Source: an uncultured Lachnospiraceae bacterium
GTDB lineage: Bacteria; Bacillota; Clostridia; Lachnospirales; Lachnospiraceae
Length of the DNA stretch: 58,555 nucleotides
Direction of reading: 5' to 3'
Assembly (NCBI GenBank): GCA_946558465.1
Contig: CAMNTM010000019.1
Location: 1-58,555 of the forward strand
Made by a program: the position numbers and the translations under genes. Of the stretch, positions 1 to 58,555 are shown in pieces; within the stretch, counting starts at the first letter, position 1, and each line of letters begins with the position of its first letter. The notes under the pieces were generated by a model. That model worked only from the letters and a program-made list of their open reading frames with translations. It was not told the origin of the DNA and ran no database searches.

Positions 1-194
1 TTTCCTTTTGTATCTGCAGTTTTGCCTGTGATTCCAAAGATATCCGCAATTGTGACTGATCGTCATAAGGCCTGTTAAAACAGCAATTATCCAAATATAT
101 CCGCAATCTGCCACCCTCTTCCTTTTAAATTCCGTTTCTTATTCAAGCAATATTTCTATTACCTATAATATACTAGCTTTAACAAGAATTGCAA

Positions 195-712
195 TTAGTA
201 TTTAAAACATTCTTTCCAAAATGCTGCACACCTCCGGTCATAATAATAAACAGAATCCGACAATACCTCTTCCGCCTCTATAACATCAGAATTACTATTA
301 ACATCTCTGGCTCCCTGAATCCGGTTTTTTGTAGAAAAGATATATACATCAATCCCCATGTCTCTGTCTGCGTCCACGAAGCCTGAACTGCTATTTCTCC
401 CTCTTTCTCATTCAGCAGTACAACAAATATTATCGGCAGATCCAACGCCTTCTCATATGGCCTGTCTAAATATCATTATTATTTTCTAAAACATTGAGCC
501 TAATATATGAATAGTCACCATCAATATGATAAGGCTGTATTACCGGCGTATTCCCTCCACATACTTTCATTTCTCCAATCTGAAGCAGAACATTTATCCC
601 CCTTCTGTCTGGCAATTTTCCCGGATCCTGTAGGAGCTTCCATCAAAATTATCTGGTTCATTTCCCAATTCTTATAATTATCTCCTATAACCTCTGAAAC
701 GTATTTTCCCAT
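195..712 (-). pseudogene. decayed helicase/ATPase-like remnant
   Basis: The minus strand from 712 reads a short N-terminus ending in a clear P-loop (EAPTGSGK), preceded by a stretch typical of the start of phage or plasmid DEAD-type helicases. Nothing of the remaining motor follows. Reading continues only by changing frame: one frame gives about 44 residues ending at a TAG at 466-468, another gives a further peptide in 378-465, and a third gives about 60 residues down to 195. No frame is open throughout and the whole is far shorter than any helicase, so this looks like a deleted, frameshifted gene. The helicase assignment rests on the P-loop context alone. Bases 1-194 are AT-rich and I see no gene or structured RNA there. 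Confidence 0.35.
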
Positions 713-800
713 TTTCGCAATTCAATTTAATACCCCGTTGATGTCAAAATAAAAAAAGAGCCTGCCCTTGCTTATGGGAAAAACTCTCTACAAAATACAA

Positions 801-822
801 AAAGCCTTGAAAATCAAGGCTT
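801..822 (-). terminator. intrinsic terminator of tRNA-Leu
   Basis: Arms AAGCCTTGA and TCAAGGCTT form a perfect 9-bp stem with a 3-nt loop, and a T-rich tract follows on the minus strand. It begins about 10 nt after the 3' end of the tRNA-Leu gene. Confidence 0.75.
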
Positions 823-831
823 CTTACTGGA

Positions 832-915
832 TGCGGAAGATGGGACTTGAACCCACACAGCTCGAAAGCTACAAGATCCTTAGTCTTGCTCGTCTGCCAG
901 TTCCGACACTTCCGC
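832..915 (-). tRNA. tRNA-Leu (anticodon AAG)
   Basis: An 84-nt class II tRNA. The acceptor stem is GCGGAAG/CTTCCGC with A as discriminator. The D stem is TCG/CGA, and the anticodon stem CAAGA/TCTTG closes the loop CTAAGGA. A long variable arm (AGCT-TTCG-AGCT) and a TGGG-TTCAAGT-CCCA T arm follow. The loop places A34-A35-G36 as the anticodon, reading CUU (Leu), with G37 as is usual for tRNA-Leu CUN. CCA is not encoded. A34 in a leucine tRNA is unusual in bacteria, where adenosine at the wobble position is normally confined to tRNA-Arg(ACG). Confidence 0.93.
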
Positions 916-949
916 AGGATATGTCTTAGACTGTCCAAAAAATATATTA

Positions 950-1534
950 CTACATCTTCCTAAAAATGTCAACAAAAAATTTTCTTTTCTTCAATACAGC
1001 GCGCCGGATATACATAAAAGTATACTCCTCACCTTTTTCTGCCAGCATTTTGAGCAGTCTGTACAAAAGCTTTTCTGTTTCCGGGTGCATCATTCTGCCC
1101 AGACGTCCCAGCCCCGCCTCAAAATACTCCAGCGGATGGCTGTCCGCATATTGTTCTCCCTGATAGGTCTTTGATGCGGCAACTCTGTCCAAAAACATTT
1201 CCACTGTATACTTTACCGGCATTTTCTGTCCGATAATACCCTCTCTAGGATCTGCACTGTAATCGATCCAATATTCATAGTGATGCTTATTCCTTCCTTT
1301 GTGATGAAGCCAGGCTGTTGAATATCCTGTCGCCTCCCGCTCTGCATTATTAGGACTTCTTGTCCCCTGATAATAGCGGCAGCCTACCAGGAATTCTGAC
1401 GGTGCATATTTTGACAAATCATGCAAAAGCCCCTGCCTATAGAGACCCACCCGGAAGCACTGCTTCATAACCAGCATTTTGTGATGATTAATCGTATGCA
1501 GATGCCCCAGTATTTTTCCAAATTCGTATTTCAT
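950..1534 (-). CDS. DUF5662 family protein
   Basis: A 194-residue soluble protein recognised as DUF5662 from its histidine-rich N-terminal half: a HLHTINHHK segment, then LLHDLSKY resembling an HD-type metal site, and later WLHHKGRNKHH. The clustered His and Asp residues suggest metal binding, but no biochemical role is known to me. A good ribosome site (CAGGGAGG) precedes the ATG by about 12 nt. It begins 4 bp after the TraX gene and is probably the last protein gene of the operon that starts with the binding protein at 4980. Confidence 0.8.
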   Translation of the reverse strand: MKYEFGKILGHLHTINHHKMLVMKQCFRVGLYRQGLLHDLSKYAPSEFLVGCRYYQGTRSPNNAEREATGYSTAWLHHKGRNKHHYEYWIDYSADPREGIIGQKMPVKYTVEMFLDRVAASKTYQGEQYADSHPLEYFEAGLGRLGRMMHPETEKLLYRLLKMLAEKGEEYTFMYIRRAVLKKRKFFVDIFRKM

Positions 1535-1538
1535 CTTT

Positions 1539-2180
1539 TCAAAAACCTCCCTGAAGGCTCAGCATATACAGAACAAGCAGATGCCCCGGATAAAATATAT
1601 AGAAAAAATATTTAAGCTTCGGCCCGCGCATTCCATTATAAAATGCCAGCGGAACCGCCGCAAACACACCATAATTCTGAATTGCCTTTATCCCGTAAGT
1701 AAAATTCCACAATGCTCCCGCACATACCGCCTTCATTTTTTTCTCATGAAGCACATAATAGATCAAAATCAGCACAATTCCTTTGTACCCATAGTCTGTA
1801 TGCAGGAATCCCGCTGCCCACATCGCAAGCAGCACATCCGCAATTTTTACAGGAATCAAGCTGCTCCTTTCTACCGCATACATCATCAGGACTCCCAGCA
1901 TCAAAGTGAAAAATACATTCTGCCCTCCAAACTCCAGAACATTCCCATGAAATGCAAGATCATAAGGAATCTCTGACAGCAAGGCAAATACTCCTAACCG
2001 CATGATATAACGGCATATATCCCTTGTATGAAAATATCCTTCCACAATCAAAAAACAAAAAATCGGAAAAGCAATTCTTCCAATAATACGGAATATCATT
2101 TCTCTCGGAAATAAAATTGCTCCTGTATGGTCAATAAGCATTGTAATAATCGCAATCCATTTTAGCTGAAATGAATTCAA
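1539..2180 (-). CDS. TraX family membrane protein
   Basis: 213 residues with about six or seven hydrophobic helices and the family N-terminus (KWIAIITMLIDHTGAILFP), matching TraX. TraX was first known as the F-pilin acetylase, and relatives are thought to be membrane acyltransferases. Chromosomal copies in Clostridia are common and do not imply conjugation; no tra genes are nearby. It lies 2 bp after the GH13-like gene and 4 bp before DUF5662, so it is co-transcribed. Substrate unknown. Confidence 0.85.
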   Translation of the reverse strand: MNSFQLKWIAIITMLIDHTGAILFPREMIFRIIGRIAFPIFCFLIVEGYFHTRDICRYIMRLGVFALLSEIPYDLAFHGNVLEFGGQNVFFTLMLGVLMMYAVERSSLIPVKIADVLLAMWAAGFLHTDYGYKGIVLILIYYVLHEKKMKAVCAGALWNFTYGIKAIQNYGVFAAVPLAFYNGMRGPKLKYFFYIFYPGHLLVLYMLSLQGGF

Positions 2181-2182
2181 AC

Positions 2183-3955
2183 CTATACCGTCTTCCTCCC
2201 TACTATCATCATAATTGTTCTGGCTTCCGTCTCTATCCTTCTCTGATTTTCCAGAAGAACCGGTTCCTCCAAAACCCCTTCTCCTGTAGATGCCGCAAGA
2301 TACCAGCTTTTTCCCCTTAAGAGAGCCGGAAGTGCGAAGCTGTGCGCAAGCCAGTGCATGTTATAGACAACAAAGCAATCCTCACTCTCCGGTAATGCAG
2401 CGCTGTAATAGACTCCTAACTGCCTGCTGGAAATTTCTGACGGTACCCTCCATGCAGACTCTCCGTGATAGGACACATCTGGAATTCCACTGCCTGCCCG
2501 GTCAATGCCAAGCGGCTCCTCCTCCGGCGAAAATAACGGGTATGTTTTTCTAAGTTTAATCAGCTCCTTTACAAACTCAAACAATTCCCGTCCTGTCATG
2601 GAATCTTTCCAGTTTACCCAGCCCGTCGGGTTGTCCTGACAGTAAACATTATTATTTCCCTTCTGAGAATTTCCGAATTCGTCCCCTGCAAGGATACACG
2701 GCGTTCCCTGTGCCAAAAGAAGAAGAAAAAAAGCATTTCTTATCTGACTGCGCCGCAGAGCCATAATTCCCCTTTTGCGGCTTGGTCCTTCTGCTCCACA
2801 GTTCCAGCTGTAATTATAATCCGGACCATCCTGATTGTTTTCTCCATTTGCCTCGTTATGCTTTTTATCATAGGATACCAAATCGTTCAAAGTAAATCCT
2901 GTATGTGAAGCAATATAATTGAAGATTCCTTCCTGTCGTGAATTGTGGCGGAGCCAGTAGATCACATCGTCCACCATTCCCTCATCACCCTTTAAAAACC
3001 GGCGCATTACATTCTGAAATCCTTCCTGATGCTTCATGATCTTTGTCTTTTTAAGCACTGGATCAGAATAAATACTGCCCATAGGAGCAACATACGGATT
3101 CAAAACAAATCCGTCAATATGATATTCCAGCACATAGTACCGCAGACATTCCACTATATACTGATTTGATATGCCTTCTGTAAAGGGCATCTCAAGAACC
3201 ACCTCTATTTTCTCACGGTGAAATGCCTTAACCATATCCTTTAAGCCTCTTACCCCGTCTCCGTCTGCAGAATAAGCACTCTTCGGCGCAAAGTAATATG
3301 CCTTCCCATATCCCCAGTAATTTATATCTCCCGGTCGCCTCTGAATACATACCTCCTTAAATTTCCTTACGGACTCCGGCACTCGTTCCATACTTTCCTG
3401 TCTTCTATATTCATCAAATTCATAAACAGGCATGCACTGAATCTGATTAACTCCCAGTTCCTTCAGATATTCAAGTTTCTCCACTACCCCCTGAAAGGTT
3501 CCCTTCTGCTTTACTCTAGACGAAGCATCCTTTGTAAATCCACGTACATGAAGCGTATATGCTATCACTCTGTGATAAGGCAGGTGAACAGGCATATCCC
3601 CCTCCCAGTCATATGCATCCTGACAAAGCCTGCTTCTTACCTCATGCTCCTTATATTCCCCTTCTTTAAGCCACCGGCGGCGTCCGGAAAGAGCTGCCGC
3701 ATAAGGGTCCGGAACAACCCTTCCGTCAATCTCATAATTATATTCATAAGCTGAAATATCTATACCGCTTATTGCTGCTGCATGTATTTCCCCCACAGAT
3801 TCTTCCATAGGAAAGGAAGCACAGGGAGCCTTTTTTCCCGTCCGGTAAAGCAGGAGCTTACACTCCTTTCCTTCCGGAACTGCCGCTGCAAAATTTACAC
3901 AGTCCTGCATTATAGTAGCTCCTAATGGTAACGGCTTTCCTTGTAATTTCTTCAT
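2183..3955 (-). CDS. GH13 (isoamylase/debranching-type) protein lacking catalytic residues
   Basis: 590 residues. An N-terminal beta-sandwich (about 1-120) resembles the CBM48 module of debranching enzymes, followed by a TIM barrel with clear GH13 landmarks: GYGKAYYFAPKSAYS near 215-229, NEANGENNQDGPDYNYSWNCG near 367-387, and a GTPCILAGDEFGN segment near 417-429. The catalytic motifs are altered. The nucleophile motif GFRFD reads GFVLN (Asn286), the third-acid motif HDGFTL reads HTGFTL (Thr352), the region-I DVVYNHT reads VVLEMPFTE, and the general-acid Glu segment is missing because that part of the barrel is short. The family fold is well supported; hydrolysis is doubtful, and a carbohydrate-binding or scaffold role is inferred. 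It lies 20 bp after the binding-protein gene. Confidence 0.8.
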   Translation of the reverse strand: MKKLQGKPLPLGATIMQDCVNFAAAVPEGKECKLLLYRTGKKAPCASFPMEESVGEIHAAAISGIDISAYEYNYEIDGRVVPDPYAAALSGRRRWLKEGEYKEHEVRSRLCQDAYDWEGDMPVHLPYHRVIAYTLHVRGFTKDASSRVKQKGTFQGVVEKLEYLKELGVNQIQCMPVYEFDEYRRQESMERVPESVRKFKEVCIQRRPGDINYWGYGKAYYFAPKSAYSADGDGVRGLKDMVKAFHREKIEVVLEMPFTEGISNQYIVECLRYYVLEYHIDGFVLNPYVAPMGSIYSDPVLKKTKIMKHQEGFQNVMRRFLKGDEGMVDDVIYWLRHNSRQEGIFNYIASHTGFTLNDLVSYDKKHNEANGENNQDGPDYNYSWNCGAEGPSRKRGIMALRRSQIRNAFFLLLLAQGTPCILAGDEFGNSQKGNNNVYCQDNPTGWVNWKDSMTGRELFEFVKELIKLRKTYPLFSPEEEPLGIDRAGSGIPDVSYHGESAWRVPSEISSRQLGVYYSAALPESEDCFVVYNMHWLAHSFALPALLRGKSWYLAASTGEGVLEEPVLLENQRRIETEARTIMMIVGRKTV

Positions 3956-3975
3956 GCTCTGTCCTTTCCGCTGCT

Positions 3976-4980
3976 CTACTGCCAGCCATCTGTCCCGTAC
4001 ATATCCACATTATCTTTATCAATCATGAATACATCCTCATAGGTTTCTTCCTCATAATCATTCCCCTCCAGTACATCAAGCGCAAGTCTCGCTGCAGACT
4101 TTCCCATACCGATCGGAGACTGAGCGGCCGTGCCTGCGATCTGACTCTGAGGCTTTTTTAATTCCTTTTTGATGTCCGGTGAACCATCGACTCCATAGAC
4201 AAGTACATCACTCAGCCCCGCCAGATTCAGCGCTGTTTTCGCTCCTACTGCAAGCTGGTCATTACCGCACATAACTGCAACAACATCTGGATTTTCCTTA
4301 AGAATCCTCTGAGATGCCTCAAGAGCCCTTTCAAACTCTCCCCCTGTATCCTCTCTCGCTACAACCTCAAATCCTTTTTCCGCAGTTGCAAGTGTCTCCT
4401 CAAATCCTGTAATACGGTCATTGATTGAGTTCTGTGTCGGACACTCCAAAATGACCACCCTCCCGCCGTCCGGACATCGTTCTATTAAATCTTCTCCACA
4501 GATAACCCCCGCTTTGTAGTTATCTGACCCAATATAGGCGTCTACATAATCGTTCTCTTTCACCTGCGTATCAACATTAATAATTTTTACATCAGCCTCT
4601 TTCAGCTCCTGAAGAGACCCTGTAATTTTCTCCCAGTCTACAGGACTCAATATAATCGCGTCAATTCCTTCCTCTATCATCTCCTGAATCTGTTCCGCCT
4701 GAACCTGCGGGTCTGTCCCTGGATCTTTTGTGACAAGCCTCGCTCCGTTCTCCTCAATAATCTCTCTCGCAGCGCTTTCAAGAGTTATAAAATAAGGATT
4801 CTCCATATCAATTGCAGAAAAGCCTACCACATATGACTGTATCTCTTCTGTTTCTGTATCCTCCGGTTCCTTTGTTTCAGCATTGTCCTCCGGAGTTCCG
4901 ACATGCTTTTTACATGCCGTAAGTACCAGGAGTCCCAGTATAACGACAGCCAGAATACCTGCCAGACTTCTCTTTTTCAT
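3976..4980 (-). CDS. sugar-type ABC substrate-binding lipoprotein
   Basis: 334 residues. A signal peptide with a lipobox (LVLTAC, Cys23) is followed by an acidic linker of about 20 residues and a type-1 periplasmic binding protein fold of the RbsB class: VVGFSAIDMENPYF, IDAIILSPVD, DAYIGSDNYKAG, VVAVMCGNDQLAVGA. It should be tethered to the outer face of the membrane and bind a sugar or related ligand. No ABC ATPase or permease lies nearby, so it either shares a remote transporter or acts as a sensor. It heads the operon with the GH13-like protein; ligand unknown. The ribosome site GGGAGGAAGCAGG precedes ATG. Confidence 0.85.
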   Translation of the reverse strand: MKKRSLAGILAVVILGLLVLTACKKHVGTPEDNAETKEPEDTETEEIQSYVVGFSAIDMENPYFITLESAAREIIEENGARLVTKDPGTDPQVQAEQIQEMIEEGIDAIILSPVDWEKITGSLQELKEADVKIINVDTQVKENDYVDAYIGSDNYKAGVICGEDLIERCPDGGRVVILECPTQNSINDRITGFEETLATAEKGFEVVAREDTGGEFERALEASQRILKENPDVVAVMCGNDQLAVGAKTALNLAGLSDVLVYGVDGSPDIKKELKKPQSQIAGTAAQSPIGMGKSAARLALDVLEGNDYEEETYEDVFMIDKDNVDMYGTDGWQ

Positions 4981-5143
4981 CCTGCTTCCTCCCTTTATAC
5001 ATCTTAACGCTTTTATATTTTACAACATTTTTGTACTTTTGGCTACTATCTCCTTGCTTTTTAGGTCAGCCTTTGATACAGTTAGTATATCTTATTTATA
5101 TCACTCTACACAGATAAACGTATTCTTTAAAGGAGAAATAATT

Positions 5144-5446
5144 ATGAATGAATTTGAAAATGAGGTTACAGTTACACTAACACTTGATAACGATGAGGTT
5201 GTAGAGTGTGCTGTTATTACTACATATACAGCAGGAAAATACGAATATATTGCACTGCTGCCTTTAAATGAGAATGGCGAAAGCGAGGATGGTACCACTT
5301 ACATCTACCGCTACAAAGAGATTGACGGTGAACCTTCTCTCGAAAATATCGAAGATGATGCGGAATACGAAGCTGCTTCCGATGCTTTTGAAGAATGGAT
5401 GGAGACACAGGATTTTGAAGATTTCGAAGATTCAGACGACCTCTAA
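5144..5446 (+). CDS. DUF1292 family small acidic protein
   Basis: 100 residues, strongly acidic at the C-terminus, matching DUF1292 (VTLTLDNDEVVECAV...YEYIALLPL). Function is unknown; in Firmicutes the family is often near yrrK/alaS, which is not the case here. The start is chosen at 5144 because AAAGGAGAA lies 6 nt upstream; the longer upstream frame has no ribosome site. It is one of only two rightward genes, divergent from the binding-protein operon and convergent with the helicase. Its last 15 bp overlap the 3' end of the helicase. Confidence 0.85.
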   Translation: MNEFENEVTVTLTLDNDEVVECAVITTYTAGKYEYIALLPLNENGESEDGTTYIYRYKEIDGEPSLENIEDDAEYEAASDAFEEWMETQDFEDFEDSDDL

Positions 5447-7273
5447 TAATTCCGTTATAAAACGGGAAGGGCTTTTGCTTTTTCCGTTTTTTTCTTTTAC
5501 ATAGCTGATAAACAGCTTGTCTTTTGCACGAGTCACAGCCACATAAAAAAGCCTCCTTTCCTCTTCCAGCTCTTCCTCTGTCCGTGCTTTCTTATAGGGC
5601 ATCACTCCCTCATTTCCCTGAATTATAAATACCACCTCATACTCCAGTCCTTTAGAGCCATGCATGGTCAAAAATTCTATTCCCTTCTCCGAAACCTTCT
5701 GCTTTTCTCTCCTTTTTTGATTTTCCCTACAGTCCTCCACATACTGAAGCCATTCCTCGATAGTCTTAAATGCCTTTGAACGCTCCTGAATTTCCTCAAA
5801 AATCTCTAAAATCTCCTCTATGTCGAGAGAGCGGTAATTCACATAACTCTTAATAAATTCATCATACCCGATACTCTTTCTAATATACTGGATGGCCGCA
5901 TACGGCGTCCTTTTCTGCAGCATTTCCATATCCTGTTCCAGCCGGTCAATTCTGTCCTGCATCCACTTTTTATCACAGTAAAAGCTACGCAGACTTTCAT
6001 AAGAAATATCTCCGTCCGCCATACTGTCCCTTCCGATATAACGATTCGGCCGGTTTATAATCTGGAGTATGTCTTTTCTTTCATAGCTTCCCAGAATCAG
6101 ACGAAAATAGCAGCACATATCCACACAGATAAAATGCTCATAGATGCTTGCCATGCTCTCCTTCATGCGAAAGGGTATCTGATATTCTGAAAATGTCTGT
6201 ACAAGCGTTTTTGCATCTGAAGCCGTACGGTAGAGAATTGCTATCTCCTCCGGGGAAACTCCCTCCTTCATATATTTTTTCACCATTTCCAGAAGATACA
6301 TGCTCTCATCTAACGGATTCTTTACCTCACGGATACAAATAGCCTCCGCTGACTCTCTAAAAGGAATAATTTCTTTCACAAACCGCTGTTTATTGTATGC
6401 AATCACACGGGAAGCACCATTTACAACATGCGCATTTGAACGATAGTTAATATTGAGAAGTATCTGAGGCGCTTCTGGATAATCTCTCACAAATTCCTTC
6501 ATAATTCCCGGCCTTGCTCCGCGGAATCCGTAGACAGACTGGTCGTCATCTCCTACTACAAACAAATTATCCTCCGGTGCTGCAAGCATGCGGACTGCTT
6601 CATACTGCACCTGATTAATATCCTGAAATTCATCTATCAAAATATATCTGAATTTCTGCTGCCATTTTTTTAGAATATCCGGACGCTTGTGAAAAAGCCT
6701 GCAGCATTGTACCAGCATATCCTCAAAATCAATCTTCCGGAGTCTCTTTTTCTCCTTCTCATACATATAATAGATTTCCCGAAACCGGGTCCTGCCGTAC
6801 CTGCCGGACTCATAGGTCTCTATATCCCAGCTGTTGTTCTTGACATTTCCTATCTCTTCTGCAAGCTCTGACAAAAACTCCTTCTCCTCCATATTATCCG
6901 GCCTGTCCTCCCATTCCATTTTAGAGACAATATCTCCAAGAAGCCGGTATTTGTCTTCCTCCGCCAGCAGATTCTCCCGATTCAGCCCATAGGCCCATTT
7001 TAAAATTCCATAATAAATTCCGTGGAAGGTCCCGAAAGTCACTAATGCTTCCTTATGTCCCATCACTCTGAGAAAACGTTCTCTCATCTCACCGGCAGCA
7101 TACTTAGTAAAGGTAATGACCAGAATTTCTTCTGGCCTTACCTTATATACCTGAATCAAATATTCAATTCTCTTTGCAATTGTAAGAGTTTTCCCGGAAC
7201 CGGGACCTGCGAGGACCAGACATGGTCCGTCTTTATGCGAAACAGCCTCTTTCTGGGCCTGATTCAGACTCAT
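5432..7273 (-). CDS. UvrD/Rep-type superfamily 1 DNA helicase
   Basis: 613 residues with the SF1A motifs in order: the Q-motif region NQAQKEAV, Walker A GPGSGKT (about 23-29), VITFTKYAA, LIDEFQD (motif II), GDDDQSVYGFRGA (motif III), ILYRTA, TMHGSKGLEYEVVF (motif V) and VTRAKDKLFISY (motif VI). It is an ATP-driven 3'-5' single-strand translocase. It is about 120 residues shorter than PcrA and lacks the C-terminal extension, so I do not call it pcrA. It begins 23 bp after gltX. Its stop overlaps the convergent DUF1292 gene. Confidence 0.88.
   Translation of the reverse strand: MSLNQAQKEAVSHKDGPCLVLAGPGSGKTLTIAKRIEYLIQVYKVRPEEILVITFTKYAAGEMRERFLRVMGHKEALVTFGTFHGIYYGILKWAYGLNRENLLAEEDKYRLLGDIVSKMEWEDRPDNMEEKEFLSELAEEIGNVKNNSWDIETYESGRYGRTRFREIYYMYEKEKKRLRKIDFEDMLVQCCRLFHKRPDILKKWQQKFRYILIDEFQDINQVQYEAVRMLAAPEDNLFVVGDDDQSVYGFRGARPGIMKEFVRDYPEAPQILLNINYRSNAHVVNGASRVIAYNKQRFVKEIIPFRESAEAICIREVKNPLDESMYLLEMVKKYMKEGVSPEEIAILYRTASDAKTLVQTFSEYQIPFRMKESMASIYEHFICVDMCCYFRLILGSYERKDILQIINRPNRYIGRDSMADGDISYESLRSFYCDKKWMQDRIDRLEQDMEMLQKRTPYAAIQYIRKSIGYDEFIKSYVNYRSLDIEEILEIFEEIQERSKAFKTIEEWLQYVEDCRENQKRREKQKVSEKGIEFLTMHGSKGLEYEVVFIIQGNEGVMPYKKARTEEELEEERRLFYVAVTRAKDKLFISYVKEKNGKSKSPSRFITELLEVV
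5461..5493 (+). terminator. terminator of DUF1292, inside the helicase 3' end
   Basis: AACGGGAAGGGC and GCTTTTTCCGTT pair over 12 positions (several G-U) around a TTTT loop, followed by a run of T on the plus strand. It lies 14 bp after the DUF1292 stop and within the coding sequence for the C-terminus of the convergent helicase. Confidence 0.75.
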
Positions 7274-7296
7274 AGATTCTCCTTTTATCCAGTTTT

Positions 7297-8757
7297 CTAT
7301 CCTTCCAGCATCTCAATGCCTTTTCGGATACGTCTAAGGGATTCTTCCTTTCCGAGGATTTCCATAATCTCTGTGGCGCCGCCCGGCGTATTCTGCCTGC
7401 CTGACACTGCAGTTCTCACCGGCCACATAACAAATCCGGTTTTGACCCCTTTCTCGTCCACATATCCCTTCAGCGTCTCAAATAACGCATCATTACTGAA
7501 ATCCTCCTGCCCTTCAAGCAGAAGACTTATATCCTTTAATACCTCTAACGACTTTTCTTCATTTGTCTTCATCTTCTTATGACAGTACATGGCTGTATCA
7601 TAGGACGGAAGCTCCTCAAAAAAATCAATCTGCTCTTCTATATCCGGAAGCACTTCAATTCTTGTCTTTACCAGCGCGGCAATCTTTCTTAAATCATAGT
7701 CCTTTGAGACAGCCTTTTTTATATATGGTTCTGCCATTTTATAGAACTGTTCTGAATCCATCGCTTTCAGATATTCTCCGTTCAGCCATCTGAGCTTTAC
7801 AATATCAAACACTGCCGGCGACTTGCTCATATGATGATAATCAAACTCTTTTATAAGTTCCTCCAGACTGAATATTTCCTGATTTCCTGACGGGCACCAT
7901 CCCAAAAGCGCAACATAATTAACAACTGCCTCGGTAATAAACCCCTGCTCAATCAAATCCTCATAAGAAGAGTGCCCGCACCGCTTGCTGAGCTTTTTAT
8001 GATTCTCGTCCGTAATCAATGGACAATGCACATATGTCGGCACCTCCCAGCCAAACGCCTCATAGATTTTATTATATTTTGGTGCGGAGGATAAATACTC
8101 ATTACCGCGGACAACATGGGTAATTCCCATCAGATGATCGTCAATTACATTGGCAAAATTATAAGTGGGATATCCGTCCGATTTAATCAGAATCAAATCC
8201 TCCAGCTCCTCATTCGGAACCGTGATATCCCCATATATATCATCCTGAAAGGTCGTCGTACCCTCTGACGGCATATTAAACCGGATAACATAGGGTTTTT
8301 CCGCTGCCAGATTTGCTTCTATTTCTTCTTTGCTCAAAGAAAGACAATGCTTATCATATACAACAATCTCTGTCCCGCCTTCTTCGGACACCTTGCTTTT
8401 CAGAGAATCCAGCCGTTCCTTATCACAAAAACAGTAATATGCATCTCCCTGCTCAATCAGCTGCTTCGCATACTTCAGATAAAGCCCGGAAGCGTTTCTC
8501 TCACTCTGCACATAAGGACCGACACCTCCGTCCTTATCCGGACCCTCATCATGAACAAGTCCTGTCTCCTCCAAAGTATGATAGATAATCTCCAGCGCAC
8601 CCTCCACAAAACGCTCCTGGTCTGTATCCTCAATCCGAAGCATAAAATCTCCTCCCTCATGCTTCGCTATCAGATACGCATAAAGCGCTGTCCTCAAATT
8701 TCCGACATGCATCCTCCCTGTCGGACTCGGGGCAAATCTTGTTCTAACTTTACTCAT
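7297..8757 (-). CDS. gltX: glutamyl-tRNA synthetase
   Basis: 486 residues, the standard bacterial GluRS length. It charges tRNA-Glu (and possibly tRNA-Gln) with glutamate. The class I HIGH signature appears as HVGN in [17 protein letters not shown] at the N-terminus. The KMSKS-equivalent is KKLSKR before [10 protein letters not shown] possible zinc-binding cluster, [10 protein letters not shown] with a later KHC, follows the Rossmann start. It begins 2 bp after the Sir2-like gene and is followed closely by the helicase. Confidence 0.95.
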
Positions 8758-8759
8758 GG

Positions 8760-9500
8760 TTATACTCCTAACTCCTGTATTATTTTCTCCAGTGTAGTAT
8801 CCACCCGCTCATGAATAACCACATCGGCAAACCTGTCTGAAAAATGCGGTTCTGCATTTACAACAATCAGCTTATCCCCCTCATAGTAATCTACAAGCTG
8901 ATTACAAAGATTGGTCTTCAGATTAGTTCCCAGTACGAGAAGTACATCTGCCTTCTGAACCTCCTGTGCTGCCCTCGTAATGATGCTGTTATCCACCATC
9001 TCGCCAAACAGACAGACATTGGGACGGATCGTAGAATGACAGTTCTCACACAGCGGAACTCTCCGGCAGTTTTTTATATACTCTACGGAATAAGTTCTGC
9101 CGCACCGCGGACAGTAATTATTGTAGACATTCCCGTGAAGATTAATTACATTCCGGCAGCCTGCTCTCTCCGGCAGCCCGAAGATCCTCCGGGTTATCAC
9201 TGTCTGAAAAATTCCTCTCCTTTCAAGCTCTGCCATCTTATAAAAACATTTTCCCGGCGGGATATCAATTGCTTCCAGAATCACATCGTGATAAAACTCA
9301 AAAAACTGCTCTGTTCTCGTGGAATAAAAGGAACTTGAAAAAATCTCCTCCGGACAGTATCCATACTTCTCTTCAATCTCGTAGGAAGCCTCCCCGTCTC
9401 TAAGTACCGGATATCCGCTCTCTGAAAGCATGCCATATCCGCTCAAAACTGTTGTATGCCTGCTTTCCTTCAACATCTGCACTAATCCCTTGCCGATCAT
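8760..9500 (-). CDS. degenerate Sir2-family protein
   Basis: 246 residues with a sirtuin layout. The zinc module is intact (CPRC near the middle, CENC about 20 residues later), LHGN preserves the catalytic His, and LGTNL matches the usual LGTSL. The NAD-binding and catalytic motifs are altered: GAGISxxSGIPDFR reads [14 protein letters not shown] and TQNIDGL reads TRRIFGL. NAD-dependent deacylation is therefore uncertain; an altered substrate or non-catalytic role is possible. The start at 9500 is chosen for the strong site AGGGAGG upstream; a start nine codons earlier has no ribosome site. It lies 2 bp before gltX. Confidence 0.75.
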
Positions 9501-9543
9501 TCCATACACCTCCCTGAAAAGCGTCATATTTTTTTCTATTGTA

Positions 9544-10026
9544 TCACATTTGATTTATATCCTTCAACCTTTTCCGACGTTTCCTGCCTCTCCAGTAATG
9601 AATCTGGAACACCTCTCTTGGAATCGATACCACAAATGCGATTCCAAGCACAATCCCAAACGCAACCTTCACAGACTCCAGTCCTCTTTGTCCTGCGGCG
9701 GCAAGCTGATTTGTCACAAGATAGTATGCCGTATAATAAATACCTGCTCCCGGAACAAGCGGAATAATCCCAGCCAGAAGAAAAATGGTAATAGGGCATT
9801 TCATGCGCACTGTCAGCATACGCGATAAAAATACAGCCGCCAATGCAGCAAAAAAGGAAGCAGTTGAGGCAGAGACTGCGGTAAGTGTAAACTGGTACAC
9901 AAGCCATCCTACAGTACCCGTAATTCCACAGCTTATATAGTACCTTCTGGGCACATTAAAAAGTATAACATATGCTACTGTTCCGACAAAAGGTGCAAAA
10001 ACATTGATAACAAGCTCTCTTATCAT
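9544..10026 (-). CDS. threonine/serine exporter, ThrE-2 (DUF3815-like) half
   Basis: 160 residues, about four or five membrane helices, matching the small half of the split ThrE exporter (FAPFVGTVAYVILF, AGIIPLVPGAGIYY). With the larger half encoded immediately upstream it should form the hydroxy-amino-acid exporter. The two genes overlap by 4 bp (ATGA), implying translational coupling. The C-terminus is basic and cytoplasmic (RGRKRRKR). Confidence 0.85.
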   Translation of the reverse strand: MIRELVINVFAPFVGTVAYVILFNVPRRYYISCGITGTVGWLVYQFTLTAVSASTASFFAALAAVFLSRMLTVRMKCPITIFLLAGIIPLVPGAGIYYTAYYLVTNQLAAAGQRGLESVKVAFGIVLGIAFVVSIPREVFQIHYWRGRKRRKRLKDINQM

Positions 10027-11255
10027 ACTGCCAGGCCTCCAATCAAATTGTTATATGCTGCAAGTGTAACTCCGACACCGATTGCTATATATACAAACAC
10101 AAGTAATGCATCAATCATACGCACTGTGCCGGACAAAAAATCACTGTCAGATATATCTCGAATTGCATTCACAAAAGCAACCCCCGGAATCAACGGCATA
10201 ATTGCTCCTATAATCATTCCCTCCAGACGGAGCATCTTAAGTCCCGGAATATGCATAGCCAATATAGCCAGAAGCGTCATTATAACTCCGCCTACAATAT
10301 TCACAATAATCTTAGAAAGCTTTCCCTTCTTTGCGATCAGCACCCAGACATATATCAGACAGCCAATTCCAAAAGATACAATACTCTCCGGCACAGAGGA
10401 ACCCAAAAGCATGGCAAATACACCGCTTCCCGTTCCTGCTGCCAGGACCTGGAAAGCCCCTTTCTTAGGCGGAATCCTATCAATAATCTCTAATTTTGCA
10501 AACGCCTCTTCTACCCCCACATGTCCTGCCGATATCTCCCGCGAAAGGTCATTTACCTCTGCCACAATCCCAAGATGTGAGGCGGAAAGAGGAACATGCT
10601 TAACCTTGCAGTAATCCTCTCCTGATTCACTCTGAGCACTGATGAAAATTGCATGGCTCATTGTAAAGACATCCACCTGTTCTATATGAAACCTCCGGCA
10701 GATACGCTTCATCGTTTCCTCCACACGAAAAATCTCTCCGCCGTTCTTCAAAAGAATTCTCCCCGCCTCCAGTGCCAGATCTGCCACCTTTTTTACATCA
10801 ATTTCCAAATCCAGCTGTTTTTTCAGATAAATCATATCCGTCAGCTGTTTGCCTTCCTCGAAAATCGGCTTTTTGTAATTTTTCACAAAAAAATCCTCTA
10901 CAATATGTGAATTTATAAATCCACACTTCTTATAAAAAGCCAATGTTCCCTCACTGTTTCCAGTTCCCACATACATCGTATCACAACTTCCGCTGTAGTG
11001 CTCACAGATATAGCGTATCATGTATTTTCCATAGCCGCGCCCCTGATATGCCTCTGCTGTAGCTATGTTCTTGAGCTCACAGCTCCTGTTCTTCATTCTC
11101 ACAACGACACATACAGTCAAAACATCTCCATTCTCACTGAGTTCAAACATCTCTCCCTCATCCAAATACCGCTCAATCATATCCTCCTGCGGGTCTGCAA
11201 GAAGCAGCATATCCATGTAGTCTCTTTTATTTTCTGTAATCCGACAAATCTCCAT
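10023..11255 (-). CDS. GNAT acetyltransferase fused to ThrE-1 exporter half
   Basis: 410 residues in two parts. Residues 1-147 are a GNAT N-acetyltransferase with the acetyl-CoA motif QGRGYGKYM at 71-79 and the FYKKCGF motif at 108-114. Residues about 152-410 are the ThrE-1 (DUF1212) half: a cytoplasmic segment with the usual FTMSHAIFIS-like region, then about five helices including IPGVAFVNAIRDI. ThrE-1 normally starts at the VADLALEAGRILL segment (157-169), so the acetyltransferase is an added domain. There is no stop or ribosome site between the parts. An inferred role is acetylating the exported amino acid, or regulation by acetylation. Confidence 0.85.
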   Translation of the reverse strand: MEICRITENKRDYMDMLLLADPQEDMIERYLDEGEMFELSENGDVLTVCVVVRMKNRSCELKNIATAEAYQGRGYGKYMIRYICEHYSGSCDTMYVGTGNSEGTLAFYKKCGFINSHIVEDFFVKNYKKPIFEEGKQLTDMIYLKKQLDLEIDVKKVADLALEAGRILLKNGGEIFRVEETMKRICRRFHIEQVDVFTMSHAIFISAQSESGEDYCKVKHVPLSASHLGIVAEVNDLSREISAGHVGVEEAFAKLEIIDRIPPKKGAFQVLAAGTGSGVFAMLLGSSVPESIVSFGIGCLIYVWVLIAKKGKLSKIIVNIVGGVIMTLLAILAMHIPGLKMLRLEGMIIGAIMPLIPGVAFVNAIRDISDSDFLSGTVRMIDALLVFVYIAIGVGVTLAAYNNLIGGLAV

Positions 11256-11284
11256 GCCTTACCTCTTTTATATAATGATGTCTT

Positions 11285-11293
11285 ATTATATCA
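11285..11293 (-). promoter_or_regulatory. extended -10 promoter of the ThrE operon
   Basis: The minus strand carries TGATATAAT, an extended -10 element, about 30 bp upstream of the GNAT-ThrE start. I see no good -35 box, which is consistent with an extended -10 promoter. Confidence 0.4.
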
Positions 11294-11316
11294 CTATCCT
11301 ATGAAAAATAGTATTA

Positions 11317-12333
11317 CTATTGTCTTCCTATGCTGTCTCTTCCTGCAGGATATGCCGCCACATTACCTGCGCTGTCATAGAGAACACCCTTTATGCTGGA
11401 ATATTCTGGATTTCCTGGAGCTGCCTCAATATACATCAGATACGGCAGCGTATCAAAAGTTCCCGGCTCAATATATGTAATATTTTCCGGTATATAAACA
11501 TCTGTAATCAGATATGCCTGACTGTCAAAAGCTCCTCTTGCTATTCCAATGCAGCTCTCATGAGAAGGAAGAACAAGAAGTCCTCCAAATATTGCCTCTG
11601 CCTCTCCCGTACAGGCAGTAATATACCCGGAATCATTTGAAATAAATCCCGGAAACTCACTCCAGCCCGCATAAAGAGTCAAAGTTTCCCTATCCTCTGA
11701 CAAACCGCCAAAAGGAGTCAGTCCTTGTGCATCCTCATACCAGCCGGTGAACATCTTACCCAGTCTTTTGGGAGTGCCCAATATATCTATAGTAAAATCT
11801 GACACTCCGAAAGTATTGTCAATAATTTCCGGAAAACCGCCGTTTCCATATGCTGTAACCCTAATTTCTGCGGGTTTCGCATCTTCTGGATTTTCCACCT
11901 TCGGGGTTTCCGCTGTCAGATTATCCTTTTCACTGTCAGCATTCTTAAGTGAATACACCATCCCATTATTTCTATCCGCTCCCACATCCAAGTCTTTTCC
12001 TTCCTCTATGTCATCTGCAACCCATTCTGCATTCACAAACTTTGTGATCTCAAGCTCTGGATTGTACATGTTAATTCCGTATTTAAGAAAATCTGTCTCC
12101 CCTGCCAATTCCGAATACAAATTTGTACGATCTTCTAAAAATCTTTCTGTAAATATACGGCTTCGTGCACCTCCATCTTCTTCTGCCGCCAATTCATGAT
12201 ATTTCACACTTTGTCTGTTTACACATAGACAAAGTAAGATTACACCTGTCAGAACAACAAATACTCTGGATATACTTTTCCGTAAAGGATACCCGCCAGT
12301 AAATGTCAGCTCCAATCTTAAAATATCTTCCAT
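11317..12333 (-). CDS. membrane-anchored LRR (BspA-type) surface protein
   Basis: 338 residues. A single N-terminal membrane segment (about 22-40) acts as an uncleaved anchor. A charged linker follows, then an InlB B-repeat-like module (TIDILGTPKRLGKMFTGWYE...LTLYAGW, near 190-235) and an LRR_5/BspA-type repeat region near the end (GAFDSQAYLITDVYIPENI, GTFDTLPYLMYIEA, GNPEYSSIKGVLYD). These modules are typical of surface or adhesion proteins. The start codon is uncertain within about 20 residues. It stands alone between the ThrE operon and the grd terminator. Confidence 0.7.
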   Translation of the reverse strand: MEDILRLELTFTGGYPLRKSISRVFVVLTGVILLCLCVNRQSVKYHELAAEEDGGARSRIFTERFLEDRTNLYSELAGETDFLKYGINMYNPELEITKFVNAEWVADDIEEGKDLDVGADRNNGMVYSLKNADSEKDNLTAETPKVENPEDAKPAEIRVTAYGNGGFPEIIDNTFGVSDFTIDILGTPKRLGKMFTGWYEDAQGLTPFGGLSEDRETLTLYAGWSEFPGFISNDSGYITACTGEAEAIFGGLLVLPSHESCIGIARGAFDSQAYLITDVYIPENITYIEPGTFDTLPYLMYIEAAPGNPEYSSIKGVLYDSAGNVAAYPAGRDSIGRQ

Positions 12334-12384
12334 AATTCCATCACCTGTTTATATTTACGGTGCCTTTCTCCACCATAAAAGAAA

Positions 12385-12428
12385 GGGAAAGCGTAAATTC
12401 AGCATATTTTACTGACCGCCGCTTTCCC
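12385..12428 (-). terminator. terminator of the grd operon
   Basis: GGGAAAGCG and CGCTTTCCC form a perfect 9-bp stem around a 26-nt loop that itself can pair (CAG...CTG), followed on the minus strand by TTTCTTTT. It lies about 24 bp after the grdD stop. Confidence 0.7.
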
Positions 12429-12451
12429 ATAAAATTTTGACGCTGCACAAA

Positions 12452-13606
12452 TTAACTTACATACCCAGCCTTCTTAAGCTCTTCCTCAGCCTTTGCAAGA
12501 TTTGCATCGGATACACGGACAATCGGGCCTGTACAGCCCATTCCGCTCTCAGCATAGATATTAATTTTCCACAGCGCCTTTACTGCATCCTCTAAGTCCA
12601 TGACTTCGATTCCCGCTATCTGCGCTGTTACAATTTCCTTCGGCGGTTCCTTGACTTCTTCTGCTGCTCCTGCCGGCTTCTGAGAAGCTTTAAGAGCATC
12701 TAAGATTTCATTAAATCCCGCCTTTTTCACTGCCGCAAACTCTTCCTTTGCAGTCTCAAATACTTTTCCTCTTACCAGCTGTCCGGCATAACGAATCGCA
12801 TTCGCAATTACTGGTGCACCGCTCGCTCTGGACACAATCATTACCAACTGCTCATAGCCTTCTCCGATTCCCGGACCATATCCATAGCCTGTTGCCTCAA
12901 AGCTTCCTCCGGTATTAAAGGAGGATAACATCTTAACCAGAATATTTCCTGTAAGGGAATCTGTCACCATAATGTCAGGAGAAGCCTGAAGCACATCATT
13001 TCCCCTCATTACACATCCGCCGTCTGCTCTTCCGGACTCCGCAAATGTAATATCATATCCCTTTTCCTGGAGCTGTTTCAGCGCCTTCTCTGTCTGCCGC
13101 GCACCGTCTACATTCAAAATACCTACTGTCGGCTTTTTGATTCCGCATGCCTTTGCAGTTATGATTCCGTACACTGCATTTTTAATCATTCCTTCAATAC
13201 GATCTGTACTTGAAGTTCCGGTTGTATTTGCAATGAACATCTCTTTCGCAGTTGCCGGAGTCACACAACGACCCACTGTAGAGACACCGATGGGGAACGG
13301 AAAATGCATGGTTACTGCCGCATCTACCTCTCCGTTTTTCAACATCTCCTCCATACGGTCATGGCCTTCCTCGTCATTTGCAACCTTGACAGTCGTAACT
13401 CCTTCTGCCTCTAATGTTCCGATGTAATATACATCAATTCCATCCTTAGCTGCCTCTACGGCCGCCTTCATGGAATTTTCCTCTCCATGCTCGCTGCCCA
13501 TACCTGTAAGAGCTACCTTTGGTCTCTTTCCAAAACTTCCTGTCTCAAGACCCTGAGCCATCTCCATAAAGGTATCGGCAATCATTCTTTCAATATTATT
13601 TGCCAT
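12452..13606 (-). CDS. grdD: glycine reductase complex component GrdD
   Basis: 384 residues, the normal GrdD length, with the PlsX/phosphotransacetylase-like fold (GMGSEHGEEN near the start, MHFPFPIGVS, CVTPATAKEMF, GYGYGPGIGEGYEQLVMIVSRASGAPV). Together with GrdC it forms protein C, which takes the carboxymethyl group bound to the GrdA selenol and releases acetyl phosphate by phosphorolysis. The ATG at 13606 is preferred over a GTG two codons earlier because AGGGGGA lies 8 nt upstream and the length then matches the family. It starts 14 bp after grdC and is the last gene of the operon. Confidence 0.94.
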   Translation of the reverse strand: MANNIERMIADTFMEMAQGLETGSFGKRPKVALTGMGSEHGEENSMKAAVEAAKDGIDVYYIGTLEAEGVTTVKVANDEEGHDRMEEMLKNGEVDAAVTMHFPFPIGVSTVGRCVTPATAKEMFIANTTGTSSTDRIEGMIKNAVYGIITAKACGIKKPTVGILNVDGARQTEKALKQLQEKGYDITFAESGRADGGCVMRGNDVLQASPDIMVTDSLTGNILVKMLSSFNTGGSFEATGYGYGPGIGEGYEQLVMIVSRASGAPVIANAIRYAGQLVRGKVFETAKEEFAAVKKAGFNEILDALKASQKPAGAAEEVKEPPKEIVTAQIAGIEVMDLEDAVKALWKINIYAESGMGCTGPIVRVSDANLAKAEEELKKAGYVS

Positions 13607-13620
13607 TGTCACCGTCCCCC

Positions 13621-15159
13621 TTACTCTGCCATCAGGGAAGCAGCAAAATCTTTCATAGCCTTTGCAATCAATTCTTTTACCTCTTCCTCAGATACACCTG
13701 CAGCTGCTTCTGCCTCTGCCTTCGTATTTGCCTGAATCACAAAGGATACACCGTCAAACAGGTTCGTCATACGTCCGAGGAATAAGCTTCCTTTTCCGAT
13801 AATCATTGCGTTCTTAATCTTTCCTGCAAGTATATCCTCTCTTGCAAAGCCAATATACGGTACACCAGAAGGAATATGCCCCTGGGTCGGTGCCCAGCCT
13901 GTAAGACCATGCTCTGCACTAAAGGAAGCCAGCTCTTTTCTGTCAAGTTCACCCTTCTTTACTGCCAGTGCTGCAATCATCTTATAATTCGCCATCGGTA
14001 CATCTCCTGCTCCTGCCGGCTTTGTGATATCCGGATTCTGCATCTCTGGTGAATATTTATCAATATCAGTAATCTTAAGCCCTGCTCTTTCAAGCGGATC
14101 AGCTACAAGACTTCCGATAACATTCTGCGGTGCACTTCCTGTTCCTACCGTATGACGTCCCAGAATGTCAAGGTTAATCTCCGGATTCACTCCGTCATTT
14201 TCAGAAAGAATTACACAAAAGCCTGCAAGACAATCCTCTAAAATAGGAAGTCCCTTCTTTACATGGTCCTTTCCGTTCATTCCAAGCTTTGCGGTACATC
14301 CTCCTGCCGTCACTGCCACACATTTGTAGGCGCCGGATTTAACTAGAGCTGCTGCCTCGATCAATGCATGAGACGGCCCCGCACAGAATCCACGGCTGTC
14401 GGAACCTGTAGCATTCTTCAGCCCGGCAATCTCTGCTGCTGCCTTTGCAAAGTTTCCGCCGCCTCTCTGGTTCATATCTCCGCATGCTTCCTCAGCACAG
14501 TCGATTACATATTCAACGTCATCCTTGCTGATCCCTGCATTTTGAATACCATAAAGAAGTGCAAGCACATTGGAAGCCTTGCTCATCAAATTTTCATGCA
14601 TAACATGTGCAGAAAGATTTACATCAATATCGTGTGCTCTCTTCACACAGCCTACCAGCTTCCCTGCCACATACAGTCCCTCTGCATGCTCTTCCTTTAC
14701 TGCTGCTTCGATTTCAGAAAGCTCTGTGCCTGCCTCCACTCTCGCAATAATGTCCTCTGTTATAATCGGATCTGCCGCAAGAGCCTCTTTATGTGCACAT
14801 ACAAAGTCTTTGTCAAGCTTTACTACCTCAAACTGATCACATGCCTGTACAAGGAGAATAAACTCTTCCTCTGGCATAATCTCGCCGTATTTTCCGTATC
14901 TTACTGCTCCTTCTTTTACCTTATCATAGTAGGGGAATTCTACCTGGGAAAGATCCTCTGGTGTTGCATTTCCAATATATACCTGATTCGGCCAGTAATT
15001 CACACACTCCTCATAGGAACGAAGATGACTTCCCAGCTCTTTTAAATACTCAGACTCTGGATTTACGATTCTTTCTGTCGTCTGAGTTGTTCCATTATAT
15101 ATCACCATCTGCGGTGTATGGGCCAGCACATAGCCGGCTCCCTTGATTACACTGTTCAT
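13621..15159 (-). CDS. grdC: glycine reductase complex component GrdC
   Basis: 512 residues, the standard GrdC size, with a thiolase/KASIII-like arrangement (RGFCAGPSHALIEAAALVKSG, VTAGGCTAKLGMNGKDH, GWAPTQGHIPSGVPY). With GrdD it makes protein C, converting the Se-carboxymethyl form of GrdA to acetyl phosphate. The start is set at the ATG at 15159 because the protein then begins MNSVIKGAGY as in relatives; a GTG five codons earlier overlaps the ribosome site. A strong hairpin terminator separates it from grdA, so grdCD expression depends on read-through or a separate start. Confidence 0.94.
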   Translation of the reverse strand: MNSVIKGAGYVLAHTPQMVIYNGTTQTTERIVNPESEYLKELGSHLRSYEECVNYWPNQVYIGNATPEDLSQVEFPYYDKVKEGAVRYGKYGEIMPEEEFILLVQACDQFEVVKLDKDFVCAHKEALAADPIITEDIIARVEAGTELSEIEAAVKEEHAEGLYVAGKLVGCVKRAHDIDVNLSAHVMHENLMSKASNVLALLYGIQNAGISKDDVEYVIDCAEEACGDMNQRGGGNFAKAAAEIAGLKNATGSDSRGFCAGPSHALIEAAALVKSGAYKCVAVTAGGCTAKLGMNGKDHVKKGLPILEDCLAGFCVILSENDGVNPEINLDILGRHTVGTGSAPQNVIGSLVADPLERAGLKITDIDKYSPEMQNPDITKPAGAGDVPMANYKMIAALAVKKGELDRKELASFSAEHGLTGWAPTQGHIPSGVPYIGFAREDILAGKIKNAMIIGKGSLFLGRMTNLFDGVSFVIQANTKAEAEAAAGVSEEEVKELIAKAMKDFAASLMAE

Positions 15160-15230
15160 TTCTTTATTTACCACCTTTCTTTGCTTCTTGTGAGGGCTTA
15201 TCAGCTCTGCCCCGAAGGGACTTGTACTAG

Positions 15231-15270
15231 AAAAAGGCAGACCCCCTGGTGGGTCACCTTAGGGCCTGCC
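15231..15270 (-). terminator. strong hairpin terminator between grdA and grdC
   Basis: GGCAGGCCC and GGGTCTGCC form a 9-bp GC-rich stem (one G-U) with a 17-nt loop, followed immediately by TTTTT on the minus strand. It lies 17 bp after the grdA stop and about 70 bp before grdC, so it would end most transcripts after grdA. Confidence 0.8.
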
Positions 15271-15287
15271 CTGTTTCCGTTCTTTTT

Positions 15288-15761
15288 CTACAAATATTTG
15301 CAGAATTCATCTCTGATAGAACTCATCTCGCTGATAATATCGTCAACATCAAGTACCATTTCCATCATACTTACCTGCTCGTCATAAACAGCATCATCGA
15401 ATTCATCCTTCATCTCTGGTTCACATACGTGATACGTCGTAAGTCCAAGCTGGACCCCTGTCAATGGACCTGCGAATGTCGGGTCGCCTGCTGTTACAGT
15501 CTCTGCTGCAAGACCTGCAGCTTCGCCTTCTGCCGCACCCAGGATAACTACTATGTTCTCCGGGCCGTACTCCTCAGCAAACTCCTTAACCCTTTTTTGA
15601 TTCTCTAAGTCCATTGCGCCTGCGCTCGTTCAGACGAAACATTCCGTTGATGAAAAGATTACCTCTGCACCGGCTGTCTGAACGCACTCTGCGATCGCCG
15701 GCCCCGGAATTCCATCACGGTCTCCGATAATTATTGCTTTTTTCCCTTCTAAAATAGCCAT
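15288..15761 (-). CDS. grdA: glycine reductase selenoprotein A (Sec-containing)
   Basis: 157 residues when the in-frame TGA at 15630-15632 is read as selenocysteine (residue 44). Protein A is the small shared selenoprotein of glycine/sarcosine/betaine reductases. Its selenol accepts the carboxymethyl group from protein B and is then recharged by thioredoxin. The N-terminus ([20 protein letters not shown]) and the redox motif ECFVU (CxxU, Cys41/Sec44) are diagnostic, and the frame continues smoothly into [23 protein letters not shown] precedes the ATG at 15761. A conventional gene call would keep only the 108-codon part from 15614, losing the active site. Confidence 0.96.
15630..15632 (-). other. 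selenocysteine codon (TGA) of grdA
   Basis: In-frame TGA at codon 44, in the context Glu-Cys-Phe-Val-Sec-Thr-Ser-Ala-Gly, exactly where GrdA proteins carry selenocysteine. The next nucleotides include GCGCAGGCGC, which may contribute to a bacterial SECIS hairpin, but I cannot fold it convincingly by eye. Confidence 0.93.
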
Positions 15762-15822
15762 AATTATGCTTTCTCCTTTCTTGTGTGGTAAAAACATTGT
15801 CTATGATTAAGAAGTAATATCC

Positions 15823-16149
15823 TTAGATATACTTCTGAATCATCGCTTCGATGCTCTCTGGCGTTGCTTCTTCCTTTACAACCTCTTCAATCTTCTCGCC
15901 ATCCTTATAGATTGCCATTACCGGAAGACCAAGAATCTTCTGGCCGATCGCAAGACGACGTGCCTTTGTTGTATTCAGCGACGTGAATTTCATCTTATCT
16001 CCGTAGGTCTCTGCAAACTCATGCACCTTCGGCATAAGCGCCTGACATGGTACACAGCCGTCACCATAAAAGTCTACAAATACATAACCCTCTGCCTCCA
16101 GAACCTCAGTCTGGAATGTGTTCTTATCTACATCTATCACGGGTATCAT
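15823..16149 (-). CDS. trxA: glycine-reductase-linked thioredoxin
   Basis: 108 residues with a thioredoxin fold. The active site is GCVPC (Cys32, Cys35) instead of WCGPC. This variant is known from thioredoxins of glycine-reducing Clostridia such as Eubacterium acidaminophilum. It passes electrons from TrxB to oxidised GrdA. It sits between trxB and grdA in the grd operon, which supports a dedicated role. The ribosome site AAGAGGAGG lies close before the ATG. Confidence 0.93.
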   Translation of the reverse strand: MIPVIDVDKNTFQTEVLEAEGYVFVDFYGDGCVPCQALMPKVHEFAETYGDKMKFTSLNTTKARRLAIGQKILGLPVMAIYKDGEKIEEVVKEEATPESIEAMIQKYI

Positions 16150-16176
16150 CCTCCTCTTAAAATATATTTACACTAA

Positions 16177-16230
16177 CCCGCAGAAAAACCGCCTCCTGCC
16201 GCTTGAAAAGTTTTCCTGCTTCTCTGCGGG
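16177..16230 (-). other. intercistronic stem-loop between trxB and trxA
   Basis: CCCGCAGA and TCTGCGGG form a perfect 8-bp stem enclosing about 38 nt. There is no T-run after it (TTAGTG), so it is not a standard terminator; it may stabilise or process the mRNA between trxB and trxA. Confidence 0.5.
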
Positions 16231-16237
16231 ATACTGC

Positions 16238-17182
16238 CTAGAAATAATCAGACATGCTTCTCTCTACCTGCACTGCCGCAATCGCTCCGTCTGCCGCCGC
16301 TGTCACAACCTGGCGCAGGCTCTTGATACGTACATCTCCTGCCGCATAAACACCGGGAATATTTGTATGCATATCTTCGTCTGTCTTGATATATCCACGC
16401 TCGTCCATGTCAATAATTCCCTCAAAGATCTTGGAATTCGGAATAGTTCCGATGAAGCCGAACAAACCAAACATACCGTCATCCTCATCTGCAACAACCT
16501 TAGTAATTTCTCCGGTCTTCACATTCTTTACCGTCATCTCGGAAAGAATCTCATCTCCGCCAAGCTCCTCTACTACGGTATCCCACATAAACTCAAGCTT
16601 CGGATTCTTAAATGCCTTCTCCTGAATAGATTTTGCTGCACGAAGCTCATTTCTTCTGTGAATCAGCGTTACCTTCCTTGCAAACTTGGTCAGATACATT
16701 GCTTCCTCAACAGCAGAATCTCCGCCGCCTACTACATACACCTCAAAGTCCTCAAAGAAGTTCGCATCACAGGTTGCACAGTAGGATACACCTTTACCCA
16801 TATACTCTGCCTCACCCTTACAGCCTATAGGTCTTGCATGAGCGCCTGTTGCGATAATCACATTCTTTCCCTGATACTCTGCCTTCGCGCTCTTAAGTAC
16901 CTTTACCTCACCATCAAGGGATACCTCGGTAATCGTATCGGATACACGCTCAGCACCAAACTTTGCTGCCTGCTCTGTCATTCTTGCAATCAAAGACGGG
17001 CCTGACTCGCCCTCTACTGTCTGTCCGGGATAGTTCTCAATCTCATCCGTGATTGCAATCTGTCCGCCGTCCTGTCCCTTTTCGATAATCAGAACTGACA
17101 GACGGCTTCTCCCTGCGTACAGTCCTGCCGCTAAACCGGCAGGACCTGCACCCAGGACAATTACGTCATAAATTTTGCTCAT
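16238..17182 (-). CDS. trxB: thioredoxin reductase
   Basis: 314 residues, the low-molecular-weight thioredoxin reductase type. It has an N-terminal FAD-binding GAGPAGLAAGLYAG (11-24), the redox-active CATC (Cys135, Cys138), a second Rossmann motif GGGDSAVEEAMYL for NADPH, and a C-terminal YAAGDVR FAD motif. It reduces the adjacent TrxA with NADPH, supplying electrons for glycine reduction. It lies third in the grd transcription unit, between grdB and trxA, and is preceded by a possible internal promoter. Confidence 0.95.
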   Translation of the reverse strand: MSKIYDVIVLGAGPAGLAAGLYAGRSRLSVLIIEKGQDGGQIAITDEIENYPGQTVEGESGPSLIARMTEQAAKFGAERVSDTITEVSLDGEVKVLKSAKAEYQGKNVIIATGAHARPIGCKGEAEYMGKGVSYCATCDANFFEDFEVYVVGGGDSAVEEAMYLTKFARKVTLIHRRNELRAAKSIQEKAFKNPKLEFMWDTVVEELGGDEILSEMTVKNVKTGEITKVVADEDDGMFGLFGFIGTIPNSKIFEGIIDMDERGYIKTDEDMHTNIPGVYAAGDVRIKSLRQVVTAAADGAIAAVQVERSMSDYF

Positions 17183-17230
17183 AACGAAAATTCTCCTCTT
17201 TTTATCATTTATTCATTACTCTGATATAAG

Positions 17231-17240
17231 ATTATATCAT
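17231..17240 (-). promoter_or_regulatory. possible internal promoter before trxB
   Basis: The minus strand reads TGATATAAT, an extended -10 element, about 50 bp upstream of trxB in a 126-bp AT-rich gap. A small inverted repeat (TGCACAT/ATGTGCA) lies between this and the grdB stop. No good -35 is visible. Confidence 0.35.
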
Positions 17241-17308
17241 CTATGAACTTAAAATGAAATGTTTATCATGCACATTTTTTGTTTCAAAACATATCATGTG
17301 CACAATTT

Positions 17309-18619
17309 CTAGTCAAAGATTGTCTGTCCGTCAACCTCAGTTGTAAGAGCATCTAATGCCTTCTCAACAATCTTACGGCGGATCTCTTTCTCCTCATCCT
17401 TGTCTAACGCCGGATTTCCAAGCGGATGCGGAATTGCGATAGCCGGTACAATTCTGTTGGCACCAACTGTCATGGAAATAGGAGTTACTGTACAAATGTG
17501 TACAACCGGAATTCCTGCTCTCTCTACTTCTTTTACCATCGTTGCACCGCAACGAGTACAGGTACCTCATGTAGAGGTAAGGATTACTGCGTCAACACCG
17601 TCTGCTTTAAGCTTCTTTGAAAACTCCTCTGCAAAAGCCTTAGAAGATGCTACGGCTGTACCATTACCTGTTGTCGTATAGAACAGATGATGAAGCTCCC
17701 CGATCTTTCCTTCCTTCTCCATATCACGAAGCACGTCAACCGGAAGTACACGGTCAGAATCTTCATTTGCATAAACCGGATCATATCCGCCATGTGCGGT
17801 CTCATATGTCTCCTCTGTAAGATCCATAACGCCTGCAATATCATATTCACCATAATGAGAAGCGCTGGAGCTTTCGATGTGGTCCGGATTTCCTTTCGGT
17901 ACGATACCGCCGGAGGTAACAAGTGCAATCTTAGCATGCGCCAGGTCCTTAACTGCCGGATTCGGATCAACTCTGTCAAAATCAGGCATCGGGAACTCTG
18001 TCTCAAACGGCTTGTCTGCAAGCTTCTTAAGAAGCATCTTCACAGCTCTCTTGGAGCCTCTCTCCTTCTCAAAGAAGTTCACACGAACACCATTAGGCAT
18101 ATAGCCTTCTTCAGAAGATGCACCGATTGCCTCACCCTTGCCGAGCTTAACAGCCAGCGGAGCAAGCTTCTTAACCGCATCTCTCATACCTGCCGCATTG
18201 TTCTTTGTAGACACAATATAAACCTGAGTCTTGAACATATCAGCACCCGGATTCTCTACATACATACCTGTCACAGCCGGAATGCCGAGCTCTTCCTGAA
18301 CTGCTGCTGCGATTGTACCGCAGGCAACACCATAGCGTCCTGCATTAAACGCCGGACCTGCCACGAATACATCCGGAGCCTGCTCTTTTACCCATGCAAG
18401 AATATCTGCCTTCGCCTTCTCAAGATTCTCATTAAAATATGAATCTCCACATATAATTGTAGCAATGATCTCTGCTTCATCTTTAAAATTCTGTGTTAAT
18501 GCCATACCCGGTCCAACTACCTCGCCAACGCGGAGCTCTGCCGGATAATCTGCCTTTTCTTCTCCACCAATCTGTGCAAAGAACTGATTGATGTAATGAA
18601 CTACCTTTAATTTAGCCAT
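17309..18619 (-). CDS. grdB: glycine reductase protein B selenoprotein subunit
   Basis: 436 residues with TGA at 17567-17569 read as selenocysteine 351. GrdB is the substrate-specific selenoprotein that works with the pyruvoyl-containing GrdE subunits. Glycine bound by GrdE as a Schiff base is transferred as a carboxymethyl group via the GrdB selenol. The N-terminus (MAKLKVVHYINQFFAQIGGE) and the site STUGTCTRCG (UxxCxxC) are typical. Two separate frames at 17567-18619 and 17309-17539 are one gene interrupted only by the Sec codon. AGGGAGGATAAGAGC precedes ATG. It starts 17 bp after grdE. Confidence 0.96.
17540..17569 (-). promoter_or_regulatory. Sec codon and SECIS-like hairpin in grdB
   Basis: TGA at 17567-17569 is followed after 12 nt by a perfect 6-bp stem, CGTTGC and GCAACG, with loop GGT (17540-17554). 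A short stem with G and U in the apical loop about 12-25 nt after UGA matches what is known of bacterial SECIS elements recognised by SelB. The hairpin also encodes the RCGAT residues. Confidence 0.75.
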
Positions 18620-18636
18620 GCTCTTATCCTCCCTTC

Positions 18637-19917
18637 CTATCTTGCGCTCAATTTGTTGAAACCTGTTTCATTTGTTGCACCCGTAAGCACCTGAAGCTCA
18701 ACCTCAAGAGAACCATCCTCGCGAAGTGTCTCCTCGCTTGCTCCTGCAATCTTAGTTACATAATCCAGTGTTCCAATTACTTTATCGAGTTTCGGCAGGA
18801 TAATTACCTGATTTGCGTTGCCGCCTGTTACAACTGCATCTGCAGCCGGATCAGAATCTGCTAATGACTGAGATTTTCCATCGCGTCCTGCATACTCATC
18901 CGTGATGATAACAGTCTTAACACCCTCTGCCTCTATCTTCTTGCAGTTCATAATAAGGTCTGTATCTGGATTTCCAAAGCCTTCCTGAGATACGATAACG
19001 CCGTCAAGGTCTAACATCTTGCACAGCTTAGCCGTCCAGTCAGATGAACGCTGCTTATCAGCCAGATATACGTTTTCATTTGTAATAATCTGACATACAA
19101 AATTGATTGTCTTTCCATGCTGCTCAAACATATCATGAACAACCGGATTGTTAAGATGTACATAAGTCGGATTCTTATCACATGCAGATACACAGTTACC
19201 AGATACAATAGCACCATCCATAACCTCTGTAGGACTTAAAATGGTAGGTACGATCTTCTTTGCATCTACACCGTATACATAAGTGTCATGAAGAAGTCCT
19301 TGACTCTGAAGCATCTGTACATACGCGACTCTCGGAAGATCCGGATATTTCTCCATTCCTTCCTTAATTGTACATGTCTCATATACCTTTGTCTCGTCAG
19401 GTGTCAGCTCGCGTGCTAATTCCCCAAGATATACCGCAACCCTGAACCCTGCGAAACGTACAGCCTTCTCATAATCATGAGGCTTAATACCGTCAACCGG
19501 CTCACATACCATAACCAGGTTAAGTGTCTTAGAAAACGGTGTATAATCAGCTCCAGGACCTGTCATATCAATGATACCTTCCTGAAAACCTACAATCTTA
19601 CCAGCTGTAACAACAGCCATTCCCTTTAATGCATATGTCTTTCCTTCGCCGACAGTATCAACCTTAGCGATAACACCCGGAAAGATTCCGCCTCTTCCTT
19701 CCACCTTAACTCTCGGCTCGATAACATCTTTTACCGGCGTGATTCTTACAGACTCTCCCGGCTTTGCAATATCAAATGATACGCTTTTAATCTTCTCATC
19801 CTCAAGAGCAACAGCCTTTACTGCTTCCTCTGATACATAAAGGATACCGTCTTCAATCTTAGATTCAGCTGCAAACTGAATATCCTTAATGTAAATGTGA
19901 CCCATTTCTAATCTCAC
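18637..19917 (-). CDS. grdE: glycine reductase protein B proprotein (pyruvoyl)
   Basis: 426 residues, the full GrdE length. It is made as a proprotein cleaved at Asn-Cys to give two subunits, the cysteine becoming the pyruvoyl group that binds glycine. The site is visible as SGNCVSACDKN with Cys242, the same position known in Clostridium sticklandii. The start is a GTG at 19917, 9 nt after AAAGGAGG; an internal ATG four codons later is too far from that site. It lies between grdX and grdB. Confidence 0.95.
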   Translation of the reverse strand: MRLEMGHIYIKDIQFAAESKIEDGILYVSEEAVKAVALEDEKIKSVSFDIAKPGESVRITPVKDVIEPRVKVEGRGGIFPGVIAKVDTVGEGKTYALKGMAVVTAGKIVGFQEGIIDMTGPGADYTPFSKTLNLVMVCEPVDGIKPHDYEKAVRFAGFRVAVYLGELARELTPDETKVYETCTIKEGMEKYPDLPRVAYVQMLQSQGLLHDTYVYGVDAKKIVPTILSPTEVMDGAIVSGNCVSACDKNPTYVHLNNPVVHDMFEQHGKTINFVCQIITNENVYLADKQRSSDWTAKLCKMLDLDGVIVSQEGFGNPDTDLIMNCKKIEAEGVKTVIITDEYAGRDGKSQSLADSDPAADAVVTGGNANQVIILPKLDKVIGTLDYVTKIAGASEETLREDGSLEVELQVLTGATNETGFNKLSAR

Positions 19918-20019
19918 TTATGGTTCCCTCCTTTAAATAAATTGATATTATTGTTTAAGCTGCAATGCTTTTACAACCTCTTTTGAGCCTGCCGAATATC
20001 CCCTTATCCGGCAGCGACA

Positions 20020-20403
20020 TTACCATGCATCTGCCGATGCAACCGCACTTTCTAAAAGAGTCCAGTCAATGATCTGAAAATCCTCATATACCTCCGGCTT
20101 ATACTTGTCCGATTTGAATACAAACTTTCGGCACGCTTGTATGGCATTTTCAATAATCATAAGCGACTCCTCGTCTACCGCCTCCCTCCGCTCGGTAATC
20201 ATTACCGATTTATAAGGTGTTTCATTCGGCTTAACACTTCCCGACAATGGATGAGATAAAAGCCGATGGCCTTCGTGTATTCTGTTTCTGACTTCTTTTA
20301 GTACATCCTCATAAGAAATATCCATATAAGCCACTGTGTATTCATCATTAAGCTTTCTAGGAACTAATGGATTATTTGTTATTATCATGTAGTTTTTCTT
20401 CAT
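20020..20403 (-). CDS. grdX: GrdX family protein
   Basis: 127 residues matching GrdX, the small protein encoded at the head of glycine reductase operons (MKKNYMIITNNPLV, then a GHRLLSHPLSGSVKPNETPYKSV core). Its role is not established. The first gene of this operon, it starts just after a 221-bp inverted-repeat element and the riboswitch terminator. Ribosome site AAAGGATGG lies about 8 nt before the ATG. Confidence 0.9.
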   Translation of the reverse strand: MKKNYMIITNNPLVPRKLNDEYTVAYMDISYEDVLKEVRNRIHEGHRLLSHPLSGSVKPNETPYKSVMITERREAVDEESLMIIENAIQACRKFVFKSDKYKPEVYEDFQIIDWTLLESAVASADAW

Positions 20404-20429
20404 GGTTTATCCATCCTTTTGAAAATGAT

Positions 20430-20650
20430 TTGAACGCTGTCCCGGCGGACGCGATGAATGCCGTCTCGAAAGCAAAGCTTCCTCGATGCGCGGTGCGTTT
20501 ATATCGTCTTTCGGCGGACGCGGCGAATGCAATCTCGGAAGCTTTGCTTCCTCGATGTTCGTTGCACTCACATGGTCTCTCAGCAAGCCTTCGGTCTGCA
20601 AGCAGTCCGAAGGCTCTCTTTCGAGACCGCATTCGTCGCTATGCGTTCAA
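20430..20650. repeat. 221-bp inverted-repeat element with two 69-bp tandem repeats
   Basis: The ends are inverted: TTGAACGC at 20430-20437 and GCGTTCAA at 20643-20650, extending inward to GAATGCCGTCTCGAAAG on the left and its near-complement CTTTCGAGACCGCATTC on the right. Inside lie two tandem copies of a 69-bp unit (20443-20511 and 20512-20580), about 75% alike by my count, each with GCTTCCTCGATG and a small GAAGC/GCTTC hairpin. A further perfect GC hairpin (AGCCTTCGG/CCGAAGGCT) lies at 20586-20614. It resembles a MITE or other dispersed palindromic element lodged in the grd leader. Confidence 0.65.
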
Positions 20651-20693
20651 AAAGGACGATGCAAACAAAGAATTTGTTGTGTCATCGTCCTTT
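20646..20693 (-). terminator. riboswitch-linked terminator upstream of grdX
   Basis: AAAGGACGATG and CATCGTCCTTT form a perfect 11-bp stem around a loop of about 21 nt, followed on the minus strand by T residues (TTTTTG). It lies about 70 nt after the glycine aptamer and before the whole operon, as an expression platform should. Confidence 0.8.
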
Positions 20694-20763
20694 CTGTCTT
20701 TTGTCCTGATTGCTTTGTCTGAAAAGCTATAATCATTTCAACACAAGATTCAGAGTGCGGTCC

Positions 20764-20867
20764 TTTTCTTAGTCCTTTTGCCTGAAAGTTTCACCCGGCA
20801 TATGTTCACCTCATCTGTCCGGCTTGCCTCTTCGGCGGCTGTTTTTTACAGCTCTCTCTTAAGAAAA
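20764..20867 (-). promoter_or_regulatory. glycine riboswitch aptamer (single)
   Basis: The minus strand holds the glycine aptamer core: GAGAG, then GCCGCCGAAGAGGCAAG (20823-20839) and ACTTTCAGGCAAAAGGAC (20772-20789). GAGAG pairs with CTTTC. The outer P1 stem is visible as TTTTCTTA (20860-20867) with TAAGAAAA (20764-20771). Only one aptamer is present; the sequence after it lacks a second GCCGCCGAAGG. It lies directly downstream of a promoter and upstream of a terminator and grdX. Glycine riboswitches usually activate glycine cleavage genes or transporters; here it should switch on glycine reductase when glycine is abundant (inference). Confidence 0.92.
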
Positions 20868-20889
20868 ATCTTCCCGCTATTAACTTTCT

Positions 20890-20895
20890 ATTATA
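20890..20895 (-). promoter_or_regulatory. -10 box of the grd operon promoter
   Basis: A perfect TATAAT on the minus strand places the start of transcription near 20883, about 16 nt before the riboswitch P1 stem. The -35 region is weak (GCAATA-like, 18 bp upstream). Confidence 0.5.
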
Positions 20896-20961
20896 GATGC
20901 AACAAATGTAATTTATTGCCTGTTTCTATACTAACTTATCGTTAATTTTTTTTCAACCCTT

Positions 20962-20987
20962 TGACTAAATTTTATTTCATTTAGTCA
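20962..20987. promoter_or_regulatory. dyad TGACTAAAT-N8-ATTTAGTCA
   Basis: Perfect 9-bp inverted repeats separated by 8 bp, about 70 bp upstream of the grd -10 box and about 40 bp after the AGCS stop. No T-run follows on the minus strand, so it is more likely an operator than the AGCS terminator. The factor is unknown. Confidence 0.4.
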
Positions 20988-21027
20988 CATTGCATAAATT
21001 TCCCATTTTGATTTTATGTATTATGAC

Positions 21028-22398
21028 TTATTTTTCTTTCTTTTTGAAATTTTTAAAATAATCGTCATGTACCTTCTTAATCACTCCGCTCAAAGCAAAC
21101 AGAGCAAGAATATTCGGAATAACCATCAAGGAATTGAACGTATCCTGCATAGTCCATACAAGCTCTACCTCTGCAAGGGAACCGAGGAATACACATACCG
21201 CAACAATCACAGAATAAATCTTAACTGCCTTTGATCCAAACAGATACTTAATGTTCGCCTGGCCGAAGAAATACCAGCCCAGGATTGTAGAAAATGCGAA
21301 GAAGAACATACAAATCGCTATAAAAATATCTCCTCCCTTTCCATACAGCGTAGAGAACGCATACTGGCTTAATTCTGCTCCTGTTTTTCCTGTAGGAATA
21401 GAATGTGTCGTAATAATTACAAATGCAGTAAGGTTCAGAATAACGAATGTATCAATAAATACACCAATCATAGCTACAAATCCCTGTTCTACCGGATGAT
21501 TCACCTTAGCAACCGCATGTGCATGAGGAGTAGAACCCATACCGGCTTCATTGGAGAACAGTCCGCGGGCAACACCCTTTGTAAGGGCAAGCTTAATAGT
21601 TGCACCTGCAGCACCGCCGACAATCGCATCAGGCGCAAATGCACCTACAACGATTGCATGGAATGCATATGGAATCTCCTTAAAGTTGAAGATAATTACG
21701 ATCAAAGAGCCAACAATATAAAATGCTGCCATAATCGGAACGATCAGTTCTGTAATCTTCGCAATACGTCCTGTACCGCCCAGGAATACAAACAGAGCAA
21801 GCACTGCAAGGATAATACCCATAATCCACTGAGGCATTCCGAATGCAGTATTAAATGCTGCTGCAATTGAGTTAGACTGTACGGCATTTCCCATAAATCC
21901 AAGCGCTAATGTGATAAGCACGGCAAAAATCCCTGCCAGTACTTTTCCGAAGGTTCCGGAGAACGCCGCACGTATATAGTATACCGGACCTCCTGTCACC
22001 TCTCCGTCATCGCCCACCTTTTTATACTTCTGTGCCATAATTGCCTCGGCATAGATGGTTGCCATTCCAAGAAATGCTGCAATCCACATCCAGAAAATCG
22101 CTCCGGGACCGCCGATCGCAAGTGCCGTAGCAGCTCCGGCAATATTACCAGTACCTACCTGGGCTGCAATTGCCGTTGCCAGAGCCTGGAAGGAAGACAT
22201 GCCGTCTGCTCCCGCTTTATCGCCCTTCTTGAACATCCCGCCAAAGGTTCTTCTCATTCCTTCTCCAAAACCTTTTACCTGAATAAATCCGAGCTTTACT
22301 GTAAACCAGATGCCTCCGCCAAGAAGTGCCGCGATAAGAATGTAGTTTGACAGATAACTGCCTAATGTTGAGAAAATACTATTCAACATCGCTTCCAT
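21028..22398 (-). CDS. AGCS family sodium:alanine/glycine symporter
   Basis: 456 residues with about ten membrane helices. Family features include GTGNIAGAATALAIGGPGAI near 80-100, the GGAAGATIKLALTKGVARGLFSNEAGMGSTPHA signature region, and a WMQ-like VWTMQDTFN near the end. AGCS carriers import alanine or glycine with sodium. Because the next transcription unit is a glycine-sensing, glycine-reducing operon, glycine uptake is the likely job (inference). It has its own upstream promoter and no riboswitch of its own. Confidence 0.93.
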   Translation of the reverse strand: MEAMLNSIFSTLGSYLSNYILIAALLGGGIWFTVKLGFIQVKGFGEGMRRTFGGMFKKGDKAGADGMSSFQALATAIAAQVGTGNIAGAATALAIGGPGAIFWMWIAAFLGMATIYAEAIMAQKYKKVGDDGEVTGGPVYYIRAAFSGTFGKVLAGIFAVLITLALGFMGNAVQSNSIAAAFNTAFGMPQWIMGIILAVLALFVFLGGTGRIAKITELIVPIMAAFYIVGSLIVIIFNFKEIPYAFHAIVVGAFAPDAIVGGAAGATIKLALTKGVARGLFSNEAGMGSTPHAHAVAKVNHPVEQGFVAMIGVFIDTFVILNLTAFVIITTHSIPTGKTGAELSQYAFSTLYGKGGDIFIAICMFFFAFSTILGWYFFGQANIKYLFGSKAVKIYSVIVAVCVFLGSLAEVELVWTMQDTFNSLMVIPNILALFALSGVIKKVHDDYFKNFKKKEK

Positions 22399-22464
22399 TA
22401 GAAATTCCCCCTTTTCTCATATAGATATGCCAAATAAACATATAAAATTATTTGGTACTTCTAT

Positions 22465-22491
22465 ATTATAATATTTTATGGAATTTTGCAA
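22465..22491 (-). promoter_or_regulatory. promoter of the AGCS symporter gene
   Basis: TATAAT (22465-22470) is preceded 15 bp upstream by TTGCAA (22486-22491). The spacing is short; an overlapping CATTGC gives 17 bp. The leader before the ATG is about 65 nt and shows no aptamer. Confidence 0.4.
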
Positions 22492-22546
22492 TGAAATTCT
22501 CCTTTTTCTTCCTTTTTTCGGAAAATTTCTTCACACAAAATATTAA

Positions 22547-22576
22547 ATAAAAAGAGTCCGGCTGCCCGGACCCTTT
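22547..22576 (-). terminator. terminator of purB
   Basis: AAAGGGTCCGG and CCGGACTCTTT pair over 11 positions (one mismatch or G-U) around GCAG, followed by TTTATTT on the minus strand. It ends the purCFB unit. Confidence 0.75.
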
Positions 22577-22669
22577 CTGTCAATATTCGTACTCTGATCT
22601 GTTTATTTTCAGTCGGGCTATTTTGAAATTATGCGGTTGACTTCAGGTTAAATAGAACAGTATACACAG

Positions 22670-24103
22670 CTAAACATGGATTTCTGCTGTCATACCTAAA
22701 ATCTTTTTATTTGCCTCCAATATCGGAGCTGCAACATCTTTGAGGAAAGCCTCTACCTGTACCGGGGCCCGTCCCACATATTTCGCCGGGTCCATCGCTG
22801 CTTGAAGCGCCGCTTCGTCTAGTCCGAATGCCGGGTCTGCCGCAATCAGCTCAAGAAGGTTGTTATCCAGCCCTTTTTCCTTGACATTTCTTCCTGCTTC
22901 CATAGAAAGCTTTCGGATTCTTTCATGCAGCTCCTGACGGTCCCCGCCGGCCTTTACCGCATCCATCATAATATTTTCTGTTGCCATAAAAGGAAGCTCG
23001 GACATAAGGCGCTTTTCAATTACCTTCGGATATACCACCAGTCCATCTACTACATTCAGACATAGATCCAGAATCCCATCAACAGCAAGAAAACCTTCCG
23101 GCACACTGAGACGTTTATTTGCCGAATCGTCAAGCGTTCTCTCAAACCACTGTGCTGCAGAGGTAATCGCAGGATTCAGCGCATCAAGCATCACATATCT
23201 GGAAAGAGACGCTATTCTTTCGCTTCTCATAGGATTTCGCTTATAAGCCATAGCAGAAGAACCTATCTGGCCCTTTTCAAACGGCTCCTCCACCTCCTTC
23301 AGATGCTGCAGAAGACGGATATCATTGGAAAATTTGTGGGCACTGGCAGCAATTCCCGCAAGTACATTCAGCACCCTTGTATCTACCTTCCGCGAATAGG
23401 TCTGGCCGGATACCGGATAACACGCTTCAAAGCCCATCTTCTGTGCAATCATCGGATCAATCTTATCAATCGTCTCCTGATCTCCGTCAAACAGCTCAAG
23501 GAAACTCGCCTGGGTTCCTGTTGTTCCCTTAGAACCAAGCAGCTTAAGACTCCCCTTTACATACTCTAAGTCCTCCAAATCCATTAAAAACTCCTGCATC
23601 CAGAGTGTTGCACGCTTTCCCACCGTTGTCGGCTGTGCCGGCTGAAAATGAGTGAACGCAAGTGTAGGAAGTGTCTTATACTCCTCCGCAAACTTTGCAA
23701 GCTCGGCGATCACATTGACAAGCTTCCTTTTCACAAGCTCAAGCGCCTCCGACATCAGCACTATATCGGTATTATCACCCACATAGCAGGAGGTTGCCCC
23801 CAGATGAATAATGCCTTTCGCCTTCGGACACTGCTGTCCGTAAGCATACACATGAGACATCACGTCATGGCGCACCTGCTTCTCCCGCTCTCTTGCAGTC
23901 TCATAGTTAATATCCTCTGCATGCGCCTTGAGTTCTTCGATCTGCTCGTCGGTAATCGGAAGACCCAGCTCCTTCTCCGTCTCCGCCAAAGCAATCCAAA
24001 GCCTTCTCCAAGTGCAAAATTTCTTATCCGGAGAAAAGATATACTGCATCTCACGGCTCGCGTACCGCTCAGAAAGCGGACTCTGATATCTGTCATTACT
24101 CAT
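22670..24103 (-). CDS. purB: adenylosuccinate lyase
   Basis: 477 residues. It cleaves SAICAR and adenylosuccinate to release fumarate in purine synthesis. The fumarase/aspartase signature appears as GSSAMAYKRNPMRSE, with other conserved regions GATSCYVGDNTD (substrate His/Thr region) and THFQPAQPTTVGKR. The length matches the longer Clostridial/eukaryotic-like form. It lies 32 bp after purF and is the last gene of the purC-purF-purB unit. Confidence 0.95.
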   Translation of the reverse strand: MSNDRYQSPLSERYASREMQYIFSPDKKFCTWRRLWIALAETEKELGLPITDEQIEELKAHAEDINYETAREREKQVRHDVMSHVYAYGQQCPKAKGIIHLGATSCYVGDNTDIVLMSEALELVKRKLVNVIAELAKFAEEYKTLPTLAFTHFQPAQPTTVGKRATLWMQEFLMDLEDLEYVKGSLKLLGSKGTTGTQASFLELFDGDQETIDKIDPMIAQKMGFEACYPVSGQTYSRKVDTRVLNVLAGIAASAHKFSNDIRLLQHLKEVEEPFEKGQIGSSAMAYKRNPMRSERIASLSRYVMLDALNPAITSAAQWFERTLDDSANKRLSVPEGFLAVDGILDLCLNVVDGLVVYPKVIEKRLMSELPFMATENIMMDAVKAGGDRQELHERIRKLSMEAGRNVKEKGLDNNLLELIAADPAFGLDEAALQAAMDPAKYVGRAPVQVEAFLKDVAAPILEANKKILGMTAEIHV

Positions 24104-24135
24104 AAAATATTCCTCTCTTTCTTTTGTCTCGGTAT

Positions 24136-25563
24136 TTATTCAAAAGCATGCGACACATCTCTGCCCGGAACCTTCATAGGATATTTTCCGGTAAAACACG
24201 CATCGCAGTAGCCTAAGCCTCCCACCATCTCCTTTAGCTTAGATATCTCCATATATCCAAGAGAATCTGCTCCTATCATCTCACGGATTTGTTCAGGAGT
24301 GCGCAGGTGGGCTATCAGCTGTTCATTAGATGGCACATCCGTTCCAAAATAACATGGATAGAGGAACGGCGGAGAGCTGATGCGTACATGAACCTCTAAA
24401 GCCCCCGCTTTTTTCAGCATCTTAATAATATTAGCGCAGGTAGTTCCTCGTACAATGGAATCATCTACCATCACGATCCTCTTCCCCTTTACAACGTCTC
24501 CGATAACATTCAATTTTATCTTAACACTGCTTTCACGCTGGCTCTGCTTCGGCTTGATAAATGTGCGGCCTACATAGCTGTTCTTATGAAATGCCATGCC
24601 ATAAGGAATTCCTGACTCCTCAGAATAGCCCTTTGCAGCCACAAGCCCTGAATCCGGCACCCCCACTACGAGATCCGCCTTCACCGGATAAGACTTAGCC
24701 AAAGCCTTCCCTGCAGTAATCCTGGCACGGTATACATCTACCCCGTCGAGCGTGCTGTCCGTTCTTGCAAAATAAATATACTCAAAGATGCACCTTGCCT
24801 GTCTGCCCGGATCGATCATCATAGACTTATCTGAGTATACTCCGTTCTTTGTAATACTTACGATTTCCCCCGGCTCCACATCCCGCACAAGCTGTGCATC
24901 TATCGCTGCAAGTGCACAGCTCTCAGAAGCCAGGAAGTATGCATTATCTCTCTTTCCAATGCAGAGCGGCTTTAGACCGAACGGATCTCTTGCCCCGATC
25001 ATCTTTCGTGGAGAGCTGATAACAAGGGCGTAGCCTCCTTCTATCTTTTTCATAGCCTGCTTCACCGCATTCTCCGCATTTTTTGTTTTAAGCCGTTCTC
25101 TTGCTATATGATAGGCCAGTACCTCCGAATCTATAGTTGTTTGGAAAATGGCACCCGTATATTCCAGCTCCCGGCGCAGCTCTACTGCATTGGTAAGATT
25201 ACCGTTATGAGCGATCACCAATGTCCCTTTTACATAATTCAGTACCAGCGGCATTGCATTTTCCGCGCGGGTCCCTCCGGCTGTAGAATAACGGACATGC
25301 CCTACTCCTAGATTTCCCTTCAAACCAGAAAGTACCTCTTCGTCAAACACCTCATTAATAAGACCAAGACCTTTTTTAAAATGTACTTTTCTTTCCCCAT
25401 AAGTATCAGTCACAGCTATTCCGCAGCTTTCCTGTCCCCGGTGCTGCAACGCAAAGAGCCCATAATACACCAAAGGAGCAACATCGCCCCCATCCATATC
25501 ATAGGCTCCAAATACGCCGCATTCCTCTCCCATGCCTGTCGTAACTTCTTTAAAGTTATCCAT
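24136..25563 (-). CDS. purF: amidophosphoribosyltransferase
   Basis: 475 residues. It makes phosphoribosylamine from PRPP and glutamine, the first step of purine synthesis. Cys15 in EECGVFG is the expected N-terminal nucleophile, exposed by removal of a short propeptide. LQHRGQES and HNGNLTNA mark the glutaminase domain, MVDDSIVRGTTC is the PRPP-binding loop, and cysteines in YPCYFG and YCDACF fit the Fe-S cluster of the Bacillus-type enzyme. AAGGAGC precedes ATG; it starts 29 bp after purC. Confidence 0.96.
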   Translation of the reverse strand: MDNFKEVTTGMGEECGVFGAYDMDGGDVAPLVYYGLFALQHRGQESCGIAVTDTYGERKVHFKKGLGLINEVFDEEVLSGLKGNLGVGHVRYSTAGGTRAENAMPLVLNYVKGTLVIAHNGNLTNAVELRRELEYTGAIFQTTIDSEVLAYHIARERLKTKNAENAVKQAMKKIEGGYALVISSPRKMIGARDPFGLKPLCIGKRDNAYFLASESCALAAIDAQLVRDVEPGEIVSITKNGVYSDKSMMIDPGRQARCIFEYIYFARTDSTLDGVDVYRARITAGKALAKSYPVKADLVVGVPDSGLVAAKGYSEESGIPYGMAFHKNSYVGRTFIKPKQSQRESSVKIKLNVIGDVVKGKRIVMVDDSIVRGTTCANIIKMLKKAGALEVHVRISSPPFLYPCYFGTDVPSNEQLIAHLRTPEQIREMIGADSLGYMEISKLKEMVGGLGYCDACFTGKYPMKVPGRDVSHAFE

Positions 25564-25592
25564 GAATGCAAGCTCCTTACTTTTTTGTTCTT

Positions 25593-26300
25593 TTACTCAA
25601 TACCAATTCTTCGGAATACTTCCTGATAAGCGTCCTCAACATTTCCCATATCTCTGCGGAACCGGTCCTTATCAAGCTTTTCATGCGTCTTTATATCCCA
25701 AAGTCTGCATGTATCCGGAGATATCTCATCTGCGAGAATCACCTCTCCATGATATCTTCCAAATTCTATCTTAAAATCAATCAATTCAATACCTGCTTCC
25801 GCAAAGAACCTTTTAAGTACTTCATTTACCTTAAATGTATACTCTGTAATCTTATCAATCTCTTCCCGCGTAGACGCTCCAATTGCAATTGCCATATAAT
25901 CATTGATAAGCGGATCACCTAAATCATCATCCTTATAACTGAACTCAAGTGTCGGTGCTAACAGACTTTTCCCTTCCTCAATACCAAGCCTCTTCGAAAA
26001 GCTCCCCGCTGCCACATTGCGTACAATCACCTCTAAAGGCACAATCTCCACCTTCTTAACAGCAGTTTCTCTATCGCTCAGCTCCTCTACAAAATGTGTC
26101 GGCACACCCTCTTTTTCAAGCACCTGGAAGATATAATTCGTCATACGATTATTAATTACGCCTTTCCCGACAATCGTACCCTTTTTTTCACCATTAAACG
26201 CAGTGGCATCATCCTTATAATCCACAATTACAATATCCGGATTCTCTGTCTTAAAAACCTTTTTTGCTTTTCCTTCATACAGTTGTTCTAACTTCTGCAT
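25593..26300 (-). CDS. purC: SAICAR synthase
   Basis: 235 residues with the PurC start [16 protein letters not shown] and the signatures [18 protein letters not shown] and LIDFKIEFG. It joins aspartate to CAIR using ATP. The ATG at 26300 is chosen because the protein then has the usual length and start. An in-frame ATG 22 codons upstream would add a basic extension not found in the family. It is the first gene of the purC-purF-purB unit. Confidence 0.94.
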
Positions 26301-26394
26301 CACAACACCTATACCTTTCTCTGTTTTTACTTCCTTTTCTATAATTCTTTTTCTCATAAACAGCACTGTCCGGTTCTTCTGCCAGACTGCCTAT

Positions 26395-26423
26395 AGTATA
26401 ATACATGACCGGAGGAAAGTCAA
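26395..26423 (-). promoter_or_regulatory. sigma-A promoter of purCFB
   Basis: TTGACT (26418-26423), a 17-bp spacer and TATACT (26395-26400) on the minus strand. This is close to consensus and about 90 bp upstream of the purC ATG. I see no purine riboswitch in the leader. Confidence 0.75.
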
Positions 26424-26439
26424 AAATTCCCGTTACGGC

Positions 26440-27222
26440 CTAGTATAACACCCGCCCCTTATCAATCTTGCGATACTCCTTTTTCCACGCACTGAGACGC
26501 TCACGTCCCATATCAAGGTCAACCTCTTTTTTCACCTGCTCCATCTCTTCCTTAATAAGAGAACTCATACTTAAAAACACCGGATTACCGGAAAGCATCT
26601 TCACATACTCTGTCTCTGGAAGTGCACGCATACAACAGTACAAATACGACTTAAGCATCCCCGGCTCCTCACAGATCTGATAGGCCTCCCGGTACATAGA
26701 CGCTGCCTCTTCATATAAAAACAGGAGGCCGTATGCTGTTCCAAGACAGCCGTAGATATTTCCATAAAAGGTACGGTCTACAGAATCATCCCATTCCTTA
26801 TTTACTACTGATTGATATACCAGAATTGCAGATGCATACTCTCCTGCCTTTAATAGTGTATCCGCCTTATATTTTGCCCGCTCTACTTCTTTTTGATTTT
26901 TGAGATGCTCCAGAAGATTTTGTATTTTGTTAATCTCTGCCTGCCCATAAATAATAGAGCCCTTCAATATTGTAAGCACAAATTCTTCAAGCGGAGCATT
27001 CTGGTCGAGCTCTTTTCTCAAAAGTTCTGCCATACTTTTTAGTTCCAGTTCATCATCCAGCCAGTCACACAGTCTCCGGTTCATAATCGTATAATCAATC
27101 AGGTACAGATTATTACATATATAATAGCACAGCTCTTCTATTGTATAGATACGCATATGAACCCTCGATATCTCATAGGGTCTCTTAGCTCTCTTTTTAT
27201 GACACAGAATTAAACTCCCCAT
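26440..27222 (-). CDS. helical-repeat (TPR-like) protein of the DUF5716/DUF5717 module
   Basis: 260 residues, soluble, almost all predicted helix. The middle (about 140-200) reads like one or two TPR units: KADTLLKAGEYASAILVYQ, then YGCLGTAYGLLFLYEEAASMYREAY. No named family is recognised with confidence. The start at 27222 follows the excellent site GGGAGGAAATA and overlaps the end of the upstream gene by 26 bp, implying coupled translation. Its constant partners here are an actin/Hsp70-like protein and a 1095-residue protein, so it is probably a third component or adaptor of the same complex (inference). Confidence 0.75.
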   Translation of the reverse strand: MGSLILCHKKRAKRPYEISRVHMRIYTIEELCYYICNNLYLIDYTIMNRRLCDWLDDELELKSMAELLRKELDQNAPLEEFVLTILKGSIIYGQAEINKIQNLLEHLKNQKEVERAKYKADTLLKAGEYASAILVYQSVVNKEWDDSVDRTFYGNIYGCLGTAYGLLFLYEEAASMYREAYQICEEPGMLKSYLYCCMRALPETEYVKMLSGNPVFLSMSSLIKEEMEQVKKEVDLDMGRERLSAWKKEYRKIDKGRVLY

Positions 27223-28480
27223 TATTTCCTCCCAAATCAATGACTTTTTCCACCTGGAAATCTGCTGCCGGGAAAAAATCTCCAAAACCAATATCCTTAA
27301 ATGTCAATTTGCAGGTCCTCTCATCTAAAAACATTACTTCAATTAAAAGTCTCAGTGAATAATCCCTTCTTTCCGGAAGACCCTCCAGAGAAATCGTATC
27401 TCCCTGCAGCTCTTCTCCAGATAAGGTTTCCACAAGGATCTCTATATCAGAAGCATCCTCAAGCAGCACTTCCCACTGCCCGTCCGCCTCATACCAGTGT
27501 TCTCCCCAAGAAACGATAGGATACCAGCCTTCTTGCCCGTTTACACGCATACGAAGACAAATCCGTTCTGTAAGCTTCGTCTCATCCAGATAAATCGGCC
27601 CCTCATCCTCTGGAGTACACTTACGAATCGAGGTATAGCATGCGCCTTTACTGTAAAGATTATTTCCTAAAAATGCCCTTCTTCCGTTGCAAAGCACCCT
27701 GAGAGAGTTTGGATACCAGTGGTTCTCAAACCCGTCTCCGGTAAGATATACTGATGACACAACCTTTTTTTCAAACACATTTTCAATCATAGACTTAAAG
27801 CTTGCATCAGCATCTTTCGCTTTTTCCTCACTAATAATAGGATAAAGTGCTTCCAGCTCCTTCATATGTGCATTCGCTACCTCATCAACTGTTACAAAGG
27901 ATTCCCCTGCATGTCCGCTGTCTATACTAAGCTTGCGCAGCATATACCCTTTAATTCTTTCCTCATCGCAATAGAAAAGCGCCGCCTCATACTGCCACAG
28001 TTCTTTTGGCTGAAAAAGCATATACTGGCAGAAGCTTTCCTTATAATCCTGCACATACACATGAGACTTGGGAATCCCCAGATGCTGGCCGATTCCTTTA
28101 AAAAGCTTAGACATATCTATATCCGTCTCCGGTGTCGTAAAGGTAATGTATTCAATCTCCGGAAATTCTTCAAGCGAAAGCTCTACAAACCTGGCCAAAA
28201 GCCAAACCGCATCATAAACCTTTCTGCCAAGCTTTACCCGCTCTCTTCTCACCGCTTTCTCATAAAGACCTGATACTGCACAGTTATGATTGACCACCGA
28301 AAGTCTCTTGGCTTCCCTCCCATAAACCCATCGTTCTTTAAAATAACCCAGTACGAGGGGAATCTGATAATTGTCCACGGCAGCTTCCAGTGTTTCCGGC
28401 TCATCCTTGCTCTCATCATAAAAACTAATCTGACAGCTCTTTTCACTCATGTCATATCCCAGAATATGCCCTTTTTTCAT
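27197..28480 (-). CDS. DUF5716 family protein, actin/Hsp70-like ATPase fold
   Basis: 427 residues. The N-terminal GYDMSEKSCQISFYD resembles the phosphate-1 loop of the actin/Hsp70/sugar-kinase fold. ALFYCDEERIKGYML could be phosphate-2, and SVYLTGDGFENHW followed by GNNLYSKGACY resembles the adenosine motif and its C-terminal helix. A beta-rich C-terminus (about 325-420) replaces the Hsp70 substrate domain. I place it in DUF5716. Function unknown; ATP binding is inferred from fold similarity. It lies 31 bp after the DUF5717 gene. Confidence 0.78.
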   Translation of the reverse strand: MKKGHILGYDMSEKSCQISFYDESKDEPETLEAAVDNYQIPLVLGYFKERWVYGREAKRLSVVNHNCAVSGLYEKAVRRERVKLGRKVYDAVWLLARFVELSLEEFPEIEYITFTTPETDIDMSKLFKGIGQHLGIPKSHVYVQDYKESFCQYMLFQPKELWQYEAALFYCDEERIKGYMLRKLSIDSGHAGESFVTVDEVANAHMKELEALYPIISEEKAKDADASFKSMIENVFEKKVVSSVYLTGDGFENHWYPNSLRVLCNGRRAFLGNNLYSKGACYTSIRKCTPEDEGPIYLDETKLTERICLRMRVNGQEGWYPIVSWGEHWYEADGQWEVLLEDASDIEILVETLSGEELQGDTISLEGLPERRDYSLRLLIEVMFLDERTCKLTFKDIGFGDFFPAADFQVEKVIDLGGNNGEFNSVS

Positions 28481-28511
28481 TTATCCTTCCCCCCTTCTAC
28501 ACCTCATCCTT

Positions 28512-31500
28512 CTAATATATCTGAAACATCTTCTCTGCCAGCATCTTCTCCGCTTCATATTCAATCATAGCCTTCTTCTGCTTCGCAGGACTCATTTTCA
28601 CCATCTCATTGATTCTTCCAAACCTCCCCGCGCGAATGGCAGACTCATTCTTCAGTATTTTCCGCTCTGTCGTAATACTTTCTTTACCCTTCATCTCCTG
28701 GATATAATAATTAACAGATTCATCCTCGTACAACACGAACTGTTTCACATACAGATTCTCAAATACCGGCACGAGTATTTCTGTCCGATAGCCGAGAGAC
28801 TCCCTCTCTTTGGTACGCATTTTGTACTGAAGCTTTACCTTACTTCCTTCTTCTGCCTGATATAGAATCATCACTTTATCATAGAGCTGGAGCTCCCTGA
28901 GCCATGATTCTTTAAACTTTAGATAACTTGGAAGAATCAGCTGCTTCTCACACATCTCTCTGAGCACCTGGTGAAGTACCGGCTCCATATCTGCCGGATA
29001 ATCCCGCCCTGAATAGTAATTAAGGAGTGCAATCTTGCAGACATCCGGAAGCTCCTCCTTCTCGTCGCACTCTCTGGCAATCATCTGAAAAACACAATCA
29101 TCAAGTTCCCTTCCCTTAACCACATATTCTCTGGAAACAAATGCAAGATACGCCTGCTTCAGACGAAAATATGCATTGTTAGATGTATAATATTCTTCGA
29201 AAATCTTCTCCTCGCCGAATACATTCTCTGAAAATACCATCTGCGTAATAATACGCTCACCCAGCTTGTACACCGGAACTCCATACTCATGCGCAGTTTC
29301 CCACAGCTTTTTCATATCTTTGGTGGCACCGCAGTAATAATTTGCCAGATACATAAGTGTTGCCTTATCGTACTGCTGCCGCTTAAACATTTCAAAGCAC
29401 AGATAAATTAGAAATTCCTCTTCTTCATAATTGCTTTCCCGCACACGTCCGCTGCACAGACGGAAAACTTCCTTTTCATCAAAGCTGTTCAAGCCTCTTT
29501 CACGTATATTTTCAAATGTCGCCGCCTCTTCTACATGCTGCTCCTGCCACACGCCGGCAGCATCTGCATATTTTTTGCACATTTCAAGAAATCTGGGTTC
29601 ATAAAATAAACGTTTTGTCTCATAATTAATGGAATCTGTATAATAACGCCCTTCCATAGATTCCCATACAATCCTTGATTCTCTGTCATACAGGCGGATA
29701 ATTGCACCATCTTCTTCATTGTAAGGAACCCTCTGGCGGACTTCACCATCCTGCTCGATTACAAGCACACATTTCATATTCGGAACTTTTGTTGTAACCT
29801 CATAAGAATAACAGACATCACGCATAGCCTCCATCCGTGCACTGTCCATCTCTTCTGCCGTACAGAATCTTTTATATAATACCCGGAGAGAATCTGTAAT
29901 ATGACGCTTCATAAGCTGATCCCACGTAAAATTGACCATCTGCTCCCGGTACTCAAGAAAAAGATCCTCATCTTCATTATAATTCAAAAGGTTCGCATAC
30001 AAAAATGCTGCCTTCTTATAGTCTAAAGAATTTCCATGCATAAAATACAGAAAAATAGTTCTTGGAAGCGAACCCCGGACACTGTTCTCATTCATGGTTA
30101 TCATATAATATTCATACAGCCTGGCAATTCGAAACTCTGCTTCTACCGCCTTCTGATACCATTCAAAATAACGCTGCTCCGTTTTATTACCTTTAATTAA
30201 AAGTGTGCAGATTGTATTTAAAATCATCGGTTCACTGTACATCCGATAGATTCGCTCAAGAATCTGAAACAAGGGCTTGCTGAAGTCCTTGCGCTGGCTG
30301 GCAAAATTGGATACATACAATGCAAGCTCCTTTGTCATCAAACGATATTTTGTTGCAAAATTAAGTACATGAATTTCAAACCTTCCAAGCTTCTTAAGAA
30401 GGGTAGGCTTTTTCTGATAACAGAGATACGCCTCCAGATAGAAAAGTACGTCATGAAGCTCAAATTCATACTGCTGCTCCAGCACTTCCAGGCGTTTATA
30501 AGGATTCTTATACCTGGGATCAAGCTGAAGAAGCATATACAAAAGGATCCAGGAATCCTGATGTCTCAGATAAGTCTTTCCTACCTCATCAAGCACCCTC
30601 TCCGTATGGGCTCTGTTTCCCCGGATTAATGCTGTCAGAAAAAGATAATAGCAGTTTGTTACCGGATCCTTTCCGATGGCAAACCTGTTGTAGTTATAAT
30701 TTTCAAGAATCCACTTGGCTTCTTCAATCCGGTTGCCGATGATGTAGATATGCGCCTGAATGAGCTGATACATCTCGTTCTGAACCTCTATCTTACGAAC
30801 AGCCACCAGCTTTTCCACTGCGCTTTCTACCCAGTTTTTCAGCTCTATTCTTCCCGCTACATATCCGATATATTCCTTTACTACCTGAGCCATCAAAAGC
30901 TCCGGCATATGGTGATTGTCATCATAATTTTGATTTTGAAGCACCTCTATCTCATAAATTAGAGTTTCATAAGGCGTCACAAACCGGATGGCACCGTAAT
31001 TGCGGCCTCCATGCAGATGCTCCGGACGGACAAAATATTCAAACTCATAGGAATTTCCTACAAATTCCTCTGTTGTAATCTCATTTCTTAATACTTTTAA
31101 AAATTTTCCTTCCGTCTCTACCCGAATAGGCATATAACCCCAGGTATTCTTCATCAACGCAACTACGCCTTTTGTCGACTGGTCTATATCTTCAAAAAGC
31201 ATACCTTCTCCCGGAAGCGTCAGAAAGATACACTCCTTCTGCTTGATACCTACCAAGAATTCCTCCAGCGCCTGCTCACCAAGAGACCACTTGCGCATAT
31301 TGTCATACAGATAAAAAATCCGTTCATTTTCATATTTCAGAATACTGTAAAAATCTCTGGAGCGGAACAGTCTGGCTGCTTCCGAATAATCCTTGACTGC
31401 CAGTTTTCTAAAATCATCTGTACTCTGTACCTTTCCATAGGAGGTCATAACATACGGCTTTTCCACAATCGCAGTAAAGGACAGCTCATACTCTCCCCCG

Positions 31501-31799
31501 GTACAGACAACAGTAAACTTTCCCTTCTCCACATGTCCGGGAGGGAGTCCTTTTCCATCATAAGTAAATTCCACTCTTGCAGGATTACCGTCAAACCCAG
31601 GATCTTTCAGGCGTACACGAAAAGAAGACGGGTAGATTAATCCCCGTATCGAACTCTCATTACTGCTCTTAATTTGGAAACTCCCCCGGTATACTTCCCC
31701 TTCTCCGATAATCAGTACCAGATTCGTTTCTTCAAATACAACCTCCGGGCGTGACAGCCGGAAATTACCTTTTGAAAATTTCTGGATTTTGTTTTTCAA
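28512..31799 (-). CDS. DUF5717 family protein, large repeat protein
   Basis: 1095 residues, no signal peptide or membrane segment. The first 300 residues are beta-rich with Ig-like pieces (LVLIIGEGEVYRGSFQIKSSNE, GEYELSFTAIVEKPYVMTSYGKVQS). The rest is a long array of helical hairpins rich in Tyr, Leu and Glu (for example LFLTALIRGNRAHTERVLDE, LLYMLLQLDPRYKNPY), like TPR/HEAT solenoids. I assign DUF5717. The start is a TTG at 31799 after AGCAGGTG; the next ATG is well inside the protein. It heads the three-gene unit from the promoter at 31858-31887. No known function. Confidence 0.78.
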   Translation of the reverse strand: MKNKIQKFSKGNFRLSRPEVVFEETNLVLIIGEGEVYRGSFQIKSSNESSIRGLIYPSSFRVRLKDPGFDGNPARVEFTYDGKGLPPGHVEKGKFTVVCTGGEYELSFTAIVEKPYVMTSYGKVQSTDDFRKLAVKDYSEAARLFRSRDFYSILKYENERIFYLYDNMRKWSLGEQALEEFLVGIKQKECIFLTLPGEGMLFEDIDQSTKGVVALMKNTWGYMPIRVETEGKFLKVLRNEITTEEFVGNSYEFEYFVRPEHLHGGRNYGAIRFVTPYETLIYEIEVLQNQNYDDNHHMPELLMAQVVKEYIGYVAGRIELKNWVESAVEKLVAVRKIEVQNEMYQLIQAHIYIIGNRIEEAKWILENYNYNRFAIGKDPVTNCYYLFLTALIRGNRAHTERVLDEVGKTYLRHQDSWILLYMLLQLDPRYKNPYKRLEVLEQQYEFELHDVLFYLEAYLCYQKKPTLLKKLGRFEIHVLNFATKYRLMTKELALYVSNFASQRKDFSKPLFQILERIYRMYSEPMILNTICTLLIKGNKTEQRYFEWYQKAVEAEFRIARLYEYYMITMNENSVRGSLPRTIFLYFMHGNSLDYKKAAFLYANLLNYNEDEDLFLEYREQMVNFTWDQLMKRHITDSLRVLYKRFCTAEEMDSARMEAMRDVCYSYEVTTKVPNMKCVLVIEQDGEVRQRVPYNEEDGAIIRLYDRESRIVWESMEGRYYTDSINYETKRLFYEPRFLEMCKKYADAAGVWQEQHVEEAATFENIRERGLNSFDEKEVFRLCSGRVRESNYEEEEFLIYLCFEMFKRQQYDKATLMYLANYYCGATKDMKKLWETAHEYGVPVYKLGERIITQMVFSENVFGEEKIFEEYYTSNNAYFRLKQAYLAFVSREYVVKGRELDDCVFQMIARECDEKEELPDVCKIALLNYYSGRDYPADMEPVLHQVLREMCEKQLILPSYLKFKESWLRELQLYDKVMILYQAEEGSKVKLQYKMRTKERESLGYRTEILVPVFENLYVKQFVLYEDESVNYYIQEMKGKESITTERKILKNESAIRAGRFGRINEMVKMSPAKQKKAMIEYEAEKMLAEKMFQIY

Positions 31800-31857
31800 G
31801 TTTTACACCTGCTTCTTTCGTTGCCATATTCTGAAAAGTAGTTCATACTTATAAAGA

Positions 31858-31887
31858 ATTATAACATTGTTTTTATCAGTATGGCAA
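31858..31887 (-). promoter_or_regulatory. promoter of the DUF5717-DUF5716 unit
   Basis: TTGCCA (31882-31887), an 18-bp spacer and TATAAT (31858-31863) on the minus strand, about 60 bp before the TTG start. Confidence 0.5.
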
Positions 31888-32048
31888 TGGCAGATGTATA
31901 AATTGTATGACAAAATATATTCTTTTTATAGATGCTTCTGCACATTCGACTCTTTTGGACACATTTTCATAGAGAATCTTCTCTGTATACTGTGCCTCAT
32001 CTCCACACTTTTCCTTCGGCGCTTCCGGGCTTTTCCTCTGCAGCATAT

Positions 32049-32393
32049 CTAATCATTTAATATCAACGCTACAAAGCTCAGATCATATTCACTTGTATTG
32101 ACAAGTCCATGCCCGTCTCCATCCTTACAAAAAAAGACGTCTCCCGCTTTTGCCGGAACCCGCATGCCATTATCATTGTAAAGTCCTGTTCCGCTTAAAA
32201 TATAATACGTCTCCGTTTCGCCGTGATGCTCATGATAGCCCAGCTCACAGCCCGCCGGAATCGTCACCCGGCTGAACATTTTACAATGAGTACCCCGTTC
32301 TTCGTCATTTAACAGTGCCTCCTTTAGAATATATCCCGCTCCGTCATTTACATGTTCAGCTTTTATAATCTGTCTTTCTCCTGCTTTCGTCAT
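32049..32393 (-). CDS. small cupin-domain protein
   Basis: 114 residues, a single cupin barrel. Motif 1 is visible as GYHEHHGETETYYILSGTG (metal-binding His/His/Glu) and motif 2 as GDVFFCKDGDGHGLVN. Such proteins bind a metal and a small molecule or sugar; the substrate is unknown. The second ATG (32393) is preferred, as AGGAG lies 8 nt upstream, whereas only about 2 nt separate it from the first. It is a single-gene unit with a near-consensus promoter next to a GGGGAC palindrome. Confidence 0.85.
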   Translation of the reverse strand: MTKAGERQIIKAEHVNDGAGYILKEALLNDEERGTHCKMFSRVTIPAGCELGYHEHHGETETYYILSGTGLYNDNGMRVPAKAGDVFFCKDGDGHGLVNTSEYDLSFVALILND

Positions 32394-32419
32394 AGTCATC
32401 TCTCCTGTTTTTACAAATA

Positions 32420-32448
32420 TTTATAACAATAATACTCCTGAATGTCAA
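32420..32448 (-). promoter_or_regulatory. sigma-A promoter of the cupin gene
   Basis: TTGACA (32443-32448), a 17-bp spacer and TATAAA (32420-32425) on the minus strand. It directly abuts the palindrome at 32450. Confidence 0.65.
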
Positions 32449-32449
32449 T

Positions 32450-32483
32450 GGGGACGGGGTATTTCTAGAAATACCCCGTCCCC
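32450..32483. repeat. GGGGACGGGGT palindrome, copy 1
   Basis: A perfect 34-bp palindrome. The left arm is GGGGACGGGGTATTTCT. It lies 20 bp after the bceB-like stop and immediately before the cupin promoter. Two further copies with identical GGGGACGGGGT ends lie at 37090 and 37938. A second short hairpin (AGGGA...TCCCT-like) lies between this copy and the permease stop. Confidence 0.85.
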
Positions 32484-32503
32484 AACGAGGGAAAGCCCTG
32501 TCC

Positions 32504-34510
32504 CTAATTTACAATTTTATAATATTCTCTTGCTGTCACTGCAAACACGATTCCATAAAATACTGCAAATATCGCTGCTGTCGCAATCGTACATACTAAA
32601 AACAATGGAATATTTACCATATTGAGTATTCTTAAAAGCTTTGTTATTACCTTAAAAGCCACCGCAATATGAATAAGTGCTGTTGCCAGCGGCAGGAAAA
32701 ATACAATAAGTACTTGACTTCGTATAGAACGTTTTATCTCTCGTTTGCTCATTCCCACCTTCTGCATGATCTGATATCTTTCCTTATCATCATAGCCTTC
32801 CGATATTTGTTTATAATAAATAATCAGCACAGTCGCCATCAGAAACATGAAGCCCAGGTAAAGCCCGATGAAAAACAGACCGCCGTAGACGAAATAAAAG
32901 CTCTCACGGTTAAGCTCCCGGCTTTCACAGTATGCATCTGGAACTTCCTCTTTTATTCGTCTTTGAATCTCTTCCACTGTCTTATTGATTTTTTCTTTGG
33001 CTCCGTTTAAATTAAATTTTATACTCTGATTTACAGTAATATCCTCCTCCTTGATCGGAGAATCCGGGTTTTCGCTCTTTATGAATTTGTAATGGTTATA
33101 AAGACATTCTTCAATTTGGACCTGCTCCGGCATAATTACAAAATATTCGTCTACAATCTGAGACTGATTTTTCTCCTGTATCTCCAGAGTATCCAGCTGT
33201 TCTACGACCCGGTAGGTTTCACCGTCAATCTGAATCGTATCGGCGGTTCCCTCTGCATCTACATTTGGATTATAAAATATCACTTCATCCTCTGCAAGAA
33301 AAACTTCCTTCCCTTCCATCTGATTATAATCCTCCTGCGAAATCATATTAAGCTTGCAGACTTCATCGGCATTTCCCATAATCGCAGAGTCATTTGCCGA
33401 TATGAATTCATCTTTATTTTTAATCACTGCTATTCCTCCGTAATGATAGGAAAGCATTTCTCTTACAGCAATTCCTTCTTCCCCGGTTACTTCTTCAATG
33501 ATTTTCTGAATTTTGTACTCATTTTCCGGATTCGGATGATAGTTCGTTATCTGTACATCTCTCGGATATCTGGTTTTTAATATATCCTCCATTCCCATAT
33601 ACATGGACACTGTTGAGGAAATCATAACCAGCACCATCGTACTCAGGATGCAGATATTGGCAAGTCCTACTGCATTCTGTTTCATCCGGTATATCATGCC
33701 TGACACAGAGGTGAAATGCTTTGACTGATAATAAAACTTTTTATTTTTCTTTAAAAGCTTTAAAAGAGCAACACTTCCAGCTACAAACAACGCATACGTA
33801 CCAAGTATAACAAAAACTACCGCTGTAAAGAAAGCTCCAATTGCATCTAACGGCGCCTCCGTTGTTAAAGCCATATAATACCCTGCTCCGATAGAAACAA
33901 CACCAAAAATAGTTAAAATCCATTTCGTCTTTGGTTCACGCTCTCCCTGGCTGCCTCCTCTTAAAAGCTCTATCGGATTAGACAGACGAATCTGAACCAG
34001 ATTATAAATCAGCGTCAGCATAAAAATGATTCCAAATAAGAGCAGCGTATACAAAATAGAACTCACTGAAATTTCAAAATCCATTCTTATTTCATAACGC
34101 AGGATTTTCATAAGAACCAGCCACATTAATCTGCTGAAAAGGAGACCGCCTGCAAGTCCTCCGACAATACTAACAATACTAACTGTCACCGTCTCTACAA
34201 ACAACATCCGTGCAATATGCCGCTTACCCATACCAAGTATGTTATAAAGACCTATTTCTTTTTTTCTTCTTTTAATCAAAAAACTATTTGTATAGAAAAG
34301 AAAAATTACTGCAAACACCGTAATTACGCCGATAGAAGACGAAAGTACCGCACTCAGGCCTCCATCTCCGATGCTGTTATTTTTTGCAAGTGCCTGAATG
34401 ATATAATACATCATTACTGTCAAAATTGCTGTCAAAATATAAGGAATATAAGTTTTGCGGTTATTTTTCAAATTAGTAAATGCAAGCTTAGTATATATAG
34501 AGCTACTCAC
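32504..34510 (-). CDS. BceB-type ABC transporter permease
   Basis: 668 residues, about ten membrane helices in the FtsX/BceB layout: one N-terminal helix, groups of helices up to about 305, a large extracellular domain (about 306-515), then three helices at the end. Bce-type permeases recognise peptide antibiotics such as bacitracin at the membrane and signal to the linked kinase. The start is a GTG at 34510, 8 nt after AGGAGG, overlapping the ATPase gene by 8 bp. Another GTG three codons earlier is too close to that site. Substrate unknown. Confidence 0.88.
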   Translation of the reverse strand: MSSSIYTKLAFTNLKNNRKTYIPYILTAILTVMMYYIIQALAKNNSIGDGGLSAVLSSSIGVITVFAVIFLFYTNSFLIKRRKKEIGLYNILGMGKRHIARMLFVETVTVSIVSIVGGLAGGLLFSRLMWLVLMKILRYEIRMDFEISVSSILYTLLLFGIIFMLTLIYNLVQIRLSNPIELLRGGSQGEREPKTKWILTIFGVVSIGAGYYMALTTEAPLDAIGAFFTAVVFVILGTYALFVAGSVALLKLLKKNKKFYYQSKHFTSVSGMIYRMKQNAVGLANICILSTMVLVMISSTVSMYMGMEDILKTRYPRDVQITNYHPNPENEYKIQKIIEEVTGEEGIAVREMLSYHYGGIAVIKNKDEFISANDSAIMGNADEVCKLNMISQEDYNQMEGKEVFLAEDEVIFYNPNVDAEGTADTIQIDGETYRVVEQLDTLEIQEKNQSQIVDEYFVIMPEQVQIEECLYNHYKFIKSENPDSPIKEEDITVNQSIKFNLNGAKEKINKTVEEIQRRIKEEVPDAYCESRELNRESFYFVYGGLFFIGLYLGFMFLMATVLIIYYKQISEGYDDKERYQIMQKVGMSKREIKRSIRSQVLIVFFLPLATALIHIAVAFKVITKLLRILNMVNIPLFLVCTIATAAIFAVFYGIVFAVTAREYYKIVN

Positions 34511-35270
34511 TGCACTCACCTCCTGTTGCCAGAATCGTCAATGTATCAGAAATCTTCTGATACAGCTGCTCGTTAGTAAGATTGCCCCGATACAGCTGAT
34601 GAAACACTTCTCCATCTTTAATAAACAATACTCTTTTTGCATTGCTGGCTGCCTTCACGCTGTGTGTCACCATAATTATAGTCTGCCCATCCTGATTGAT
34701 TCTCCCGAACAAATCCATCAGCTCATCCGCAGCCTTTGAATCCAATGCTCCCGTAGGCTCATCTGCCAAAATCAGCTGCGGCTTCGTGATAAGTGCTCTG
34801 GCAACAGCTGCACGCTGTTTTTGTCCGCCGGATACCTCATAGGGATATTTTTCAAGAATCCCTTCGATTCCAAGTTTCTTAGCAACCGGAATTATCTTTT
34901 TTTCCATCTCCTCATATTTTCTGCCGGAAAGTACCAGCGGAAGGAAGATATTATCCTTAATAGAAAACGTATCCAGAAGATTAAAGTCCTGAAACACAAA
35001 CCCCAGGTTCTGTCTTCGAAATGCTGCAATTTCTTTCTCCTTTACTGTACTTAAATCTTTCTCCTTTAGATATACTTTGCCGCCAGTAGGTTTATCAAGC
35101 GCCGCCAGGATATTAAGAAGTGTTGTTTTTCCGGAACCGGATTCTCCCATAACCGCCACATATTCCTTTGGCTCCACAGAAAAGCTTACATCCTTAAGAG
35201 CCTCTACCTGTGTTCCGCCAAATCTGGTTGTGTATACTTTTTTTACATTTTTTACGTCTAAGAGTGCCAT
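34503..35270 (-). CDS. BceA-type ABC transporter ATPase
   Basis: 255 residues, MacB/BceA class. Walker A is GESGSGKTT, the Q-loop region FVFQDFNLLD, the signature VSGGQKQRAAVARAL, and Walker B ILADEPTGALDS. It energises the permease encoded next. It is separated from the kinase gene by a 125-bp region with a BceR-type box, a terminator-like hairpin and a -10 box, so it has its own regulated promoter. Confidence 0.92.
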   Translation of the reverse strand: MALLDVKNVKKVYTTRFGGTQVEALKDVSFSVEPKEYVAVMGESGSGKTTLLNILAALDKPTGGKVYLKEKDLSTVKEKEIAAFRRQNLGFVFQDFNLLDTFSIKDNIFLPLVLSGRKYEEMEKKIIPVAKKLGIEGILEKYPYEVSGGQKQRAAVARALITKPQLILADEPTGALDSKAADELMDLFGRINQDGQTIIMVTHSVKAASNAKRVLFIKDGEVFHQLYRGNLTNEQLYQKISDTLTILATGGECSE

Positions 35271-35316
35271 CTTTTTATATCCTTTCTTGAAATCATGTCT
35301 TCTTTTTACAAATCTT

Positions 35317-35391
35317 ATTATAGAAAAAGAGAAAATGTCCTGCCATTGATTTAAGTGACATTTTCCCCGTAATACCTTACAATTTTGTAAG
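35317..35391 (-). promoter_or_regulatory. BceR-type operator and bceAB promoter
   Basis: CTTACAAAATTGTAAG (35376-35391) contains an exact match to the known BceR consensus TNACA-N4-TGTAA. About 55 bp downstream is TATAAT (35317-35322) with a poor -35, as expected for an activated promoter. Between them GAAAATGTC and GACATTTTC (35331-35365) form a 9-bp hairpin followed by TCTTTTTC, a likely terminator of the regulator genes. Confidence 0.7.
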
Positions 35392-35395
35392 CTTT

Positions 35396-36406
35396 CTATT
35401 CAACATAGAGTTCTTCCCTTTCAAGACTCAGATACACTTTTGTGCCTTTTCCTTCTTCTGACTCAATCCAAATACGATGCTTCAGCTTGTCTATTACAGA
35501 TTTGCACAAATACAGTCCAATACCTGTAGACTTCTTGTCGTATCGTCCGTTATAGCCCGTAAATCCTCTCTCGAATACCCGCGGCAGGTCCTCCGGATAG
35601 ATGCCGATTCCAGTATCCTCGAAAACAAGGATATCTCCTTTCATATAGATAGAAATACTGCCCGACACAGTATACTTTAACGCATTGGAGAGAATCTGTT
35701 CAAATACAAACACCAGCCATTTTTCATCAGTCAAAACCTGCTTTTCCACCGGCACATAATTCAGCTTTATTTTTTTTAAGATAAACATCTGAGAGTATTT
35801 CCGTACAGCCTGCTTAATCATCTTATCCAGAGAATGCCTTTCAAATGAAAAATCAGAAGATATAGACTCCATTCGAAGATAAGTGAGAACCATCTCCACA
35901 TACTGTTCAATCTTAAAAAGCTCCAGCTTCATATCCCGAATAAGTTCTCTCGTTTCTTCCTCCTCTGCCTCTTCATTCGCCTGAATGAGCACTCTAAGTG
36001 CCGCAATCGGTATCTTAATCTGATGCACCCACATTCCATAATAATCCAGCATTTCCTGCTTGACGATACGCCCCTCAGACTCCAGCTCCGCCTTCTCTTT
36101 ATAAAGCATTCTCAAGATTCTCTGATAATCCTCCTCTATAAGATTTCCCGGCGCCGGAAAATATTCTATTCCTTCTGCCAGCCTGTTCTCTGCCTCTTCA
36201 ATCTCCTTATGCCGCCGGACGTAATGGAGAAAGTCCATTACTCTATATAATAAAATCCAGAACAATGAAAGTAAAAACGCATAATTAACTGCATCGGCCG
36301 GGATATTGTACAAAGTAAAAATCACATAAAAGATCCCCACAAATCCAAAATAAAGACACACATTTCCTATCCTGTTTTTTAAAAATGTTCCTATCAGCCG
36401 CTTCAT
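35396..36406 (-). CDS. BceS-type (intramembrane-sensing) histidine kinase
   Basis: 336 residues. Two membrane helices near the N-terminus (about 14-32 and 38-55) are joined by a very short outer loop, the mark of intramembrane-sensing kinases that rely on their ABC transporter for input. The phosphorylated His is in WVHQIKIPIAAL, followed by N-box NALKY, DTGIGI and GIGLYL ATP-binding motifs. Its ATG overlaps the regulator stop by one base (TAATG). Confidence 0.9.
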   Translation of the reverse strand: MKRLIGTFLKNRIGNVCLYFGFVGIFYVIFTLYNIPADAVNYAFLLSLFWILLYRVMDFLHYVRRHKEIEEAENRLAEGIEYFPAPGNLIEEDYQRILRMLYKEKAELESEGRIVKQEMLDYYGMWVHQIKIPIAALRVLIQANEEAEEEETRELIRDMKLELFKIEQYVEMVLTYLRMESISSDFSFERHSLDKMIKQAVRKYSQMFILKKIKLNYVPVEKQVLTDEKWLVFVFEQILSNALKYTVSGSISIYMKGDILVFEDTGIGIYPEDLPRVFERGFTGYNGRYDKKSTGIGLYLCKSVIDKLKHRIWIESEEGKGTKVYLSLEREELYVE

Positions 36407-37077
36407 TATTCTACCATATACCCTATGCCTTTCTTGGTCCGGATAATATCTCCAAGTCCAACATCCAAAAGCTTCTTTCGAAGTCTTGACACATTCACCG
36501 TAAGCGTATTATCGTCAATAAATTCATCACTTTCCCACAATCCGGTAATAATCAGATCTCTGGAAATAATCTTTCCTGCATTTTCAATCAACATCTGTAA
36601 AATACGAAATTCATTCTTTGTAAGCTCCTGGCGGTTCTCCTGAAAGCTTATAGAAGCATCATTCAGATTGAGAATTGCTCCCTTATACTCAAGAATATTT
36701 CCTCCGCCTGCAAAGGAATACGCTCTCCTAAGCACTGCCTGAACCTTTGCGACAACTACATTTAAGTCAAAGGGTTTCTCTATAAACTCATCACCCCCCA
36801 TATTCATTGCCATCACAATATTCATATTATCACTCGCCGAAGAAAGAAATATAATCGGCACTTTGGAAACCTTTCGAATCTCCTGACACCAATGAAATCC
36901 ATTAAAAAACGGCAGAACAATGTCAAGCAGCACAAGCTGAGGATCAAATGCGGCAAACCTTTCCACCACATTCTTAAAATCCTCCACGCACTCCACCTCG
37001 TAATCCCACCTTGCCAGGTGCGATGCCAGCGCTTTCGCAATCGTTCTGTCGTCCTCAATAATCAAAATCCTGTACAT
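36406..37077 (-). CDS. BceR-type OmpR/PhoB response regulator
   Basis: 223 residues. The receiver domain has the acidic pair at 9-10 (IEDD), phospho-acceptor Asp52 in LLDIVLP, and Lys in EKPFD. A winged-helix DNA-binding domain follows (LTKNEFRILQML...TVNVSRLRKKL). It should bind the TNACA-N4-TGTAA box before bceA. A 40-bp GGGGAC palindrome ends 12 bp before its ATG, immediately upstream of the AGGAGG site. Confidence 0.92.
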   Translation of the reverse strand: MYRILIIEDDRTIAKALASHLARWDYEVECVEDFKNVVERFAAFDPQLVLLDIVLPFFNGFHWCQEIRKVSKVPIIFLSSASDNMNIVMAMNMGGDEFIEKPFDLNVVVAKVQAVLRRAYSFAGGGNILEYKGAILNLNDASISFQENRQELTKNEFRILQMLIENAGKIISRDLIITGLWESDEFIDDNTLTVNVSRLRKKLLDVGLGDIIRTKKGIGYMVE

Positions 37078-37089
37078 TATAATCCTCCT

Positions 37090-37129
37090 GTCGGGGACGG
37101 GGTAAAATGAGTTTTACCCCGTCCCCGAC
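37090..37129. repeat. GGGGACGGGGT palindrome, copy 2
   Basis: 18-bp perfect arms (GTCGGGGACGGGGTAAAA) around a 4-nt loop. It lies in the presumed leader of the response-regulator gene, with AGGAGG directly after it, so it may affect translation of that gene. Confidence 0.85.
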
Positions 37130-37175
37130 TTATTTTACAGGATTTTTCCTCCTTTGTATAGAAATTAAAAAAATC

Positions 37176-37790
37176 TTAATGAAAATAATGATCTCCTATC
37201 TGCATTCCATTTCCTCCTCTGTCAAAATAAAGACAGCTTCCCACTGGATTAACACCTGCCAAGGCATCTCCCGCTGCCTGCATAGCTGCAGAGGTATAGC
37301 CACCTGTTCCTCTTATTCTGTCAAGCCATCCAGAAGATGCCGGACTAAACTGACCGCTCTGATAAATAACCGCCTCAATCGTATTTGGAAAAGAAGAGCT
37401 TCGTACCCGGTTCATAACCACAGCCCCAACGGCAACCTGTCCTTCATAAGGCTGATTACCTGCCTCACAAAAGATAATAGAGGCCAAAAGCTCTTTTTCA
37501 GCCTGAGATGCTGCCTTCCTTCTTGCCTCTTCTTCCTCCCTCAGACGCTTTTCTTCAGCTGCTGCAAGCTGTTGTTTTTCCGCCGCTTTATCTTTAAAAA
37601 TCTGAACTGCATGAATTGAAATATTATCTACCCGGCCTATTTCCGGACTTTCCTCTATTATCTCTATTATTGTACCTTCAAACGATTTTTCCGCCTGCAG
37701 TGTCTCTGCTCTGCTTGTAAAGCCTGCAGTGCATACGGCAGCAGAAATCATTATTCCTGCAATTAGTGTTATCTTTTTATTTTCAGTCAT
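37176..37790 (-). CDS. SleB/CwlJ-type cell wall hydrolase
   Basis: 204 residues. A signal peptide covers about 1-29. A charged, probably coiled-coil linker follows (KAAEKQQLAAAEEKRLREEE, about 70-95), then a Hydrolase_2 (SleB) catalytic domain from about 105: LLASIIFCEAGNQPYEGQVAVG with the catalytic Glu, VMNRVRSSSFPNTIEAVIYQ, GQFSP, and a C-terminal YFDRGG. These enzymes are lytic transglycosylases of spore cortex or vegetative peptidoglycan. Without a peptidoglycan-binding module, a vegetative role is as likely as germination. Confidence 0.87.
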   Translation of the reverse strand: MTENKKITLIAGIMISAAVCTAGFTSRAETLQAEKSFEGTIIEIIEESPEIGRVDNISIHAVQIFKDKAAEKQQLAAAEEKRLREEEEARRKAASQAEKELLASIIFCEAGNQPYEGQVAVGAVVMNRVRSSSFPNTIEAVIYQSGQFSPASSGWLDRIRGTGGYTSAAMQAAGDALAGVNPVGSCLYFDRGGNGMQIGDHYFH

Positions 37791-37860
37791 GTTATTTTCC
37801 CTCCTGTGTCATAACATATCTGCATAATTTATTTAAAGTATATTCATAAATTTCAACTTT

Positions 37861-37887
37861 ATTACAAATATTACAAAATCATTACAA
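37861..37887 (-). promoter_or_regulatory. three phased TTGTAAT direct repeats upstream of the SleB-type gene
   Basis: TTGTAAT occurs at 37881-37887, 37870-37876 (11 bp apart) and 37861-37867 (9 bp apart), about 70-95 bp before the start of the hydrolase gene. Near-helical spacing of a 7-mer is typical of OmpR-family response-regulator sites; a candidate -35 (TTGAAA) follows. Confidence 0.35.
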
Positions 37888-37937
37888 TATGCAAGGGAAA
37901 ATATTACTTATATTTTATATTTATGTAACTTAATCTA

Positions 37938-37981
37938 TAGTTGGGGACGGGGTATTTTTAAAAATACCCCGTCCCCAACTA
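37938..37981. repeat. GGGGACGGGGT palindrome, copy 3
   Basis: A perfect 44-bp palindrome with left arm TAGTTGGGGACGGGGTATTT. It begins 8 nt after the carB stop and could act as its terminator hairpin, but no T-run follows. Confidence 0.85.
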
Positions 37982-37989
37982 CAATTAAG

Positions 37990-40900
37990 CTATATCTGTG
38001 CCACATCCACTAATGTAAGCTTCTGAATATCCATATTCTCAAGGCTTGTAATAAGTGCCTTAGCGGTATCTATCGCCGTCAATACATTTACGCCTGTCTC
38101 AACTGCATTTCTGCGGATAATAAATCCGTCCTTTGCCCGCTCGGCGCCCTGCGGTGGTGTATCAATGACTAAATCTATCTTATGTCCTAATATCAGGTCC
38201 ATAAGATTCGGCGTCTCCTGCTCAATTTTATTGACTGCAATAGCCTTAACTCCAGCCTCTTTAAGAGCATGTGCAGTTCCTTCCGTAGCAAATATCTTAT
38301 AGCCGGCTGCCTCGAATCTTCTTCCTATCTCTACGGCCTCCGGTTTGTCTTCGTCTCTTACTGTCAGTATCATGTTCCTGAACTTCGGAAGCTTGATCCC
38401 TGCACCTAAAAATGCTTTGTACAATGCCTCATCAAAGGTTTTCGCAATTCCTAGACATTCTCCCGTTGATTTCATCTCCGGCCCCAGGCTGATATCTGCA
38501 TCGCGGATTTTTTCAAAGGAGAATACTGGCATCTTTACGGCAAAATAATCTGCCTCCGGCTGCAGGCCCGGCGTATACCCAAGCTCCCTTATCTTATAAC
38601 CGATAATAACCTTCGCGGCCAGCGGCACAATCGGTATTCCCGTAACCTTGCTGATATAGGGTACGGTGCGGCTGGAGCGGGGGTTTACCTCAATTACATA
38701 CACTTCTTCCCCGCATACGATGAATTGAATATTAATCAGCCCTGATACATGGAGCGACTTAGCCAGACGTTTTGTGTATTCCTCAATCGTCCTCTTTGTC
38801 TTTTCCGTAATGCTTTTAGCCGGATAAACGGAAATACTGTCGCCGGAATGAATTCCGGCCCGCTCAATATGCTCCATAATTCCCGGAATCAGAATATCTT
38901 CCCCGTCGCATACGGCATCAACCTCTATCTCTTTACCCTGTAGATATTTATCCACCAGAATTGGATGATCCTGAGCAATCCGGTTAATAATTCCGATGAA
39001 TTCATCAATATCGTGATCATTAATCGCAATCTGCATCCCCTGGCCGCCGAGAACATAGGAGGGCCTTACCAGTACCGGATATCCCAGGCGGCGCGCCACC
39101 TTCTTTGCCTCCTCTGCCGTGTAAACCGTACCTCCTGTTGGTCTGGGAATTGCACATTTCTCTAAAATCGCATCAAATATCTTCCGGTCCTCGGCCGCAT
39201 CTACATCCTCGGCCTTTGTTCCAAGAATCGGCACTCCCATCTTCATCAAGGCTTCTGTCAGCTTAATCGCCGTCTGTCCGCCAAACTGTACTACCGCACC
39301 ATCCGGCTTTTCCAAATTTACGATGCTTTCTACATCCTCCGGTGTAAGAGGCTCAAAATAAAGCTTATCCGCAATATCAAAATCTGTACTTACTGTCTCT
39401 GGATTGTTATTTACAATAATCGTCTCATAGCCTTCTTTCGCAAATGCCCAGGTACAATGTACTGAGCAGAAATCAAACTCGATCCCCTGGCCAATCCGAA
39501 TCGGACCAGAGCCCAGCACCAGTACCTTCTTCTTCCCTCTGGTTTCCTCCACCTCATTTTCACTGCCGAATACAGAATAATAATAAGGAGTCTCCGCTGC
39601 AAATTCTGCCGCACAGGTATCTACCATCTTATAAGAAGCTGTAATATGATTCCGCTGCCTAAGCCCGCGTATCTGCCCTTCTTCAAGTCCTGTAAGCCTG
39701 GCAATTACGGTATCAGGGAACTGCAGACGCTTTGCCTCCTTAAGAAGCTCTATATCTATACTCCGGCCGGCAGCCACTCTGGGCGCACATGCCCTAAGTG
39801 CCTGCTCCATCTCCACAAGCACTGCCAGTTTATCAATAAACCAACAGTCAATCTTGGTAATCTCATGCACTATTTTATAAGAGATGCCCCGTCTGACAGC
39901 CTCGGCTATCTTCCATATTCTCTGGTCGTCCACAACCTTAAGCTCCTCCAAAAGCTCCTCCTTCGAAAGCCTTGAAAAATCATAAGACAGCAGACTGTCC
40001 ACATGCTGCTCCAGAGAACGAACTGCCTTCATAAGAGCACCCTCAAAGCTGTCGCAGATGCTCATAACCTCTCCGGTTGCCTTCATCTGAGTTGTCAGTG
40101 TCCGCTTCGCACTGATAAACTTATCAAAAGGCAGCCTAGGAATCTTTACCACACAATAATCCAGCACAGGCTCAAAGCTTGCATAGGTTTTCTTTGTTAC
40201 TGCATTTTTAATCTCATCTAGTGTATAGCCCAGTGCTATCTTAGCCGCCACCTTTGCAATCGGGTATCCCGTCGCTTTACTGGCCAATGCAGAAGAACGG
40301 CTGACACGAGGATTCACTTCAATCACACAATATTCAAAGGACTCTGGATGAAGTGCATACTGTACATTGCAGCCCCCCGTAATATTCAGCTCGTTTATAA
40401 TATTAAGAGCCGAGGTACGCAGCATCTGATATTCCTTGTCTCCTAATGTCTGTGACGGCGCCACCACAATACTGTCTCCTGTATGTACCCCTACCGGGTC
40501 AATATTCTCCATATTACATACCGTAATGCAGTTTCCCCGTCCATCCCGCATCACCTCATATTCGATTTCCTTCCAGCCTGCAATACAGCGCTCAACCAGC
40601 ACCTGGCCCACACGGGAAAGCCTGAGTCCATTTTCCAGAATGTCTATAAGCTGCCTTCTGTCATACGCGATACCTCCGCCGCTTCCTCCGAGTGTATAGG
40701 CCGGACGCAGTACCACGGGATAACCGATGCTCTCTGCAAATGTAATGCCATCCTCAACACTTTCTACTACAAGCGAGGCTGCACAAGGCTCTCCGATTTT
40801 CTCCATCGTAGACTTAAACTCCAGACGGTCCTCTGCCTTTCGGATCGTTTCCGCCGTTGTTCCGATAAGCCGTACATTCTGCTGCTTTAAGAATCCCTTC

Positions 40901-41211
40901 TCTTCAAGCTCCATCGCCAGATTAAGCGCAGCCTGCCCTCCAAGTGTGGGCAGCACACTGTCCGGTTTCTCCTTTAAAATCAGCTGCTCCACAACCTCCA
41001 CAGTCAACGGCTCAATGTATACCTTATCCGCTATATCTTTATCTGTCATAATGGTTGCCGGATTCGAATTCAGGAGCACAACCTCAAGGCCTTCCTCCTT
41101 CAAAGACCTGCAGGCCTGTGTACCTGCATAATCAAACTCTGCTGCCTGGCCGATAACAATCGGGCCGGAACCAATAACCAGTACCTTTTTAATTGCTTTA
41201 TTCTTCGGCAT
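37990..41211 (-). CDS. carB: carbamoyl-phosphate synthase large subunit
   Basis: 1073 residues, full length. Two homologous ATP-grasp halves are visible: GSGPIVIGQAAEFDYAG at the start and GSGPIRIGQGIEFDF near 558, with paired YPVVLRPAYTLGGSGGG and YPVLVRPSYVLGGQGMQ. A C-terminal MGS-like allosteric domain follows from about 935 (FATEGTAHALKEAGVKA). It makes carbamoyl phosphate for pyrimidines and arginine. It follows carA by 3 bp. Confidence 0.97.
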   Translation of the reverse strand: MPKNKAIKKVLVIGSGPIVIGQAAEFDYAGTQACRSLKEEGLEVVLLNSNPATIMTDKDIADKVYIEPLTVEVVEQLILKEKPDSVLPTLGGQAALNLAMELEEKGFLKQQNVRLIGTTAETIRKAEDRLEFKSTMEKIGEPCAASLVVESVEDGITFAESIGYPVVLRPAYTLGGSGGGIAYDRRQLIDILENGLRLSRVGQVLVERCIAGWKEIEYEVMRDGRGNCITVCNMENIDPVGVHTGDSIVVAPSQTLGDKEYQMLRTSALNIINELNITGGCNVQYALHPESFEYCVIEVNPRVSRSSALASKATGYPIAKVAAKIALGYTLDEIKNAVTKKTYASFEPVLDYCVVKIPRLPFDKFISAKRTLTTQMKATGEVMSICDSFEGALMKAVRSLEQHVDSLLSYDFSRLSKEELLEELKVVDDQRIWKIAEAVRRGISYKIVHEITKIDCWFIDKLAVLVEMEQALRACAPRVAAGRSIDIELLKEAKRLQFPDTVIARLTGLEEGQIRGLRQRNHITASYKMVDTCAAEFAAETPYYYSVFGSENEVEETRGKKKVLVLGSGPIRIGQGIEFDFCSVHCTWAFAKEGYETIIVNNNPETVSTDFDIADKLYFEPLTPEDVESIVNLEKPDGAVVQFGGQTAIKLTEALMKMGVPILGTKAEDVDAAEDRKIFDAILEKCAIPRPTGGTVYTAEEAKKVARRLGYPVLVRPSYVLGGQGMQIAINDHDIDEFIGIINRIAQDHPILVDKYLQGKEIEVDAVCDGEDILIPGIMEHIERAGIHSGDSISVYPAKSITEKTKRTIEEYTKRLAKSLHVSGLINIQFIVCGEEVYVIEVNPRSSRTVPYISKVTGIPIVPLAAKVIIGYKIRELGYTPGLQPEADYFAVKMPVFSFEKIRDADISLGPEMKSTGECLGIAKTFDEALYKAFLGAGIKLPKFRNMILTVRDEDKPEAVEIGRRFEAAGYKIFATEGTAHALKEAGVKAIAVNKIEQETPNLMDLILGHKIDLVIDTPPQGAERAKDGFIIRRNAVETGVNVLTAIDTAKALITSLENMDIQKLTLVDVAQI

Positions 41212-41214
41212 TAT

Positions 41215-42282
41215 TTATGCTCCTTTCATCATATCCATAAATCTGTCAAACAGATATCCTGAATCCTGCGGTCCAGGGCAGGCCTCCGGGTGAAACTGCA
41301 CAGTAAATATGCTCTTTCCTATATAAGAAAGGCCTTCATTGGTTCCGTCATTCACATTTACAAATGCCTCCTCTGCAATATTTTTCTCCACTGTGGAAAA
41401 ATCAACTGCATATCCATGATTCTGTGAGGATATGTACACACGTCCGCTGGCCAGATCCTTTACCGGATGATTTCCTCCGCGGTGTCCGTATTTCAGCTTA
41501 TATGTTTTTGCACCATGTGCAAGAGCCATCAACTGATGCCCCAGACAAATTGCAAATATCGGAATGTTCGTGTTGGACAATTGTTTGATTTCTTCTATTA
41601 TAGATATGCATGTTTCCGGGTTTCCCGGCCCGTTCGACAGCATAATACCGTCTGGATTAGAGTGAATAATCTCCGAGGTCTTTGTATCTGCCGGATAGAC
41701 AGTAACTTCACAGCCCCTCTGATTTAAAGACTGAGCGATATGATTCTTAGCACCAAAATCCATCAGTGCAACCTTCGGTCCATCGCCAGGTAAGACATAA
41801 ATCTCTTCACAGGTAACCTTTGACACCACATCTCCTACTGTGTAAGCTCTAAGCTTTGGAAGTATTTCCGCTAGATTATAGCCTTCATTTACAGTAATCA
41901 TTCCGTTCATCGTACCCTTTTCCCTGAGAAGCTTTGTAAGAGCTCTGGTGTCAATTCCCGCGATTCCCGGAATTCCCTGCTCCTCAAGAAAATCCTGAAG
42001 CGTCCCCTGGCTTCGAAAATTACTCGGCATCCGGGAGAGCTCTCTCACAATATAGCCATCCGGCCAGGCCTTCTTTGACTCCATATCCGGCGTTATTCCA
42101 TAATTGCCGATCAACGGATACGTCATCACCACAGCCTGCCCTGCATAGGAGGGATCTGTAAGAACCTCCAGATAGCCGGTCATAGAAGTGTTAAATACAA
42201 TCTCACTGATCATATCCTTTTTCGCACCAATACTCGTTCCGGAAAAGACGGACCCGTCCTCCAGAATCAGAAATGCCTTCAT
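41215..42282 (-). CDS. carA: carbamoyl-phosphate synthase small subunit
   Basis: 355 residues. It is the glutaminase subunit that supplies ammonia to CarB. The class I amidotransferase nucleophile is in FAICLGHQLMAL, with the His/Glu of the triad in VQFHPEACPGP. The N-terminal CPSase domain (LEDGSVFSGTSIG...GITPDMES) is typical. Ribosome site AGAGGTGG precedes ATG. A near-consensus promoter lies 60-85 bp upstream; the short leader shows a small ACAATT/AATTGT hairpin but no PyrR-type binding loop. Confidence 0.97.
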   Translation of the reverse strand: MKAFLILEDGSVFSGTSIGAKKDMISEIVFNTSMTGYLEVLTDPSYAGQAVVMTYPLIGNYGITPDMESKKAWPDGYIVRELSRMPSNFRSQGTLQDFLEEQGIPGIAGIDTRALTKLLREKGTMNGMITVNEGYNLAEILPKLRAYTVGDVVSKVTCEEIYVLPGDGPKVALMDFGAKNHIAQSLNQRGCEVTVYPADTKTSEIIHSNPDGIMLSNGPGNPETCISIIEEIKQLSNTNIPIFAICLGHQLMALAHGAKTYKLKYGHRGGNHPVKDLASGRVYISSQNHGYAVDFSTVEKNIAEEAFVNVNDGTNEGLSYIGKSIFTVQFHPEACPGPQDSGYLFDRFMDMMKGA

Positions 42283-42338
42283 ATATCCACCTCTCTATTC
42301 TTGTAAACAATTCACCTAAAGTTTCCCAAATTGTAGAA

Positions 42339-42367
42339 ATTATACTACACTTGTTTTCTTTTTTCAA
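42339..42367 (-). promoter_or_regulatory. sigma-A promoter of carAB
   Basis: TTGAAA (42362-42367), a 17-bp spacer and TATAAT (42339-42344) on the minus strand, starting right after the prepilin peptidase stop. Confidence 0.75.
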
Positions 42368-42369
42368 CC

Positions 42370-42834
42370 TTAAAAAACAGGAAAAATCAAGGATAGACAG
42401 ACACCGGAAGCTAAAAATGGTCCGAGTGCAAATTCCTCTTTTTTCGATTTATTTTTACACAAAATCAGATAGACACTATAGACGCCTGCTCCGCACAGAC
42501 CATAGAAAAATGCCCACAGCTCTGACCGGGCTCCTAGAAACAGCCCGCACGCAGCCGTCAGCTTAATATCCCCTCCGCCAAAAGCCCCCGGAACAAAAAG
42601 TGTCAGCACAAGCATCGGTACACTGACCGCCGGCAGACCAAGAAGTCTGTCGGAAAGTGCCGGACTCTCACAGACACACGCTGCCAAAGCTGCAATTATA
42701 AAAAGCCCCGCAATACAGCTGTCCGGAAGTCTTTTCCTTTTGTAATCTATAAACGCAGCTCTCGCCAAAACAATTAAAAATGTGGTTGTAAGCAGTATGT
42801 CAGAATTAAATATTTGTTTTACTGTTGTCGCCGT
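42370..42834 (-). CDS. prepilin peptidase (A24) with no standard start codon in place
   Basis: A type IV prepilin peptidase-like membrane protein with both catalytic aspartates visible: FIDYKRKRLPD near the first helix and GGGDIKL. Most such enzymes start before the first helix. Here the frame extends upstream through ILLTTTFLIVLARAAF, a good first helix, up to an ACG at 42834, which lies 5 nt after a perfect AAGGAGG. No ATG, GTG or TTG occurs there; the first TTG (42768) would remove helix 1. ACG may be a mutated ATG or a rare start, so the gene may be silenced or weakly expressed. Short (154 residues), lacking the methylase domain. It lies next to the transglutaminase gene. Confidence 0.65.
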   Translation of the reverse strand, partial: TATTVKQIFNSDILLTTTFLIVLARAAFIDYKRKRLPDSCIAGLFIIAALAACVCESPALSDRLLGLPAVSVPMLVLTLFVPGAFGGGDIKLTAACGLFLGARSELWAFFYGLCGAGVYSVYLILCKNKSKKEEFALGPFLASGVCLSLIFPVF

Positions 42835-42849
42835 TCCCGCCTCCTTCTC

Positions 42850-44097
42850 TTACGGATATTGCCAATAAATCACAATTTTATGAAAACGATCATCATCAAT
42901 ATAGCTGTATTTTACCTCTGAAACACCATATTGATTCGACAAATTCTGTGCCGCATTCTGAATCAGACTACCGAATATATCCCGCCTGGCCTCCTGATAC
43001 AAAACATCATCAGAGTATTTGAACACAACCGGATTCTCCCCGGAAGCTATAACCCGGTTCATCTCCTCAAGCACCTCCTGACTGTCATAAGATGTATAAT
43101 ACATCCCATTTACAACATAATAGTTACAGTCCATCCTCTTACATTCCGGGAGCGGTACATCTAAGTCAAGTGTATGTGTTCTGAAAATCTCTGCATCACT
43201 GCAGCACATATAATCATAGCTTATATAACTCTGGTTTTTTACCTTCTCCTCCTGAGACTGAAATACCGGATCTCCCCAGGTCACATCTACATGATAGTAG
43301 TCTCCGTCACACCGCACAAGATTCCAGGCATGAGGCTGTCCCTCCCCCGCCGTTCCTGTCACATAAGTACAAAAAATTCCCAGCCGCTCCAAAAGATACT
43401 GTGCCGCTTTTGAATATCCTGCACATACCGACTGCCTTCCTACAAACACACTATAAATATTCTGGTTATCTGCAGCGTCCAGATTATAATCTACTGTATT
43501 CACAATATAATCATATACATATAGAATTTTTTCATAATCTGAAGCCTCCTCGGAAATACCTTCCAGACATTCATCTGCGGCTTTCTCAATCTCCTCCTGT
43601 CTTTTTGCACGTTCCTCTTCTCCATATGAGTACACCGGCTCCAGCACTGTATAAGACTGCGGTCCACTATAAACAGTTGTCTTTGATGCCCCGTCGCACC
43701 AGAACACTTCCGGAAAATCCTTGAGTACATATTGAAACAGCACATTGACCTCCTCAGCAGTCTCCGAATGCACATAAATTTCTCCGGCATAATCTCTGAC
43801 TCCCTGGAGTATCTCCTCGTATATTGTCTGCTCCTTCTTCGAAAGCTGTCCGTAATAATACTTCTTTAAAAATATACTTTCATCAAATTCCACAGTCTGA
43901 TAAGGAATCTCCTCTGCCGCCGTCTGCTTTTTCAGACTTTCAGGAAAAAAAACTGCTATTTTCTGTCTTACAGATTCGTCATTAAGTCCCCAGATGCCTA
44001 CAGCTATTACACCTACACAGAGCGTCGCCGTTACCAAAAGCACTGTCAGTATCACTGTCAGACAGCCCCGGCGTCTTTTCTTTCTTTTTCTGCCCAT
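42850..44097 (-). CDS. membrane-anchored transglutaminase-like protein
   Basis: About 415 residues. A basic N-terminus (GRKRKKRRRGC) is followed by one membrane segment (about 14-38). The outside part carries a transglutaminase/protease-like core: Cys in RQSVCAGYSKAAQYLLERLG, His in GQPHAWNLV and Asp in YYHVDVTWGDP form the triad. Such proteins in Clostridia are surface peptidases or cross-linkers, and none has a settled role. The start at 44097 follows AAAGGAAG; an upstream ATG adds 24 residues without a ribosome site. Confidence 0.8.
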   Translation of the reverse strand: MGRKRKKRRRGCLTVILTVLLVTATLCVGVIAVGIWGLNDESVRQKIAVFFPESLKKQTAAEEIPYQTVEFDESIFLKKYYYGQLSKKEQTIYEEILQGVRDYAGEIYVHSETAEEVNVLFQYVLKDFPEVFWCDGASKTTVYSGPQSYTVLEPVYSYGEEERAKRQEEIEKAADECLEGISEEASDYEKILYVYDYIVNTVDYNLDAADNQNIYSVFVGRQSVCAGYSKAAQYLLERLGIFCTYVTGTAGEGQPHAWNLVRCDGDYYHVDVTWGDPVFQSQEEKVKNQSYISYDYMCCSDAEIFRTHTLDLDVPLPECKRMDCNYYVVNGMYYTSYDSQEVLEEMNRVIASGENPVVFKYSDDVLYQEARRDIFGSLIQNAAQNLSNQYGVSEVKYSYIDDDRFHKIVIYWQYP

Positions 44098-44205
44098 ATC
44101 TGCTTCCTTTCTGTCTGTAATAACGAGTTCGGACAAGCTGCCCTGTAACAAATTATTCTCCTTAAGCATACAGTAACAGTAATAGAGTTTCTAAGAGGTA
44201 CTAAT

Positions 44206-45471
44206 ATGAACGAAATCCATGCTTTTCAGGAAGACCGGCCCGACAAAGGGAAGCTTAGAATCCAGCTCACCTCCGAGATCAATCATTTTCCTGTTGCTGA
44301 TGCCTCCATCTCCATCTCATATACCGGCGTGCCGGATAATCAGCTGGAACAGCTTACCACCGATTCCTCCGGACAGACTGAGACAATTGAACTGCCTGCG
44401 CCTCCGCTAGACTATAGTCTCGACGTCAATATCGAAGAACAGCCCTATTCTGAATACACCATCCAGGTTGAAGCACCGGGCTATGAGCCTGTCAGCATCG
44501 CCGGCGCTGAAATTCTTCCGACTGTCACCGCCCTCCAGAACATCGAGCTTCGTCCCTCCGACACCTCCGGTTCTTCTGAAAATGTTTTTGTAATACCTGC
44601 ACATACATTATATGGCACTTATCCTCCCAAGATTCCGGAGGAAGAGATTAAACCAGTAAACGAAACAGGAGAAATCGTATTAAGCCGTGTTGTTATCCCG
44701 GAGTATATCATAGTTCACGATGGAAGTCCACGAGATTCAACCGCGAAAGATTATTATGTCCGATATAAGGACTATATTAAAAATGTAGCCTCCAGCGAAA
44801 TCTATGCCACCTGGCCGGCTGATACTATCCGGGCAAATGTACTGGCTATTATGTCTTTTACTCTTAACCGTGTCTATACAGAGTGGTATCGAAATAAAGG
44901 CTACGACTTCACCATCACATCTTCCACCGCTTTCGACCATAAATGGATACCGGAACGCAACATTTATAATACTATATCTGAGATTGTAGATGAATTATTT
45001 CCGAACTATCTGTCCCGTCCAAATGTGAGACAGCCGATTCTCACTCAGTACTGTGACGGGCGGCAGGTACAGTGTCCAAACTGGATGACCCAGTGGGGAA
45101 GCAAATCTCTAGGTGATCAGGGCTATTCCCCTATTCAGATTCTACGCTACTACTACGGCAGCAATCTGTACATTAACACGGCCGAGGCCATCTCTGGTAT
45201 TCCCTCGTCCTGGCCGGGGCAGAATCTGACTGTCGGCTCCACCGGAGATAAGGTGCGTCAGATGCAGGAGCAGCTTTCTGTCATCTCCGGAGCTTACCCC
45301 GCTATCCCAAAGATTACCGCCGATGGAATTTTCGGACCTAGAACTGCCGAGGCAGTACGGGTCTTCCAATCTGTATTTGGTCTTCCCCAGACCGGCATCG
45401 TAGACTATCCAACCTGGTATAAAATATCAGAAATCTATGTAGGAGTGTCCAGAATTGCCGAGCTGACCTGA
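44206..45471 (+). CDS. SpoIID-like protein with CnaB-like and peptidoglycan-binding domains
   Basis: 421 residues. A CnaB-like or carboxypeptidase-regulatory beta domain (about 15-115) is followed by a stretch resembling the SpoIID/LytB family (ADTIRANVLAIMSFTLNRV near 205-223, then CDGRQVQCPNWMTQWGS) and a C-terminal PG_binding_1 domain (VGSTGDKVRQMQEQLSVI...GPRTAEAVRVFQ, about 342-410). SpoIID-type proteins cleave peptidoglycan glycan strands during sporulation. No signal peptide is visible, which fits a cytoplasmic or forespore-specific route. One of two rightward genes; divergent from the transglutaminase. Confidence 0.7.
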   Translation: MNEIHAFQEDRPDKGKLRIQLTSEINHFPVADASISISYTGVPDNQLEQLTTDSSGQTETIELPAPPLDYSLDVNIEEQPYSEYTIQVEAPGYEPVSIAGAEILPTVTALQNIELRPSDTSGSSENVFVIPAHTLYGTYPPKIPEEEIKPVNETGEIVLSRVVIPEYIIVHDGSPRDSTAKDYYVRYKDYIKNVASSEIYATWPADTIRANVLAIMSFTLNRVYTEWYRNKGYDFTITSSTAFDHKWIPERNIYNTISEIVDELFPNYLSRPNVRQPILTQYCDGRQVQCPNWMTQWGSKSLGDQGYSPIQILRYYYGSNLYINTAEAISGIPSSWPGQNLTVGSTGDKVRQMQEQLSVISGAYPAIPKITADGIFGPRTAEAVRVFQSVFGLPQTGIVDYPTWYKISEIYVGVSRIAELT

Positions 45472-45496
45472 TAATCGGAAAATTATAAAAGAGATA

Positions 45497-45531
45497 AGAG
45501 GCAGCTGCTTCACGCCAAAACAGCCGCCTCT
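45497..45531. terminator. bidirectional hairpin between convergent genes
   Basis: AGAGGC-A-GCTG and CAGC-C-GCCTCT pair with one internal mismatch. Both neighbouring genes end here. T-rich sequence follows on the minus strand (TTATCTCTTTT), and A-rich flanks lie on both sides. Confidence 0.6.
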
Positions 45532-45556
45532 AAAAATTCTCTTACCCAAAGTATAA

Positions 45557-46543
45557 CTATCTTCTGCTGCCTGAAGGAATATATTTTCTTACCCGCGTAA
45601 GCCTTCTACCATAAATAACTGCTGCTGCAACGAGCATCCCTTCAAGCGCCAGCAATGCATATATCCAGCCCATCGGTTTACCCGCAGCAGACACACTTTC
45701 CCTGCTCGTCTGATTCTTCCTGCTTTTTTGTTTTGCACTGTCTGGAACCCCGCTTACAAGTGCTCCAACCGCATTCTGCAGTTCTTGAAGTACCGCTTCC
45801 TTCTCTTCCTTAGAGGCTGCCGGATTATTGAAAAGCTCTTCTGCTTTCTCTATCGCCTCCGACAGCGCTGCATAGCTTTTCAATGTATAATCATCTTTTG
45901 AGTACCCTTTTGCTATTTCCAATGTCTGCCGCAAATCTTGACTTTCACTGTCTGTCCAAAAACCAGATCCCGCATCTAAGCTGCTGTTTTGATTTCCACC
46001 GCCTGTACTGCCTCCATCTGTTCCCGAAACTGATGATCCGGCGCCGCTGCTAAGCTCAGGATATTCTAAAAGCTCTATGATCTCGCTGCCTGAGCCTCCG
46101 GGAAATTTCAGAGAATTCTCCACTACTCCCACAGAAAATACCGGCCTTTCTACAGCGCCGCCCGAAGCAGTTACTCTGCCCAGGGTTATTGTATCCGCCC
46201 CATTTTCAAAAAGCGGCTTCGTACCTGCGATGTAGAGGCTTAGAGTGCCTTTCTGCGCATTGTACAGGGCCTCCTTCACCTTCGCTTTTCCTGATATTTC
46301 CGGACTGAATTCAAACGCTGCAGCAATATTTTCTGCATCCTGCGGCTTTACATTCAGGCTTATCTGGAGAGAAGATATCTTCTCCCCGGATGCCCTCGGA
46401 AGTGTAACCTGAACTGCCACACCCCCGTCTTCTCCTTTCAGCATAACTGCATCCTGTCTTTTCCCTTCTGCGCATACCTCAAGAGACTGTGCCAGGACAA
46501 ACACAAGCATTGTCGTTAATAACCTTAATAAACGCTTTTTCAT
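45557..46543 (-). CDS. membrane-anchored surface protein, possible cohesin-like and FIVAR domains
   Basis: 328 residues. A signal peptide (1-26) is followed by a beta-sandwich domain of about 130 residues (VAVQVTLPRASGEKISSLQI...ISLNVKP; LSLYIAGTKPLF) that resembles cohesin-type modules, though I cannot prove this. A Ser/Gly linker, a FIVAR helical domain (about 210-265) and a C-terminal membrane helix with basic tail (WIYALLALEGMLVAAAVIYG) complete it. The start follows AAGG by 8 nt. It lies 12 bp after the M60 peptidase gene, which carries a dockerin-like segment, suggesting it anchors that enzyme. Confidence 0.65.
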   Translation of the reverse strand: MKKRLLRLLTTMLVFVLAQSLEVCAEGKRQDAVMLKGEDGGVAVQVTLPRASGEKISSLQISLNVKPQDAENIAAAFEFSPEISGKAKVKEALYNAQKGTLSLYIAGTKPLFENGADTITLGRVTASGGAVERPVFSVGVVENSLKFPGGSGSEIIELLEYPELSSGAGSSVSGTDGGSTGGGNQNSSLDAGSGFWTDSESQDLRQTLEIAKGYSKDDYTLKSYAALSEAIEKAEELFNNPAASKEEKEAVLQELQNAVGALVSGVPDSAKQKSRKNQTSRESVSAAGKPMGWIYALLALEGMLVAAAVIYGRRLTRVRKYIPSGSRR

Positions 46544-46555
46544 GTGCCGCACCTT

Positions 46556-49500
46556 CTATCTCTTTGCCGCTTTTCCAGTAAGCTGGATTTCCGGAAGCTC
46601 TTCCGGCACGGACTCGAAGAGGGAATCACTAACCATCCTCTGTCCGGCATTTGTATCAGCGTCATCTACACGGTATAATTCGGCACGGACTCTTCCGGAA
46701 AGTAGTAAATCTGTCTGGTCCTCCGGTGCAATCCAATAAATCCATGTCCCATCTGAGACATCCTGAACATTTCCGGTTTCCGGTACCTCTGCCAAAATCG
46801 TCTGATACGCATTCAGACTTCCTTCTTTATCCATACCGCCGACAATATTACCTGACTCATCATAAAGAATTACTACATTGTAGGCAGGATTCCCCTTATA
46901 TGCTCCGGTGAATATAATAGATCCGGCTGGTATGATATCTTCCTTCTTATCTCCATACACATAATTACTGCCAAGCCTTCCTATCGCCGCTGTCCCGTCA
47001 TCTGTCCGCCTGAAATCTACGTTATCTCCGGTAACTCCAAGCACGTCTAGCTCAGATACAGCAATTTCCTTTCCGCTCTGCTTCTTTACCACAAGCTTCA
47101 CCGCCGCTGTCTTATAAAAAGCAATATTACCGCCGTCCGCGCCTTCGAACCAGACAGTCTGTGTCTTTGCATCCTTAAATACTCCGGCTGACACTTCTAT
47201 CCATTCTCCTTCTTCATCATACACATAGATACTGTAATCCTGAATCGGTGTTCCCTCACTTACTGTATACTTGAAACCGGTAACTGTAAGAACTTTATTA
47301 AATTCCAGTATTATCTCTGCATTCTCTCCTGCCTTTCCGGTATAAGTCGTATTTTTATCGTTGTCAGCTGCCGCTTTAATCGGCGCTGCTTCCTCTTGGC
47401 CGCAGGAATCATCTATGTCTTCCTCCTGCTGTCCTTTGCTGGAAGCTTCTAATCCTTTTGTCTTTAATGTCCATCCTGTCTTGTCAATACTTCCGTCGTT
47501 CTCTATCTTTAACGGTGTCAGTTCCTTTTCCGCTGATCGGTTCAGATACTTGTCAATTACCATAACCTTATAGAAAACAACACGGTTATTCATAGTCGTC
47601 ACTACATCGCTGAAGCCTCCCTGCTCAGCCTTCTCTTTCGTCACAAAAGCGGCAGTCTCCTCTTCTGTCAATCCTCCGGCAATTGTACAACGTACAATCT
47701 CATAGCCAAGCACATCCTCCTCTGGTATGTTTTTAAAATCCAGCACAAAATCCACCTGATTCGGAATCTTTTCATTTACTGCAGCCGACGTACCGTCTCC
47801 AACCGCCTCTACAGTTTCTGCTGTATCAAGCACACTTCCCTCATGTGTCAGTCTATACACACGGGAGTCATCGTTTACATAATAGATCGCTCTCGTTTCT
47901 TTCTCAAACTGAGCCGCATATGCTCTCGTTCCCTCGTCAGGCGTCATACCCCATCTCTCAAAGAACTCGATAATATCTTTTTCCGCCGCGGCACAGGAAA
48001 GCCGCATAAGTGCCTGATCTGTACCTCCTGATAACGTAAGCTCTACACCTTTCGGCGACGGTGCACGCGAAGGAGTTCTGGAGTAGGTATCGACTCTCGC
48101 GAAGAACAGGTTCGCCAGCTGCTCCTCATAGTTATCATAGGTTTTATAATTATATCCGCTGTCATATGCCAGATGAAGCTGCCAGTACAGACCAAGCTGT
48201 GTGAACACATTAGATGCACGCCCTTTAACCCCGGAGGTTACCTTCTTATATACTTCATCATATTTAAAGCGTACGGTATCATTTGTATCTTTTGCCTGTG
48301 CAAGTACAGAGAAATAGTTATTCGTAATCTCCGCAGCTGCATAGCTTCCCTGATTGATACAGTGTCCGATCTCATGGGCAATTCCCCAGCCGAAGTATCG
48401 TCCGTCTATATATTTTCCATTTTCGTCTGACTGCACCGGACTGCCGCCTGCCATGCCCTTTGTCTCATTCCACTCAATACCGATATGATTGCCGGACGCG
48501 TACATGAAAGCTCCTGAGAACATTCTTTGATAACGAATATTCAGATGACCCGACGGATATTTGTCCATTGTGTTTTCTGCATTCTCATTCAATCCCTTGT
48601 GCTGATAGAACAGATACATCATATCCTCCACCGCATCCATAGAGTTCACAAGCTTCTGCGCCCGCTCCTGTATGCTGCCGCTTCCGCTTCCCTCCCAGAT
48701 CTGCTTAGCCGGAAGTGAAAGAAGCATTGTATCCAGCAAAATATCACTGGCTCCCAGAATACAGTTTTTCTCATCATAACTATACTTTTCTCCGTGAATC
48801 TCTTCATGTCTGCTGCTGATGTCTTCTATATGATTCTCAAGCTCTGTCAGATAATCTACAGTCCGGTCAAGGCGTTCTGTCTCATCATCGACCTGATAGA
48901 GATCCAGACTCGGAACCTCAGCACCGCCGCTTACCCGCACTGCATAGTTATCATTCGAATTTCTGCCCGTATACTGTATATAGAGCGCTCCTCCTGCTTC
49001 TGCTTTCACAGAACCAATCTTCGGAATTGTAATTTCATTTTTTCCTATTGAAAGAGACATCTTCTGCAGCGGATTGACTACCTGAAACATCGCGCCAGAC
49101 TCTGCATGATATTGTGTCACTACCAGTTGAAGATTCGCAGTCTCTCCTGTCTTCTTACTGTTATGTCCGACATATACTGTAATCTCTTCACCTGCTTCTG
49201 CCGTAATTCCCAGCGGCTGCCACGCATTCAATCCTCCAAAGCCTCTGTTCACATCATTGGTTGTAATGCCGTTATGAATCTGAAGCGGCTCTGTAAGCTC
49301 AGAATGGAGTATGCCTTCCGCTGTCTTCAACTCCCTTTCCAGTTTTTCTCTGTCTGGATGATATTCTCCGCTCACCACATCAACCGTATTAATCCGCTCC
49401 CGAAGTGCATCAATCGTCTCCTGCGTCACATCCTTTCGCAGAACCGTATGCAGATCATCTTCATATAACGCCATAATCTCATCCTCTAGAGAATCATAGC

Positions 49501-51829
49501 GATAAAAATAAACCTCCGAAACCGTGTTGGTTCCCACAGCCACGCTGCGTGCCAGACCAAACTGAATCTTTGTCGCAGTTATAACCTCCGGAAGCTGCAC
49601 AAGATAATAAATCCGCTTCTTGGCATCCATTTTCTTTAAAATAGACACCTTTCCCAAATAATGTTCCTGCGCATTTTCATCCCAGTAACGCACCTGTATG
49701 TAGCCATATCCCGGCTCCTGAGGTACCGTCTCCTGCAGAGCGAAGCTTTCTATTTGATATGGCTCATCAAATTCATAAAAAAGGCCATGCCTGTTTGTCA
49801 GCGCATTGTAACCGCCGGAGTCCCAGGTTTCATCATAATGATAGGACAATGGATTATTATCTACCGTTCCCCAGACAGTCTTTGCCTGAGTATTCTTTGG
49901 TCCATCCTGTGCGTCCTTCGGGCTGTCCTGCATCTGGCCTCCAAAGGCTTCTGCACTGATAATATGCCCGCTTATCTCTCCGTCCTCTGCCGCATTGATT
50001 CTCTTGTATTTTGGCATCTGTGCCGGGTCCGGATTCGTCGTTTCGGCTGTGCTTGTCAGAGAAGGCTTACTCTCTCCAAGCTCATTGACACCTGTTACAT
50101 ATACATCATATTCTGTCTTATTTTTCAAATTTGAGATAGTATAGCTATTTGCAGCAACACCCTCGATCTTTTCAAATGTCTCTGCATTAGATTCCTTATA
50201 ATATACATTATAAGAATCTGTATCACTCATCTTTTTCCAGGCAGCACTGACCGCCTTATATTGTCCGGTTGTTTTCAGATTATCCGGCGCATCCGGCTTT
50301 TTATCTGCCTTCGGCACAGCTGTCACAGCCTTGCTGTAGCCACTTCTCCATGTACCATTTACAGATTGTACCCGAACCTCATATTCTTCGTTATTGATAA
50401 GCTTTCCGTCTTTAAAAGAAGAAACAGTCAGGGTAGTTCCTTTTGCAGACTGTACTTGTCTTTCCTCTCCATGTACAATCTCTACCTCATATCCGGTAAC
50501 ATTCTTACACTCGTCCCATACTGCGGTAAATTTCTTATTTTCAGCTTTGACAGTGAGATTTTCCGGTATGTCCATATCCGGCTCCGGTATCCGGTTTTCC
50601 ATGCCGTTTACAAATTCCACTTTAGAGATTTCTGCAAGATTATTGTTATTTGCCATCCCCATAATCTTAAGGGATACCTTCTTTACCGCAATCTGGCTTC
50701 CAAGATAAATACAGATTGCACCTCCGGAAGTTTTCTCCACACTGACACTGTCATCTTCTAGTAGAAAGTCTATCCCCTCTTCTAATGGTACAGACACCGT
50801 CTTTTCTTGCCCTTCTTCCACATAAATAATATCAACAAGCGCCTTCGTAACAGAGTCCTTTTGTCCGGTCTCAATCACAATCCCATCCACGGCAAAAAAA
50901 CCTTCCGATGGGAAAGTAAAATCAACAGAAACCGGGCTGTTCTCGGATATCATCTTACCGTCATTTCTCGATAATATTACATTGTCTTCATTTTTTAACA
51001 GGGAGCTTAAACTGCCGTCTGTAGAAGTGGCATCACCGCTTTCTGCGCTGACTGCCGCCGCCGGCACATTGACTTCAATCGAGGAACTGATGTCCTCACT
51101 AATCTGATAACCTTTTACGAAATATTCCAAATCTACAATATCTACTTTTCCGTCACCGTTTATGTCGGATTCAGGAGTGTAATTTTCTGCATCGATATCG
51201 GCAACCAGCTTGTCTTTATCTGCTTCATCCACTACGCCGTTTCTATCTACATCACCGATAAGCAGTACCCCTGGATGAAGCTTTCCTTCCTCATATTCAT
51301 ATCCGCTGACAAATCCTGTCGTCAGATTCACCGCGTATGCCCAGTTCTCTACTGTAATTTCCTGGGTATACCCGGCAAACCCTTCTGACGTCACAGTAAG
51401 CGTATAAGACCCTGCAGTCAGATTTTCAAAAGAAACTCCTTCCTCTGCTGTCTGAATCTCCGAATCCTTCCGAAGCTTTATCTTACGTGACGGCTGATTC
51501 GTAAGCGAAACTGTAAATTCTACATCCCTTCCTAAAACCATCGCTGAGCGAATCGATACATCAACCTGACCGCCGTTTTCTGCCTTTTCCTCTGGCGGCT
51601 GCCCTTCCTTATCTGTTTCTGCGGCAGCTGCAGCCGCCGCAGAATCCGTCTGCTCTCCTTCTTTTGCTCCTGTCTCGTTATCTCCTTCTTCTACATCTTC
51701 TCCACCTGCAGACACGCCGCTCCCCGTTACGCTATCTACTGCCTCAGTATTAATCTCTGAAGCACGGCTGGAAATGCATGGAGTAAGAACTAGAACAAGC
51801 GCAAGCAGACATGAAATTGTCCGCTTCAT
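46556..51829 (-). CDS. secreted M60-family (mucinase-type) metallopeptidase with dockerin-like and FN3 domains
   Basis: 1757 residues. Order: signal peptide (1-23); acidic linker; PEGA-like beta domain (about 88-170); dockerin-like pair of calcium loops (GDVDRNGVVDEADKDKL and SDINGDGKVDIVDLEYF, 192-237); a beta domain; two FN3 domains (about 420-600); a discoidin-like domain; then peptidase M60 with HEIGHCINQGSYAAAE, zinc-binding His1152, Glu1153, His1156 and the later Glu. A FN3-like and a second discoidin-like domain follow. M60 enzymes cleave mucin-type glycoproteins, so host mucin is the likely target. There is no transmembrane anchor of its own. Upstream a TTGATA/TATATT promoter can be drawn. 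Confidence 0.87.
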   Translation of the reverse strand: MKRTISCLLALVLVLTPCISSRASEINTEAVDSVTGSGVSAGGEDVEEGDNETGAKEGEQTDSAAAAAAAETDKEGQPPEEKAENGGQVDVSIRSAMVLGRDVEFTVSLTNQPSRKIKLRKDSEIQTAEEGVSFENLTAGSYTLTVTSEGFAGYTQEITVENWAYAVNLTTGFVSGYEYEEGKLHPGVLLIGDVDRNGVVDEADKDKLVADIDAENYTPESDINGDGKVDIVDLEYFVKGYQISEDISSSIEVNVPAAAVSAESGDATSTDGSLSSLLKNEDNVILSRNDGKMISENSPVSVDFTFPSEGFFAVDGIVIETGQKDSVTKALVDIIYVEEGQEKTVSVPLEEGIDFLLEDDSVSVEKTSGGAICIYLGSQIAVKKVSLKIMGMANNNNLAEISKVEFVNGMENRIPEPDMDIPENLTVKAENKKFTAVWDECKNVTGYEVEIVHGEERQVQSAKGTTLTVSSFKDGKLINNEEYEVRVQSVNGTWRSGYSKAVTAVPKADKKPDAPDNLKTTGQYKAVSAAWKKMSDTDSYNVYYKESNAETFEKIEGVAANSYTISNLKNKTEYDVYVTGVNELGESKPSLTSTAETTNPDPAQMPKYKRINAAEDGEISGHIISAEAFGGQMQDSPKDAQDGPKNTQAKTVWGTVDNNPLSYHYDETWDSGGYNALTNRHGLFYEFDEPYQIESFALQETVPQEPGYGYIQVRYWDENAQEHYLGKVSILKKMDAKKRIYYLVQLPEVITATKIQFGLARSVAVGTNTVSEVYFYRYDSLEDEIMALYEDDLHTVLRKDVTQETIDALRERINTVDVVSGEYHPDREKLERELKTAEGILHSELTEPLQIHNGITTNDVNRGFGGLNAWQPLGITAEAGEEITVYVGHNSKKTGETANLQLVVTQYHAESGAMFQVVNPLQKMSLSIGKNEITIPKIGSVKAEAGGALYIQYTGRNSNDNYAVRVSGGAEVPSLDLYQVDDETERLDRTVDYLTELENHIEDISSRHEEIHGEKYSYDEKNCILGASDILLDTMLLSLPAKQIWEGSGSGSIQERAQKLVNSMDAVEDMMYLFYQHKGLNENAENTMDKYPSGHLNIRYQRMFSGAFMYASGNHIGIEWNETKGMAGGSPVQSDENGKYIDGRYFGWGIAHEIGHCINQGSYAAAEITNNYFSVLAQAKDTNDTVRFKYDEVYKKVTSGVKGRASNVFTQLGLYWQLHLAYDSGYNYKTYDNYEEQLANLFFARVDTYSRTPSRAPSPKGVELTLSGGTDQALMRLSCAAAEKDIIEFFERWGMTPDEGTRAYAAQFEKETRAIYYVNDDSRVYRLTHEGSVLDTAETVEAVGDGTSAAVNEKIPNQVDFVLDFKNIPEEDVLGYEIVRCTIAGGLTEEETAAFVTKEKAEQGGFSDVVTTMNNRVVFYKVMVIDKYLNRSAEKELTPLKIENDGSIDKTGWTLKTKGLEASSKGQQEEDIDDSCGQEEAAPIKAAADNDKNTTYTGKAGENAEIILEFNKVLTVTGFKYTVSEGTPIQDYSIYVYDEEGEWIEVSAGVFKDAKTQTVWFEGADGGNIAFYKTAAVKLVVKKQSGKEIAVSELDVLGVTGDNVDFRRTDDGTAAIGRLGSNYVYGDKKEDIIPAGSIIFTGAYKGNPAYNVVILYDESGNIVGGMDKEGSLNAYQTILAEVPETGNVQDVSDGTWIYWIAPEDQTDLLLSGRVRAELYRVDDADTNAGQRMVSDSLFESVPEELPEIQLTGKAAKR

Positions 51830-51934
51830 ACTCCTCTCCTTTCTTAACTTATCCCCTTATAATTTTACATCTTTCGATACTATCCTTAATATATCATGAG
51901 CCTCGTATGAATATCAACATAAATTTAACAAACC

Positions 51935-53059
51935 TTACAGCTTCTTTGTAAAGTCACTTAATGCTTCTGAAATCTTAATCTGCTGCGGACAGACTGCTTC
52001 ACAGCTTCTGCAGCCGACGCATGCACTTGGCCTTTTCTCACTTGGCATACCTTCTACAATCATCGGTGCGATAAACCCGCCTTCTGTAAAACAATGCTCA
52101 TTATAAAGATAAAGAAGGGTCGGTATATCCAATCCCTGAGGGCAATGACTTACACAGTATTTGCAGGCAGTACATGGAAGTGTGTGATCCAGCATCCCTT
52201 CTGCAATATCAAGCAGGGCCTCAGTTTCGGCAGCATTTAACGGCTTGTCTGTCTCATATGTACGAATATTCTCTTCAAGCTGCCTAAAATCAGACATTCC
52301 GGAAAGCACCATTGTAACAGAAGGCAATGACTGCAGGAAACGGAAGGCCCACGCCGGCGTATCCTCATCTGGACGCAGCTTTCTAAGCCTGTCTGTATCT
52401 TCCTTTGAAAGCTTCGCAAGTTTTCCGCCCCGCAAAGGCTCCATTACCCACACCGGAATCTTATACTCCTCTAAGAGCTCCATCTTTTCCTTTGCATTCT
52501 GAAAGGTCCAATCCAAATAGTTAAGCTGAAGCTGTCCAAACTCTATATGTTCTCCGTATGCATCTAGGAAACGTCTCATCACATCACAGCTCCCATGTAT
52601 GGAAACTCCCAGATGACGAATACGGCCCAGCTCCTTTTGCTTCACTAAATAATCATAAATTCCATACTTTTTATCCAGATAGGCATCGATATTCAACTCC
52701 CAAAGATTGTGAAACAGATAAAAATCAAAATAATCTACACCACACTTTTTCAGCTGCTCTTCAAAAATACTTTCCACCTTATCCATATTAGACAAATCAT
52801 ATCCAGGAAATTTTGTTGCAAGATAATACTTGTCACGAGGATATCGGTTCAGTATCCTTCCCATCACAACTTCCGACTGTCCCCCATGGTATCCCCAGGC
52901 TGTATCATAATAATTGATACCCTTCTCCATCGCATATGCAACCATTTTTTCTGTCTCAGCCTCGTCAATTCTTGCATCATCTCCGTCTATCACCGGCAGA
53001 CGCATCGTACCCATCCCCAGGGCAGACAATTCCAAATCCTTAAACTTTCTGTAAATCAT
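51935..53059 (-). CDS. aldo/keto reductase with C-terminal 4Fe-4S ferredoxin domain
   Basis: 374 residues. The N-terminal AKR barrel shows the catalytic Asp/Tyr (DTAWGYHGG), Lys (LATKFPGY) and His (HLGVSIHG) regions. The C-terminal domain has two cysteine clusters (CTACKYCVSHCP and CVGCRSCEAVCP) for two 4Fe-4S clusters. Such enzymes pass electrons between ferredoxin and a carbonyl substrate; the substrate is unknown. It stands between the M60 gene and rseP. Confidence 0.92.
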   Translation of the reverse strand: MIYRKFKDLELSALGMGTMRLPVIDGDDARIDEAETEKMVAYAMEKGINYYDTAWGYHGGQSEVVMGRILNRYPRDKYYLATKFPGYDLSNMDKVESIFEEQLKKCGVDYFDFYLFHNLWELNIDAYLDKKYGIYDYLVKQKELGRIRHLGVSIHGSCDVMRRFLDAYGEHIEFGQLQLNYLDWTFQNAKEKMELLEEYKIPVWVMEPLRGGKLAKLSKEDTDRLRKLRPDEDTPAWAFRFLQSLPSVTMVLSGMSDFRQLEENIRTYETDKPLNAAETEALLDIAEGMLDHTLPCTACKYCVSHCPQGLDIPTLLYLYNEHCFTEGGFIAPMIVEGMPSEKRPSACVGCRSCEAVCPQQIKISEALSDFTKKL

Positions 53060-53101
53060 AGCTTACTGCTCCTTTCTTTTTTTGTTTTCCTTGATTTATC
53101 T

Positions 53102-54133
53102 TTAGAAAAATATTCTGCGTACATCATTAAAAAGCACAAATACCATTAAAACCATAAGAAGTGTAATGCCGACCAAGTGCACGTATCCCTCCTTCTCCGG
53201 CGGCACTCGTTTCTTCCGAATTGCTTCTATAAATAAAAAAACAAGTCTTCCCCCGTCTAATGCCGGAAACGGAATCAGATTCCACACACCTAGATTCGCG
53301 GATAATAAGATTCCAAGATATAAAAACTGTGCCAGGACTGCAAAGCCTCCATACGGCTTACTTTCCTGATAAGATTCATCTACTACCTGTATAATTCCTA
53401 CCGGTCCCGACAAATTGTCTACACCGATTTGCCCGGTAAGAAGCATTTTCAAGCTGTCAATCGTCACATTAATCCAATATTTAACCTCATACGCACTGTA
53501 TTGAAATGCTGACAGAATACCAGCCTGTGAATATCCTTCACTTCCGATTCCCAAGCGGTAATAACCAAGTTCTTCATCCTTCTTCGGTGTCAGCACAACA
53601 GTATTGGTTTCTCCCCGGCGGATATACGTAATCTCCACACTCTCTCCCTGATGAAACTGATTGTAAAAGGAAATTTCTCGAAATATATGAATTTTTTTGT
53701 CACTCATCCGGATGATTTTATCACCCTCCATCATTCCTGCTTCTGCCGCCGGATACCCCTCTTCAACTGCCCCCACAACCGGCCTGTCATAGCCCGTCAT
53801 CAGAATAAGAATAAATGCAAAGACAAATGCAAGTATAAAATTAAAAACCGGACCTGCAACAATTACAGATATCCTTGCCCACACGGATTTGTTGTTAAAA
53901 CAGCCCGGCGAATCCGAGGTCTCCTCGTCCTCACCCATCGCGCAAAAGCCTCCAATAGGAAGAATTCTTACGGCATATCTGGTCCCTTTGTACTCCTTCG
54001 AAAACAGTGTCGGTCCCATCCCAATTGCAAATTCTTCTACATCAATTCCATTCTTCTTAGCCAGTATAAAATGCCCCAATTCATGAAAAAATACAATAAA
54101 ACTGAAAATTAAGACTGCAAATATAATACCCAA
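53102..54133 (-). CDS. rseP: site-2 protease RseP/RasP-type
   Basis: 343 residues, M50 metalloprotease. HELGH (residues 18-22) in the first helix and NLIPFPALDGGR in a later helix supply the zinc ligands. One PDZ domain lies between (about 125-190). It cleaves anti-sigma factors and signal peptides inside the membrane. Single-PDZ architecture is the Gram-positive form. It follows dxr by 8 bp in the usual uppS-cdsA-dxr-rseP order. Confidence 0.95.
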   Translation of the reverse strand: MGIIFAVLIFSFIVFFHELGHFILAKKNGIDVEEFAIGMGPTLFSKEYKGTRYAVRILPIGGFCAMGEDEETSDSPGCFNNKSVWARISVIVAGPVFNFILAFVFAFILILMTGYDRPVVGAVEEGYPAAEAGMMEGDKIIRMSDKKIHIFREISFYNQFHQGESVEITYIRRGETNTVVLTPKKDEELGYYRLGIGSEGYSQAGILSAFQYSAYEVKYWINVTIDSLKMLLTGQIGVDNLSGPVGIIQVVDESYQESKPYGGFAVLAQFLYLGILLSANLGVWNLIPFPALDGGRLVFLFIEAIRKKRVPPEKEGYVHLVGITLLMVLMVFVLFNDVRRIFF

Positions 54134-54141
54134 ATCAACAA

Positions 54142-55284
54142 TTACCTCCTGCTTTCAATCCTCTCATAGGTCGCCTTCTCCGTCTCCAGAATCTGTTCCA
54201 GTGTAGGGTTCGGAATATTCCTGTGCGCACTCATACAATCCTCTATAATTTCCACTATCTCCAAGTATTTAATCTCATGATTTAAAAATTGCTTTACTGC
54301 CAGCTCATTCGCCGCGTTAAACACGGTTGGAAGCGTACCTCCCCTCCTGCCTGCCTCATAGGCCAGCTCCAATCCGTAAAACGTATCCGTATCAGGCTTC
54401 TCAAACTCCAGCTTCCCAAGCTTCCAGAAATCCACTCTTTCTCCCGGCAGATAACGCCTGTCCGGATAATACAGCGCATACTGGACAGGCAGCTTCATAT
54501 CCGGTGTACCAAGCTGTGCTATAACCGCACCGTCTGCATATTCCACCATAGAGTGAATGATGCTCTGCGGCTGAACTACAACCTGCACCTGGTCTACCTC
54601 CACATCAAACAGCCATTTAGCTTCTATTACCTCAAGCCCTTTATTTACCATTGTAGAGGAATCAATCGTAATCTTCCGGCCCATAGCCCAATTCGGATGC
54701 CGAAGTGCATCCTCCACACGGATATCGAGAAGTTCCTCTTGTGTTTTTCCGCGGAATGGCCCCCCAGAAGCTGTCAGAAGGATTTTCTGAACCGCTTTTT
54801 TATCATTTCCCTGCAGAGACTGAAAAATTGCACTGTGTTCACTGTCCACCGGAAAAACAGACACGCCTTTTTTCTCTGCAAGAGGCATAATAATATGTCC
54901 TGCTGTCACCAATGTCTCTTTATTGGCAAGGGCAATATCCTTACCCGCATTTATAGCTTCAATCGTCGGCCGGATTCCTATCATTCCGACAACAGCTGTT
55001 ACCAGCATCTCGGCTTCTTCCATTACCGCCACAAGCAGAAGTCCTTCCATCCCGCAGACAATTTCCACATCAAAATCTGACAGTTTTATCCGGAGCTCTT
55101 TTGCCTTCTCCTTATCCCATACTGCTGCCAGACGAGGTTTAAATTCCCGAATCTGTTCCTCCAGAAGCTTTATATTGCTGCCGGCAGCAAGCCCTGTCAC
55201 TTCTATGTCTTTATTCTCTCTCACGACCTCAAGTGTCTGAGTACCGATGGAACCTGTGGAGCCTAATACTGCTATTTTTTTCAT
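54142..55284 (-). CDS. dxr: 1-deoxy-D-xylulose 5-phosphate reductoisomerase
   Basis: 380 residues. It makes MEP from DXP, the committed step of the non-mevalonate isoprenoid pathway. The NADPH-binding GSTGSIGTQTLEV is at the N-terminus. ALANKETLVTAG, VDSEHSAIFQ and TASGGPFRG mark metal and substrate sites. About 116 bp separate it from cdsA with no clear hairpin. Confidence 0.97.
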   Translation of the reverse strand: MKKIAVLGSTGSIGTQTLEVVRENKDIEVTGLAAGSNIKLLEEQIREFKPRLAAVWDKEKAKELRIKLSDFDVEIVCGMEGLLLVAVMEEAEMLVTAVVGMIGIRPTIEAINAGKDIALANKETLVTAGHIIMPLAEKKGVSVFPVDSEHSAIFQSLQGNDKKAVQKILLTASGGPFRGKTQEELLDIRVEDALRHPNWAMGRKITIDSSTMVNKGLEVIEAKWLFDVEVDQVQVVVQPQSIIHSMVEYADGAVIAQLGTPDMKLPVQYALYYPDRRYLPGERVDFWKLGKLEFEKPDTDTFYGLELAYEAGRRGGTLPTVFNAANELAVKQFLNHEIKYLEIVEIIEDCMSAHRNIPNPTLEQILETEKATYERIESRR

Positions 55285-55401
55285 AATCTATATCACCTTG
55301 TTTTCTAAAGACCGGGCTTCCAGTCATACTGTACACAGAGCCCTGGTATCATTATATGTCACAATCTGCTGTTCAATACCTCTGTACCGATACGTGCACA
55401 A

Positions 55402-56208
55402 TCACATATTTCCTGAAAGTGCCAGTGCCAGATAATAAATGACCGGCGCCGTAAAAATAACACTGTCGAACCTGTCTAGAATTCCTCCATGCCCCGGAAT
55501 CAGCTTCCCGTAATCCTTAATCTCATGATTTCTCTTAATTGCCGATGCTGCCAGATCTCCCACCTGGGATATCACGCCCCCTGCCCCGCAGATAACGGCA
55601 TAATGGATAGGATTTACCGATACATGCCCCCACTGATTTACAGCCAGTGCAAAAAGTATGCCTAGAAGCGCCGCTCCTGCAATCCCCCCGACACCGCCCT
55701 CCACTGACTTTTTCGGACTCAGCTTCGGCGCCATCTTATGCTTTCCAATCAGCATTCCTACACAGTAGGCACAGGTATCACAGCCCCAGGAGCTTAAGAA
55801 AATCAGCCATACAACAATTCCGCCTTCCGGCAGCTCCCTAGTCTGATACACATAGGAAAGCATGACCGCCACATAAAACAGACCAAAAAAAACTGTCATC
55901 ACCTGCTCCGCCCGGTAATTCGGAAATGCAAATACATACACCGCCATTACAAGAATCAAAAATACGATAAAAAGCATCATTGCATATTCCATTTTTTCTG
56001 CATACAAAATTGCATAGTAGGAAACTGCTGCAAGATACCCCGCAAAACCCAAAAGCTTATTCTGCACATCTACAACCTTATACAGCTCTGACAGTCCAAC
56101 TAAACTAATAACTGCAAGCAGACCAAACAGAACATTTCCTCCATATCCTGCTGTCCCGACCAGAACAATCACCAGTACAATTCCACTCAGCAATCTTGTC
56201 CTAAACAT
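55402..56208 (-). CDS. cdsA: phosphatidate cytidylyltransferase
   Basis: 268 residues, about eight membrane helices, making CDP-diacylglycerol. The family signature near the end reads SAIKRNHEIKDYGKLIPGHG followed by GILDRFD. It overlaps the uppS end by 8 bp, showing tight coupling. Confidence 0.96.
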   Translation of the reverse strand: MFRTRLLSGIVLVIVLVGTAGYGGNVLFGLLAVISLVGLSELYKVVDVQNKLLGFAGYLAAVSYYAILYAEKMEYAMMLFIVFLILVMAVYVFAFPNYRAEQVMTVFFGLFYVAVMLSYVYQTRELPEGGIVVWLIFLSSWGCDTCAYCVGMLIGKHKMAPKLSPKKSVEGGVGGIAGAALLGILFALAVNQWGHVSVNPIHYAVICGAGGVISQVGDLAASAIKRNHEIKDYGKLIPGHGGILDRFDSVIFTAPVIYYLALALSGNM

Positions 56209-56917
56209 CTTGTTCCTCCTTCACACCGCCGTAACGTCTGTCTCTTGTATTATAATATTCAATCGCTTTCATAAGCTCTTCTTTGGTAAAGTCCGGCCAA
56301 AGCACATCTGTAAAATAAAATTCCGTGTAAGCAAGCTGCCACAGAAGATAATTTGAAAGCCGTTTTTCACCACTGGTCCGGATTAAAAGATCCGGGTCAG
56401 GAATATCATATGTATCCAAATATCTCTCTATACATGCCTCATCAATCTCACTGTCAGAAATTTTCCCGCAGGCGGCTTCTGCGGCAATCTTTCTGACCGC
56501 ACGCACAATCTCATCCCGGCTTCCGTAATTAATTGCAATCTGAAAATTTAATCCACCGTTATCCCTCGTCGCGTCCTCAAGCTCCAGAATTCGACTTTGT
56601 ATATCCTCATCAAGTCTTGTAATATCCCCGATTACCCGTATCTTCATATCATTTTTTGCCGCTGTTTTAAGACAGGTTTTCATATAATTACGCAGAAGCT
56701 TCATGAGAGCAGCCACCTCATCCTCCGGACGGTTCCAGTTCTCCGTAGAAAATGCATAGACAGTAAGATATTTTACTCCCATCCGATAAGCATCTTCACA
56801 GATTCTTTCTACATTTTTACTTCCCTGAGCGTGTCCGTAATTGCGGGGCATCCCCTTTGACTTGGCCCATCGGCCGTTCCCATCTAAGATAATCGCAATA
56901 TGCTGTGGAATTTTCAT
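56201..56917 (-). CDS. uppS: undecaprenyl diphosphate synthase
   Basis: 238 residues, cis-prenyltransferase making the lipid carrier for cell-wall synthesis. The catalytic Asp is in IAIILDGNGRWAK, followed by GHAQGSKNVERI, TVYAFSTENWNRP and the RTSGEKRLSNYLLWQ motif. The start at 56917 (MKIPQH) is chosen since GGGAGG lies about 8 nt before it; a TTG seven codons earlier is too far upstream. Confidence 0.96.
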   Translation of the reverse strand: MKIPQHIAIILDGNGRWAKSKGMPRNYGHAQGSKNVERICEDAYRMGVKYLTVYAFSTENWNRPEDEVAALMKLLRNYMKTCLKTAAKNDMKIRVIGDITRLDEDIQSRILELEDATRDNGGLNFQIAINYGSRDEIVRAVRKIAAEAACGKISDSEIDEACIERYLDTYDIPDPDLLIRTSGEKRLSNYLLWQLAYTEFYFTDVLWPDFTKEELMKAIEYYNTRDRRYGGVKEEQDV

Positions 56918-56988
56918 CCTGTTCTCCCTCCCGGTCAATTCCCCGGCTTAGATAAGCAGAGCTTTACAAACTAAAGTAATTCAAATAA

Positions 56989-57021
56989 GGACAGCTCCCC
57001 TGCTCTGCAAGGGACCTGTCC
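56989..57021. repeat. GGACAG...CTGTCC imperfect palindrome after frr
   Basis: GGACAGCTCCCCTGC pairs with GCAAGGGACCTGTCC with two mismatches. On the minus strand it is followed by TTATTTG, so it can act as a weak terminator or processing signal between frr and uppS. It resembles, but is not part of, the GGGGACGGGGT family. Confidence 0.55.
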
Positions 57022-57038
57022 CCAAACTCTGCCAGCCT

Positions 57039-57593
57039 TTATACAGTCATAACCTCTTTTGATTTTGTCTCGACTGCTGCGTCCACCTCTTTGATATACT
57101 TATCCGTCATCTTCTGGAGTTCGTCACCCAAATCCTTAATTTCATCCTCTGACACATCTGAACCCTTCAGCTTTTTAAACGCATCATTTCCATCCCGGCG
57201 GATGTTACGGACTGCCACCTTTGCGGCCTCTCCCTTCTTCTTAACGTCCTTTACCAGTTCTTTTCTTCTCTCCTCTGTAAGCTCTGGAAAAACAAGACGA
57301 ATTGCCGTTCCGTCATTCGTCGGATTAATTCCGAGATCCGAAACCAGGATTGCCTTCTCAATTACCTTCAGCATATTCCTTTCCCACGGCTGAATCTGAA
57401 TCATACGTGCCTCCGGCACAGATACATTCGCCACCTGCTGAATCGGCGTCGGTGTTCCATAATAATCTACTACAATCTTATTCAGCACATTGGGATTGGC
57501 ACGTCCGGCACGGATCGTCCCAAGCTCTCCATTTAGATTTGCCAGCGTTTTCTTCATCTTAGAATCATATACTTCCAGCTTCTCATTCATCAT
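57039..57593 (-). CDS. frr: ribosome recycling factor
   Basis: 184 residues, full-length RRF: LNGELGTIRAGRANPNVL and PIQQVANVSVPEARMI are typical. It releases ribosomes after termination with EF-G. Two ATG codons are adjacent; AGGAGG is 6 nt from the first. It follows pyrH by 11 bp. Confidence 0.97.
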   Translation of the reverse strand: MMNEKLEVYDSKMKKTLANLNGELGTIRAGRANPNVLNKIVVDYYGTPTPIQQVANVSVPEARMIQIQPWERNMLKVIEKAILVSDLGINPTNDGTAIRLVFPELTEERRKELVKDVKKKGEAAKVAVRNIRRDGNDAFKKLKGSDVSEDEIKDLGDELQKMTDKYIKEVDAAVETKSKEVMTV

Positions 57594-57604
57594 TTATATC
57601 CTCC

Positions 57605-58303
57605 TTATGATACAGTCACTCTCGTTCCTGTAAATGTTCCCTTCATTGTCTCCACTATACTGTTTTCTTCATTCAACCCAAAGACCAGCATCGGCATCCG
57701 GTTTTCCAGACACATAATAGAAGCAGTTAAATCTACAGCCGTCAGCTTTTTATCAATAATCTCCTGAATCGATATCTCTTCATACTTTTCCGCCTCAGGA
57801 TTCACCTTTGGGTCACTGTCATAAATACCGTCGACTGCCTTTGCCAGAAGCATTGCATCCGCTTCTATCTCAACCGCACGAAGCACCGCTCCTGTATCTG
57901 TTGAAAAATACGGATGCCCGGTCCCTCCTGCGAAAAAAACCACCTTTCCTTCCTCCAGCGCCTCTACTGCCTTATCTTTAGAAAATAAAGTTGTAAATGC
58001 ACCGCATACAAACGGAGTAAATACCTCTGTCCTCATACCTGCATAGCGGAATATCTCTGATACATAGATACAGTTCATAACGGTTGCAAGCATCCCGATC
58101 TGATCTGCCTTCACCCGGTCAATCGTCTCGCTTGTCCGTCCCCGCCAGAAATTTCCTCCGCCTGTCACAACCGCCACTTGTATCCCGCTGTCTGTAAGCT
58201 TCTTTACCTGATTGGCCACTCCCATGCAGGTAACTTCATCAAAGCCTGTCTTCTTCTCTCCGGCGAGAGCCTCACCGCTGAGCTTTAATAATACTCTCTT
58301 CAT
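57605..58303 (-). CDS. pyrH: uridylate kinase
   Basis: 232 residues, hexameric bacterial UMP kinase. KLSGEALAG at the N-terminus, VVTGGGNFWRGR and VFFAGGTGHPYFSTDT bind nucleotide. It makes UDP from UMP. It heads the pyrH-frr-uppS group. A terminator of the previous gene lies about 100 bp upstream; tsf, often upstream, is not visible in this window. Confidence 0.97.
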   Translation of the reverse strand: MKRVLLKLSGEALAGEKKTGFDEVTCMGVANQVKKLTDSGIQVAVVTGGGNFWRGRTSETIDRVKADQIGMLATVMNCIYVSEIFRYAGMRTEVFTPFVCGAFTTLFSKDKAVEALEEGKVVFFAGGTGHPYFSTDTGAVLRAVEIEADAMLLAKAVDGIYDSDPKVNPEAEKYEEISIQEIIDKKLTAVDLTASIMCLENRMPMLVFGLNEENSIVETMKGTFTGTRVTVS

Positions 58304-58404
58304 ATTTTCTGTGCTCCTTACAGCTGCCGGTTTTATATACCGAAAGTTTCCGGCCGTCCTATAAAATCAACAGCACTTTTATGACTCAAGTATATCACAG
58401 GAAA

Positions 58405-58440
58405 TTAAAAAAGGGAATATGCTGACGCAACATTCCCTTT
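58405..58440 (-). terminator. terminator upstream of pyrH
   Basis: AAAGGGAAT and ATTCCCTTT form a perfect 9-bp stem with a 13-nt loop, followed by TTTAAT on the minus strand. It closes the gene that ends at 58499. Confidence 0.75.
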
Positions 58441-58498
58441 TACTTTTCGTCATGATTTTCTGTACCATTCTCCGGAGAATAGTTTATCTATACTATTA

Positions 58499-58555
58499 TC
58501 AATACTGCTCTGCAAACAGCGTACTCGCTCCCGCCTGGTTCCCTCCCAGGTAGAA
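58499..58555 (-). CDS. C-terminal end of an unidentified protein (partial)
   Basis: The last 57 bp read an open frame of 18 residues on the minus strand ending in TGA at 58499-58501 (…GGNQAGASTLFAEQY). A terminator hairpin follows about 60 bp later, supporting a real gene end. It is too short to identify; it does not look like the end of EF-Ts. Confidence 0.35.
   Translation of the reverse strand, partial: FYLGGNQAGASTLFAEQY

Follow-up and report, generated by a model that had tools for sequence, protein, structure and literature searches.

A single-aptamer glycine riboswitch leader with a 3' ghost before a glycine reductase operon in an uncultured Lachnospiraceae bacterium

The window, 58,555 nucleotides of contig sequence from an uncultured Lachnospiraceae bacterium, carries on its minus strand, in this order, an AGCS gene, a promoter, a glycine aptamer, a ghost aptamer, a terminator, an insert and the genes grdX, grdE, grdB, trxB, trxA, grdA, grdC and grdD. 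The gene order proposed in the first-pass annotation holds as it was stated, and the profile matches describe a complete glycine reductase operon. grdX (20020..20403) matches NF038093 at 136 bits (cut-off 40), while grdE (18637..19917), for component B of glycine reductase, is named from its place in the operon; its best NCBIfam match is sarcosine_GrdG, at 655 bits and under the 780 cut-off of that model. Profile and SECIS matches identify grdB (17309..18619), which has an in-frame UGA and a SECIS_4 element at 17566-17529. When the scores of the two GrdB halves are added, a summation of our own, the glycine model gives 541.6 + 135.5 bits (summed 677, cut-off 602.2) and the sarcosine model 662 (cut-off 800). 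trxB (16238..17182), trxA (15823..16149) and grdA (15288..15797, again with an in-frame UGA) follow from profile matches, and matches to NF040746/NF040747 cover grdC (13621..15174) and grdD (12452..13612). Neither NCBIfam (E 1e-10) nor Pfam (E 1e-5) yielded a match for a 338-aa open reading frame after grdD (11317-12333). The upstream neighbor (21028..22398, minus strand) encodes an AGCS family symporter (TIGR00835, 458 bits) and is not located behind the aptamer; among the best 80 of 401 loci, 75 of which hold at least 1.5 kb of upstream sequence, there are 39 in which an AGCS gene precedes the grd riboswitch on the same strand.

Transcription of the leader appears to begin from a minus-strand promoter at 20928..20956, TTGAAA-17 nt-TAGTAT, which agrees with the consensus in 9 of 12 letters and is the same element in relatives; the transcript would be expected to start near 20921. 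The pattern TTG[AC]AA-17 nt-TAnnAT is found in 40 of 47 Lachnospiraceae-type leaders, and one of the misses (L162) has no upstream sequence. This conserved pair lies approximately 31 nt further upstream than the TATAAT box previously taken to be the promoter, whose letters are present at 20895-20890 and recur in TATAA-like form at the corresponding position of some of the 47 leaders; no promoter pair of the scan uses them, and given the conserved upstream element we dropped this assignment. The consensus scan itself returned three sites in the region versus a shuffled mean of 2.3. An inverted repeat, TGACTAAAT-N8-ATTTAGTCA, is situated just 5' of the -35 box at 20962-20987; its TGACTAAA is retained in all six genus leaders, the right half is less well kept, and it is possibly an operator. 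A hairpin of GCAAUAAAU and AUUUGUUGC is predicted near the transcript start (20899-20919), with similar hairpins in relatives. As a conserved 5' element (AGGCAAU/AUUGUCU) this hairpin was rejected: seven pairs form in 20 of 39 leaders, and the total of 215 compares with a shuffled mean of 211.4, 296 of 2000 shuffles being as high.

The aptamer occupies 20760..20871 of the minus strand, where RF00504 is matched over its full model (1-94, window positions 20871-20760) at 64.7 bits versus a gathering score of 32, with an E-value of 3.4e-11. With this significant covariance match and the operon genes matched downstream, the claim is borne out that a glycine aptamer stands in front of an operon for a selenoprotein glycine reductase. 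No second RF00504 match was detected within 20640-20930 with E-values up to 10 allowed, leaving one aptamer, and none at E <= 0.001 elsewhere in the 3.12-Mb assembly (98% complete). The P1 strands lie at 20868-20860 and 20771-20763, those of P2 at 20852-20848 and 20842-20838, and P3 also falls within the aptamer. When the 47 Lachnospiraceae-type leaders are aligned, core columns such as GAGAG, CCGAAG and CAGGCAAA are invariant or nearly so. Compared with shuffled sequences, the 276-nt leader folds with a z of -4.8 and the aptamer alone with a z of -2.1 (equaled or bettered by 5 of 200 shuffles).

The same alignment, a comparison of grd leaders across Lachnospiraceae that had been suggested at the outset, reveals covariation in P0, P1, P2 and the ghost helices. 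P0, the leader-linker helix (20757..20877, minus strand), joins GCGG at 20877-20874 to CCGC at 20760-20757; 98.9% of its cells are paired and three of its four pairs show changes on both sides, as do six of nine pairs in P1 and all five in P2. For P0, P1, P2 and the ghost taken together, 94.7% of cells are paired versus 43-53% after a shift of the partner strand by one to three columns, and 186 cells are changed on both sides versus a shuffled mean of 55.5; further pair types above shuffling were not found in these helices (46 versus 43.7; 77/500). Compensatory changes have preserved P0, P2 and the aptamer core, from which we argue that ligand binding has been under selection. It is highly improbable that the aptamer is a chance match or a decayed relic without function, given its E-value, its conserved core and the covariation over 47 leaders. 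As far as sequence can settle, the leader of the window is a standard, well-preserved glycine riboswitch, which would be expected to bind glycine.

Between the aptamer and the terminator, at 20692..20755 (minus strand), linker pairing and alignment place a 3' ghost aptamer, answering the earlier call to check for a stabilizing helix of this type. The 3' letters that remain in the ghost from a former second aptamer read UCAGGACAAAAGACAG, and their counterpart in the aptamer itself is UCAGGCAAAAGGAC. Ghost P1 is formed by CUCUG (20755-20751) and CAGAA (20696-20692), with an outer C-A mismatch in the window; this outer pair is broken in 6 of the 47 leaders, the window included. In a wider set of 113 clostridial grd leaders, the linker motif YYCUG pairs at all five positions with CAGRR at the foot of the terminator in 93, whereas other 5-mers of the same leaders pair fully in 266 of 4651 cases (5.7%). 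Another 11 leaders, among them that of the window, form four of the five pairs, and the nine counted as misses comprise five without a called terminator, three without the motif, and G047. The covariants CUCUG/CAGAG (36), UUCUG/CAGAA (30), UUCUG/CAGGA (16) and CUCUG/CAGGG (8), together with UCCUG/CAGGG, support the pairing and hence a real helix. Within the 47 leaders the inner ghost pairs UCUU/AAGA are formed in at least 40, and changes on both sides are seen in 2 of 13 outer pairs and 2 of 5 inner hairpin pairs, there being little variation. By itself, the ghost region shows no folding advantage over its shuffles (z 0.75).

The strong terminator previously reported here is real. It spans 20648..20696 on the minus strand, as judged from fold and alignment, with a stem of up to 14 bp and a U run at 20653-20649, and the segment 20698-20646 folds at -24.8 kcal/mol, where shuffles average -7.3 (z -7.7) and none of 200 does as well. 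A consensus terminator scan restricted to loops of 3-8 nt missed it and listed one chance-level site on the opposite strand. Across the 47 leaders 91.6% of terminator cells are paired and the stem GGaCG/CGuCC is conserved; sliding by +3 still yields 80.4%, owing to the runs of A and U with which the arms finish. The terminal T run is five long in the window and at least six in 43 of the 47 leaders.

The leader does precede the operon, as had been claimed, but not directly: a repeat-rich insert of approximately 200 bp, with approximate ends at 20430..20645 (minus strand), intervenes between the terminator and grdX and is absent in five genus relatives. The insert holds an internal 69-bp direct repeat (75% identity), folds strongly (z -6.1) and has a GC content of 54.9% versus 43.7% for the window; GAACGC/GCGTTC occurs near its ends. 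We rejected the idea that it is a multicopy element of its own genome, in which one full copy is accompanied by two matches of 21-24 nt (E 0.3-0.6). With the two best candidates scored per genome, at least 7 of 298 other genomes of the family hold related pieces 26 to 121 nt long; one family genome (L116) has a related intergenic repeat as two tandem copies, and a 39-nt related piece is present in the genus relative G004. That the insert shortened the U run was also considered and dropped, as the insert-free locus L127 reads TTTTTTGAA where the window reads TTTTTGAA. L127 has a T run of six followed by GAA, and GAA also follows in the window; because the two differ by one base, we make no claim that the insert damaged the terminator. 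A separate insertion is found at the same place in L134 (1330-2190 of that locus), where it contains a 151-aa open reading frame (1503-1958) whose product presumably resembles an IS200/IS605-type transposase.

The YYCUG-CAGRR pairing at the terminator foot corresponds to the classical ON arrangement, and the aptamer, P0, the ghost, the terminator and their overlap are all evident at the level of sequence. We consider it probable that the leader is a type-1 singlet ON glycine riboswitch acting on an intrinsic terminator, with one aptamer, P0 and a degenerate 3' ghost. In such a switch, glycine binding would dock the aptamer on the ghost and stabilize ghost P1; the 3' strand of that helix, CAGAA, also serves as the terminator foot, with the result that docking would weaken termination, and plentiful glycine would switch on grdX-E-B-trxB-trxA-A-C-D.

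How tightly the two elements may be coupled was assessed from predicted energies. Blocking CAGAA costs the terminator of the window 3.3 of 21.4 kcal/mol, and the core that is left still has its U run. For 51 Lachnospiraceae-type leaders, blocking CAGRR removes on average 15% of the terminator energy (range 0.4 to 11.1 kcal), and for 51 other clostridial leaders 44% (0.6 to 11.6), two ranges that overlap; in G356, unlike the window, the ghost P1 strand CAGGG belongs to the core terminator and 10.7 of 17.5 kcal/mol are lost. The best fold of the transcript to 20649 contains the aptamer, P0, ghost P1 and the core terminator together, with the full-terminator state 0.5 kcal/mol above it; when the RNA is extended by three bases at its 3' end, the best fold contains the full terminator and ghost P1 is displaced. 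The full terminator and ghost P1 are therefore predicted to compete at the foot, and the core terminator survives with or without ghost P1 in the predicted folds. Because ghost P1 overlaps the terminator weakly in the Lachnospiraceae-type clade, gating of the operon by its ligand is something we infer, and regard as plausible. The ON direction would follow mainly from homology and the C. difficile observation rather than from the energetics of the window, and we likewise infer the size of any effect of glycine on the terminator.

The weak overlap, the predicted coexistence of ghost P1 with the core terminator, and the large structured insert 3' of the terminator, found in the species of the window only among six genus members, would also be consistent with a leader that binds glycine while ghost P1 stacks on the core terminator, leaving expression largely constitutive or set elsewhere, in the clade or in this species. 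We consider this unlikely, as compensatory changes maintain P0, P2 and the aptamer core, the energies of the two states differ by no more than 0.5 kcal/mol, and in the longer fold the full terminator displaces ghost P1. More tentatively, the usual strong exclusion between the P1 of the second domain and the terminator may have been replaced in Lachnospiraceae-type grd leaders, such that the ghost, largely conserved in sequence, abuts a conserved terminator and glycine alters the stack or another pairing instead of driving simple competition between strands; this is a possibility we entertain with some doubt.

The switch could also run in the opposite direction, with aptamer pairing disarming the terminator in the absence of glycine, and glycine locking the aptamer so that the terminator forms. 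Two pairings could serve such an OFF switch: the core AAAAGGAC with the 3' arm of the terminator, or the 5' strand of P2 with its 5' arm. The first is complete (8 of 8) in 34 of the 47 leaders, the window included, and is present in 39 by a looser helix count; it is absent in 13. The terminator hairpin itself is local and stronger. The second, through GCUAUC(G), is found in five genus relatives, where its formation is predicted for transcripts that stop short of the 3' arm (probability ~0.5 in G004 and at least 0.8 in the other four). The window lacks this P2 pairing, and any such 6-bp match occurs in 13 of 47 leaders, with differing letters; as an antiterminator predicted in five relatives and lost in the window, it was set aside. 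A catabolic operon shut by glycine would moreover oppose the rise in grd transcription reported for C. difficile (PMC11477304). Taken together, an OFF switch appears quite improbable.

The leader is shared, from promoter to terminator, by the five genus relatives, and such leaders are common beyond them. In the clostridial genomes sampled, a glycine aptamer lies upstream of grdX on the same strand at 44 of 74 GrdX places (repeats removed; 71 exceed the GrdX cut-off), with one of the 44, G227, counted by hand. Two matches at E <= 0.1 were found at 26 of these places, the weaker scoring as low as 24 bits, and one at 18; the one-match leaders G383 and G392 show a degenerate second aptamer, and that of G419 is cut by a contig end. 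Of the best 80 of 401 loci, 78 carry an aptamer that reaches the threshold, the exceptions being L176 and L204; this proportion is biased upward because the query was built from aptamer-bearing loci. The 30 of 74 GrdX places with no aptamer upstream count against the type-1 reading; their operon membership was checked only in the source genome. There, the RF00504 search found no glycine aptamer at a second grdX (G000:C1:269200-272200; L098, L054) or at a third, weak GrdX match. The second grdX has two neighbors, a TetR-type gene and a gene for a reductase component B whose best model is sarcosine_GrdG, and an aptamer-less grdX beside a TetR-type gene counts in favor of the type-1 ON reading.

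The grd context, which the first-pass annotation contrasted with the better-known glycine cleavage genes, is already known from another clostridium, C. difficile (PMC11477304, PMC10880999), and with 44 of 74 GrdX places bearing an aptamer a view of it as unusual is not supported. Since aptamers ahead of grdX are frequent among the sampled clostridia, glycine sensing at the RNA level looks to be a usual means of controlling glycine fermentation. Within the literature collection searched, no paper joined the glycine riboswitch with Lachnospiraceae. The results suggest that a published trend, the retention of aptamer 1 and degradation of aptamer 2 in front of catabolic operons, holds for glycine reductase as it does for glycine cleavage. 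The weak coupling of the expression platform in Lachnospiraceae-type leaders presents a small, testable puzzle: the degree to which the terminator of this clade is under the control of the ghost.

Three known systems frame this reading. The C. difficile grd riboswitch (CD2357-48), like that of the window, is a glycine riboswitch before a grd operon and is thought to be ON: PMC11477304 places the operon among glycine riboswitch targets, describes glycine as raising grd transcription and infers an ON switch, and PMC10880999 mentions the riboswitch together with glycine induction. The type-1 singlets defined, alongside type-2, by Crum et al. 2019 (PMC6944388) resemble the window in having a single aptamer and a 3' ghost before a glycine catabolic operon; they differ in that 93% of them precede and regulate GCV, and the main text of that paper does not use the terms grd or reductase. 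The tandem riboswitch of B. subtilis gcvT, an ON switch, shares with the window a P0 helix and a second aptamer adjoining the terminator, and according to PMC5666159 a P0 mutation abolished its regulation and a mutation at the terminator foot made expression constitutive; it differs in having two intact aptamers and in preceding glycine cleavage genes (PMC5666159).
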